Shown: positions 1 through 46,803 of the stretch, in pieces
Layout of the letters: each line of letters begins with the position of its first letter
How positions within the stretch are numbered: the first letter of the stretch is position 1
Source of the DNA: Alphaproteobacteria bacterium
GTDB lineage: Bacteria; Pseudomonadota; Alphaproteobacteria; ATCC43930; CGMCC-115725
Assembly (NCBI GenBank): GCA_030041385.1
Contig: JASHNY010000225.1
Coordinates: 1 to 46,803 of the forward strand
Reading direction: 5' to 3'
Length of the DNA: 46,803 bases
Notes under the pieces: model-generated
The model's database searches: none
What the model was told of the DNA's origin: nothing
Seen by the model: only the letters and a program-made list of their open reading frames with translations
Translations under genes and position numbers: made by a program

Positions 1-1
1 C

Positions 2-1954
2 CGCCTGGGCATCGCCGCCACGGTCGAACCTGGCAACCCGCCACATACCTGCCGGGTGCACTATCGCCATGACGGCCCGGAGCCGCTGGTCTCGATCATC
101 GTGCCGACCAAGAACCAGAGCGCGCTGCTGAAGCGCTGCGTCGAGACGGTGCTGAAGCTGACCGAATACGAGAACTACGAGATCATCATCGTCGACAACG
201 GCAGCGACGAGCCCGACGCCTGCCATTACCTCGACCTGATAGAGCGCAAATTCGCCGATATCGGGAACCGCATCCGGGTGTTGCGCCAGCCCGGTGAATT
301 CAACTTCTCTGCCATGAACAACCGTGCCGTGCGCGAAGCCGCGCGCGGCGAGTATCTGTGCCTGCTCAACAACGACGCCGCCCCGCTCGACCGCGCCTGG
401 CTCGGGGAGATGATGGCGCTGGCGCGGCGCCCCGATGTCGGCGCCGTCGGCGCCAAATTGTTCTACCCCGACGGCCGCATCCAGCACGGGGGCGTCCTCT
501 TGGGCGTCGGCTGGGGCGCGCCCGCCGACCACCCCTACAACGGGGAGCCTGGCGGCAGCCCCGGCTATTGGGGCCGGCTGCAGGTGGTGCAGGATTTCTC
601 GGCGGTGACGGCGGCCTGCCTGGTCACGCGGCGTTCAGTGTATGAGGCGGTCGGCGGGCTCGACGAAACCGCCTTTGCCGTCTCCTACAACGACATCGAC
701 TATTGCCTCAAATTGCGCGCCGCCGGCCATCTAGTCGTGTGGACGCCGTTTGCGCGGCTGCTGCACGAGGCCGGCGTCAGCCAGCGCGCCGGGGTCGAAA
801 ACAAGGCGGCTGCCGAGAAGAACGCGCGCTTCGCCCGCGAGGGCCTGGCGATGTTCGAGCGCTGGATGCCGCAGATCGCCTTCGATCCGGTCTACAACAG
901 AAACCTGTCGTCGCTCGGCTTCGGCTTTGCCGTCGAAATCGAGGGGGCGCCGACCTGGGACCCGGAGTTCCGCCCGCGCCAGCGCGTGCTCGTTTATGCC
1001 GCCGACCGCGAAGGCTGCGGCGAATACCGCATCATTGCGCCGAGCCGGGCGCTGTTCAGATCCGGGCTCGTGCACAGCTACGAGACGATGCGCCTGATGA
1101 CCGCGCCCGAGGTGGCGCGCCTGGCGCCCGATGCGATCGTCTTCCAGCGCCAGCTCGAATGGGGGCAGATCGAGGTCATCGAGCGGGTCAAGAAGATGAG
1201 CCGCGCGTTCCGCGTCTTCGAACTCGACGATCTGATCACCAACCTGCCGCCGAAAAGCCCGCACCGCGCGAACATCGCACCGGACATCGCCGCCCGCCTG
1301 AAAAAGGCGCTGGCGCTGTGCCAGCGGCTGGTGGTCAGCACCGAGGCGCTCGCCCGCCGCTACGGGAGGATGTGCGAAGAAGCCGTGGTCTTGCCGAACC
1401 GGCTGGAGAAGGCGCGCTGGCTCGGGCTGGCGCCGAAGCGGCGGCGCGACGGCAAGCCGCGGGTCGGCTGGGCGGGGGCGATCGGCCATCGCGGCGATCT
1501 GGCGCTGATCGCCGGGGTCGTCGAGGCGACCGCGAAAGAGGTCGACTGGGTGTTTTTCGGCCTCTGCCCGGAAAGTCTGCGCCCGGCGGTGGCCGAGTAT
1601 CACGACTGGGTGCCGCTCCACGATTATGCACGCACGCTCGCCTCGCTCGATCTCGACCTTGCCGTGGCGCCGCTGGAGTTGCATCCGTTCAACGAGTGCA
1701 AGAGCAATCTGCGCCTCCTCGAGTGCGGCGTGCTCGGCTACCCGGTGCTGTGCACCGACATCCTGCCCTACCAGGGGGGTTTGCCGGTGTTTCGGGTCGC
1801 CAACCGCCCGCGCGACTGGATCGGCGCCATTCGCGAACTGACCGCCGACCGCGACGCCTGCGCAGTGGCCGGCGAGCGCCTGCGCCAGGCGGTGCTGAAG
1901 GACTGGATGCTCGAAGACCATCTCGACGAGTGGCGCCGGGCCTGGCTGCCGTGA
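2..1954 (+). CDS. Two-domain glycosyltransferase (GT2 N-terminal, GT-B-like C-terminal), 5' end outside the window
   Basis: This is probably a sugar transferase that acts on flagellin or a surface polysaccharide. The frame is open to the first base, so the true start lies upstream; the first possible start in the window (GTG at 56) already abuts the GT2 fold. The N-terminal half has the GT-A signature VSIIVPTKNQ, then IIIVDNGSDE, an NNDA nucleotide-sugar/metal motif, and the acceptor-side GGLDE and NDIDYCLKLR motifs of family 2 transferases. The second half begins near RQRVLVYAADREGCGEYR and looks like a GT4-like GT-B half, ending with a conserved-looking NLRLLECGVLGYPVL segment. Such tandem fusions are known in O-antigen and rhamnan synthesis. 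The flagellin gene starts 177 bp downstream on the same strand, which makes flagellin glycosylation a reasonable inference, though the substrate is not shown by sequence. Confidence 0.85.
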   Translation, partial: RLGIAATVEPGNPPHTCRVHYRHDGPEPLVSIIVPTKNQSALLKRCVETVLKLTEYENYEIIIVDNGSDEPDACHYLDLIERKFADIGNRIRVLRQPGEFNFSAMNNRAVREAARGEYLCLLNNDAAPLDRAWLGEMMALARRPDVGAVGAKLFYPDGRIQHGGVLLGVGWGAPADHPYNGEPGGSPGYWGRLQVVQDFSAVTAACLVTRRSVYEAVGGLDETAFAVSYNDIDYCLKLRAAGHLVVWTPFARLLHEAGVSQRAGVENKAAAEKNARFAREGLAMFERWMPQIAFDPVYNRNLSSLGFGFAVEIEGAPTWDPEFRPRQRVLVYAADREGCGEYRIIAPSRALFRSGLVHSYETMRLMTAPEVARLAPDAIVFQRQLEWGQIEVIERVKKMSRAFRVFELDDLITNLPPKSPHRANIAPDIAARLKKALALCQRLVVSTEALARRYGRMCEEAVVLPNRLEKARWLGLAPKRRRDGKPRVGWAGAIGHRGDLALIAGVVEATAKEVDWVFFGLCPESLRPAVAEYHDWVPLHDYARTLASLDLDLAVAPLELHPFNECKSNLRLLECGVLGYPVLCTDILPYQGGLPVFRVANRPRDWIGAIRELTADRDACAVAGERLRQAVLKDWMLEDHLDEWRRAWLP

Positions 1955-2131
1955 GGGGTGCCGCGTGCCCGTTCGCCAAAGCGTGCAACAAATTCCGCAA
2001 GCGTCCGTCTCTATCGGGGTGAGGGGCCTGACCGCCTGTGCCCGAGCCATCGGTGCCGGCAGCGAGTCCCCGGATCATCCCGGGCTATTCCGGGCGGCAA
2101 GCCCGGCGCGGCCGGCATCAGGAGGCAAGCG

Positions 2132-3622
2132 ATGCTAGCAGGAAGTATCAACACCAACGTCAACGCGCTATATGCGCTCGATGCCCTCAACACCAACGCC
2201 AACACCACCAACACGCTCGAACAGGAACTGTCGTCTGGTCTCGCGATCAACAGCCCGGCCGACAATCCCGCCGGCTACATCGCCGCCCAGGGCTTCACCG
2301 CCCAGATCGGCGGCGTGAACCAGGCCACCTCGAACGCCAACCAGGCGATCTCGCTGGTGCAGACCGCAGATGGCGCGATCACCCAGCAGGTCAACATCGT
2401 GCAGAACATCTCCAGCATCGCCAACCAGGCCGCCAACGGCGGCGCCACGGCGCAGCAGCTGGCAGCGTTGCAGCAGGTGGTCTCGCAATTGCAAACCCAG
2501 ATCTCGACGATCTCGACGCAGACCAATTTCAACGGCGTCGCCCTGCTCGACGGCACCTTCCAGGGGATCAATTTCCAGGTCGGCGCGAGCGCCGGGCAGA
2601 CCATCGGCCTGACCCTGGCGAGCACCGCCGCCAATCAGATCGGCGTCTACCAATCGGCGGTCTCGGGCGCGCTTTATACGACGAAGGGCGCCGGCACCGG
2701 CTCGGTTGCCGATGACACCGGCGCCTCGTACACGATCAGCTCGGGCGGCGCCGGCGCCTTCACCGCCGGCACCTTCGGCGTGTCGGGTTCGGCCGGCAAT
2801 GCCTCGATCACGGTGTCGGCCGCCACCGAATCGGCGCAGGGCATCGCGCAGGCAGTCAACAACAGCACGTCAAGCACCAATGTCGAAGGCAGCGCCGTCA
2901 CCAGCGTCGCCTTTACCGTGACCGCCGGATCGCTGTCGTTCGATCTCGGCAACGGCACTGGCGCCGCCCAGACCAACAAGGCCCAGATCAGCGCGACCGT
3001 CACCAGCGTGTCGCAGGCCGGGCTGGCGGGGCTGACCAACGAGATCAACCAGGCCACCGGCGAGACCGGCGTCACGGCCACGGTCAACTCGTCCAACCAG
3101 CTGGTGCTGACCTCCGCGTCGGGCGACAACATCTCGATCGCCGGCTTTACCGGCACCGGCAGCCTGGCCGCCGGCGGAACGACGATCGAGACTGCCGGCG
3201 GCACCACCTCGGCCACGGTCCAGGGCCTGGTGACGCTGCAGTCGAACCAGAGCTTCGCCCTCGCCGCCAGCGCCTCGGATATCGGCCTCGGCGCGTCGTC
3301 GAACCTGTCGTCGCTGGCCAGTGTCAACGTCAGCACCGCGGCCGGTGCAAGCGCCGCGCTCAACACCGTCACCTTTGCGTTGCAGCAGCTCGAAAGCGTC
3401 GGCAGCCAGCTCGGCGCAGTGCAGCAGCGGTTGCAGGCCACGGTCGGCAATCTGCAGACGACCGACACCAACCTGACCTCGGCGAAATCGACCGTAGAGG
3501 ATGCCAACATCCCGCAGGTCACGACCCAGCTCACCCAGGCCCAGATCCTGCAGCAGGCGGGCGTTTCGGCCCTGGCCCAGTCAAGCACGTTGCAGCAGGC
3601 CTTCCTGAAGCTGCTGCAGTAA
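2132..3622 (+). CDS. fliC: Flagellin
   Basis: Structural subunit of the flagellar filament, 496 residues, exported by the flagellar type III system. The N-terminal D0/D1 helices start MLAGSINTNVNALYALDALN and include the LSSGLAINSPADNPAGY stretch typical of flagellins. The C-terminal D1/D0 helices include LGAVQQRLQATVGNLQ and end in QQAFLKLLQ. The middle is a Thr/Ser/Gly/Ala-rich variable domain with a flagellin-IN-like segment around GVTATVNSSNQLVLTSASGD. The start at 2132 is chosen because GGAGG lies at 2121-2125 and the protein begins with the canonical flagellin N-terminus; the open frame extends 58 codons further upstream without any flagellin similarity. The leader has a 7-bp inverted repeat (2080-2086 with 2100-2106). 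I see no clear sigma-28 promoter. Confidence 0.95.
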   Translation: MLAGSINTNVNALYALDALNTNANTTNTLEQELSSGLAINSPADNPAGYIAAQGFTAQIGGVNQATSNANQAISLVQTADGAITQQVNIVQNISSIANQAANGGATAQQLAALQQVVSQLQTQISTISTQTNFNGVALLDGTFQGINFQVGASAGQTIGLTLASTAANQIGVYQSAVSGALYTTKGAGTGSVADDTGASYTISSGGAGAFTAGTFGVSGSAGNASITVSAATESAQGIAQAVNNSTSSTNVEGSAVTSVAFTVTAGSLSFDLGNGTGAAQTNKAQISATVTSVSQAGLAGLTNEINQATGETGVTATVNSSNQLVLTSASGDNISIAGFTGTGSLAAGGTTIETAGGTTSATVQGLVTLQSNQSFALAASASDIGLGASSNLSSLASVNVSTAAGASAALNTVTFALQQLESVGSQLGAVQQRLQATVGNLQTTDTNLTSAKSTVEDANIPQVTTQLTQAQILQQAGVSALAQSSTLQQAFLKLLQ

Positions 3623-3633
3623 GTCGACGAGAC

Positions 3634-3667
3634 GCGCCCGCCTCGGGGTCTTCCCGAGCGCGGGCGC
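3634..3667 (+). terminator. GC-rich hairpin between fliC and fliD
   Basis: An inverted repeat pairs 3634-3647 with 3653-3667 across a 5-base loop, with one bulged base. It begins 11 bases after the flagellin stop codon. No T-run follows, so it is either a weak attenuator or a 3' stabiliser of the flagellin message. Either would help give much more flagellin than cap protein from one transcript. Confidence 0.55.
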
Positions 3668-3693
3668 CCGCGAACGGATGAGGGGAGCGGCAG

Positions 3694-5274
3694 ATGGCGG
3701 TGAGCGATCTTCTAAGCTCGAGCCAGATCACCTCGCTGATCCAGCAGGCGACGGCCGCCTATCAGGCGCCGGCCACCGCCTTGCAGAACCAGGAAAAACC
3801 GATCGAGGCGCAGGTCACTGCCCTGACCCAGGTGCAGAGCGCACTGTCCGGCCTGCAATCGGCGCTGTCGAGCCTCGCCAACGTCCAGACGCTGGCGCAG
3901 CGGTCGGTCAATGTATCGCCGAGCGGCGCCGTGCACGCCACCGCCGACAACACTGCCGCAACCGGCACCTACACCCTTTCCGGAATTCACCTGGCCGCGG
4001 CCGAAAGCCTGATCTCGTCGGGCTCGGCGAGCGCCAGCGGCACGCTCGGCGCCGGCACGCTGTCGATCCAGGTCGGCAGCGGCAGCGCCGTCAACGTCGA
4101 TGTCGCCAGCGGCCAGTCGAGCCTCGCCGGCATCGCCAGCGCCATCGACGCGGCCGACGCCGGGGTGCAAGCCACGGTGGTGTTCGACGGCGCGAAATAC
4201 CATCTGGTCCTGACCGGCGACGACGCCGGCAGCGCCAATTCCTTCACGATCAGCGGCACCGGCGCATTGGCCGGGCTCAGCTATTACACCGGCGCCTCGG
4301 GTCTCAGCGAAACGCAGAAGGCGGCAAACGCCTCGTTCTCGTTCGACGGCCTCAACATCACCAGCGGGTCGAACACGATTACCGGGGTGGTCCAGGGCCT
4401 CACCCTGACCCTCGCCGCCAGCGGCTCGGCCACGGTGACGGTCGGCGAGGACGTGTCCGCGCTCGACAGCGCGGCGCAGAACCTCGTCAAGGCACTGAAC
4501 CAGGCGCTCGGCACGATCAGCCAGAACGCCTCCTACACTCCGGCGAGCGGCGCCGGACCGCTGTTCGGCAATATCGGCCTGGAGATCGTCCGCACCGACC
4601 TGTTGAACGCGATCACCAACCCGCCCAATGAGGGGACCGCCGCTACCAGCCCCTATGCGTCGCTCAGCAGCGTCGGCTTTACCGTCACCAGCGGCGGCAC
4701 CGTCACCTTCGACGATGCCACGTTCCAGGCCGCGGCCGAGAACAACTACAACGCGGTCGCCTCGCTGTTCGGCGAGGTCGGCCAGGCCAGCAGCCCGAAC
4801 GTGGCCGTGCAGGGCATCGGATCGGCGCTGCCCGGCAGTTATGCGGTTTCGGTCACCTCCAATTCCGCCGGCACCGTCGTCGGCACGGTCAACGGTGAGG
4901 CCGCCAGCGGCACCGGCGGGGTCATGGTCGTCAGCGGCAGCGGCGCGGCGCAGGGCCTCGCGCTGCAGGTCGCGCCCGGCATGACCGGCAATCTCGGCAC
5001 GGTGACGATCAGCCAGGGCGTGTTCAGCAGCCTCAGCAGCATCGTCAATTCGGCACTGGCGAGCGGCACCGGCAGCGTCACCGGGCAGATCGGCAGCCTC
5101 AACACCACGATCGCCTCGATGAACACGCAGATCAGCCAGTTGCAGGCGCAGGCGAACCAGGAAACGCAGGAATTGACGCAGCAATTCTCGGTGGCGCAGG
5201 CGACGCTGACCCAGTTGCAGACGGTCAGCGACTTTCTGACCACCTATTTCAACCAGACCTCCGGCGGCGGGTGA
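3694..5274 (+). CDS. fliD: Flagellar filament cap protein FliD (HAP2)
   Basis: The cap pentamer at the filament tip folds flagellin subunits as they emerge. The protein is 526 residues. Its N-terminal helix begins MAVSDLLSSSQITSLIQQAT and is followed by the long amphipathic heptad region typical of FliD. A flagellin-IN-like beta region lies in the middle. The C-terminal FliD domain contains SSVGFTVTSGGTVTFDDATF, which matches the family's conserved 'G(I/V)..G.L..D...' pattern. It ends in a Gln-rich coiled coil from about residue 465 (IGSLNTTIASMNTQISQLQA). A Shine-Dalgarno AGGGGAG sits at 3681-3687. The gene follows flagellin and precedes fliS, the common fliC-fliD-fliS order. Confidence 0.93.
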   Translation: MAVSDLLSSSQITSLIQQATAAYQAPATALQNQEKPIEAQVTALTQVQSALSGLQSALSSLANVQTLAQRSVNVSPSGAVHATADNTAATGTYTLSGIHLAAAESLISSGSASASGTLGAGTLSIQVGSGSAVNVDVASGQSSLAGIASAIDAADAGVQATVVFDGAKYHLVLTGDDAGSANSFTISGTGALAGLSYYTGASGLSETQKAANASFSFDGLNITSGSNTITGVVQGLTLTLAASGSATVTVGEDVSALDSAAQNLVKALNQALGTISQNASYTPASGAGPLFGNIGLEIVRTDLLNAITNPPNEGTAATSPYASLSSVGFTVTSGGTVTFDDATFQAAAENNYNAVASLFGEVGQASSPNVAVQGIGSALPGSYAVSVTSNSAGTVVGTVNGEAASGTGGVMVVSGSGAAQGLALQVAPGMTGNLGTVTISQGVFSSLSSIVNSALASGTGSVTGQIGSLNTTIASMNTQISQLQAQANQETQELTQQFSVAQATLTQLQTVSDFLTTYFNQTSGGG

Positions 5275-5283
5275 GGCCACACC

Positions 5284-5724
5284 ATGATCGGCACACGCAA
5301 AGGATTGACCGGCTCCGCGGCCTATCGCGCGACGGAAGGCGTCGGCGCGATGCCCGAGGACTACATGAAGATGGCGCTCGATGCGACGCGAATCCTGTTG
5401 ATGCGCGCCGAGGCGGCGATCGCCGCCGGCGATCGGGCCGAGAAGGCCAAGGCGCTCGGCTCGGCCGGCAATGTCGTTGAATTCATGCTCGGTTTGTCCG
5501 GGGTCACGCCCGGCGCACTCAGCGATTGCCTTGCCAGCGTCTACCAGTATGTTCTGGCGGCAATCCTGAAGGGCAATGCAGGCGACGACGGGGAGGCGGT
5601 GGCGGCGGGGCGGGTCGCGCTGGAAGAGCTGGCGGCCACTTGGCGCAAAATATTTCCCGATGCGGTAGCCTGGGGGGAAACCGGCGACGATGCCGGGTTG
5701 ATCGGGAGCGCGCACCATGCCTGA
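5284..5724 (+). CDS. fliS: Flagellar export chaperone FliS
   Basis: A 146-residue all-helical protein that binds the C-terminus of newly made flagellin and keeps it from polymerising in the cytoplasm. The start (MIGTRKGLTGSAAYRATEG) resembles the tyrosine-containing FliS N-terminus, and the helix ILLMRAEAAIAAGDRAEKAKAL plus the later ASVYQYVLAAILKGN segment follow FliS helices 2-4. It begins 9 bases after the fliD stop; the fliD stop region itself provides the purine-rich ribosome-binding sequence. Its last 8 bases overlap the next gene, so it is translationally linked to flgM. Residues after about 130 are a divergent tail. Confidence 0.88.
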   Translation: MIGTRKGLTGSAAYRATEGVGAMPEDYMKMALDATRILLMRAEAAIAAGDRAEKAKALGSAGNVVEFMLGLSGVTPGALSDCLASVYQYVLAAILKGNAGDDGEAVAAGRVALEELAATWRKIFPDAVAWGETGDDAGLIGSAHHA

Positions 5725-6040
5725 TCCGATCCAGGGCGTAAACACCAGCGGCCCGATCGGCACGATCGCCAGCGGGCAGGCCGGCGCAAGCCAGGCCTCC
5801 GCCGCGTCGTCGGCAGCGACTCCGGCGGCGGCGATCGATCAGGCCGATGTCGGCGGCACAGCCGCGCTGTTGACGACGATCGCCGAGGCGGCGAGCGAGG
5901 TGCCGACGATCGACGAAACGCGCGTCGCGGCGCTGCAGCAGGCGATCGCCGCCGGCACCTATCAGGTCGATCCGCAAAAGATCGCGGAAGGACTGATGCA
6001 GCTCGAGTCGGGGATCGCCTCCGGCGGGGGTGGTGCGTGA
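5717..6040 (+). CDS. flgM: FlgM-type negative regulator of flagellin synthesis (anti-sigma-28 factor)
   Basis: A 107-residue protein with a disordered Ala/Ser/Gly-rich N-terminal half and a C-terminal FlgM signature: VPTIDETRVAALQQAIAAG followed by TYQVDPQKIAEGLMQLE. In known FlgM proteins this half binds and inhibits FliA until the hook is complete, then the protein is exported. The start overlaps the fliS stop by 8 bases. This gene is more often found beside flgA or flgN; here it closes the filament operon, so its synthesis is tied to that of flagellin, cap and chaperone. No fliA gene is visible in the window. Confidence 0.8.
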   Translation: MPDPIQGVNTSGPIGTIASGQAGASQASAASSAATPAAAIDQADVGGTAALLTTIAEAASEVPTIDETRVAALQQAIAAGTYQVDPQKIAEGLMQLESGIASGGGGA

Positions 6041-6080
6041 CCACGCACAGGCACGGCGATAACGGCGCGGCGGGCCTGCC

Positions 6081-6359
6081 CTACGAGGCGAGCCGCAAGC
6101 CGACGAAGATCGGATCGGCGGCGGCGCGCTCGGCGGCGCGGCGGATCCAGTCCTGCACCAGGGCGAGCCGATCGGCGGCCTGGTGGATGTCGTCGCGGTC
6201 GGCAATGTCGCGGAAGGCTTCGAGAATCTGTTCGAGGCATTCGGCCTCGGTCGCGACGACCGCCGGCGCCGTGCCGTCCTGGCACCCGCGCCCCGCCGCG
6301 ATCGCCCGTACCCGCCTCAATGTTCGTCGCCGGACCATTCCCCCCTCGGCGATACCCAA
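6081..6359 (-). CDS. Small hypothetical protein (92 aa)
   Basis: I do not recognise this protein. It runs opposite to the flagellar genes and ends 40 bases past flgM. The reading frame shows the strong G/C third-position preference of genuine genes here, while the overlapping plus-strand frames give Arg/Ser-rich translations typical of shadows. The first 25 residues are basic. The rest is acidic to amphipathic helix (CLEQILEAFRDIADRDDIHQ and ALVQDWIRRAAERAA), suggesting a small helical protein or partner. An alternative start is the Met at residue 8. There are no membrane segments or signal peptide. It could belong with the flagellar cluster or with the divergent regulator that starts at 6522. 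Confidence 0.5.
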   Translation of the reverse strand: MGIAEGGMVRRRTLRRVRAIAAGRGCQDGTAPAVVATEAECLEQILEAFRDIADRDDIHQAADRLALVQDWIRRAAERAAADPIFVGLRLAS

Positions 6360-6475
6360 CCGCTACCGGCGCTGGCAATGCCGGTGGAACGGACCTCGCC
6401 GCTCCACCGGACGATCTACTGCTACGATGATTGTTGGCGCCATTCTAAACTGTAAAGCACATCCGGCACGAAGAC

Positions 6476-6504
6476 TTGACGATAAATGAAAAGTTTTCAA
6501 TCTT
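6476..6504 (+). promoter_or_regulatory. Candidate promoter with a palindromic operator upstream of the XRE regulator
   Basis: In a locally AT-rich stretch, TTGACG (6476-6481) could be a -35 box with a weak -10 at 6499-6504 after 17 bases. Between them lies a perfect 13-bp palindrome, TGAAAAGTTTTCA (6487-6499), which is unusual in such GC-rich DNA. Its place in the spacer just ahead of an HTH regulator gene suggests an autoregulatory operator. The boxes are by eye only. Confidence 0.35.
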
Positions 6505-6521
6505 CTGTCGCGGAGCCCGTC

Positions 6522-7580
6522 ATGCGCGCCAGAGCCGAGATCGTTTTTCCTAACAATATCAAAGAGTTCCGTTTAAGACGGCAACTCACGCAGGAACAAC
6601 TCGGCCGTATGATGGACCCGCCGATCGGCGAATCGACGATTTCCAAGATGGAAAGCGGCGAGCGCCGGCTGACCAATTTGCAGCTCACCGAGCTCGCCAG
6701 CATCCTGCGCTGCCGCCCCGATGAAATCCCTGTCGTCACCGGGCGCGACCCGGCGCCGGGGGTGGAGCGCTGGCAGAAGGCGCAGCAGGAAGCGATCGGC
6801 AACAGCATTGCCAGCGGCGCCGCCGCGACCGGCTACGTGCTCGCGCAACTGCGCAAGAAGCACGGCAAGACGATGCAGCAGGTGGCGAGCGCGATCGGCA
6901 TGACGCTGTCGGTCTACCACCGGATGGAGATGGCGAGCCGCATCATCCAGGGCGACGAGATCGAGGCGGTCGCGGCCTTCTATGGGATGGGCGCGGCCGA
7001 CCTGATCGCCCTGTTCGAGCGGCGCACCCGCGACAACCTGGAGCAGCTGAAGAACGGCGTTCCGCCCGAGCGGCTGCTGCCGCGCGTGCCGCGCTCGCTG
7101 CTGCGCGAGGACGCCAAATGGGGCCGGCTCGGCGCGCTCGAGCGCTACGCGATCCGCCGCAGCATCCGCTATGTCGGCGCCCCGGCCGAGGCGGTGTCGC
7201 TGCCGGTCTACGGCCAGATGAAGACCGGCAAGGACGGCAATCACCATTTCGCGATCGACCTCGACGCGGTCGTCGACCAGGTCCCGGTGCGCGACCTCGT
7301 GCGCCCCCACGACGAATGCTTTCTGGTGCGCAATTTCTCGCAGCGTCTCGGCTTTCTGCTGCGGCCCGGTGCGCTCGCCTATGTCGATCCGCGAGCACCG
7401 GTGGCGATGGGCGATATCGCGTTTTTCGTCAGAACCAACGGCACAGCCGACGCCGGGGTCGTGATCGGCGACGGGATCGGCCCGCTGACGGTCAAGATGT
7501 ACAACCCCGAAGAACAGGTGCCGCTCGGCGACCCGACCATCGCCAGCGTGCTGCGCATCGGCATGCTGATCCTGCCGTAA
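6522..7580 (+). CDS. XRE-family transcriptional regulator with two HTH domains and an S24/LexA-like C-terminal domain
   Basis: A 352-residue putative repressor. Residues about 12-67 form an XRE helix-turn-helix (FRLRRQLTQEQLGRMM, then STISKMESGERR). A second HTH-like unit lies at about 104-155 (RKKHGKTMQQVASAIGMTLS). Residues about 225-352 resemble the S24/LexA fold: ECFLVRNFSQRLG, GDIAFFV and LTVKMYNPEEQV. The lysine of the LexA dyad appears kept (K325), but the usual G-x-S-M serine is not: the aligned position is near R275, with only S273 close by. Self-cleavage is therefore doubtful. The start at 6522 is preferred over the in-frame ATG at 6486 because GGAG lies at 6512-6515 with 6-base spacing, and the earlier ATG sits inside the candidate promoter. 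The ligand or signal is unknown. Confidence 0.85.
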   Translation: MRARAEIVFPNNIKEFRLRRQLTQEQLGRMMDPPIGESTISKMESGERRLTNLQLTELASILRCRPDEIPVVTGRDPAPGVERWQKAQQEAIGNSIASGAAATGYVLAQLRKKHGKTMQQVASAIGMTLSVYHRMEMASRIIQGDEIEAVAAFYGMGAADLIALFERRTRDNLEQLKNGVPPERLLPRVPRSLLREDAKWGRLGALERYAIRRSIRYVGAPAEAVSLPVYGQMKTGKDGNHHFAIDLDAVVDQVPVRDLVRPHDECFLVRNFSQRLGFLLRPGALAYVDPRAPVAMGDIAFFVRTNGTADAGVVIGDGIGPLTVKMYNPEEQVPLGDPTIASVLRIGMLILP

Positions 7581-7788
7581 GCCACAAATCACGCCGCGAT
7601 TCGCCGCGCCGCGACCCCGGAACGGCAGCCGATTTCGCCGATGTTGCCGGCGAGGCGAGAGTTTTGGCGCCACTCCGCAGCTTGCGCAAAAGAGCAATAC
7701 CGGAAACCCGACACTCGTATAGAGTCGGCGGGTACGCGGTTCATCGGCAAAGGGCTATTCGGACCTCACCGGGTCCTTTCGGCAGACG

Positions 7789-10074
7789 ATGCAAACAAGG
7801 CGGGCAGGCCTGTCGCGGAGGAGGCCGGAGCGCTTTCCGCTTCCGATGGCGCTTGTGCTTGCCGTCGCCGTCTTCGCATTGCCGCTCGGCATTGCAGCCT
7901 TCCCGGCAGGACGCGCGCTGCTGACCACACACTGCGCCGCCATCCTCTTCGCCGCGGCAGCCGCGGCCGCCGCCGCCGCGGTGCTGGCCGGCTGCATAGT
8001 GCGGCTGCGGCGCGAGGCAGAGGCGACGCGGCACCGTGCGCCGACGGGCGACGCCGCCGCATTTCGCCTGTTTGCCGCGCTCGCCGCCGAGGTCGAAGAA
8101 TCGCTGAAGGCGGTCCTGCGCGCCGGCGCCAGGCTCGACCAGGCCGCGCTGCCGCCCGGGCAGGCCGAGATCATCGCGCGCATGCGCCTGGCCGCGCGCG
8201 CCGCGCTGGTGCAGGCCGGCGCCGCCCCGGCCTATGCCGCAATCGCTGCCGGCGAGTTCGCGCTGGAGACCCGGCCCTTCGACCTCTACCAGCTGATCCA
8301 CGGCACGGTTGCGGCATTGCGGCCGCAGGCGGCGGATCGCGGCAGCGCGCTGATCGTGCGGATCGACCCGCGCCTGCCCTATGAATTGCGCGGCTGGCCG
8401 CACCAGCTGCGTCAGCTCGTCACCGCCCTGGTTGCCGGCGCGTTGCGGCATTCGCAGCGTCCGGCGATCGAGGTGCGCCTCGACCTCGCCGCGGCTGCGG
8501 GCGACGGGGTGCGCCTGCGCCTCCTCGTGCGCGACCACGGCACCCGTGCCGCCGATCGCGATGCGGGCCCCGCCCGGATGCCGGGTGCCGACGGCGATGC
8601 TGCGCTGGCGGCGGCGGCACGCCTCGCCGCGGCGATGGGCGGCGCGGTCGAATTCGATACCGGCGCGCATTCCGGGCTGGTCTACAGCGTCGAGTTGCCG
8701 TTTGCCCTCGACCGGGCGGCCGCGGCGCTATTGCTCGACCTCGATCGGCTGCCGGTTTTGGTTGCAACCGACGATGCCCGGTTTGCCGATGAATTGGCCG
8801 CCGCGCTGCAATCGTGGCGTGCCGAGCCGCTGTGGATCGGCATGGAAGAGCCGGCATTGGCGGAGATCGAGGCCATGCGGCCCGACCGGCAGCGCCCGGT
8901 ATTGATCGTCGACGGCCGCGGCGAGGTCTTGGCGGCGTTGAGCTGGGCCTATCGCGCGACCAAGGCCAACCCGACAGCCGCACCCTTTGTCCTGTTTGTC
9001 GCCGACGAACCCCGCATCGACAGCGTGATCGGCCTTGCCGACGGCCAGCTCGACGCCATCCTTCCCGCGCCCTTTACCCGCGGCGTCTTGCAGAGCACGT
9101 TGCATGCGCTGTGCGTCGGCGCAGCCGACTGGTTTCCGGCCGAATTGCCGACGCCGGCGGCGAAGTTGCCGCCGCCGCCCGATAGCCGCGTCGCGCCGCC
9201 CGCCGACAGCGCCCCGGAAATGCGGCCGGAGCTGATGCCCGAGCCGATGGCCGAGCCGGACACGCGCAGCGCGCCCGCCATGCCCGAGCCGCGGCGCCGG
9301 TTGCGCGTGCTGGTCGCCGCCGCCAACGCGGCGAACCGCAAGATCATCGAGCGCATCCTCGCCACCGCCGGGCACGCCGCCGATCTCGCCGCCGATGCCG
9401 GCGAGGCGGCGGCCGCCCTTGCCGCGAACCCGATCGACGCGGTCCTGCTCGATTTCGCCGCGCTCGGCGACGGCGAGGTCGCCATCGCCGAAGAATGCCG
9501 CGCGGCCGAGCCCGGGATACCGATCATCGCGTTGAGCGGCGACGCCGCGGCCGGGGAATTGCTCGATGCGGCCGGCGTCGACACCGTGCTGGGCAAGCCG
9601 GTCGAGCCGAGCCGGCTGATCGCGGCGATCGAGACCGCGGTTTTCGGCGCGCCGGCGCCGCCTCCGGTGACGGCGGCGAGCATCACCGAGATCTCGTCGC
9701 ACCCGCGGTTCGGCCGCATCGGCGCGGCGCCGATCGACCGACGCGCGGTCGACGCATTGTGGTCGCTGGGCGGCGGCGGCCGGTTTTTTCAGGATGTCGT
9801 CGCCGCTTTCCGGGCCGACGCGCGGCAGTTCCTCGCGCAGATCCGCACCGCTGCGGCCGCCGGCGACAGCGACGCCTTTGCCGCCGGCGTGCAGGGGCTG
9901 CGCCGCTGCGCCGCCAGTTTCGGCGGCACAAAGCTGCGCGACCTGCTGCAGTCGGCACCGGGGCCGGGCCCGCGCGAATTGCGCATCGACGGCCCGGGTT
10001 ACGTGCAGCAATTGACCGAGGAAGTGGCCCGGCTCGACGATATGCTGGCGAACTACCGCAAGGCAGGGGAGTAG
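7789..10074 (+). CDS. Hybrid histidine-kinase-like protein with degenerate phosphorelay residues (TM-DHp-CA-REC-REC-Hpt)
   Basis: A 761-residue membrane protein with the layout of an RpfC-like hybrid kinase. Two membrane segments lie at about 20-40 and 49-71, then DHp/CA-like regions (92-305), two receiver-like domains (about 319-445 and 505-618), a Pro-rich linker (455-500) and an Hpt-like domain (650-755). Key residues are altered. The DHp histidine is A100. The N-box asparagines are A213 and G217, and the glycine-rich ATP boxes are not recognisable. The second receiver has A511/A512 for its acidic pair, though D555 and K603 remain. The first receiver keeps D328, D329 and D375 but has A427 for lysine. 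The Hpt histidine is Q702. The reading frame is intact with normal codon use, so it is probably expressed as a scaffold or sensor rather than an active kinase. The ATG at 7789 has only a weak ribosome-binding site. Confidence 0.8.
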   Translation: MQTRRAGLSRRRPERFPLPMALVLAVAVFALPLGIAAFPAGRALLTTHCAAILFAAAAAAAAAAVLAGCIVRLRREAEATRHRAPTGDAAAFRLFAALAAEVEESLKAVLRAGARLDQAALPPGQAEIIARMRLAARAALVQAGAAPAYAAIAAGEFALETRPFDLYQLIHGTVAALRPQAADRGSALIVRIDPRLPYELRGWPHQLRQLVTALVAGALRHSQRPAIEVRLDLAAAAGDGVRLRLLVRDHGTRAADRDAGPARMPGADGDAALAAAARLAAAMGGAVEFDTGAHSGLVYSVELPFALDRAAAALLLDLDRLPVLVATDDARFADELAAALQSWRAEPLWIGMEEPALAEIEAMRPDRQRPVLIVDGRGEVLAALSWAYRATKANPTAAPFVLFVADEPRIDSVIGLADGQLDAILPAPFTRGVLQSTLHALCVGAADWFPAELPTPAAKLPPPPDSRVAPPADSAPEMRPELMPEPMAEPDTRSAPAMPEPRRRLRVLVAAANAANRKIIERILATAGHAADLAADAGEAAAALAANPIDAVLLDFAALGDGEVAIAEECRAAEPGIPIIALSGDAAAGELLDAAGVDTVLGKPVEPSRLIAAIETAVFGAPAPPPVTAASITEISSHPRFGRIGAAPIDRRAVDALWSLGGGGRFFQDVVAAFRADARQFLAQIRTAAAAGDSDAFAAGVQGLRRCAASFGGTKLRDLLQSAPGPGPRELRIDGPGYVQQLTEEVARLDDMLANYRKAGE

Positions 10075-10086
10075 GCGCGGCGGGCC

Positions 10087-11310
10087 TTATTGCCGCATCG
10101 CGGCGCGGCGCTGGGCGACCAGCGCGACGGCGCGGTCGCGGTTGTCCCAGCAGACCTGCAGATAGCGGATCGCGCTGGCGGCGACGAACACGGACAATGC
10201 ATTGTTGTAGGCTGCGGCAGCCTGTTCCAGCTGCTCGGTGCCGTCTTCGCGCTCGCCGATCCGGTGCAGGGTGCTGGCGAGGTTGTTCTGGGCCATCGCC
10301 CAGTCGAGCGGTGCCCGCTCGCGGTTGTATTCCTCGAGCGCGAGCCGGTAGGCGGCGACCGCCTCCTCCAGCCGCGCCGTGCCCAGTTCGCGCTCGCCGA
10401 CCCGCGCCAGCGCATTGCCGAGATTGTTCTGGGTCATCGCCCAATCGAGCGGAGCGACCTCGCGGCGATATTCCTTGAGCGCTTCGCGATAGGCCGCCAC
10501 CGCCGCCTGCAACGGCGCGTCCTCGTTGCGCTCCTCGCCGAGCACGGACAGCGCGTTGCCGAGGTTGTTCTGGGTCATCGCCCAATCGAGCGGGTTGCGG
10601 TCGCGCCGATACACCTGCAAGGCCTGGCGATAGGCGGCGACGGCGGTCTCGATCAGGCTCGCATCGCCGCGCCGCTCACCCAGGCTCGCCAGCGCATTGC
10701 CGAGATTGTTCTGGGTCATCGCCCAGTCGAGCGGCGCCCGCTCGCGGGTGCGCTCGCGCAAGGCTTGGCGGCAGGCGCCGACCGCCTCTTCGAGCCGCGT
10801 CGTCCCCTCTTCGCGCTCGCCGAGGTTGCGCAGTGCGGCGCCGAGATTGTTCTGGGTCATCGCCCAGTCGAGCGGCACGCGCTCGGGCCGGTATTCCTTG
10901 AGCGCCTCGCGATAGGCGGTGACCGCCTCTTCGAGCCGCGCCATCCCGCTTTCCCGCACCCCGAGCGTGCGCAGCGCGGCGCCGAGATTATTCTGGGTCA
11001 TCGCCCAGTCGAGCGGCGCCCGCTCGCGGCGGCATTCCTGCAAGGCCTCGCGATAGGCGGCGACGGCTTCTTCGAGCCGCTCGGTGCCGCGTTCGCGCTC
11101 GCCAAGCTGGCGCAAGGCATTGCCGAGGCTGTTCTGGATCATGGCCCAGTCGAGCGGCTTGCGGCCCCGGTCGGATTTCTTGAGCGCGGCGCGGCAGGCC
11201 GAGATCGCCGCCTCCAGCCGCGCCGTCCCGGCGTCGCGGGCGCCGATCCGCACCGTCGAGTTTGCCTCGGTCATCGTCGCGGAAAACCGGGTCAGGCTGT
11301 TCGCGTCCAT
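10087..11310 (-). CDS. Tetratricopeptide-repeat protein with seven near-identical units
   Basis: A 407-residue protein likely to act as a soluble protein-protein interaction scaffold. Seven units of exactly 47 residues begin at about residues 52, 99, 146, 193, 240, 287 and 334, each with PLDWAMTQNNLGNAL or a close variant, followed by LGERE..T.RLEEAVAAYREAL. This is the TPR-type 'NNLG.AL..LG' pattern. The C-terminal 30 residues (NNALSVFVAASAIRYLQVCW) leave the repeat. The start at 11310 is chosen because a purine-rich GGGCGGGGGA lies upstream and the frame further 5' is Arg/Pro-rich and non-coding in style. It converges on the hybrid kinase gene with 12 bases between stops. No enzyme domain is attached. 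A possible promoter is TTGCCA (11371-11376 on the minus strand) with 17 bases to GATTGT. Confidence 0.88.
   Translation of the reverse strand: MDANSLTRFSATMTEANSTVRIGARDAGTARLEAAISACRAALKKSDRGRKPLDWAMIQNSLGNALRQLGERERGTERLEEAVAAYREALQECRRERAPLDWAMTQNNLGAALRTLGVRESGMARLEEAVTAYREALKEYRPERVPLDWAMTQNNLGAALRNLGEREEGTTRLEEAVGACRQALRERTRERAPLDWAMTQNNLGNALASLGERRGDASLIETAVAAYRQALQVYRRDRNPLDWAMTQNNLGNALSVLGEERNEDAPLQAAVAAYREALKEYRREVAPLDWAMTQNNLGNALARVGERELGTARLEEAVAAYRLALEEYNRERAPLDWAMAQNNLASTLHRIGEREDGTEQLEQAAAAYNNALSVFVAASAIRYLQVCWDNRDRAVALVAQRRAAMRQ
10294..11270 (-). repeat. 141-bp in-frame tandem repeat (seven copies) encoding the TPR units
   Basis: The DNA copy of the PLDWAM motif recurs at about 10294, 10435, 10576, 10717, 10858, 10999 and 11140, with a constant 141-bp step and no indels. 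Inner copies are the most alike and outer copies the most diverged, as expected for unequal exchange within an array. Confidence 0.9.
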
Positions 11311-11688
11311 TGCTTGCGCATCCCCCGCCCGCAGGCCGGAGGCGGCCACAATCGGTCTTTTGCCCGGGCTTGGCAACCGGCCGGAAACAGCCCGTGTCGC
11401 CGTGCCGCCCAACCTGTCTAACCTATTGATAAAGCACGGGTGCCCGGACCGCAGCCGGGCCGCAGGCCGGGCGGGCCGCGCGCCTCGGCGCGGCATCGCC
11501 GCAAGCGATTCTCGGCCGGCCGCAGCTATCGTTAAAGTGTTTCAATTAACCATCAAATTCGTTGTAACCGGGCCGCCGGGCATAGATAAAATGCTGGTGA
11601 AATCCGGCCGGCCCCGAGTCCCCCGTTCCCCCCAAATGGGAGCCGGTCGGATTTCAGATCGAGCATCGGCAGCGAGTCGAGGCGAGCG
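11311..11688. other. 378-bp divergent intergenic region
   Basis: Lies between the TPR gene (minus) and a small plus-strand gene. It is GC-rich from 11440 to 11520 and clearly AT-richer at 11520-11595, which probably holds promoter elements. I see no coding region, repeat or RNA gene in it. TTAA and TTAAC at 11531-11550 are 10 bases apart, so they do not form a CtrA site. Confidence 0.5.
11562..11590 (+). promoter_or_regulatory. Candidate sigma-70-type promoter
   Basis: TTGTAA (11562-11567) and GATAAA (11585-11590) are separated by 17 bases in an AT-richer stretch. This would start transcription about 90 bases before the small gene at 11689 and could also feed clpB. Each box matches the consensus at four of six positions. 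Confidence 0.35.
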
Positions 11689-11916
11689 ATGGATCCGGCG
11701 CAGATGTACCGAACCTATGAACGCCGGGCGAAGGAAGCGGCGAGCCCGGCCTTTCGCACCGTCAACATGCTCGGCATGATGTGCGCCGCCGCGGTCGCCC
11801 AGGGCGGCCTGTTTGCCTTTGTCGGCAAGGGCTATGGCGGCGATTGGCCGAACCCTTGCGAGCCGGACGACACGGTTCCGGCGCGGGGCGCGGGCCGCAC
11901 GGGGACGGGCGAATAG
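11689..11916 (+). CDS. Small hypothetical protein (75 aa)
   Basis: I do not recognise the family. The translation starts MDPAQMYRTYERRAKEAASP, has a short apolar stretch (VNMLGMMCAAAVAQGGLFAF, about residues 24-44) that could be a single weak membrane or packing helix, and ends in a Pro/Gly-rich polar tail. Third positions are almost all G or C, as in genuine genes of this window, and a purine-rich GAGGCGAG precedes the ATG. A promoter-like pair lies about 100 bases upstream. clpB starts 155 bases further on, so it could be the first gene of that transcript. The minus-strand frame over the same bases is Arg-rich and is probably a shadow. Confidence 0.5.
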   Translation: MDPAQMYRTYERRAKEAASPAFRTVNMLGMMCAAAVAQGGLFAFVGKGYGGDWPNPCEPDDTVPARGAGRTGTGE

Positions 11917-12071
11917 CCTTCCCCGGCGTCGGGCCGGCCTGCACGGCAACTTGAGTTTCGGCCGGAAAGCCCCCATCTCAGCATCGTGATGCCAGGCGGT
12001 CGCGCATTCTGCGGGCCGCGAGCGACATCATCCCGTGCCTCCTGGAGGGCGGGCTTGAACGAGGGGCCTTT

Positions 12072-14735
<2,664 letters not shown>

Positions 14736-14747
14736 CCCTGGGAAGTT

Positions 14748-14820
14748 GATGGGCTTTGCGAGGCTCAGCCCATCCTACGGCACGACATCGTAGGATGGGA
14801 TGAGCGAAGCGACGCCCATC
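14748..14820. repeat. Long inverted repeat between convergent clpB and peroxiredoxin genes
   Basis: Two 32-bp arms, each GATGGGC...CCCATCCTACG in complementary orientation with a few mismatches, flank a 9-base loop. It belongs to a dispersed intergenic palindrome type with CGTAGGATGGG cores seen in many proteobacteria. Because it separates two convergent genes it could stop transcription from both sides. Confidence 0.7.
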
Positions 14821-14827
14821 GCTTTTC

Positions 14828-15310
14828 CTACAACCCCGCCAGCATCGCCTCGGCGCTGGAGACGCCGTATTCGCCCGACGGCTCGACGTTCAGCGCCGTC
14901 ACCACCCCGTCATCCACGACCATCGAATAGCGCTGCGAGCGGATGCCCATGCCGGCCTCGGTACGATCGAGGTCGAGCCCGACGGCCTTGGTGAACTCGG
15001 CGCTGCCGTCGCCGAGCATGACCAGCTTGTCGCCGACATCGTGCGCCTTGCCCCATGCGTTCATGACAAAGGCGTCGTTGACCGACAGGCAGGCGATCGC
15101 ATCGACGCCCTTGCCCCGGATCGCCGCCGCGTTGTTGACGTAGCTCGGCAAGTGGCGCTGCGAGCAGGTTCGCGTATAGGCGCCCGGCACCGCGAACAAT
15201 GCGACCTTGCGGCCGGCAAAGAACTCGTTCGAACCGACCGCCTTGACCCCGTCCGGCGTCAGGTAGCGCAATGTCACCGACGGAACCCTGTCGCCGACCT
15301 TGATCGTCAT
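14828..15310 (-). CDS. Peroxiredoxin, Prx5-like
   Basis: A 160-residue thiol peroxidase that reduces H2O2 and organic hydroperoxides. The peroxidatic site is VPGAYTRTCSQRHLPSY: P42, T46 and C49 fit the family's P-x3-T-x2-C motif, with Tyr and Arg in place of the more common Phe and Pro/Gly. The N-terminus MTIKVGDRVPSVTLRYLTPDG and the RSQRYSMVVDDGVVTALNVE strand pair are typical of the Prx5/AhpC-TSA subgroup. A second cysteine (IACLSVND) could act in the cycle. A strong GGGGAGG site overlaps the end of the upstream oxidoreductase gene 15 bases away, so the two are co-translated. There is no fused glutaredoxin domain, so the reductant is unknown. Confidence 0.93.
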   Translation of the reverse strand: MTIKVGDRVPSVTLRYLTPDGVKAVGSNEFFAGRKVALFAVPGAYTRTCSQRHLPSYVNNAAAIRGKGVDAIACLSVNDAFVMNAWGKAHDVGDKLVMLGDGSAEFTKAVGLDLDRTEAGMGIRSQRYSMVVDDGVVTALNVEPSGEYGVSSAEAMLAGL

Positions 15311-15325
15311 CGCCCTGTCCTCCCC

Positions 15326-16252
15326 TCATGCCTGATCGATGTGAAACACTGCCTTCCCGGCGATATGGCGGTCGCGCAGGCGCGGCCCGACCTCGGGAAA
15401 CTCGCGCCAATCGTGCTCGACGATGCGCGGCCGCAACGACCCGTCCGCCACCAGACCGGCGAGCAGCGCGAGGTCGGGGCCGAACTTCTCCTCAGGCTCC
15501 GAGGTGAAATAATGGAAACCCTGGATGCGGGCGTTCTGATGTTCGGCGAAATCGCGGAAATTGATCTCGCTCGGCTCACCTGAGGAGTTGCCATAGACGA
15601 CGATTGTACCCTTGGCCTCGATGCGCTCGATCGCCGCCCGCATCGAGGCGCCGCCGGCGCTTTCGAGGATCAGCGCGTAACGCCCCGGCGCGCTCTCGAT
15701 CCCGACCACGACCGCCTCGGCGCCGAGCCCGTCGAGCACGCGGGCACGTTCGGCCTTGCCGACCACCGCGGTGACCCGGGCACCGGAGCGCGCGGCCAAT
15801 TGCACCGCGAGATTGCCGACCCCGCCCGCGGCGCCGGTCACCAATACCCGCCTGCCGAGCAGCGGCGCGCCGTGGTGCAGGCAGCGCAGCGCGGTCAACC
15901 CGGCCACCGGCAACGCCGCGGCGGCGGCAAACGAGACATTGTCCGCGATCGCCGCGATGCGGTGCGCCGGCACCGCGGCGCGTTCGGCCCAGCCGTGCCA
16001 ATCGCACAGCGCGACGATGCGGGTGCCGGCGGCGGGTCCGCTGCCGTCCGCCGCCTGGCGCAGCACCACCCCGGCGATGTCCTGCCCCGGCCGCCAGCCC
16101 TCGCCGCGCGTCTCGATCAGCCGCAATTCGCCGCGGTTGAGCGAAAATGCATGCACCGCGACCAGCGCCTCGTTGGGCCGCAAATCGGGCTCGGGCAGGT
16201 CGCGGATGGCGACCGGCGCCGGCCCAGACGGGGTATTGACGATGGCGCGCAT
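15326..16252 (-). CDS. Zinc-free MDR-superfamily oxidoreductase (quinone-oxidoreductase-like)
   Basis: A 308-residue NAD(P)H-dependent reductase of the medium-chain dehydrogenase family. The GroES-like N-terminal part contains FSLNRGELRLIETRGEGWRP and GQDIAGVV. The Rossmann part has the dinucleotide motif VTGAAGGVGNLAVQLA (about 135-150). The catalytic-zinc cysteine/histidine set of alcohol dehydrogenases is absent, as in quinone oxidoreductases. The start at 16252 is chosen for the GGAGGG upstream and the canonical MRAIVNTPSGPAP beginning; 21 more codons are open upstream but run into an intergenic palindrome. It lies between a ketopantoate-reductase-like gene and a peroxiredoxin, all minus strand. 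The real substrate is not known. Confidence 0.88.
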   Translation of the reverse strand: MRAIVNTPSGPAPVAIRDLPEPDLRPNEALVAVHAFSLNRGELRLIETRGEGWRPGQDIAGVVLRQAADGSGPAAGTRIVALCDWHGWAERAAVPAHRIAAIADNVSFAAAAALPVAGLTALRCLHHGAPLLGRRVLVTGAAGGVGNLAVQLAARSGARVTAVVGKAERARVLDGLGAEAVVVGIESAPGRYALILESAGGASMRAAIERIEAKGTIVVYGNSSGEPSEINFRDFAEHQNARIQGFHYFTSEPEEKFGPDLALLAGLVADGSLRPRIVEHDWREFPEVGPRLRDRHIAGKAVFHIDQA

Positions 16253-16273
16253 CGGCTCGGTTCCCTCCAATTC

Positions 16274-16395
16274 AACCCTCGCCCGCATTGCGGGAGAGGG
16301 AGGGACCCATCGCATTGCGATGGGAGGGTGAGGGTTGGCCAGCCCGAAATACCCTCACCCGGCCTTCGGCCACCCTCTCCCGCCGTGCGGGAGAG
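16274..16395. repeat. Pair of CCCTC/GAGGG palindromes
   Basis: Two adjacent hairpin-forming units, 16274-16336 and 16351-16395, built from AACCCTC...GAGGGTT and ACCCTCACC...CCCTCTCCCGC...GCGGGAGAG. They are of a common dispersed proteobacterial intergenic type. They fill the gap between two same-strand genes and could attenuate read-through. Confidence 0.7.
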
Positions 16396-16408
16396 AGCTT
16401 ACTTTCCG

Positions 16409-17473
16409 TTAATTCAGCCTGAGATCGGTGATGTTCTTCGGGTCCGCCTTCAGCTCTCCCCGCTCGACGCGCAGCACGATGTCGGTCAGAACCGCGTTGG
16501 TCGGGGTCGGCAGGCCGATCTCTTCCCCCTTCTTTACAATAAAGCCATTGAGGAACGGAATTTCGGTGCGGCGGCCCTTGACCATATCCTGTCCGGTCGA
16601 CGGGCGATGCTCGCCGCCGCCGCTGTTGGCCACTGCCAGCCGGTGCTCGTCGATTTCCTTCTGGGCGGCCGGATCACCCTCGCCGGCGCGCGCCAGCATC
16701 TCGGGATCCATGTGGCTCACTTCGTCAAAGGTGTAACCGAGGGCCTGACCGACGCGGATCGCCTCGCTGCCGAGCCGGTTCGAGAAATGCCGCAGCGCGT
16801 CGTTCTTGACGACCTCGCGGCCGATCAGGCCGGTGCACGCGGAAAGCCCGTTGCCCATCACGTTGGTGACGAGCTTCGACCAGCGCTCGCCCCACAAATT
16901 CTCGGTGACGAAGGCACTGTCGGCATTGGCGAGCAGGGCGCAGACCTCTTTGGCGCGGTCGGTGACGCGGCCGTGCACCTCGCCGACGCGAAACACCGTG
17001 TGCTTCGACCCGGACTTGCCGGCCGCACGCTTGATCTGTCCCGGTGCGTGCAGCTCGACGGTGATCGAGCTGGCGATCGAGCCCAACGTCTTGCCCCAAC
17101 CGACGATGCCGGCGATCGTCTCCTCGTTCATGCAGTTCTGCAGCGACACGATGTAGCCGTTCGGCGCCAGATACTGCTTGATCATCGTCGCCGCCCACGC
17201 GGTGTCGTACGATTTGGTGCAGACAAAGGCGATATCGATCGGCTGTTCCTTCGACAGATGCTGCAGCTCGGTGACATGCAGCGCACGCACCGGCACGGTG
17301 AACGGCTCGACATCGCGAAGATGGGTGATCGTGAGCCCGTGCCTTTTCATGTGCTCGACATGCTCGGGCCAGAAATCGATAAAGGTCACGTCCTCGCCGG
17401 CCTTGACCATATGCGCCCCGGCATAGCCGCCGACCGCGCCGGTGCAGACGACCGCGATCCGTTTCTTCGCCAT
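16409..17473 (-). CDS. Ketopantoate reductase (ApbA/PanE) family 2-dehydropantoate 2-reductase-like protein
   Basis: A 354-residue NADPH-dependent 2-oxoacid reductase. The N-terminus has the Rossmann motif IAVVCTGAVGGYAGAHMVKAG, in which the usual GxGAxG reads C-T-G-A-V-G-G. The C-terminal helical domain shows WGERWSKLVTNVMGNGLSA, matching the family's conserved Lys/Asn region, and ends with a conserved IPFLNGFIVKKGEEIGLPTP segment. It is longer than typical PanE (about 300 residues), so the substrate may be another 2-oxoacid rather than ketopantoate. The start at 17473 is chosen because GGAGG sits 8 bases upstream; an ATG two codons earlier is too close to it. It is the first gene of a possible three-gene minus-strand group. 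Confidence 0.88.
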   Translation of the reverse strand: MAKKRIAVVCTGAVGGYAGAHMVKAGEDVTFIDFWPEHVEHMKRHGLTITHLRDVEPFTVPVRALHVTELQHLSKEQPIDIAFVCTKSYDTAWAATMIKQYLAPNGYIVSLQNCMNEETIAGIVGWGKTLGSIASSITVELHAPGQIKRAAGKSGSKHTVFRVGEVHGRVTDRAKEVCALLANADSAFVTENLWGERWSKLVTNVMGNGLSACTGLIGREVVKNDALRHFSNRLGSEAIRVGQALGYTFDEVSHMDPEMLARAGEGDPAAQKEIDEHRLAVANSGGGEHRPSTGQDMVKGRRTEIPFLNGFIVKKGEEIGLPTPTNAVLTDIVLRVERGELKADPKNITDLRLN

Positions 17474-17653
17474 AAGCATTCCCTCCGTCCAGGTTAGGCC
17501 GGGCTGAGCCACCCAGCTCGCCAACGCGCTCGCCGGCGATCCTAGAGCGATATCGGCCGCCGCGGAAACACCTCTTCGTCGCCCCCGCTCCGCGCTTTCG
17601 CGGGGGCCGGCGCGCGCCTAGAGTCGCGGTTGCGAACATCCGGGAGGATCGCG

Positions 17654-18964
17654 ATGGCCGAAGAGACGGTGCGGCTCGCCCGCTATGCCGCGGGGCTCCG
17701 ATACGAAGATCTGCCGGCGGAGGTCGTCGCCTGCGCCAAGGACTGCATCGCCGACACCGTCGCCGCGGCGATCTGCGGCAGTGCCTTGCCGTGGAGCGCC
17801 ATCGTCATCGCCTATGCCGAGCGCACCGGGCCCAATGGCAACAGCCGCATCCTCGGCCGCGGCAGCCTCGTGCAGGCGCCGGCCGCGGCGCTCGCCAACG
17901 GCGCACTCGCCCACGCCTTCGAGCTCGACAGCCTTACCCGGCCCGGCGCCGGCGCCCATCCGGGCGCGACGGTGTTGCCGCCGGCGCTGGCCGTGGCGCA
18001 GCAGGTCGGCGCCTCCGGCCGGCAGTTGATCGCGGCCTTCGTCGCCGGCAACGAGGTGATGATCCGGATCGGCCGCGCCACCGGCCACACCAACGAGGCG
18101 CGCGGCTTTCATGCCCCGGGCACGACCGGGCCGTTCGGCGCGGCGGTGGCGTGCGGCCACCTGCTGGGGCTCGACGCGGGGCGGATGACCAATGCGCTTG
18201 GCATCGCCGGGTCGCTGTGCGGCGGATTGCTCGAATTCGCCAACGGCGACGGCGGCATGGTCAAGCGCCTGCACCTGGGCCGCGCCTCGGAAGCCGGGGT
18301 GCTGGCCGCCAGCCTGGCCGAGGCGGGCTTTGCCGGCCCGCGTACCGCGCTCGAAGGCAAGTTCGGGTTTCTGCGCGTCTTTTGCAGCGAGTTCGACGAA
18401 AGCGAACTGACCAAGGGGCTCGGCCAGGACTTCGTCGTGCAGAGCACGGTGTTGAAGCGCTATCCGATCCACGCGACCGCGCACGCCGCGGTCAAGGCGG
18501 TGCGCGGATTGCAGGCCCGGCACGGGTTTGCCGGCGGCGAGATCGAGAGCATCACGGTTTCCGGCACTCAACGGATGGTCGAGCGCCACGCCATCGCCGA
18601 ACCGGGCGATTTGATGCTGGCGCAGTACTCGATCCCGTTCTGCGTCGCGCTGGCGCTGTACCGCGAGGCGCGCGATCCCGAATCGTTCGATGAGAGCGCA
18701 CTCGCCGACCCGCAAATTCGCGCGCTGTGCCGGCGGGTCCGGGTGGTGCCGGAGGCCGACGGCGCCACCGTCGCGATCACGCTGGTCGATGGGCGCCGGC
18801 TGGAGGAGCGGGCCGAAGGCGGCATGCTCGAACCGGGCGAGCTGGGCGACAAGTTCACCCGGCTGACCCGCGCCGCGATCGGCGAGACCGCGGCGGCGCG
18901 CCTGTTGGCGCGGCTGCAGCGCCTCGAAACCGAGCCGAACCTCGACTGGATCGGCGCCGGCTAG
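17654..18964 (+). CDS. MmgE/PrpD family protein
   Basis: A 436-residue member of the 2-methylcitrate dehydratase / aconitate decarboxylase-like fold. Family marks are the N-terminal AKDCIADTVAAAICGS helix, the long ANGALAHAFELDSLTRPGAGAHPG segment, GRATGHTNEARGFHAPGTTG, and the YPIHATAHAAVKA motif about two-thirds along. Many MmgE/PrpD proteins of soil alphaproteobacteria lie outside propionate metabolism, and no prpB or prpC is nearby, so the substrate is unknown. A GGGAGG site precedes the ATG at 17654; eight upstream codons are open but start with TTG. Its stop codon is shared, on the opposite strand, with the response regulator gene. Confidence 0.9.
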   Translation: MAEETVRLARYAAGLRYEDLPAEVVACAKDCIADTVAAAICGSALPWSAIVIAYAERTGPNGNSRILGRGSLVQAPAAALANGALAHAFELDSLTRPGAGAHPGATVLPPALAVAQQVGASGRQLIAAFVAGNEVMIRIGRATGHTNEARGFHAPGTTGPFGAAVACGHLLGLDAGRMTNALGIAGSLCGGLLEFANGDGGMVKRLHLGRASEAGVLAASLAEAGFAGPRTALEGKFGFLRVFCSEFDESELTKGLGQDFVVQSTVLKRYPIHATAHAAVKAVRGLQARHGFAGGEIESITVSGTQRMVERHAIAEPGDLMLAQYSIPFCVALALYREARDPESFDESALADPQIRALCRRVRVVPEADGATVAITLVDGRRLEERAEGGMLEPGELGDKFTRLTRAAIGETAAARLLARLQRLETEPNLDWIGAG

Positions 18965-19422
18965 TTCGGCGCCAGCGCGCGAGCGACGCAGCCGAGCAGT
19001 TCGGCCGGCTCGAACGGTTTTCGCAGGATCTCACTGGCGCCCAATTTGCGCGCCACGGTCAGAAAGTCCATCGAGCCGAGCCGGCCGCCGCCGGACACGG
19101 CGACGATCCGCGCGTCGGGGTTTTCCCGCCGCAATTCGATGATCGTCTCGATCCCTTCCTGCTCGGGCATGATGATGTCGGTGATGACGAGGTCCGGGTG
19201 CTCGCTGCGGAACTTGGCCGCCCCCTTGGCGCCGTTTTCGGCGAGCGCGACCTGGTAGCCGCCATGCTCGAGGATGCGCGAGATGGTGCGGCGGACCAGG
19301 ATGTCGTCGTCGATGACGAGAACCTTGGCGGCGGCACGCGTCTCCGTCGGCGGTCGGGCCGCGGCTTTTCCCGAAGCCGGGCACGGGTTCGGGCGCTTTT
19401 GTACTTGTGCCGTTCGCGGCAT
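18961..19422 (-). CDS. Single-domain response regulator
   Basis: A 153-residue CheY-like receiver with no output domain. After a disordered basic/Pro-rich N-terminus of about 32 residues comes AAKVLVIDDDILVRRTISRI (acidic pocket D38-D40), the phosphoacceptor D82 in DLVITDIIMPEQEG, and K135 in EILRKPF. It begins 16 bases after the sensor kinase gene stops, so the two are surely co-transcribed and probably cognate. Output must be through protein-protein contact or onward phosphotransfer, as with CheY or Spo0F-like regulators. The region further upstream in frame lies inside the kinase gene and is not coding for this protein. Confidence 0.93.
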   Translation of the reverse strand: MPRTAQVQKRPNPCPASGKAAARPPTETRAAAKVLVIDDDILVRRTISRILEHGGYQVALAENGAKGAAKFRSEHPDLVITDIIMPEQEGIETIIELRRENPDARIVAVSGGGRLGSMDFLTVARKLGASEILRKPFEPAELLGCVARALAPN

Positions 19423-19438
19423 GGCGGCTCCGTTTCGG

Positions 19439-22400
19439 CTAGGCGGATATGACGGCTTCGATGCCGTCGTCGTGGGCGGGTGTCGCGGTCGGTTCGCTCG
19501 ATGCGGGCGCCCCGGCGGTGACCGGCAGCAGGATCTTGAACACGGTGCCTTTGCGGCGCTTGCTGTTGACCTCGATCCGGCCGCCGTGGTCGGTGACGAT
19601 GCCGTGCACAACCGACAGGCCGAGACCGGTGCCTTGGCCGACGCGCTTGGTGGTGTAGAACGGCTCGAAGATGCGCTCCACCGTCGTCGCATCCATGCCG
19701 CAGCCGGTGTCGGCAACCGACAAGACGACCGCGCTTCGCTCCGGCGCGATTTCGCCCGGCGTTGCCGCGGCGACGGTCACGGTGACCGTGCCCGGCTGCT
19801 TGCCGATCGCCTGGATGCTGTTGGTCACCAGGTTGACGATGACCCGTTGCAGCTGGGCGGCGTCGCCCAAAATATCCGGCACGGCGTCGATCTCCTCGAC
19901 GAGCCGCACCGCGGCGGGCACGGTCACCCGCAGCATCTGCAGCGCCTTTCGCGTCAGCGACGCGAGATCGACCGCCTCCTTCACCGAGACCTGGTTGCGG
20001 CTGAACATCAGGATCTGCTGCAACAGGTCGCGGGCGCGTTCGCTGGCGAAAGAGATCATCTCGATGTCTTCGCGGTCGACGCTGCCTTCGGGCATGCGCT
20101 CGGCGACCATCTTCGACAGCGACAGGATCGGCACCAGCGTATTGTTGAGGTCGTGGGCGATCCCGCCGGCCAGGGTCCCCAGCGCCTTCATTTTCTGGGA
20201 ATGCTGCAACTGGCGTTCCAGCTCGCTCTGCCGCGCCTGTGAGGCGCGCAGGTCGGTCACATCGCGCATCGTTCCGGCCACCATGATCGGGGCGCCGGCA
20301 TCGTCGCACAACAGCTCGCACTCGCGGGCGACGTGGCGGATCGTATTGTCGGGCCGGATGACCCGGAATTCGAACGGCGCCGGGCACACGCCCCGGTCGA
20401 TCTCCGCGTCGGCCTTGAGCAGCAGGGCGCGGTCGTCGGGATGCAGCAGCGCCAGCAATTGGTCCATGGAAGGCACGAAAGTCTGGCGCGCCAGGCCAAA
20501 AATCCGGAAGGTCTCATCGGACCATTCCATCCGTCCGGTGCGCAGATCGCGCGTGTCGCAGCCCATCTTGGCCAGGCGTTGCGCACGGTTGAGCCGTTCT
20601 TCGCTGTCGCGCAAGGCTGCCTGCGCCGCCTTCATCGCGCTGATGTCGATGCGCAGGCCGGCAATCCCGCCGTTGCGCATCGGGCGTTCGCAGATCAGCA
20701 GCCAGCGGCCGTTGCTGTGCCGCGCCTCGAACGCGCCCTGCGGGTTGCGGTGGGATTCTAGCCGCTTGGCAAACCATTCCTCTTCGCAGCCCACCGCGTC
20801 TGCGTAAAGCCCGCGCTCGAGGCCCTCGCGGATGATGTCTTCGAACCGGGTGCCGGGAACGAGCACGGTGCGATTGCTCGGGTAGAGTGCGAGGAACGCG
20901 CTGTTGCACAACGCCAGGCGATCCTCGCGGTCGTAGATGACAAAGCCTTCCGAAATGCTTTCGACCGCGTCGCGCAGCAGAGTCTCGGCCCGCTCGGCGC
21001 GGGAGCGTGCCTCGACGATCTCGGTTTCGTTGGTGCCGACGCCGCGATAGCCGAGAAATGCCCCGGCCGGATCGAAAATCGGCCTGCCGTTGACCGAATA
21101 ATAGACCGGCTGCCCGCTCGGCGAGAGCGCGGAATAGCGGAACTGGCGCAGCGGCCGGTGCGCATCAAGCTCCGCCTTGTGAGCGCGCCACTTGTCGTCC
21201 GTGTTGGGATCGCCCCCGGCCAGTTCCCAGCGGGTCTTGCCGACCATGTACTCGACCTCGATGGCGAGCCGCCGCCGCAACTCGCCGGCGCTGCCGCCGC
21301 TGAACGAAAGGAAGCGGTGGTCCGGGCCGGTTTCCCAGATCACGTCGGCGGCGACCTCGACGACGTCGCGGAAGCGCTGCTCGCTCTCGCGCAGTGCCGC
21401 TTCGGTAAGCTGGTGCTCGCGCACTGCCTGCTCCGAACGGGCGACCGCCTGCTCCAGCGCGACGCGCGCCTGGGTCTCGGCTTCGATCTTGGAGCGCGCC
21501 GCGGCGACCTGCTCGCGCGCGATCAGGTGACGGCGGAGCAGCGCCGTGATCAGGCCGATCACGATCACCCGGGCGATCGTCGCGCCGCCGAGCACCACAG
21601 CTTCCTCGCGCCACCCGGCAAGCGCGGCGGCCTCGGTCATGCCGACTGAGACGGTCAGCGGATAATGCTGCAGCGGCTGCCGCGCCGCGATGGCAGCGAG
21701 CAGCGCGGGCGCCGCGGCCGACGCCGGCGGAGACTGCGCCAGCAGCGTCCCGTCGTCGCGCCGTAGCGACACCGCGCCGTCGCCGCCTAGGCCGGCCGCG
21801 GCAAAGAGGTTCTCGAAATAGGCCGCCCGCAGCGTGGCGACGACGACGCCGGCAAAGGCGCCGTCGGCGGTGTTCACGCGGCGCATCCAATAGATCGACG
21901 CCCCGCTGGTTTCCTCGCCCCCGGCCGGCAGCGCGCCGATGAATTGTTCGAGTTTCGGATGATCGCGCAACGCCGCGATGCCCGGGCGCCATGCGGCCGG
22001 CGCGGTGATGGTGGGACCCGACGAAACCAGCACCGAGCCGTCGGCGCCGATCACATCGAGCGCGGCGAGCTGCGGCATCGCAAAGAGCTGCTCTGCCAAT
22101 GCGGCAGGAGTAACCAATCGCCTCGCGGCGTCGCCAGCCGCCGCCTCGCTGCCGGCAGCGGCGGGGGTCAGTCGGGCGACCAGCTCCGAAACCGCGAGAT
22201 CGACCCGGTGCAGCGCGCGGTCGGTCGCCCCGGCTTCGACGCCGGCGAGCCTGGCGGTCTCGCTGCGCGCATCGGCAAGCGCGGCGCGGCGGAACTGCGA
22301 CATGATCACGGCATTGCCGAGCAATACGGCGAGGATGGCCAGCACCCCGCCCGCCCACACCCACCAGTACGGCGGCCATTGCGACGGGTGAGCCCAGGAG

Positions 22401-22474
22401 AAGCACGCCCGCCACCGTCCGAGGCGAAGCGCGAAGGCGTTGACGTTGGCGTCTGCGTCGTGGAGATCGATCAT
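19439..22474 (-). CDS. Membrane-bound PAS-domain sensor histidine kinase
   Basis: A 1011-residue sensor. Membrane segments at about 37-58 and 292-314 enclose a periplasmic sensor domain (60-290, dCache-like by its position and the LDVIGADGSVLVSSGP strand pair). A coiled linker follows, then three PAS regions at about 365-490, 497-620 and 625-745; the last contains HPDDRALLLKADAEIDRG and FEFRVIRPDN. The HisKA H-box is LAGGIAHDLNNTLVPIL with phospho-acceptor H774. The ATPase domain has N-box NLVTNSIQAIG, ADTGCGMD, a FEPFYTTK F-box and GTGLGL. All catalytic boxes look intact. Its partner regulator follows directly. The start at 22474 has no strong ribosome-binding site. The signal is unknown. 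Confidence 0.93.
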   Translation of the reverse strand: MIDLHDADANVNAFALRLGRWRACFSWAHPSQWPPYWWVWAGGVLAILAVLLGNAVIMSQFRRAALADARSETARLAGVEAGATDRALHRVDLAVSELVARLTPAAAGSEAAAGDAARRLVTPAALAEQLFAMPQLAALDVIGADGSVLVSSGPTITAPAAWRPGIAALRDHPKLEQFIGALPAGGEETSGASIYWMRRVNTADGAFAGVVVATLRAAYFENLFAAAGLGGDGAVSLRRDDGTLLAQSPPASAAAPALLAAIAARQPLQHYPLTVSVGMTEAAALAGWREEAVVLGGATIARVIVIGLITALLRRHLIAREQVAAARSKIEAETQARVALEQAVARSEQAVREHQLTEAALRESEQRFRDVVEVAADVIWETGPDHRFLSFSGGSAGELRRRLAIEVEYMVGKTRWELAGGDPNTDDKWRAHKAELDAHRPLRQFRYSALSPSGQPVYYSVNGRPIFDPAGAFLGYRGVGTNETEIVEARSRAERAETLLRDAVESISEGFVIYDREDRLALCNSAFLALYPSNRTVLVPGTRFEDIIREGLERGLYADAVGCEEEWFAKRLESHRNPQGAFEARHSNGRWLLICERPMRNGGIAGLRIDISAMKAAQAALRDSEERLNRAQRLAKMGCDTRDLRTGRMEWSDETFRIFGLARQTFVPSMDQLLALLHPDDRALLLKADAEIDRGVCPAPFEFRVIRPDNTIRHVARECELLCDDAGAPIMVAGTMRDVTDLRASQARQSELERQLQHSQKMKALGTLAGGIAHDLNNTLVPILSLSKMVAERMPEGSVDREDIEMISFASERARDLLQQILMFSRNQVSVKEAVDLASLTRKALQMLRVTVPAAVRLVEEIDAVPDILGDAAQLQRVIVNLVTNSIQAIGKQPGTVTVTVAAATPGEIAPERSAVVLSVADTGCGMDATTVERIFEPFYTTKRVGQGTGLGLSVVHGIVTDHGGRIEVNSKRRKGTVFKILLPVTAGAPASSEPTATPAHDDGIEAVISA

Positions 22475-22717
22475 CGGCCGAGAGGCAGCCCGTACGTCAT
22501 TCGGCTCCGGCTTGCCGGAGGTTGCTTCGCCTGGCCGGTAGCGGTGCGGTCGCTGGCTTCCCAGCTTTGCCGTTAATGGTTAAGAATCCCTCAATAGGCT
22601 GAGTCGATTGCCGTAATTCCGGCGGTTGGCGGCGGGGAGTTTGTGACCTACCTTAGGCTCGGCGTCATTGAACCGGCCTCTTCCCCCGGGTTGAGGCGTG
22701 CGAACGGAGGCGGCGAC

Positions 22718-23377
22718 ATGTGGTCCTTGCGGCGCGACAAATTGACCATCCCGAGCCCCGACCAGTGCCTGCCTGGCCGCGCCATGCGGATGCCGGTGCC
22801 GGACCGGCATTTCGTCAACGGCCACCCGCTCGCAGGCCCGTATCCCCAGGGGCTTGCCGAGGCGGTGTTCGGGCTCGGCTGCTTCTGGGGCGCCGAGCGC
22901 AAATTCTGGGAAGCGCCGGGAGTGTGGACGACGGCGGTCGGCTATGCCGGCGGCTCGACCCCCAACCCGACCTACGAGGAGGTGTGCAGCGGCCGCACCG
23001 GCCATGCCGAGGTCGTACTCGTCGTCTACGACCCGAAACAGATCAGCTATGACGCATTGCTCAAAATCTTCTGGGAGAGCCACGACCCGACCCAGGGCAT
23101 GCGCCAGGGCAACGATGTCGGCACCCAGTACCGCTCCGCGATCTATGCCCCTACGCCCGAGCAGCAGCGCGCCGCCGAAGCCTCGCGCGAGCGCTACCAG
23201 GCGCGGCTCGCCGACGCCGGCCACGGCGCGATCACCACCGAGATACGCAGCGCACCGCCGTTTTACTTCGCGGAGGACTACCACCAGCAATACCTGGCCA
23301 AAAACCCGTTCGGCTATTGCGGGCTCGGCGGCACCGGCGTGACCTGCCCGACCGGGCTCGAGACCGCGGCGGAATAG
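22718..23377 (+). CDS. msrA: Peptide methionine-(S)-sulfoxide reductase MsrA
   Basis: A 219-residue repair enzyme that reduces methionine-S-sulfoxide in proteins. The catalytic motif GLGCFWGAE places the nucleophile at C55, and the later [29 protein letters not shown] and [10 protein letters not shown] segments are diagnostic. C201 and C210 near the C-terminus ([13 protein letters not shown]) can act as resolving cysteines. The 40-residue N-terminal extension before the core is common in the proteobacterial subgroup. The start at 22718 is supported by ACGGAGG at 22704-22710. It is divergent from the sensor kinase gene and is followed after 26 bases by a flavin-dependent oxidoreductase, a likely operon partner. 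No msrB is present here. Confidence 0.96.
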
Positions 23378-23403
23378 AGAGACGCCCCGCGCTCCAAGCA
23401 GAC

Positions 23404-24462
23404 ATGCAATTCGGCGTGCAATTCTTCCCCGACGTGGGGCCGCAACAGCGCTCGGCCGAGGCCTATTTCGGCGACGCGCTGGACCTTGCCGAGGAAGCCG
23501 ACCGGCTCGGCTTCACCCATATCCGCATCGTCGAGCACTATTTCCACCGCTACGGCGGCTACAGCCCTAACCCGATCGTCTTTCTCGCCGCAGCGGCGCA
23601 GCGGACAAGGCGGGCGCGGCTCGTTACCGGCGCGGTGTTGCCGGCCTTCAACCACCCGCTCAAGCTCGCCGGCGAGATCGCGATGCTCGACGCGATCAGC
23701 GGCGGCCGGCTCGATGTCGGCTTTGCGCGCGCCTTTCTGCCGCACGAGTTCCGCCGGTTCGGGCGTTCGCCGGACGAGTCGGTCGCCCGCTTTCGCGAAG
23801 GGATCGAGCAGGTCGATCTGCTGCTGACGCGCGAAAACGTGTCGCATCGCGGCCGGTTCCACACGATCGAGAACACCACCTCATTGCCGCGGCCAACCCA
23901 GAATCCGCGCCCGAAATTCTACGTCGCCGCACTCAACAGCCTGGAATCGTTCGAGTTTGCCGGGCGCATGGGCTATTCGGTGATGGCGATCGCGTTTGCC
24001 GCGGCGAGGATGCGGCCGCTCCTCGCCGCCTATCGCGAGGCCTGGCGGCGCGCCGGCCATCGCGGCACCGGCGAGGTCATGATCGCCTTTCACATGTTCT
24101 GCCATGCCGATCGCGGCGAGGCCCGCCGGGTGGCGATGCCGCTGATCGACGATTACCTGCGCTCGCTCGTCGATGCCGCCTCGGACTGGCTCGACGGCCA
24201 GATTTCGGCCGACTATCCCGGCTACGACAAGGTCATCGCCGCCCTCAAGGCGTCGAACGCAGCAGAGCAGATGGAGACCGGCGGCGCCTGGGTCGGCTCT
24301 CCCGACGACATCGCCGCGACCGTTGCCCGGCTGCAAGACGAGTTCGGCGGTTTCGAGCACGCGTCATTGCAGGTCAATTTCAACCTGATGCCGTGCGAGC
24401 TGGCCCGGCAATCGATGCGGCTGTTTGCGCGCGAGGTGATGCCGCGCTTTGCCGGCGCCTAG
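23404..24462 (+). CDS. LLM-class (luciferase-like) flavin-dependent oxidoreductase
   Basis: A 352-residue TIM-barrel monooxygenase using reduced flavin. Recognisable marks are the start MQFGVQFFPDVGPQQRSAEA, HIRIVEHYFHRYGGYSPNP, the ARLVTGAVLPAFNHPLKLAG strand-loop and the AISGGRLDVGFARAFLP motif, which is the classic LLM 'DxxSgGRxxxGxGrG' element. The start at 23404 is the first Met that begins the barrel's first strand; 29 upstream open codons overlap msrA out of frame. The specific substrate cannot be told from the sequence. It likely shares a transcript with msrA. Confidence 0.9.
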   Translation: MQFGVQFFPDVGPQQRSAEAYFGDALDLAEEADRLGFTHIRIVEHYFHRYGGYSPNPIVFLAAAAQRTRRARLVTGAVLPAFNHPLKLAGEIAMLDAISGGRLDVGFARAFLPHEFRRFGRSPDESVARFREGIEQVDLLLTRENVSHRGRFHTIENTTSLPRPTQNPRPKFYVAALNSLESFEFAGRMGYSVMAIAFAAARMRPLLAAYREAWRRAGHRGTGEVMIAFHMFCHADRGEARRVAMPLIDDYLRSLVDAASDWLDGQISADYPGYDKVIAALKASNAAEQMETGGAWVGSPDDIAATVARLQDEFGGFEHASLQVNFNLMPCELARQSMRLFAREVMPRFAGA

Positions 24463-24514
24463 CGCGGTATCCGATCAGGTCGCGTCAATCGTCATGGCCG
24501 CCCCCGTTTCGTAA

Positions 24515-24537
24515 ATGCCCGGATCAAGTCCGGGCAT
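24515..24537. terminator. Palindrome between convergent genes
   Basis: ATGCCCGGA (24515-24523) pairs perfectly with TCCGGGCAT (24529-24537) around a 5-base loop. It is of the 'GTCATGCCCGGACTTG' dispersed-repeat type. Placed between the oxidoreductase (plus) and CYTH-CHAD (minus) stops, it may act as a bidirectional terminator. Confidence 0.5.
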
Positions 24538-24577
24538 GACGAAGGGCAGGTTGCTTCGACATGAATCGACCCACGCA

Positions 24578-26131
24578 CTATCGCGTTGCGTCCTGATCGG
24601 GTGCGGAAGGCGGCATCGGCCAGAACCGCGGCGCCCGGTAAAGCTCGCGCACCTGCTTCAGCAGCTTGGGCTCGGCTTCGGCAAGGCGGTCGGCGTGCCA
24701 GTCGAGCATGCGGTTGCCCACCTTCGCGACCTCGGCCTTGCCGCCGCGCGACGGCGCCAATTCGGCGACGAGCTTGCGGCCGACGCGCACATCGTTGGCA
24801 TCGCCGAGCCTGGTCTGCAAGTGCTTGAGCCGGCGGATGAACCGCTTCGCCTCGTCGGGGTCGTAGAGGCTGGCGAAGAGTTCAGTCGTATAGCGCAGCT
24901 TTTTCAGGGCGATGCGTAATTTGTGGCGCTGCTTCGGCGACTGATCGGCGAGGTTGCGGCTGCGCTTCTGCGCCTTGCGCCGCCGCCGGTCGAGCAATGC
25001 CGGGGCGAGAACCGCGATCGGCGCATCGAGCCGGTTTGCCGCGTCGCTGCGGCCGCGCCACAGCCTGTCGTCGAACCAGCGCATCAGCCGCAGCAGCAGC
25101 GCCGTATAGCGCGGCGAGCGGATCGCGCGGCGGGCGCTCGCATAGGCGCGCCGCCGCCGCCGCTCCGCCGCCTTGCCGAGCCGTTCGAGGAAAACCCCGT
25201 CGATCTGCGCCGCCCGTGCCGGGCCGATCAGCTCGCCGGTGAACACATCGAGGTTGCGCGCCGCGGCGAGCGCGTCGCCGAGCCACCGCAAATCCGCATC
25301 GAAGGGCGCGCGGCGCTCCTTCGGGATCATGATGCCGAAGGCCGAGAGGATCGCGCGCAGCCGGCGCAGCGCGATGCGCATCTGGTGAACCCCCTCCGCG
25401 TCGCCGGCCAGCGCCGCCGCCTCATTGGCCAGAAGTTGGGCGACGCAGGCGCGGCCGACGCCGTGCAACACCGCCTCGCCGCTTTCGGCCGGGTCGAGCT
25501 CGCCGCCGTCGAAATGCGCCGTCGCCGCGTCGCCGCCAGCGGCAAGGCGGTAGCCGCGTTCGGCCTTGCTGCGCACCTCAACCCGGATGGGTGCCGCTTC
25601 GAGCAGTTTCAAGGCCGCGTCGTAGAGCGCCGTCGGCGAGCCGTCCTTCAATTCCAGTTCGATCTCGCACACCGGTTCGGTGCGGTCGCCGGCGCGGATG
25701 CGCCCGCGGTCGATCGCCGCCTCGATGCGGGTCCCCGGCTCCGGCTCCAGCCGGAGCGACCGGCGCATGATCTCGGTGCGAAACGCCGGGCACAGGCGCG
25801 GTGCGATGTCGGGCGGCAGGAACCGCCCGGATTGCGCGGCATGCGGATCGGGGGAAGCACCGGCGATGGCGTCCTCCCACTCGCCGCGGCCGAGGAAGGA
25901 GGCGCCGTCACCGGCGGATTTGACCGTCTGGATATGCCGACGACCGCCGGCCTGGCGCACACGCAACACCGTGCCGTCGCGGAGGAGCGCCCGATCCGCG
26001 GTGTCGTAATAGGTGCTGACGAGCCGTTTTCGCGACCATACCGGCCGCGCGGCCATCGCTTCGAGCGCGCGCGTCAACGCCGGCACGTCGCCCCGGCGTG
26101 CGGCGAGCTTCAGCTCGATCTCGGTCCCGAT
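24578..26131 (-). CDS. CYTH-CHAD domain protein (inorganic triphosphatase / polyphosphate-binding), apparent ATC start
   Basis: A 517-residue cytoplasmic protein. The N-terminal CYTH domain (about 1-210) has the triphosphate-tunnel motif E-I-E-L-K at residues 4-8, then LVSTYYDTADRALLRDGTVL and HIQTVKSAG. The CHAD domain (about 225-500) has the paired His/Arg-Lys helices VHQMRIALRRLRAILSAF and KLRIALKKLRYTTELF, which bind polyphosphate. The defining E-x-E-x-K motif is encoded just upstream of the first ordinary start (GTG, 26084-26086). In frame before it, back to a TAA, the only well-placed codon is ATC at 26129-26131, six bases after a perfect GGAGG. Either ATC is the initiator, or the assembled base is wrong or mutated from ATG. 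If translation used the GTG, the catalytic strand would be lost. Confidence 0.88.
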   Translation of the reverse strand: MGTEIELKLAARRGDVPALTRALEAMAARPVWSRKRLVSTYYDTADRALLRDGTVLRVRQAGGRRHIQTVKSAGDGASFLGRGEWEDAIAGASPDPHAAQSGRFLPPDIAPRLCPAFRTEIMRRSLRLEPEPGTRIEAAIDRGRIRAGDRTEPVCEIELELKDGSPTALYDAALKLLEAAPIRVEVRSKAERGYRLAAGGDAATAHFDGGELDPAESGEAVLHGVGRACVAQLLANEAAALAGDAEGVHQMRIALRRLRAILSAFGIMIPKERRAPFDADLRWLGDALAAARNLDVFTGELIGPARAAQIDGVFLERLGKAAERRRRRAYASARRAIRSPRYTALLLRLMRWFDDRLWRGRSDAANRLDAPIAVLAPALLDRRRRKAQKRSRNLADQSPKQRHKLRIALKKLRYTTELFASLYDPDEAKRFIRRLKHLQTRLGDANDVRVGRKLVAELAPSRGGKAEVAKVGNRMLDWHADRLAEAEPKLLKQVRELYRAPRFWPMPPSAPDQDATR

Positions 26132-26271
26132 GAGTGCCCTCCAGGGGGACAGAAGGCTGGATTACCGGCCGAGTCAAAGCCGAACCGTCGCGAAAACGCA
26201 AGCGGTTTCCCGAGTTTCCCCCTCATCGCCTCCGTGCAGGCGAGGACGAAAGGGGCCGAGGGCCGCCCGCG

Positions 26272-27021
26272 CTATTTCGCCAGGTGCTTGCCGAAGAAGG
26301 CGAACACCTTGTTCCAGCCGTCAACCGCCTGCTCGACCCGATAGTTCGGGCGATAATGGGCAAAGAAGGCGTGGCCGGCGCCGTCATAGCGGTGGAACTC
26401 GTAATTCTTGCCGTGCTGCCGCAGCGCCGCTTCGGTCTGGTTGACGTGATCGGGGGTCGGGTTGCCGTCCTCGTTGCCGAACAGTCCCATGATCGGGCAC
26501 TGGATGCCGGCGGTCAGGTCGATCGGCGCGACCGGCTTTTTCGGGGTCAGGTTTTCCCTGGCGACGACGACGTTGCCGCCCCAGCAATCGATCGCGGCAT
26601 CGATGCTGTTGCCGAGCCGGCAGGCGCACAGATAGGTCTCGCGCCCGCCGGAGCAGAAGCCGATGACCCCGACCTTGCCGCTGGCATGCGATTGCTCGCG
26701 CAGAAAGGCGATGGCGCCGGCCACGTCGCCGACGATCTGCTCGTCGGGGTTGCCGCCGTCGCCGCGCACCTTGGCCACGACGGCCTCGTCGGCACCGTCG
26801 CCGACGCGGAAATACAGGCTCGGCGCCACCGCGGCATAGCCGTGATGGGCGAATTTGCGCGCGACCTCGCAGGTCCACTCGTCCCAGCCCGGCATATGGT
26901 GGATCACGACGACGCCCGGGAACGGGCCGTTGCCGGAGGGCCGGGCGTAATAGGCTTCGCCCTTGTCGCGGTTGTGGCCGATATAGGTCACCATTTCCGT
27001 CTGGATGTTGCGGAACGCCAT
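26272..27021 (-). CDS. Dienelactone hydrolase family protein
   Basis: A 249-residue alpha/beta hydrolase. The nucleophile elbow is GVIGFCSGGRE with C123, the cysteine that marks dienelactone hydrolases; the likely partners are D185 (NEDGNPTPDH) and H217 (DGAGHAFF). The oxyanion-side segment is VVVIHHMPGWDEW. The start at 27021 has GGGAGA seven bases upstream and the usual MAFRNIQTEMVTYIG beginning; the open frame continues 200 codons further 5' only because it is antisense to the amidase gene. It is divergent from the amidase gene. In chlorocatechol pathways such enzymes open dienelactones, but no ring-cleavage genes are near, so a general hydrolase role is possible. Confidence 0.92.
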   Translation of the reverse strand: MAFRNIQTEMVTYIGHNRDKGEAYYARPSGNGPFPGVVVIHHMPGWDEWTCEVARKFAHHGYAAVAPSLYFRVGDGADEAVVAKVRGDGGNPDEQIVGDVAGAIAFLREQSHASGKVGVIGFCSGGRETYLCACRLGNSIDAAIDCWGGNVVVARENLTPKKPVAPIDLTAGIQCPIMGLFGNEDGNPTPDHVNQTEAALRQHGKNYEFHRYDGAGHAFFAHYRPNYRVEQAVDGWNKVFAFFGKHLAK

Positions 27022-27189
27022 GGGGGAATCTCCCGGTTCTCTGGTGGGCCCGGCGGACTGTAATGGGATGCCGGGGCAAAACAAAGCGCGCCGCAAGCCC
27101 GTGTTGCCCCCGCCATGCGGCACCGCCGCTTTACCGTCGCGGGCAATCGGCCGAAGCTTGCCGGCGCCGCAGCGGCCGGGGAGGAAGCG

Positions 27190-29487
27190 ATGAGCGAAGA
27201 CGGGTTCCGCGTCGAGGAGGCGACGATCGACGATGTGCACCGGGCGATCCGGGCCGGGCAGACCAGCTGCGTCGACATCGTCCGCCAGTACATCGCCCGC
27301 GCCCGCGCCTATAACGGCGTCGCCAGCCGGCTCGTCACGGCAGACGGCGCGAGCGTGCCGGCAGCGGAGGGGGCGGTGCGCGCCGGCGCGAGCCTGCGGT
27401 TTCCGACCGAGACCGTGAACGCCGCGACGCTCCTTCCCGAACTCGACAAGTATTGCGGCAAACCGCTCGAATTCGGCCGCATCGAGGCGACCGCCTCCGA
27501 CCCGTCGGTCGTGCAGCAATACGGCATGATCGCCGGCATCGCCGACGGGACCCAGCTCAACGCGCTGGCGACATTGAACATCCGCGGCGAGCGCTCGGTG
27601 ACCTGCAAGGGCGACTACGACCGGCACCCGTCACACGGCCCGCTGCCGCCAGGCGCGCCGCCGGTTTGCGACGAGTTCCGCCGCCTGCCCGATGCGCTCG
27701 AACGCGCCGCCGAGCTCGATGCGCGATACGGCACCGACCCCGACCTTGCGGCGCTGCCGATGTACGGCGTCGTGTTTTCGTTCAAGGACCCGTTCGACAC
27801 CAAGGACATGCGCACGACCGCCGGCGGCGATGCGGCCTACGACATCGATTTCCCGGCGCGCGACCACATCCTCGTCGAGCAGTTGCGCAACAAGGGCGCG
27901 ATCATTTTCGCCAAGGCGGTCAACACCGAATACAACGGCCGCGCCGGCAACCCCGGCGGCCGCCACCAGCCGGAGAAGGTGCTGCCGTCGGTGCTCGGCT
28001 ATCAGCGCAGCTCGTGGGCCGGCAACCCCGCCAACCCCTACGACACGACCCGCGCCGCCTCGCTCGGGTCGAGCTCCGGCTCTGGCGTCTCGGTCAGCGC
28101 CAATCTCGTCATGTGCAGCCTTGGCGAGGAAACCCGCGCGTCGTGCCGCGGCCCGGCCAACCACAACGCGGTCGCGCTGATCCTGCCGCACAAGGCGATG
28201 CTCGGCTTCGACGGCGGCGCGATCGGCGCCGACATTTACTGCGACCGCACCGGCATCCTCGCCCGCACGCTTGAGGACTGCGCCAAGGTGCTCGACGCGC
28301 TGCGTGATCCCGAAACCGGGTATTACGACCCGCGCGACCCGTACACGACGGTGCCGCGCTCGTCGGTGCTGGCCAATTACGCCAGCCACGTTACCGGCGC
28401 GGCCAGCCTCAACGGGATGCGGATCGGCATCGTCCGCGAATCGATGCTGCTGCGGCCGGGCGACAAGGCGGCCGAGCCGATCTCGCGCGCCGCCGCGGCC
28501 GAGATCAAATCGGTATTGCGCGACAGGCTCGGCGCGACGCTCGTGGAATCGGGGCACGAATTCTGGCCGCGCGACCCGGAGATCGAGGCGATGGAGCCGG
28601 ATTTCCGCCGCGCGCTGGCCCGGCTCGTGCCGGTATTCATGCCCGACATCCTGTTCCGCCTCGGCCGCGACGGCACGCCGGTGTTCAAGGAATTCGCCGC
28701 TTCGATCCGCCCGACCGAGTTCCAGCCTGGCAAGGTGTTCGGCAGCGGCGCGATGGCGCCGATCGATTATTGCGTCGAACTCGCCGAAGGGCGGATCGCG
28801 CCGCCACGAAACCTCGACATCGCCACCGTGCAGGACCAGGAGCTGGCGATGAGCTTCCGTTTTCACGTGCGGCAATATTTGAGCCGCCGCGCCGCCGACT
28901 GGCGAGCGCGCGGCTTTGCCGAGACGCTCGACGATTTCGCCGCGCTCAACGCCCGCTCGAAATTCTGGGGCGACGACGGCCGCGCCGCGTTCAAGAATTG
29001 GGAGGAAGTGACCGACCCGCGCAACGCGCTCGGCGGCCGGCAGGGAGTCGACGAGCGCATCATGCTGCGCGAATTGCTGCGCCGGGTCGACATGATGGTG
29101 ATCCTCGAAAACCGGCTCGACGCGCTGGTGCGTCTGCACACGCCGCTGCCGCCGGCGATCATCGGCGGCGCCTGGGACCCGCAAGGCGGCCCCAACAATC
29201 TGCGCCCGGAATCGATGTATGGGCCGAACGCCGGGCTGACCGAGATGCTGGTGCCGGCCGGCTATGTGACCGAGGCCTGGGACCCGGTGTTCAAGCTCTC
29301 CGACGGCGGCACCCGCTATGTCCCCGCGCCGGCCGAGCGCCCGACGATACTGTTCGCGCCGGGATTGCCGTTTTCGCTTGTGTTCCGCGCCGAGCCCGGC
29401 CGCGAGGACGTGGTCTTGCGGATCGCCTCTTCCTACGAAGCCGCCTCGCGCCGCCGCATCCCGCCGCCCCGGTTCGGCCCGGTGTGA
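27190..29487 (+). CDS. Long amidase-signature family protein
   Basis: A 765-residue serine amidohydrolase. The Ser-cisSer-Lys triad is K199 in FSFKDPFDTKDM, S294 in LGSSSGSG and S318 in EETRASCRGPAN; the 24-residue step between the two serines matches known amidases. Two things are unusual. The lysine lies at 199, where most amidases have it near 80, because of an inserted block at about 55-180 with no motif I know (it includes YDRHPSHGPLPPGAPP). The total length is also about 250 residues over the norm. The start at 27190 follows GGGGAGGA. There is no signal peptide. Substrate unknown. It may be co-transcribed with the lectin-like gene 126 bases downstream. Confidence 0.85.
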   Translation: MSEDGFRVEEATIDDVHRAIRAGQTSCVDIVRQYIARARAYNGVASRLVTADGASVPAAEGAVRAGASLRFPTETVNAATLLPELDKYCGKPLEFGRIEATASDPSVVQQYGMIAGIADGTQLNALATLNIRGERSVTCKGDYDRHPSHGPLPPGAPPVCDEFRRLPDALERAAELDARYGTDPDLAALPMYGVVFSFKDPFDTKDMRTTAGGDAAYDIDFPARDHILVEQLRNKGAIIFAKAVNTEYNGRAGNPGGRHQPEKVLPSVLGYQRSSWAGNPANPYDTTRAASLGSSSGSGVSVSANLVMCSLGEETRASCRGPANHNAVALILPHKAMLGFDGGAIGADIYCDRTGILARTLEDCAKVLDALRDPETGYYDPRDPYTTVPRSSVLANYASHVTGAASLNGMRIGIVRESMLLRPGDKAAEPISRAAAAEIKSVLRDRLGATLVESGHEFWPRDPEIEAMEPDFRRALARLVPVFMPDILFRLGRDGTPVFKEFAASIRPTEFQPGKVFGSGAMAPIDYCVELAEGRIAPPRNLDIATVQDQELAMSFRFHVRQYLSRRAADWRARGFAETLDDFAALNARSKFWGDDGRAAFKNWEEVTDPRNALGGRQGVDERIMLRELLRRVDMMVILENRLDALVRLHTPLPPAIIGGAWDPQGGPNNLRPESMYGPNAGLTEMLVPAGYVTEAWDPVFKLSDGGTRYVPAPAERPTILFAPGLPFSLVFRAEPGREDVVLRIASSYEAASRRRIPPPRFGPV

Positions 29488-29613
29488 GCCAGCGTCCCCG
29501 CGCAACGAGGATGCGGCGCGGTCAGCCCCTGCGGCGGTGCGCGATTGCGTCGCCGCGCGCGCGATGACACGATCGAGACAAGCGGTCGAAGACCGGCAGA
29601 GGAGGATATCGCC

Positions 29614-30255
29614 ATGCCCGACAACATCCCCGCGCCCCGCGTCGCACCCGGACCGCCGCATCCGCTGTTGACGCCGGCGCCGCCGGTCGCCTCGTCATTG
29701 CCGGCGCTGTGCACGGTCGACCTGATGACCGAGGCCGGCTCGGCAATGCTCGGCGCAGTGTGGCGGGTACGCGAGGCGAAGGTCGTCGAGCGGCCGCCGC
29801 TGCCCGACGCGATGCCCGAATACAAATCGACCTACGAGATCCGGCCGCAGGCCGGCGAAGCCGGGTTCGACGATGCGGACTGGCAGGTGATCCCGCCGAC
29901 GGAATTGAGCGCCAAGCGCGGCGGCGGCTACGTGTCGTTTCTGTGGTTCCGCGCCAAATTGACGATCCCCGCGCGGATCGGCGAGTTCGACCCGGGCGGC
30001 GCCGGCGCGGTGTTGACGGTCAATGTCGACGACTACGCCGAAATCTGGGTCAACGGCGAATTGCCGCGCGTCGCCGGCCGGCCGAGCCCGGCGACGATCC
30101 AGGGCTTCAACATGCCGAACCGGCTCGTGCTGACCCCCAGCGTCAAGGCCGGCGATACGTTTCAGCTGGCGGTGTTCGGCATCAACGGGCCGATTTCCGC
30201 CTCGCCGCCGAACACCGTGTGGTTCCGCGAAGCCAAGGTGCAGTTCTACCGCTGA
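29614..30255 (+). CDS. Stand-alone galactose-binding-like (jelly-roll) domain protein
   Basis: A 213-residue protein with a Pro-rich N-terminal 35 residues and a beta-sandwich body: YKSTYEIRP, FDDADWQVIPP, LWFRAKLTIP, VNVDDYAEIWVNGELP and QLAVFGINGPISASPP. This 'DDYAEIWVNG' pattern is typical of galactose-binding-like modules in glycoside hydrolases, and from memory it resembles the N-terminal module of some SMP-30/gluconolactonase proteins. Here no catalytic domain follows. The reading frame stops cleanly at 30255, overlapping the convergent Lin0512 gene by 10 bp. A GGAGG site at 29601-29605 fixes the start. It could bind a carbohydrate or be the remnant of a longer enzyme; the downstream sequence is not lactonase-like, which argues against a recent frameshift. 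Confidence 0.7.
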   Translation: MPDNIPAPRVAPGPPHPLLTPAPPVASSLPALCTVDLMTEAGSAMLGAVWRVREAKVVERPPLPDAMPEYKSTYEIRPQAGEAGFDDADWQVIPPTELSAKRGGGYVSFLWFRAKLTIPARIGEFDPGGAGAVLTVNVDDYAEIWVNGELPRVAGRPSPATIQGFNMPNRLVLTPSVKAGDTFQLAVFGINGPISASPPNTVWFREAKVQFYR

Positions 30256-30614
30256 GCGCCCGTCCCGGCCTGCGGCAGGTTCTCGAACCTGACCGCGATC
30301 GCGGCGCTGGCGATCACCGCAATGTCGCCGCCCTCGGGGTCGGGAACGTCGAGCCCGCCCTTGACGACCTCGACCGTCACCTGGCCGTGCGGCAAGGACG
30401 CCGCGACCCGGGCGGCATCGACCCGGCCCGGCTCCTGCACGCCGATCGTTACCGTCACCTGCATCCGGCGCGAATCGAGCCCCAATGTGCGGATGAAGGT
30501 CAGCGAGGAGTGGTGCAAGGCATCCTGCACCGCCCGCAACGCCGCCTTGGTGTAGTCGCCGCCGTGGAGGTCGTTGCCCATGCCCATTTCGAGGATGATG
30601 CGCGGTGCTGCCAT
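30246..30614 (-). CDS. Lin0512 family protein (second copy of a tandem pair)
   Basis: A 122-residue conserved protein of unknown function. It has the family pattern IILEMGMGNDLHGGDYTKAA, LDSRRMQVTVTIGVQEPGRVD and a GGLDVP loop. It aligns end to end with the upstream gene (30626-30967), with about half the positions alike by eye, so the two are paralogues from an old duplication. The start has GGGAGG close upstream, and the gap to the first copy is 11 bases, consistent with one transcript and perhaps a hetero-oligomer. The gene ends inside the 3' end of the convergent galactose-binding-like gene. Confidence 0.82.
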   Translation of the reverse strand: MAAPRIILEMGMGNDLHGGDYTKAALRAVQDALHHSSLTFIRTLGLDSRRMQVTVTIGVQEPGRVDAARVAASLPHGQVTVEVVKGGLDVPDPEGGDIAVIASAAIAVRFENLPQAGTGAQR

Positions 30615-30625
30615 GCCCGCCTCCC

Positions 30626-30967
30626 TCACGCGATGTCGAGCCGCACCACGGCGGCGGCATTGGCGATGACGGTGCTGCCGGTGCCGGCATCGTTGGGGAT
30701 TTCGAGCCCGCCCTCGACCACCTTCACCGTGCCGGTGCCGTGCGGCAACACCGCCAATACCTCCTTCGTGTCGACCCGGTCGGGGTGGGGCACGCCGATC
30801 GTCACCTCGACCTGCATCGAATCGGTCGGCAACCCCACGGCGTTGGCGATGCCGAGCGAATTGTGCCACAGCGCGTCGCGCAACGCCCGCACCGCCGCCT
30901 TGGTGTAGTCGGTGCCGCGGATGTCGGTGCCCATGCCGATCTGCAATACCATGCGTTTGAGGGGCAT
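30626..30967 (-). CDS. Lin0512 family protein (first copy of a tandem pair)
   Basis: A 113-residue protein of the small Lin0512 family, whose role is not known. Visible features are MVLQIGMGTDIRGTDYTKAA, ALRDALWHNSLGIANAVGLP and VTIGVPHPDRVDTKEV, followed by GGLEIPNDAGTGSTVIANAA. The two conserved Gly/Asp-rich loops suggest a ligand-binding fold of the ring-assembly type, but that is inference. GAGGA lies before the start. It is followed after 11 bases by its paralogue, and preceded by a dispersed palindrome that separates it from the CMD-family gene. Confidence 0.85.
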   Translation of the reverse strand: MPLKRMVLQIGMGTDIRGTDYTKAAVRALRDALWHNSLGIANAVGLPTDSMQVEVTIGVPHPDRVDTKEVLAVLPHGTGTVKVVEGGLEIPNDAGTGSTVIANAAAVVRLDIA

Positions 30968-30987
30968 ATCGTCCTCGCCTTAAGGCC

Positions 30988-31073
30988 CGTCATTGCGAGA
31001 AGCGGAGCGACGAAGCAATCTCGATGATCTGAGTTTAACGGCCCGAGATTGCTTCGCTGCGCTCGCAATGACG
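30988..31073. repeat. GTCATTGCGAG-type dispersed palindrome
   Basis: Left arm 30988-31023 (CGTCATTGCGAG...GCAATCTCG) and right arm 31044-31073 (CGAGATTGC...CGCAATGACG) form a long imperfect hairpin with a 20-base loop. A second copy of the same family lies at 34992-35068. It fills the gap between the CMD-family gene and the first Lin0512 gene, both on the minus strand. Confidence 0.8.
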
Positions 31074-31083
31074 GCATGTGAGC

Positions 31084-31632
31084 CTAGCTCGGCAATTGGT
31101 CGCCGTCGGGCGGCACCGCAACCTCGAACGCGTTGGTGACGCCGCAGAGGACGGTGAAATTGTGCGCGACAGTGATCAGCTCGACCATCCATTGCGCGCC
31201 GTATTTGCCATTGAGCCGGTTGAACACCGGATAGTCGCAGCGATTGGTGCGCAAGAGTTGGCGGATCAGGTTGACGATGTCGCGCTCGTCCTGGCCGAGA
31301 CCCGAGACGTCGCCCTTGGCGCGCAGGATGTCGATCGTCGCTTCCGGCACGCCGTTGCGGCGCGCGGCGCCGACCTGAGCCGACCAGACATAGGCCGACT
31401 CGCGCTCGCGCACCGCGGCGAGGGCTGCATGCGACAGGAGGCGCGCCTCGACGATGCAGTCATTGCGGTTGAACTTGACGAGCGAAATCATCCGGTCGGC
31501 GAGTTTGGGGCTGTTCAGGAACACGCTGAACGGCCCGCGGATGCGCCCGAACACGCCGAGGATGTCATCGGCGACATGCTGGTGCTCGGCCGGCACCTGA
31601 TCCTTGCTGCTGATCGGGGGGACTCGCGGCAT
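31084..31632 (-). CDS. Carboxymuconolactone decarboxylase / AhpD-like family protein
   Basis: A 182-residue all-helical protein. The core LLSHAALAAVRERESAYVWSAQ followed by GAARRNGVPEATIDIL matches the CMD fold, where the usual catalytic E-x-x-x-x-x-C-x-x-C-x-x-x-H is only partly seen. The Cys-x-x-Cys of AhpD is absent here, so a peroxidase-reductase role is unlikely; E (in RESAYVWS) and a lone cysteine in RNDCIVEA are the closest polar residues. The second half repeats the fold with QLLRTNRCDYPVFNRL and ELITVAHNFTVLCGVTNAFE. It follows the nitroreductase gene by 15 bases with its AGGGAGA site in the gap, so they form a two-gene operon, perhaps in degradation of an aromatic or lactone. Confidence 0.85.
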   Translation of the reverse strand: MPRVPPISSKDQVPAEHQHVADDILGVFGRIRGPFSVFLNSPKLADRMISLVKFNRNDCIVEARLLSHAALAAVRERESAYVWSAQVGAARRNGVPEATIDILRAKGDVSGLGQDERDIVNLIRQLLRTNRCDYPVFNRLNGKYGAQWMVELITVAHNFTVLCGVTNAFEVAVPPDGDQLPS

Positions 31633-31647
31633 GGTGTCTTCTCCCTT

Positions 31648-32295
31648 TTAGGCGGCCGGGAACGGCGTTCCCCAATTGTCGAGATAGGCGACATCCGAAA
31701 GCGGCCCGCGGCCGAGCGGGCCGAAATTGCCCATCGGATACCCGATCGGCAGGATCGCATAGGATTTGTAGCCGGCCGGGATGCCCATCGCCGCGTCGCA
31801 TTCCTTGTCGTAGCCGGTGTGCCGGGTCGTCAGGGTCGAACCGAGCCCCAGCGCCCGCGCCGCCAGCAGCATGTTCTGCACCGCCGGATAGATCGACGAG
31901 CCGGCGGTGCGGTTCGGGTTTTCGCCTTCGAGGCAGGCGACGATCCACACCGGCGCCTCGTGGTAATGGTCGGTCAGGTATTGGACCGCCGAGTGCTGGC
32001 GCTTGAACTTGGCCGGATCCGAACCCGGCGGCGGCGCGCTCGATGCATAGCGCGGCCCGACCACCTCGTCGAACAGCTTTTTGTAATAGGTCTGCACCGC
32101 CTTTTTCTTCGCCGGGTCCTTCAACACCAGGAATTTCCAGCGCTGGGTGTTGCCGCCGCTGGCCGCCGCCTGGCCCGCCTTGAGAATCTTGGCGATCAAT
32201 TCATCCGGCACCGGATCGGGCTTCAGCCGGCGCATCGCCCGGCAGGTGTGCATCGCCTCGAAGATGTCATTGGTCCCCGCCTTGTTCTCCGGCAT
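31648..32295 (-). CDS. Nitroreductase family protein
   Basis: A 215-residue FMN-dependent NAD(P)H oxidoreductase. The FMN-binding N-terminus is HTCRAMRRLKPDPVPDELIA with the paired arginines, then AGQAAASGGNTQRWKFLVLKD, the classical phosphate/isoalloxazine segment. The C-terminal part has ALGLGSTLTTRHTGYDKE and GYKSYAILPIGYP, the second conserved FMN region. GGAGGAG precedes the start. It is divergent from fabI and heads a short operon with the CMD-family gene. Members reduce nitro groups, enones or flavins; the true substrate is not shown. Confidence 0.92.
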   Translation of the reverse strand: MPENKAGTNDIFEAMHTCRAMRRLKPDPVPDELIAKILKAGQAAASGGNTQRWKFLVLKDPAKKKAVQTYYKKLFDEVVGPRYASSAPPPGSDPAKFKRQHSAVQYLTDHYHEAPVWIVACLEGENPNRTAGSSIYPAVQNMLLAARALGLGSTLTTRHTGYDKECDAAMGIPAGYKSYAILPIGYPMGNFGPLGRGPLSDVAYLDNWGTPFPAA

Positions 32296-32482
32296 CGTCT
32301 CCTCCGTTCCGCGGTTCGCTCGAAGCTCGCGGCGACTCTAGAAGCGGGGCGCGCGCGCTCACAAGCGCTTTATCGCCCGGCGCCGCCCGATTGGCCGGGG
32401 ATGCCGGCTTCGTGTAGGATGTAGGATAGGTGAGAGGCTCCGGCCGGGTCGGCGGGTGTGCCGCAGACCAAAGGGGGTGTAC

Positions 32483-33283
32483 ATGCCGTTGATGGCCGGG
32501 AAACGGGGCCTTGTCATGGGTGTCGCCAACGATCATTCGCTCGCCTGGGGCATCGCCAAAGTATTGCACGAACACGGCGCCACGCTTGCCTTTACCTACC
32601 AGGTCGAGGCGCTGGGCAAGCGGGTGCGCCCGCTCGCCGAAAGCCTGGGCAGCGACTTTGTGATCGAGGCCGACGTGACCGCCGAGGAAAGCCTCGATTC
32701 GGCCTTTGCCGCGATCGAGCGGCGCTGGGGCCGGCTCGATTTCCTGGTGCACGCGATCGCCTTTTCCGACAAGGACGAGTTGAAAGGCAAATACCTCTAC
32801 ACGACGCGCGCCAATTTCCTGCGCAGCCTCGACATCTCGTGCTTTTCGTTCACCGATCTGTGCCGCCGCGCGGTGCCTCTGATGCCGGGCGGGGGCAGCC
32901 TGTTGACGCTGACCTATTCGGGTGCCGAACGGGTGATGCCGCACTACAACGTGATGGGGGTGGCCAAGGCCGCGCTCGAAGCCAGCGTCAAGTATCTGGC
33001 GGCCGATCTCGGCGGCGACAACATCCGGGTGAATGCGATCTCGGCTGGGCCGATCAAGACCCTGGCGGCGTCGGGGATCGGCGATTTCCGCTATATCCTG
33101 AAATGGAACCAGCTCAACGCGCCATTGCAGCGCAATGTGACGATCGAGGATGTCGGCGGCGCCGGCCTCTATCTGTTGAGCGATTTGTCGGCCGGGGTGA
33201 CCGGCGAGGTCCACCACGTCGATTGCGGCTATCACGTCGTCGGCATGAAGCGCCCCGACGCCCCGGACATCGCCGTGGTGTGA
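32483..33283 (+). CDS. fabI: Enoyl-[acyl-carrier-protein] reductase (NADH) FabI
   Basis: Catalyses the last reduction of each fatty-acid elongation cycle. It is 266 residues, close to the usual 262. The N-terminus MPLMAGKRGLVMGVANDHSL carries the FabI-type cofactor loop, and AIAFSDKDELKGKYLYTT is the enoyl-reductase signature. The catalytic pair is Y155 and K162 (Y-x6-K, YNVMGVAK), with the second conserved tyrosine Y145. The ISAGPIKTLAASGIGDF substrate loop is intact. The start at 32483 has AGGGGG upstream. It is divergent from the nitroreductase gene and separated from aroC by a 620-bp repeat array. A weak promoter-like TTGGCC ... TAGGAT pair lies at about 32390-32420. Confidence 0.96.
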   Translation: MPLMAGKRGLVMGVANDHSLAWGIAKVLHEHGATLAFTYQVEALGKRVRPLAESLGSDFVIEADVTAEESLDSAFAAIERRWGRLDFLVHAIAFSDKDELKGKYLYTTRANFLRSLDISCFSFTDLCRRAVPLMPGGGSLLTLTYSGAERVMPHYNVMGVAKAALEASVKYLAADLGGDNIRVNAISAGPIKTLAASGIGDFRYILKWNQLNAPLQRNVTIEDVGGAGLYLLSDLSAGVTGEVHHVDCGYHVVGMKRPDAPDIAVV

Positions 33284-33289
33284 GGGTAG

Positions 33290-33402
33290 TGCGTCGTTCG
33301 AGACGGCGCTTCGCGCCTCCTCACGATGAGCAAAATTCCGTTCTGCTGCGGGGAACGACCCTCATCCTGAGGAGCGGGCAAAGCCCGCGTCTCGAAGGAC
33401 GC
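33290..33402 (+). repeat. 113-bp direct repeat, copy 1
   Basis: Runs from TGCGTCGTTCGAGACGGCGC to the end of GCGTCTCGAAGGACGC. Copy 2 is 33763-33875, the same length with about four substitutions and no indels. The two copies bound the palindrome array, with a step of 473 bp. Confidence 0.9.
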
Positions 33403-33762
33403 TCGGGCCCAACCGCAGTGCGTCCTTCGACTGCTCGCTGCGCTCGCGCTCAGGATGAGGGGCGGTTCTTACTGCCACAACCCCTCCCCATCCTGAGGAG
33501 CGCCCACAGGGCGCGTCTCGAAGGACGCTCGTGCCCAACCGCAGTGCGTCCTTCGACTGCTCGCTCTGCTCGCGCTCAGGATGAGGGGCGTTGGTGGTGC
33601 CGTTCTCCATCCAACCTCATCCTGAGGAGCGGCCCGGAGGGTCGCGTCTCGAAGGACGCTCGGGCCCAACCGCGGTGCGTCCTTCGACTGCTCGCTCCGC
33701 TCGCGCTCAGGATGAGGGGCGCTGGTGGTGCCGTTCCCGCAGGGGCGCGTCTCGAAGGATGG

Positions 33763-33875
33763 TGCGTCGTTCGAGACGGCGCTTCGCGCCTCCTCACGAT
33801 GAGCAAAATTCCGTTATGCTGTGGGGAACGACCCTCATCCTGAGGCGTGGGCAAAGCCCGCGTCTCGAAGGACGC
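33763..33875 (+). repeat. 113-bp direct repeat, copy 2
   Basis: Near-identical to 33290-33402. It includes the same internal block TCACGATGAGCAAAATTCCG and the partial fourth palindrome unit. Its 3' end lies 28 bases upstream of the aroC start. Confidence 0.9.
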
Positions 33876-33903
33876 GCCCGGGTCTTTCGGCGTTGAGGCG
33901 ACC

Positions 33904-34977
33904 ATGGCCGGCAACAGTTTCGGCACGCTGTTCCGTTTCACCACCTGGGGCGAAAGCCACGGGCCGGCGATTGGCGTCGTCGTCGATGGGGTGCCCCCGC
34001 GCCTGAAGCTCAGCGAAGCCGACATCCAGTATTTTCTCGACCGGCGCCGGCCGGGCCAATCGCGCTACACGACGCAGCGCCAGGAGCCGGACCAGGTCAA
34101 GATTCTCAGCGGCACGTTCGACGGCGAGACCACCGGCACGCCGATCCAATTATTGATCGAGAACACCGACCAGCGCTCCAAGGACTATCGCAACATCGCC
34201 GACCGCTTCCGTCCCGGCCATGCCGATTACACCTACTGGAAGAAATACGGCATCCGCGACTATCGCGGCGGCGGGCGCGCCTCGGCGCGCGAGACCGCCT
34301 CGCGCGTCGCGGCCGGCGCGGTCGCGCGCAAGGTGTTGGGGCCCGGCATCGCGATCCGCGGCGCCCTCATTCAGGTCGGGCCGCATGCGGTCGACCGCGC
34401 CAACTGGGATTGGGGCGCGACCGCGGGCAACCCGTTCTGGTGCCCGGACCCGGCAATGGCGCCGCGCTGGGCCGAATATCTCGATACGGTCCGCAAGGCC
34501 GGCTCGTCGGCCGGCGCGGTCATCGAGGTGGTCGCGAGCGGGGTCCCGGCCGGGCTCGGCGAGCCGGTCTACGACAAGCTCGACGGCGACCTCGCCCGCG
34601 CGATGATGACGATCAACGCGGTGAAGGGCGTCGAAATCGGCGCCGGTTTCGCCGCCGCGGCGCTGTCGGGCGAAGTGAACGGCGACGAGATGCGGATGCA
34701 CGACGGCAAGGTCGTGTTCCTGTCAAACAATGCCGGCGGCATCCTTGGCGGCATCTCGACCGGGCAGGACATCGTCGTCCGCTTTGTCGTCAAGCCGACC
34801 AGCTCGATCCTTAAACCGATGCGCACGGTCGATACCGAGGGCAACGAGGTCGAAATCGAGACCCACGGCCGCCACGACCCTTGCGTCGGCATCCGCGCAG
34901 TGCCGGTCGGCGAGGCGATGATGGCCGTGGTGCTCGCCGATCACCTGCTGCGGCAGCGGGCAATCGGCGGCATGTAG
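33904..34977 (+). CDS. aroC: Chorismate synthase
   Basis: Makes chorismate from 5-enolpyruvylshikimate 3-phosphate with reduced FMN; last step of the shikimate pathway. The protein is 357 residues, the normal length. Signatures are [20 protein letters not shown], the conserved [38 protein letters not shown] with [18 protein letters not shown], and [17 protein letters not shown] near the C-terminus. The start at 33904 is fixed by the invariant N-terminus; an in-frame ATG 19 codons earlier lies inside the palindrome array and adds only non-conserved residues. The ribosome-binding sequence GAGGCG is modest. The promoter is probably fabI's or lies within the array. Confidence 0.97.
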
Positions 34978-34991
34978 GCGGACGCCGGGCT

Positions 34992-35068
34992 CCGGGATTG
35001 CGCCGCTGCGCTCGCAATGACAGCGGTCAGGTTGTCATTGCGAGGAGCGACGCGACAAAGCAATCCGG
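34992..35068. repeat. GTCATTGCGAG-type dispersed palindrome, second copy
   Basis: CCGGGATTGCG...GCTCGCAATGAC and GTCATTGCGAGGAGCGACG...CAATCCGG form a long imperfect hairpin. It separates convergent aroC (plus) and the NIPSNAP gene (minus) and may stop transcription both ways. Confidence 0.75.
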
Positions 35069-35078
35069 CAGGGAAGCG

Positions 35079-35693
35079 CTACCTGAGCGGCGAGAACGTG
35101 GCCGGGACGACCAGCATGTTTTCCTGAATGAGGGTCTGGCCCGGCTGTCCGCCCTTCGGCGGCCAGACGCCGTCGGCGCGGGCCTTTTCGCGCACCGCAA
35201 AGCGCTCGGCGGCGTCCTTGTAGGCCCAGATGTGGCACCAGCGATTGAGCCCGCCGAGCTCGGAATGGCCGGCAAAGGCCAGCGGCGAGTATTTCTGGCG
35301 CGCGTCGATCGCCGTGCTCCAGCGCTCGATGATCGCCGGGATCGCGCCCGGCGCCAGCGTGTAGATGCGGATTTCGTAAAGGCCGCCGAGCCGGCGCGGC
35401 TCGAGCTTCGGCGAGAACGGCGCCGGGACGAAAATCTCGCTCTGCTGCTCCTCGACGAATTCGCGGATGTTCGGCGGCCAGCCCTCGATCTTTTGCGAGC
35501 GGACGCGGGTGCGTTCCTCGAAGCTGTCATAGGGCCAGACATGGATGATCCGGTTCAGCGGGCCGACCTCGGTATGCCAGAACGCGGCAAGCGGCGACAA
35601 TTTCGCCCGCGCCGGCAGCGCCTGGCCGAACCGTTCCTCCACGGTCGCGACCGAGCCGGGTTTCAGTCTGTAGGTGCGGAATTCGACGATCAT
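35079..35693 (-). CDS. NIPSNAP family protein with two domains
   Basis: A 204-residue protein with two ferredoxin-like NIPSNAP units. Unit 1 (about 1-100) begins IVEFRTYRLKPGSVATVEER and contains GPLNRIIHVWPYDSFEERTR. Unit 2 (about 105-204) begins YEIRIYTLAPGAIPAIIERW and contains LGGLNRWCHIWAYKDAAERF. The conserved N-R-x-x-H-x-W-x-Y core occurs in both. Bacterial members have no firmly known function; some resemble small dimeric alpha/beta barrel enzymes or regulators. GGAGGAA lies nine bases before the start. It sits upstream of a strong terminator, on the same strand as rpoD but downstream of it. Confidence 0.88.
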   Translation of the reverse strand: MIVEFRTYRLKPGSVATVEERFGQALPARAKLSPLAAFWHTEVGPLNRIIHVWPYDSFEERTRVRSQKIEGWPPNIREFVEEQQSEIFVPAPFSPKLEPRRLGGLYEIRIYTLAPGAIPAIIERWSTAIDARQKYSPLAFAGHSELGGLNRWCHIWAYKDAAERFAVREKARADGVWPPKGGQPGQTLIQENMLVVPATFSPLR

Positions 35694-35809
35694 CGGGGGT
35701 TTCCTCCGAAGGATGAGCGCGTGACCGGCGAACGCTAGACCATTTTGCGCCGCGGTGGAAATGGTTCGGCGGCCGGCATTCGCGCCGGCTTCCCTGTCGC
35801 TCGCACATG

Positions 35810-35840
35810 AAAAACCCGCTCCCCACGGCGGGGAGCGGGT
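35810..35840 (-). terminator. Rho-independent terminator of the rpoD operon
   Basis: On the minus strand, ACCCGCTCCCC and GGGGAGCGGGT (35814-35840) form an 11-bp GC-rich stem with a short loop, followed directly by a run of T (35810-35814). It lies 20 bases past the rpoD stop codon and is the clearest intrinsic terminator in the window. Confidence 0.9.
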
Positions 35841-35859
35841 CGGGCGACAGCCGGCGGCG

Positions 35860-37851
<1,992 letters not shown>

Positions 37852-37945
37852 ACCGACATCCCTTAACGCAATGGACAGAACCGCAGAGGAGACCGCCGCC
37901 CCCTCTGCCCTATCGTCATGTTCTTGGGTCGAACGCGATCGGGAT

Positions 37946-39790
37946 CTACCAATCGATCCCTCCAATCGGGCCGTCTTGCGCCTCGCGTTCCTTCAGCGCA
38001 ATCAGCCGGCGCCAGTTCTCGGCCGAGGCGTCCTCGGCAAAGGCGCGCTCAGCCGCTTCCAGATCGCCGGGCCGCTGTGCGCGCAACAGCTGGAGCGTTT
38101 CTTCCGCGCCACGCCGGATCACGTCAGGATCGTCTCCTCCGCCCGCAGCGAAGCCCGAATGCGCTGCAACTCTTCTGTTGAGGACGCCGAGCACGCCGGC
38201 GAGCCCGCACGAGCCTAGGTGTTGCTGGAATCTCTCGGCGTCAAGCCCCGGATGCGAGACTGCGACCTCTAAAATTGCATGGCGCAACCTGTCGAGTTCC
38301 GGTTCGGGGATGTCGAGCGCGGTGACCTCGTCGATCCACTCGTCGATCAGGGCCGGAAAGCGCGCGAGAAGGCTGAGGAAAACCTCCCGGTTGGTGCGGC
38401 CCGCGCCCGGCGGCAGGGGTGGCGGCGGGTCGGCGGTCGGCGGATCGCGGCGCACTCCCCTCAATCCCCCTCCGGCGCGGCTCAGCAAGTAATACCGGTC
38501 GAGCAGCGCGCGACGGTACTCGCGCTGGACATCGGCGTCGGCAATCTCCCGGGCGCGCCGCTCCAGCCGCGCCTTGAGGTCGGCACGGCGCTCCGGGGTG
38601 TCGGCCGGCCGCACCGCCAGCTCGCTCTGCCACAGGATTTCCGCCAGCGGTCGCGCGGCGGCCAAGGCCTCGGCAAAGGAGGCGGCGCCGCGGCCGCGAA
38701 CCAGCGAATCCGGGTCTTCGCCCGCCGGCAATGCGACGAAGTTGAGGCTGCGCCCCGGCTTCAGCAGCGGCAGGGCGCGGCCGAGCGCGCGCAGCGCGGC
38801 CCGCTGCCCGGCACCGTCGCCGTCGAAGCACAGCGCCGGCTCGGGCGACAGCCGCCAGATTTCCTGCAACTGCGTCTCGGTCAGCGCGGTGCCGAGCGGC
38901 GCCACCGCGGTCTTGAACCCGGCGCGATGCAGGGCGATGACGTCCATGTAGCCTTCGGTGACGATGACCCCGTGCCCGCCGGGGTCGCCGCCATTACCCG
39001 ACAAGGGCCGCCCGATATTGGCGCGCGCCGCGGCCCAGCCATAGAGCACCCGGCCCTTCTCGAACAGCGGCGTATCCGGCGAGTTCAGGTATTTGGGCTG
39101 GTCGTCGCCGAGGGTGCGCGCACCGAAGGCGATGACCCTGCCGGCGCGGTCGCCGATCGGGAACATGACGCGGTTGGCGAAATAGTCGTAATTGCCGCCG
39201 CCGCGGTCGGAGGTGCGCAATAGCCCGGCTTCGAGCAGAAGCGGCTCCGGATATTCGCCGGCGAGCGCGCGGCGCAGCGCCTGGCGGTCACGGTTTTCCT
39301 CGGGGCCGGGCGCCCAGCCGAGGCGGAAATGGCGGATCGTCTCGTCGTCGAGCCCGCGCCCGCGCAGATAGTCGAGGCCGGCCCGCCCCGGACCCGATGC
39401 GGGGGACCACAACCGCTTCTCGTAAAAGACCGCCGCCGCCTCCAGCGCCTCCAACAGGGTCTTCTGGCGCTGCGCCCGCTCCCGCTCCTGCGGCGTCGAG
39501 CGCGGCACCGGGAGCCCGGCAAGGCCCGCCAGGCGCTCGATCGCCTCGACGAAATCGACGTTGTCGGCGCGCATCTGATAGCCGATCGCGTCGCCGTGCG
39601 CGCCGCAGCCGAAGCAGTGGAAGAAGCCCTTGTCCTCGACGACGCAGAACGACGGCGTCTTCTCGTTGTGGAACGGGCACAACCCGACATATTCGCGCCC
39701 GCGGCGCGTCAATCTGACCCGCCGCCCGATCAACTCGGCGAGCGAAATCCGGCTCCGCAACTCGTCGAGAAAGCCCGGGGGGAAGGCCAT
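37946..39790 (-). CDS. dnaG: DNA primase DnaG
   Basis: Makes RNA primers at replication forks. It is 614 residues. The N-terminal zinc ribbon is [15 protein letters not shown] and [13 protein letters not shown], with ligands C38, H41, C59 and C62. The TOPRIM core has [17 protein letters not shown] and [19 protein letters not shown], providing the Glu and the Asp-x-Asp that hold catalytic metal. The C-terminal helicase-binding domain (about 430-614) is divergent, as usual. The start at 39790 gives the canonical [17 protein letters not shown], but no ribosome-binding sequence precedes it: a GC-rich palindrome occupies the leader. It is the middle gene of yqeY-dnaG-rpoD. Confidence 0.96.
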
Positions 39791-39805
39791 CGCGCGATGC
39801 TAGCG

Positions 39806-39856
39806 GTCCGGAGCGCGGGCGTCTCGCCCACCGGCGGGCCGGAGGCCCGCGGTCCA
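39806..39856. repeat. GCGGGCGTCTCGCCC-type palindrome between yqeY and dnaG
   Basis: GCGGGCGTCTCGCCC with a second arm GCGGGCCGGAGGCCCGC nearby, bounded by GGTCC/GTCC ends. The same GCGGGCGTCTCGCCC core appears at 41726-41741 and, inverted, at 45931-45947. It lies in the leader of dnaG. Confidence 0.65.
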
Positions 39857-39873
39857 AATCGGCGACGCCACGG

Positions 39874-40329
39874 CTACCCCAGCAACCGCTTCACGACGGC
39901 CCCGGCCTTCGCCATGTCGAGCACCCCGGAATGGCGCTCGCGCAGCGCCGCCATGACCTTGCCCATGTCCTTGATCCCGGCGGCGCCGGCCGCGGCGATC
40001 ACGGCGGCGGCCGCCGCTTCGATCTCGGCATCGTCCATTTGCTGCGGCATGAACGATTCGATGACCGCGATCTCCCCCGCTTCCTTCGCCGCCAGTTCCG
40101 GCCGCCTGCCCTGCTCGTAAAGCGCGATCGATTCGCGGCGCTGTTTGATCATGCCCTGCAGCATGCGCAGGATGTCGGGATCCGAAAGCGGTTCGGGATG
40201 GGCGGTGCCGCGCTGGGCGACGTCGCGGTCCTTGAGCTGGGCGAGGATCAGCCGCACCGCCGAAATCGTGGGTGCGTCGCGCGCCCGCATCGCCTGTTTC
40301 AGCCGGTCGGCGAAGGCCTCGCGCAGCAT
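39874..40329 (-). CDS. yqeY: GatB/YqeY domain-containing protein
   Basis: A 151-residue helical protein related to the tail domain of GatB, the tRNA-binding part of the Asp/Glu-tRNA amidotransferase. The start MLREAFADRLKQAMRARDAP, the AVRLILAQLKDRDVA helix, IKQRRESIALYEQGRRPELA and GIKDMGKVMAALRERHSG are typical. The exact role is unsettled; it may help tRNA-dependent amidation. It is the first gene of the conserved yqeY-dnaG-rpoD cluster. GGGAGG precedes the start. It is divergent from carA across a 209-bp AT-richer region that should hold promoters for both. Confidence 0.92.
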   Translation of the reverse strand: MLREAFADRLKQAMRARDAPTISAVRLILAQLKDRDVAQRGTAHPEPLSDPDILRMLQGMIKQRRESIALYEQGRRPELAAKEAGEIAVIESFMPQQMDDAEIEAAAAAVIAAAGAAGIKDMGKVMAALRERHSGVLDMAKAGAVVKRLLG

Positions 40330-40429
40330 TCCCGTCCTCCCGCTTCGGCGAAACCGGCCACGATCGCCCCCGGCCGCGCGGCGATCATCGTAACTTGTTG
40401 AAAATTCGACGTGTTCGATAGTAGCACAG

Positions 40430-40458
40430 TTGACAAGAAAAGTCCGAGGTTCTATGTC
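40430..40458 (+). promoter_or_regulatory. Candidate carA promoter
   Basis: TTGACA (40430-40435), a perfect -35 box, is followed after exactly 17 bases by TATGTC (40453-40458). Transcription would begin near 40465, about 75 bases before the carA ATG. The whole stretch 40388-40442 is clearly AT-rich for this genome. No pyrimidine-binding leader is visible. Confidence 0.6.
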
Positions 40459-40538
40459 GCGGGTGCGGCGCCTTGCGCTCCCTGTTCCCGTGCCGCAATG
40501 TCGCGCGGCCCCGGTTGCGCCGCCAGGATCTGCTTACG

Positions 40539-41717
40539 ATGACCGACCCCAACGCGGCCGTGCCGACGCCGCGACCGCCCGACTGCAACGCCGCGCTCGT
40601 GCTGGCAGACGGAACGGTATTTTGGGGCAGCGGCATCGGCGCGCCGGGCGAGGCGGTCGGCGAGGTATGCTTCAACACCTCGATCACCGGCTACCAGGAG
40701 ATCTTGACCGACCCCTCCTATGCCGGACAGATCATCACCTTCACCTTCCCGCATATCGGCAATGTCGGCGCCAACCCGGAAGACATCGAGACCGCGACGC
40801 CGGCGGCGCGCGGCCTCGTGATCCGCGAGCGGATCACCGCGCCGGCCAATTACCGCGCCACCCAATCGCTCGATGCCTGGCTGAAGGCGCGCAACCTCGT
40901 CGGCATTTGCGGCGTCGATACGCGGCGGCTGACCCGGCACATCCGCGACAACGGCCCGCCCAACGGCGTCGTCGCCTACGCGCCGGACGGAATGCTCGAC
41001 ATCGCCCGGTTGCGTGACAAGGCGTTGGCCTGGCCCGGGCTCGAAGGCATGGACCTCGCGCGCGAGGTCACCTGCCGCCAGAGCTACGAATGGAACGAGA
41101 CCGTATGGCGGCACGGATCGGGCTATGGCCGGCAGACGGCGCCGCGCTTTCATGTCGTCGCCATCGATTACGGCATGAAGCGCAACATCTTGAGGATGCT
41201 GGCGGCGAACGGGTGCCGCGTCACCGTGGTGCCGGCGACCGCCTCGGCCGAAGACATCTTGCGCCACCGGCCCGATGGCATCTTCCTGTCGAACGGGCCG
41301 GGCGACCCGGCCGCGACCGGCGAGTACGCGGTTCCGGTATTGCGCAAATTGGTCGCCTCGAACACGCCGATCTTCGGCATCTGCCTCGGCCACCAGCTGA
41401 TGGCCCTGGCGCTCGGCGGCCGCACCTACAAGCTCGACCGCGGGCATCGCGGCGCCAACCACCCGGTGCGCGACGAATCGACCGGCAGGGTCGAAATCAC
41501 CAGCCAGAACCACGGCTTCGTCGTCGACTCCGACAGCCTGCCGGACGACATCGTGCCGACCTACCTGTCGTTGTTCGACAAGACCAACGAAGGCTTGCAG
41601 CTCAAGGACAAGCCGGTGTTCACGGTGCAGCACCACCCCGAGGCCAGCCCCGGCCCGCAAGACAGCCACCACCTGTTCCGGCGGTTTGTCGAAATGATGG
41701 AATCGGGGGCGAAGTGA
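40539..41717 (+). CDS. carA: Carbamoyl-phosphate synthase small subunit (glutaminase)
   Basis: Splits glutamine to feed ammonia to CarB for pyrimidine and arginine synthesis. The protein is 392 residues, normal length. The N-terminal CPSase domain has VFWGSGIGAPGEAVGEVCFN and TGYQEILTDPSYAGQI. The class I amidotransferase domain has the nucleophile C282 in IFGICLGHQLMALALGG and the partners H366 and E368 in VQHHPEASPGP. The start at 40539 (MTDPNAAVPTPR) follows AGGA. Upstream open codons lie in the promoter. carB starts 66 bases after its stop codon, with a GC-rich hairpin in between. Confidence 0.97.
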   Translation: MTDPNAAVPTPRPPDCNAALVLADGTVFWGSGIGAPGEAVGEVCFNTSITGYQEILTDPSYAGQIITFTFPHIGNVGANPEDIETATPAARGLVIRERITAPANYRATQSLDAWLKARNLVGICGVDTRRLTRHIRDNGPPNGVVAYAPDGMLDIARLRDKALAWPGLEGMDLAREVTCRQSYEWNETVWRHGSGYGRQTAPRFHVVAIDYGMKRNILRMLAANGCRVTVVPATASAEDILRHRPDGIFLSNGPGDPAATGEYAVPVLRKLVASNTPIFGICLGHQLMALALGGRTYKLDRGHRGANHPVRDESTGRVEITSQNHGFVVDSDSLPDDIVPTYLSLFDKTNEGLQLKDKPVFTVQHHPEASPGPQDSHHLFRRFVEMMESGAK

Positions 41718-41725
41718 CAAGGACC

Positions 41726-41775
41726 GCGGGCGTCTCGCCCGGTTTCTACGCAACGGATGCGGGCGGGACACCCGC
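41726..41775 (+). repeat. Hairpin-forming repeat directly upstream of carB
   Basis: GCGGGCGTCTCGCCCG (41726-41741) pairs with CGGGCGGGACACCCGC (41760-41775) at 15 of 16 positions if one G-U is allowed, with an 18-base loop. It ends 8 bases before the carB ATG, so it covers the usual ribosome-binding position; the eight bases left (GCTCCCTG) have no Shine-Dalgarno sequence. Confidence 0.75.
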
Positions 41776-41783
41776 GCTCCCTG

Positions 41784-44700
41784 ATGCCTAAACGCACCGA
41801 CATCTCGTCGATCCTGATCATCGGCGCCGGACCGATCGTGATCGGCCAGGCGTGCGAGTTCGACTATTCCGGCGCGCAGGCGTGCAAGGCGTTGAAGCAG
41901 GAGGGCTACCGGATCGTCCTGGTCAATTCCAACCCGGCGACGATCATGACCGACCCGGAACTGGCCGACGCGACCTATATCGAGCCGATCACCCCGGCGA
42001 TCGTCGAGAAGATCATCGCCCGCGAGCGCCCCGACGCGCTGTTGCCGACGATGGGCGGGCAGACCGCGCTCAACACGGCAATGGCGCTGGCGAAAGACGG
42101 CACGCTCGCGCGCTATGGCGTCGAGTTGATCGGGGCGCGCGAAGAGGCCATCGCCAAGGCCGAGGACCGGCTGTTGTTCCGCCAGGCGATGGACCGGATC
42201 GGCCTCGTCTCGCCGAAAAGCCGCTTGGCGCATTCGCCCGAGGAGGCGCAGGCCGCGCTCGCCGAAATCGGGTTGCCGGCGATCATCCGGCCGTCCTTCA
42301 CCTTGGGCGGCACTGGCGGGGGCATCGCCTACAACACCGAGGAGTTCGACGACATCGTCCGCGGCGGCCTCAGGGCCTCGCCGACGCATGAGGTTCTGGT
42401 CGAGGAATCGGTGCTCGGCTGGAAGGAATACGAGCTGGAGATCGTGCGCGACCGGGCCGACAACTGCATCGTCGTGTGCTCGATCGAAAACGTCGACCCG
42501 ATGGGCGTCCATACCGGCGATTCGGTGACCGTGGCGCCGGCCTTGACCCTGACCGACAAGGAATACCAGCTGATGCGCAACGCCGCGATCGCGGTATTGC
42601 GCGAGATCGGCGTCGATACCGGCGGGTCCAACGTGCAGTTCGCGGTCAACCCGGCGGATGGGCGGCTCGTCATCATCGAGATGAACCCGCGCGTCTCGCG
42701 CTCGTCGGCACTGGCGTCGAAGGCGACCGGGTTCCCGATCGCCAAGGTCGCGGCGAAGCTGGCCGTCGGCTACACGCTCGACGAATTGGACAACGAGATC
42801 ACCCGCGTCACCCCGGCCTCGTTCGAGCCGACGATCGACTACATCGTCACCAAGATGCCGCGGTTCACGTTCGAGAAATTCCCCGGCACCGATCCGTCGC
42901 TCACCACCTCGATGAAATCGGTCGGCGAGGCGATGGCGATCGGCCGCAGCTTCGCCGAATCGGTGCAGAAGGCATTGCGCTCGATGGAAACCGGGCTCGA
43001 CGGGTTCAACGAAGTCGCGATCGACGGCGCCGAGACCGGCAAGGAGGCGGTGACCGCGGCGTTGGCGCGGCCGTCGCCCGACCGGCTGTTATTGATCGCG
43101 CAGGCCTACCGCCACGGGCTTTCCACAGACGAAATCCACGCCGCCTGCCATTTCGAGAAATGGTTTCTCGAACGCATCCACGAGATCGTCATGGCCGAGC
43201 AGCGGGTGCGGCGGGAGGGGTTGCCGGACGACTCGACCGGGCTGCTGCGGCTGAAGCAGATGGGGTTTTCCGACGCCCGGCTGGCGCGGCTTTCCGGGCT
43301 CGATGCCGAGGCGGTGAAGGCGCGCCGCCGCCGCCTTGGCCTCGCCCCGGTCTACAAGCGCATCGACACCTGCGCTGCCGAGTTCGCCTCGGCGACCCCG
43401 TACATGTATTCGTGCTACGAAGGCGACGGCCTGTCGCCGCCCGAATGCGAGGCCGACCCCTCGGCGCGCGACAAGGTCGTGATCCTCGGCGGCGGACCGA
43501 ACCGCATCGGCCAGGGCATCGAGTTCGATTACTGCTGCGTCCATGCCGCCTACAGCCTCAGGGAGGCCGGCATCGAGACGATCATGATCAACTGCAACCC
43601 GGAAACCGTCTCGACCGATTACGACACCTCCGACCGGCTCTATTTCGAGCCATTGACCGCCGAGGATGTGATCGAGATCGTCCGCGTCGAGCAGCGGCGC
43701 GGCCGGGTGCTCGGGGTCATCGTGCAATATGGCGGGCAGACCCCGCTTAACCTCGCCAAGGCGCTCGAACGCGAGAATATCCCGATCCTCGGCACCTCGC
43801 CCGACGCGATCGACCTCGCCGAAGATCGCAAGCGCTTTCAGCAATTGCTGCGCGATCTCGGTCTGCGCCAGGCCGATAACGGCACCGCCTATTCCGCCGC
43901 CGAGGCCGAGGCGATCGCGCGCGAGATCGGCTATCCGGTGGTGATCCGGCCCTCCTACGTGCTCGGCGGGCGGGCGATGGAGATCGTCCACGACGCCGCC
44001 GGGCTCAACCGCTACATCAGCCGCGCCGTCATCGTCTCCGGCGCCAGCCCGGTACTGATCGACCGCTACCTCCAGAACGCGATCGAGGTCGATGTCGATG
44101 CGGTCGCCGATAGCACCGACGTCTACGTCGCCGGCATCATGGAGCATATCGAGGAGGCCGGCATCCATTCCGGCGACAGCGCCTGCTCGTTGCCGCCCTA
44201 CAGCCTCGACGCGGCGACGATCGCCGAGATCGAGCGCCAGACCGTGGCGCTGGCGCGGGCCTTGCGCGTCGTCGGGTTGATGAACGTGCAGTTCGCGGTC
44301 AAGGACGGCGAGGTTTATGTGCTCGAGGTCAACCCGCGCGCCTCGCGCACGGTCCCGTTCGTGGCCAAGGCGACCGGCGTGCCGATTGCCAAGATCGCGG
44401 CGCGCATCATGATTGGCGGGCGCCTGTCCGCCTGGCTCGGCGACGCCAAGCGGGCGAACGGCCAGAACCATGTCGCGGTCAAGGAAGCGGTGTTCCCGTT
44501 CGCCCGCTTTCCCGGGGTCGATCTGATCCTCGGGCCGGAGATGAAATCGACCGGCGAGGTCATGGGGCTCGACGCAGATTTCGGCCGCGCCTTTGCCAAG
44601 GCCCAACTCGGCAGCGGCACCGACCTGCCGCTGCAGGGCGCGGTGTTCGTATCGGTGCGCGACCCCGACAAGGCGGCGCTGGTGGCGCCGTGCCGGCAGC

Positions 44701-45026
44701 TCTCGGCCTGGGGGTTCGACCTGGTGGCGACCAGCGGCACCGCCAAAAAGCTCGCCGAGGCAGGGTTGCCGGTGACGCCGATCAACAAGGTGCGCGAAGG
44801 CCGCCCCGATATCGTCGATGCGATGCGCAGCGGCCAGATCCAGCTTGTCTTCAACACCACCGAAGGGGCGCAGGCGATCGCCGACAGCTTCAGCCTCAGG
44901 CGCACCGCGCTGACCCACAACATCCCCTATTACACGACCGTCGCCGGCGCGCGTGCGGCGGTCCAGGCGATTGGCGCGCTGCGCAAAGGCAGCCTTGAAG
45001 TCGCTCCGCTGCAATCCTACTTTTGA
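41784..45026 (+). CDS. carB: Carbamoyl-phosphate synthase large subunit
   Basis: Makes carbamoyl phosphate from bicarbonate, ammonia and two ATP. It is 1080 residues, normal length. The two homologous halves are clear: [20 protein letters not shown] in the first and [20 protein letters not shown] in the second. Each has an ATP-grasp region ([35 protein letters not shown]) and a metal-binding [18 protein letters not shown] or [18 protein letters not shown]. The C-terminal MGS-like allosteric domain covers about 940-1080. The start at 41784 gives [17 protein letters not shown]; nine upstream open codons lie in the hairpin repeat. It lacks a recognisable ribosome-binding site. greA follows after 35 bases. 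Confidence 0.98.
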
Positions 45027-45061
45027 TCGTCCCGTTCCCGACGGAGCTTTGCGGGCGGCCG

Positions 45062-45544
45062 ATGGATTCAGTGAACCGAATTCCGATGACGGGTGAAGGC
45101 TACAATCGGCTCCAGGAGGAGCTGAAACGCCTTAAATCCGTCGATCGCCCAGCGATCATCCGCGCCATCGCCGAGGCGCGCACGCATGGCGATCTGTCGG
45201 AAAACGCGGAATATCATGCCGCCCGCGAACGCCAGAGCTTTATCGAGGGACGGCTCGCCGAGCTCGAAGACAAGATCGCGCGCGCCGAGGTCATCGACAC
45301 CTCGAAACTGTCGGGTTCGGTGATCAAGTTCGGCGCCACCGTGACGCTGGCCGACGAGGAAACCGACGAGGAACAAACCTTCATGATCGTCGGCGAGGAC
45401 GAAGCCGACGTCAAAAGCGGCCGGCTCTCGGTCACCTCGCCGCTGGCGCGCGCCCTGATCGGCAAAGGCAAGGGCGACAGCGTCGAGGTATCGACCCCGC
45501 GCGGCGCCAAATCCTACGAGGTCGTCACCGTCGCCTTCGGCTAG
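45062..45544 (+). CDS. greA: Transcription elongation factor GreA
   Basis: Rescues backtracked RNA polymerase by stimulating transcript cleavage. It is 160 residues, like other GreA proteins. The N-terminal coiled coil has [19 protein letters not shown] and [20 protein letters not shown], with the acidic tip residues D and E of GDLSENAEY that reach the active site. The C-terminal FKBP-like domain contains [18 protein letters not shown]. The start at 45062 ([10 protein letters not shown]) is chosen because GreA usually begins a few residues before the PMT motif; the ribosome-binding sequence is weak, and Met at 45086 is an alternative. It is likely co-transcribed with carAB. Confidence 0.96.
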
Positions 45545-45612
45545 TGTGCGGAATCCGAAATTCGCCATATCTTGGGGTGAGGCTGAGCGCGAATTTCGGA
45601 TTCGAAAGCACA
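45545..45612. repeat. 68-bp inverted repeat with TGTGC/GCACA ends directly after greA
   Basis: Left arm 45545-45565 and right arm 45589-45612 share a perfect 15-bp match (GAATCCGAAATTCGC and its complement) plus TGTGC/GCACA at the ends, around a 23-base loop. It abuts the greA stop codon. No T-run follows on the plus strand, so it is not a standard terminator; its terminal symmetry resembles a tiny non-autonomous element. Confidence 0.7.
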
Positions 45613-45667
45613 CGGAGCTATTTCAAAAAAAGCTGGTGGTCCAATTCAGACGAGTGAATCCCGACCG

Positions 45668-45773
45668 TCATTCCGGGGCGGCCCAAAGGGCCGAGCCCGG
45701 AACCCATGTTCCAGAGGCCGGTGTTCATGGGTTCCAGACTCGCCGCCGCGCGGCGCTCCGGAATGACTCGCGT
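45668..45773. repeat. GTCATTCCGG-type dispersed palindrome
   Basis: CGTCATTCCGGGGCGGCCC...GGAACCCATG and CATGGGTTCC...GCTCCGGAATGAC form a long imperfect hairpin. The type is common in alphaproteobacterial intergenic DNA. Confidence 0.7.
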
Positions 45774-45811
45774 GACGGGTTTCAAATGTCAGATTCCAGC
45801 CGTGTGGCCTC

Positions 45812-45865
45812 GGACTTGAAGTTCGCAACCGCGGCTGCCACCAAACCCCTGCAAACTTCAAATCC
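45812..45865. repeat. Short inverted repeat with GGA(C/T)TTGAAGTT arms
   Basis: A 16-bp arm at 45812-45827 matches the complement of 45850-45865 at 14 of 16 positions, with a 22-base loop. Its function is unknown. Confidence 0.55.
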
Positions 45866-45921
45866 GCCGCACTAGGAGCGCTTCTCGCCACGCCGTTGTC
45901 ATTCCGCGGACCGCTTCCGTT

Positions 45922-45996
45922 CCGGCCGCAGGCGGGCGAGACGCCCGCGCTCCTTATGTCCCGGCCGCAGGCGGGCGAAACGCCGGCGCTTCTTAT
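45922..45996. repeat. Two direct copies of a 36-bp GC-rich sequence
   Basis: CCGGCCGCAGGCGGGCGA starts both copies, at 45922 and 45961 (39-bp step). Each contains a form of the GCGGGCGTCTCGCCC palindrome core. The second copy runs into the Lrp-family gene and supplies its stop codon (45993-45995, minus strand). Confidence 0.8.
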
Positions 45997-46466
45997 TCCC
46001 CGAGCGGCACGCCGGGCGCGGATTTCGACGCGCGCAGCACGAGGGCCGATTTGACATGCGCGACGTTGGGCGCCGAGGTCAGGCGGGCGCTCAGGAAGCG
46101 CTGATAGCTGTCCCAGTCGGCGGCGACGATCTTCAGCAGGAAATCGGTTTCGCCGGCCAGCATGTGCGCCTCGCGCACCTCGGGCCAGGTCGCGACCAGC
46201 CGCTCAAAGGCCTGCAGGTCGGCTTCGGCCTGGCTGGCGAGGCCGACCTGGGCGAACACGGTCACGGCAAAGCCCAGCCCCTCGGCGGCGAGGTCGGCAT
46301 GATAGCCGCGGATATAGCCGGCCTCTTCGAGCGCGCGCACCCGGCGCAGGCACGGCGGCGCCGAGATGCCGACGCGGTGCGCCAGCTCGATATTGGTCAT
46401 GCGCCCATCCGCCTGAAGGTGGCGGAGAATGTCGCGATCGATTCGGTCGAGCCTCGTCTGCCGCAT
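45993..46466 (-). CDS. Lrp/AsnC family transcriptional regulator
   Basis: A 157-residue feast/famine regulator. The N-terminal HTH is LDRIDRDILRHLQADGRMTN with ELAHRVGISAPPCLRRVRAL as recognition unit. The C-terminal RAM (ligand-binding, oligomerising) domain starts about residue 65 and contains VTVFAQVGLASQAEADLQAF, REAHMLAGETDFLLKIVAAD and NVAHVKSALVL. Such proteins sense amino acids. The divergent gene at 46591 is a possible target, since both share a 124-bp intergenic region. The final residues (SAPGVPLGE) and the stop codon lie at a dispersed repeat that may have altered the C-terminus slightly. Confidence 0.94.
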   Translation of the reverse strand: MRQTRLDRIDRDILRHLQADGRMTNIELAHRVGISAPPCLRRVRALEEAGYIRGYHADLAAEGLGFAVTVFAQVGLASQAEADLQAFERLVATWPEVREAHMLAGETDFLLKIVAADWDSYQRFLSARLTSAPNVAHVKSALVLRASKSAPGVPLGE

Positions 46467-46590
46467 CGGCGGTCCCGGCTGGCCGGTTAAAATCGTTTCG
46501 GATCATAGGAAATCCCACCCGTCTGCGCAATTTTGTTGCGCGACCGCCTGCCGCCTTGCCGCCGGCCGCGTCCTTCCGTAAAGGAGGCCG

Positions 46591-46803
46591 ATGGTTGCCC
46601 TGCCGCTCCGCGACGCAGAAACCGCAATGCCGGGTCCGGCGGCGCGGCCGGCGCTGGCGTGGGTATTGCACGACGGCAAGGCCGGCATGCGCAGCCAGGC
46701 GCTGGGGCTGGCCGAGGCCGCCGGCTTTCCGTTCGTCGAAAAGGTGCTCGCGATTCGCCGGCCCTGGGCCTGGCTGCCGCCGCGCCTGTGGCTGGCGCCG
46801 CTG
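46591..46803 (+). CDS. Mitochondrial fission ELM1-like family protein, 3' end outside the window
   Basis: Only the first 71 codons are present. The translation MVALPLRDAETAMPGPAARP leads into ALAWVLHDGKAGMRSQALGL and AEAAGFPFVEKVLAIRRPWA. The 'W-V-L-H-D-G-K-A-G-x-x-x-Q-A-L-G-L-A-E-A' pattern is the start of the ELM1-like family, which in bacteria resembles a GT-B type glycosyltransferase fold and has no proven role. AAGGAGG at 46581-46587 supports the ATG at 46591; Met at 46630 is an alternative. The gene is divergent from the Lrp-family regulator and runs off the window end. Confidence 0.8.
   Translation, partial: MVALPLRDAETAMPGPAARPALAWVLHDGKAGMRSQALGLAEAAGFPFVEKVLAIRRPWAWLPPRLWLAPL

Follow-up and report, generated by a model that had tools for sequence, protein, structure and literature searches.

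The window, a contig of 46,803 nucleotides (C215) in the 4.39-Mb, 264-contig genome of an uncultured alphaproteobacterium, holds a flagellar cluster that runs in the order glycosyltransferase, FliC, FliD, FliS, FlgM, a small reverse ORF, an XRE-type regulator, a kinase-like gene and, on the reverse strand, a TPR-repeat protein (Table 1). The same arrangement occurs in a second genome of the window's genus (G003) and, to the extent of its contig, in a third (G007). The FliC-FliD-FliS-FlgM-XRE cluster was found in five genomes, three of which carry a copy of the kinase-like gene at this site (hereafter the fla locus); in G002 there is no copy and the TPR gene comes directly after XRE, and in G001 no copy lies within the 2.6 kb that remain past XRE. 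Scanning found no sigma-70-type promoter; five terminator-like sites were detected by scan, with 1.8 expected. The genome itself gives no match to the CheA dimerisation domain, and a loss of chemotaxis is excluded by CheW and Hpt domains encoded within one 737-aa frame on contig C44, which we interpret as a CheA-like protein.

Table 1. Features of the fla locus in the window, with the domains of the kinase-like protein
Feature	Coordinates	Strand	Remarks
FlgM anti-sigma-28 factor of the flagellar cluster	5717..6040	+	
XRE-type regulator, two HTH domains, syntenic upstream neighbour	6486..7580	+	
Putative pseudo-histidine-kinase gene, TM-DHp-CA-REC1-REC2-Hpt layout, most catalytic residues gone	7789..10074	+	761 aa, ATG start
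Two predicted transmembrane segments, residues 15-74	7831..8010	+	hydropathy, alignment
DHp-like helical hairpin, residues 81-154; phospho-His position A100 (8086-8088)	8029..8250	+	
CA/HATPase-like domain, residues 155-312	8251..8724	+	Pfam HATPase_c below cut-off
REC1 pseudo-receiver, residues 316-442	8734..9114	+	alignment
Pro-rich linker joining REC1 to REC2	9115..9300	+	alignment
REC2 receiver, residues 505-619	9301..9645	+	Pfam Response_reg above cut-off
Hpt-like helical bundle, residues 656-761; phospho-His position Q702 (9892-9894)	9754..10071	+	Pfam Hpt below cut-off
TPR-repeat protein, syntenic downstream neighbour	10090..11496	-	

Domain layout and catalytic residues

A 761-codon open frame would arise by chance at the local base composition with a probability of only ~1e-5, and the protein is homologous along its length to kinases with intact catalytic residues; a chance open frame is thereby excluded. 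GC periodicity by codon position is retained; an earlier note on this DNA had described the frame as intact and GC-biased. That note, made from the letters alone, had also read the order TM-DHp-CA-REC-REC-Hpt over 761 codons, and Pfam, alignment to a kinase-intact relative (G009) and a structure model all bear this out. In Pfam a receiver at residues 507-615 passes its cut-off and HATPase_c (205-306) and Hpt (670-722) fall short of theirs; there is no HisKA match at E up to 10, and no PAS among the Pfam matches. The top NCBIfam matches are the hybrid kinases TorS and BarA, far under their cut-offs. The input region is short, with two predicted transmembrane segments where simple hydropathy gives 4-8 in the other 19 family rows (a contig end truncates one of these, and another was trimmed); the two segments appear to be the remnant of a larger input region.

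The structure was modeled with AlphaFold from a three-sequence alignment (mean pLDDT 59), which was chosen over a poor single-sequence model (pLDDT 47). REC2 and the Hpt core mostly reach pLDDT 70-88, and the transmembrane and DHp part stays under ~53. Along the chain the model has a helical hairpin, an alpha/beta domain, two (beta-alpha)5 domains and a helical bundle; in this model of moderate confidence the domain fold is retained. Its top Foldseek match is ShkA (6qrj; E 4e-18, 538 columns), although the domain arrangement is not superposable, and GacS and RetS come next, at ~22-25% identity.

We read residue positions by alignment to G009, and every loss that the earlier note had named is as it had stated: A100 stands at the DHp phospho-His, A213 and G217 at the N-box asparagines, A427 at the REC1 lysine, A511/A512 at the REC2 acidic pair and Q702 at the Hpt phospho-His. 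Elsewhere in the ATP site the F-box is gone, as are the glycines of G1 and G2 except G251 (G1) and a single aligned residue, G269 (G2); D249 of G1 also remains. REC1 keeps D329 and D375 and is without the Ser/Thr; REC2 keeps D555, S583 and K603. The residues listed in the note as kept (D328, D329, D375, D555 and K603) are all present, but the aligned acidic residue of REC1 is D329 and not D328.

Histidines occur at positions 48, 82, 171, 205, 221, 250, 294, 439, 529 and 638, and none falls in the predicted DHp helices (86-114, 123-154; a low-confidence part of the model) or the long Hpt helices (663-691, 694-711, 728-760). A shifted H-box or Hpt histidine, which the earlier note had named as grounds for abandoning its reading, is excluded for this reason. 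Profiles and alignment, two of the checks it had proposed, confirm the losses: the profiles find no HisKA and only sub-threshold HATPase_c and Hpt, and the alignment shows the residue losses. The only phosphotransfer sites left are the Asp-Ser-Lys trio of REC2 and the REC1 aspartate. With the DHp histidine, most of the ATP boxes, a full receiver and the Hpt histidine missing, the protein would not be a functional hybrid histidine kinase.

Descent of the family and its two loci

We surveyed 39 genomes of the window's family, scoring only the best candidates per genome, and obtained a match at E <= 1e-30 in 19 of them. Twenty proteins from 17 of the 19 were aligned; the two genomes left out (G028 and G032, genus g9) showed unbroken DHp and CA motifs when first aligned, and the main-locus protein of G003 was trimmed to its C-terminal 800 aa, its frame continuing upstream. 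G002 and G004 have no match to the kinase at E <= 1e-25.

Nine aligned proteins, from five other genera, keep the DHp histidine and the N, G1, F and G2 boxes. The histidine is missing in the remaining 11 (nine from the window's genus, g1, and two from g11), where A, E, D, R, Q or G takes its place; we refer to these as dead. A contig end truncates one kinase-intact protein (G027); the other eight show REC2, and seven of them have the full set of acidic pair, Asp, Thr and Lys, with G030 carrying E-H as its pair. All seven kinase-intact proteins with an Hpt available have its histidine (G030 and G027 are cut), and two of the ten dead members having an Hpt keep it, both main-locus copies (G000 and G007). 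REC1 behaves differently: in 20/20 proteins, kinase-intact members included, Lys is replaced by Ala and Ser/Thr by Ala or Val, with the Asp kept. The loss of the REC1 lysine is therefore real but not peculiar to the window gene; it is ancestral, and REC1 had already become a pseudo-receiver by the time the kinase died.

The 11 dead proteins form a single clade with support 100/100 in a tree with nine outgroup kinases. Support remains 100/100 (five outgroups) when the columns around the DHp, CA, REC2 and Hpt catalytic motifs are dropped, which excludes attraction through common catalytic losses. Most simply, the DHp histidine would have been lost once, in the common ancestor of the clade. Three groups are seen within it, with the branching order among them unsettled: six g1 main-locus copies, which have lost REC2; two g11 copies, one without REC2 and the other with Gly at the phospho-site of REC2; and the three fla-locus copies (window, G003 and G007), which retain REC2.

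Among the fla-locus copies, the DHp histidine position is E in G003 and D in G007, the Hpt histidine is A in G007, and the whole Hpt is absent in G003. REC2 keeps its Asp, Ser and Lys in all three and has lost its acidic pair in all three, to T-G or A-G in the two orthologues. On the question raised by the earlier note, whether orthologues have lost the same positions, most are shared; the second N-box asparagine is not, as both orthologues keep it. Since they do so, and since HATPase_c of the G007 copy passes the Pfam cut-off (28.3 vs 26.4 bits), the loss of the ATP site has gone further in the window copy.

The window gene is a paralogue located in the flagellar cluster, away from the ancestral, or main, locus; the same genome carries another dead copy, on contig C209. 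Of the 17 main-locus copies, 16 have a REC-PAS-HisKA-HATPase kinase encoded upstream of them in the same orientation; the remaining one (G017) is truncated by the end of its contig. No such partner adjoins the window copy. The two main-locus genes are spaced by -1 to 754 bases, and one extra gene lies between them in G022 and G013 (DUF1275 by Pfam in G013, a homologue in G022).

The DHp histidine and the N, G1 and G2 residues of the partner kinase are intact in 16/16 aligned sequences. Its receiver phospho-Asp is kept in 10/10 copies outside g1, including that of the g11 genome G062, where the neighboring histidine kinase is nonetheless dead, and is absent from 7/7 g1 copies found (six aligned; that of G004, at a contig edge, inspected by eye). 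In G002, the eighth genome of g1, there is no partner kinase at E <= 1e-100. Identity within the partner's receiver is 0.75 among the nine kinase-intact genomes and drops to 0.54 in g1, with DHp (0.86 and 0.87) and CA (0.66 and 0.67) unchanged.

Selection and the distribution of constraint

In pairwise codon fits omega = 1 is rejected for each of the three pairs of fla copies (LRT 262, 164 and 286), with dS saturated. Because free pairwise dN/dS is saturated in this way, we fitted branch omegas with dS taken from neighboring genes. On the window branch omega is 0.26 with dS from XRE, FliD and FliS (omega = 1 rejected, LRT 314) and 0.32 with dS from XRE alone (LRT 239); with dS left free the LRT against omega = 1 is 222, but dS is saturated. 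A ratio near 1, which the earlier note had named as the mark of decay, is thus not what we find, and its description of the protein as a pseudokinase is supported both by this and by the profile and alignment losses. Its view that selection keeps the protein holds with a qualification: neighboring genes on the same branch have omega 0.09, so that the window gene is under purifying selection that is clearly relaxed, by about three times.

This relaxation leaves room for slow decay, in which the fla-locus duplicate would be losing its function while partly held by selection and the window copy would be a pseudogene at an early stage, its frame not yet broken. We regard this as unlikely. The window branch is the longest of the fla trio (0.88 vs 0.60 and 0.40), yet the frames are open in all three orthologues at neighbor-gene dS of ~0.9-1.6 per branch. 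Omega differs between the three branches (LRT 55 or 16), but on the window branch it stays well under 1, which is not the value of a pseudogene, although a branch average would not show a very recent onset. The composition of the protein (Ala 23.5%, GARP 48%), the disappearance of most of its transmembrane segments and the fact that neither G002 nor G001 yielded a copy at this locus would all suit decay; the retained codon periodicity and a REC1 that is not relaxed would not.

The last point comes from comparing domains. For each domain we took its distance relative to that of the partner kinase in the same genomes, as medians over 36 kinase-intact, 15 main-locus dead and three fla dead pairs (fewer for REC2 and Hpt; the branches overlap and the pairs are not independent). 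From kinase-intact to main-locus dead to fla dead, relative distance rises for DHp (0.69, 2.02, 2.12) and CA (1.17, 2.25, 1.82), and for REC2 from 1.05 in kinase-intact to 2.11 in fla dead. It falls for REC1 (2.37, 1.79, 1.49), and for Hpt the values are 1.62, 1.48 and 2.48, with a single pair behind the fla figure. Sister pairs (four kinase-intact, two dead) move in the same direction for DHp, CA and REC1, with Hpt up from 1.20 to 2.05. REC1 thus goes from the loosest domain in kinase-intact proteins to the tightest in fla copies, Hpt being tighter still in main-locus copies; constraint has shifted off the catalytic domains DHp, CA and REC2 and not off REC1.

REC1 is also the best-conserved domain among the three fla-locus copies, where invariant columns are enriched in its beta4-alpha5 part (25/43 vs 31/86 in the remainder; Fisher p 0.02, uncorrected). 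No such enrichment appears among the six main-locus copies (p 0.13), the nine kinase-intact proteins (p 0.43), the 11 dead proteins (p 1.0) or all 20 (p 0.67).

REC2, through D555, S583 and K603, might take up phosphate or mimic a phospho-receiver and so serve as a phosphate sink, or as a reader of phospho-state, for another kinase. Its trio persists in every fla copy while the six g1 main-locus copies dropped the domain altogether; the acidic pair has gone from the same three fla copies, however, so that Mg2+ binding is expected to be lost, and REC2 is no more conserved than CA in the trio. We hold this role to be improbable.

Proposed action and relation to known pseudo-histidine-kinases

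We propose that the window gene probably encodes an inherited, membrane-anchored pseudo-histidine-kinase, belonging to a single dead clade, that has been retained and acts by protein contact. Given its residue losses, the protein would carry out no productive ATP binding, autophosphorylation or phosphate relay, and would act through protein contacts via REC1 and the DHp/CA body. The likeliest target would be a catalytically intact kinase, modulated allosterically as in DivL/CckA or RetS/GacS. One candidate is the REC-PAS-HisKA-HATPase kinase encoded beside the ancestral copies; alternatively, the protein may assemble into a hetero-oligomer together with the second dead copy of this genome, on C209. 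The contact surface may be REC1, above all its beta4-alpha5 part, which is the most constrained in the window's orthologues; the alpha4-beta5-alpha5 surface is a common site on receivers for dimers or partners (PMC12632262). Judged by its location in the FliC-FliD-FliS-FlgM-XRE cluster, the protein may have an output that bears on flagellar expression. To describe the protein as a putative scaffold, or as a binder of phospho-proteins, is reasonable.

In its broad sense a pseudo-histidine-kinase has the fold and homology of a histidine kinase, has lost at least one catalytic function and can be integrated in a two-component network (PMC12632262). By homology, predicted fold and residue losses, from which loss of activity would follow, the window protein falls under this term, and it is a variant of this known kind. 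The closest described proteins each differ from it. DivL of Caulobacter, also alphaproteobacterial, shares the histidine kinase fold and a replaced phospho-His, binds ATP poorly and works via contacts with a response regulator and another kinase (PMC4211667). It has PAS domains, however, which the window protein is without, and its layout as described there includes neither REC nor Hpt; its histidine is a conserved Tyr in most homologues and Ala in one, unlike the six different replacements in the dead clade (PMC4211667).

RcsD has an inactive histidine kinase domain but retains the reactive Hpt histidine and relays phosphate (PMC13317618), in contrast to the window protein with its Q702 and two receivers. 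The hybrid-kinase-like RetS controls another kinase, GacS, through hetero-oligomers (cited in PMC9491836), and the ChrS pseudokinase of evolved Corynebacterium glutamicum, though inactive, still improves signaling via a paralogous kinase (PMC9491836). ChrS arose by a laboratory frameshift in CA (PMC9491836), whereas the window protein belongs to an inherited clade.

ShkA of Caulobacter shares the HK-pseudoREC1-REC2 order with the window protein but is an active kinase with a DDR motif in its linker (PMC7010744; PDB 6qrj); in the window protein the motif is absent and the kinase residues are lost. The window protein differs further in its fused Hpt and its transmembrane segments. In ShkA the Hpt is a separate protein. 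A ligand-sensing role, in which REC1 would bind c-di-GMP or another small molecule after the manner of ShkA and the dead kinase body would transmit its state, is likewise improbable: the ancestral pseudo-REC1, the shared domain order, the best Foldseek match and the surviving constraint on REC1 would fit, but DDR is absent in 20/20 linkers (12 of these leading to REC2) and a REC1 profile searched against the PDB returns ordinary receivers and no ShkA. The window protein is thus none of DivL (no Tyr or PAS), ShkA (no DDR, kinase residues lost) or RcsD (Hpt histidine lost). The titles and abstract openings of the best-ranked matches, drawn from larger literature result sets, hold no description of this pseudokinase family.

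A missing histidine is reported for 0.9% of HisKA (722/76,471) and 0.9% of Hpt domains (90/10,312) (PMC12632262), and a protein without both, its layout otherwise complete, should therefore be unusual. The losses of the DHp and Hpt histidines are surely not independent of each other.

Beyond the contact reading itself, we can sketch, tentatively and with more doubt than confidence, how a whole phosphorelay might have become a phosphate-independent module. The DHp histidine of the kinase would have been lost once, in the ancestor of the copies now in two genera; the adjacent kinase would then, in one genus, have lost the phospho-Asp of its receiver (7/7 copies found) while keeping its own catalytic residues. 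Constraint would have moved to the pseudo-receiver, a second dead copy would have been recruited to the flagellar late-gene cluster, and the signal would pass by contact from pseudokinase to pseudo-receiver to live kinase. Two observations make a severed relay less likely. In 10/10 Asp-bearing sequences the partner's receiver has Ser in place of Lys, so that it may at no time have accepted phosphate in the normal way, and in G062 (g11) the histidine kinase is dead with the partner's Asp kept.

To our knowledge, few pseudo-histidine-kinases have been worked out, DivL and RcsD among them. The family provides a natural series: five genera have kinase-intact relatives and two have the dead clade, REC2 and Hpt are lost by degrees, and in one of the two dead-clade genera the neighboring kinase is without its receiver Asp. 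It makes a general question testable: how a phosphorelay turns into a signaling module that works by contact only, and in which order its parts are lost. Taken together, our findings suggest that a full-size kinase-like signaling protein, its working residues lost long ago, now acts by binding other proteins.

A second dead hybrid kinase

Besides the pseudokinase of the flagellar cluster, the same genome (G000) carries another hybrid kinase predicted from sequence to be dead, on contig C209 (stretch L046). Its matched part shares ~40% identity with the window protein; REC2 is gone and the Hpt His is retained. The adjoining REC-PAS-kinase keeps its catalytic residues, and its receiver has lost the phospho-Asp. 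Alanine is equally abundant in both dead copies, at 23.9% here and 23.5% in the window pseudokinase, where it combines with high GC1 and GC2 to produce the GC peak at window positions 8001-10000 (0.739 versus 0.649-0.712 in the remaining 2-kb blocks).

Features discussed in the text
Feature	Contig	Position	Strand	Remark
Dead hybrid kinase	G000:C209	11047-13389	-	
REC-PAS-kinase	G000:C209	11047-13389	-	adjoins dead hybrid kinase
92-aa ORF	window	6084-6359	-	between FlgM and XRE
XRE regulator	window	6486-7580	+	two HTH domains; late flagellar cluster (FliC, FliD, FliS, FlgM)
1011-aa sensor kinase	window	19442-22474	-	PAS domains (Pfam)
XRE-TPR junction (L083)	G002:C320	8761-11118		

Neighbors in the flagellar cluster

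The XRE regulator, present in 8 of the 39 family genomes searched, also adjoins FliD and FliS in two genomes of another genus, g9 (G028 and G032), and is possibly a flagellar regulator. The 92-aa ORF had no match in a Pfam search; G001, G002, G003 and G007 each contain a counterpart, with 59-68% identity in aligned stretches of 50-79 residues. In the G002 junction, the XRE gene is directly followed by the TPR gene, with no pseudokinase between them. There the TPR gene lies on the + strand, opposite to its orientation in the window; this arrangement points to an insertion, loss or inversion at this site.

Sensor and partner kinases

The window's 1011-aa sensor kinase has a strong HATPase_c match, a HisKA match of 26.7 bits, just short of the 26.9-bit cut-off, and a Cache match under its own cut-off (Pfam). 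Among partner kinases, which stand beside the hybrid kinase at the main locus (L054-L063), all 10 Asp-bearing sequences have Ser at the usual receiver Lys position, which makes this receiver atypical even outside the window's genus.
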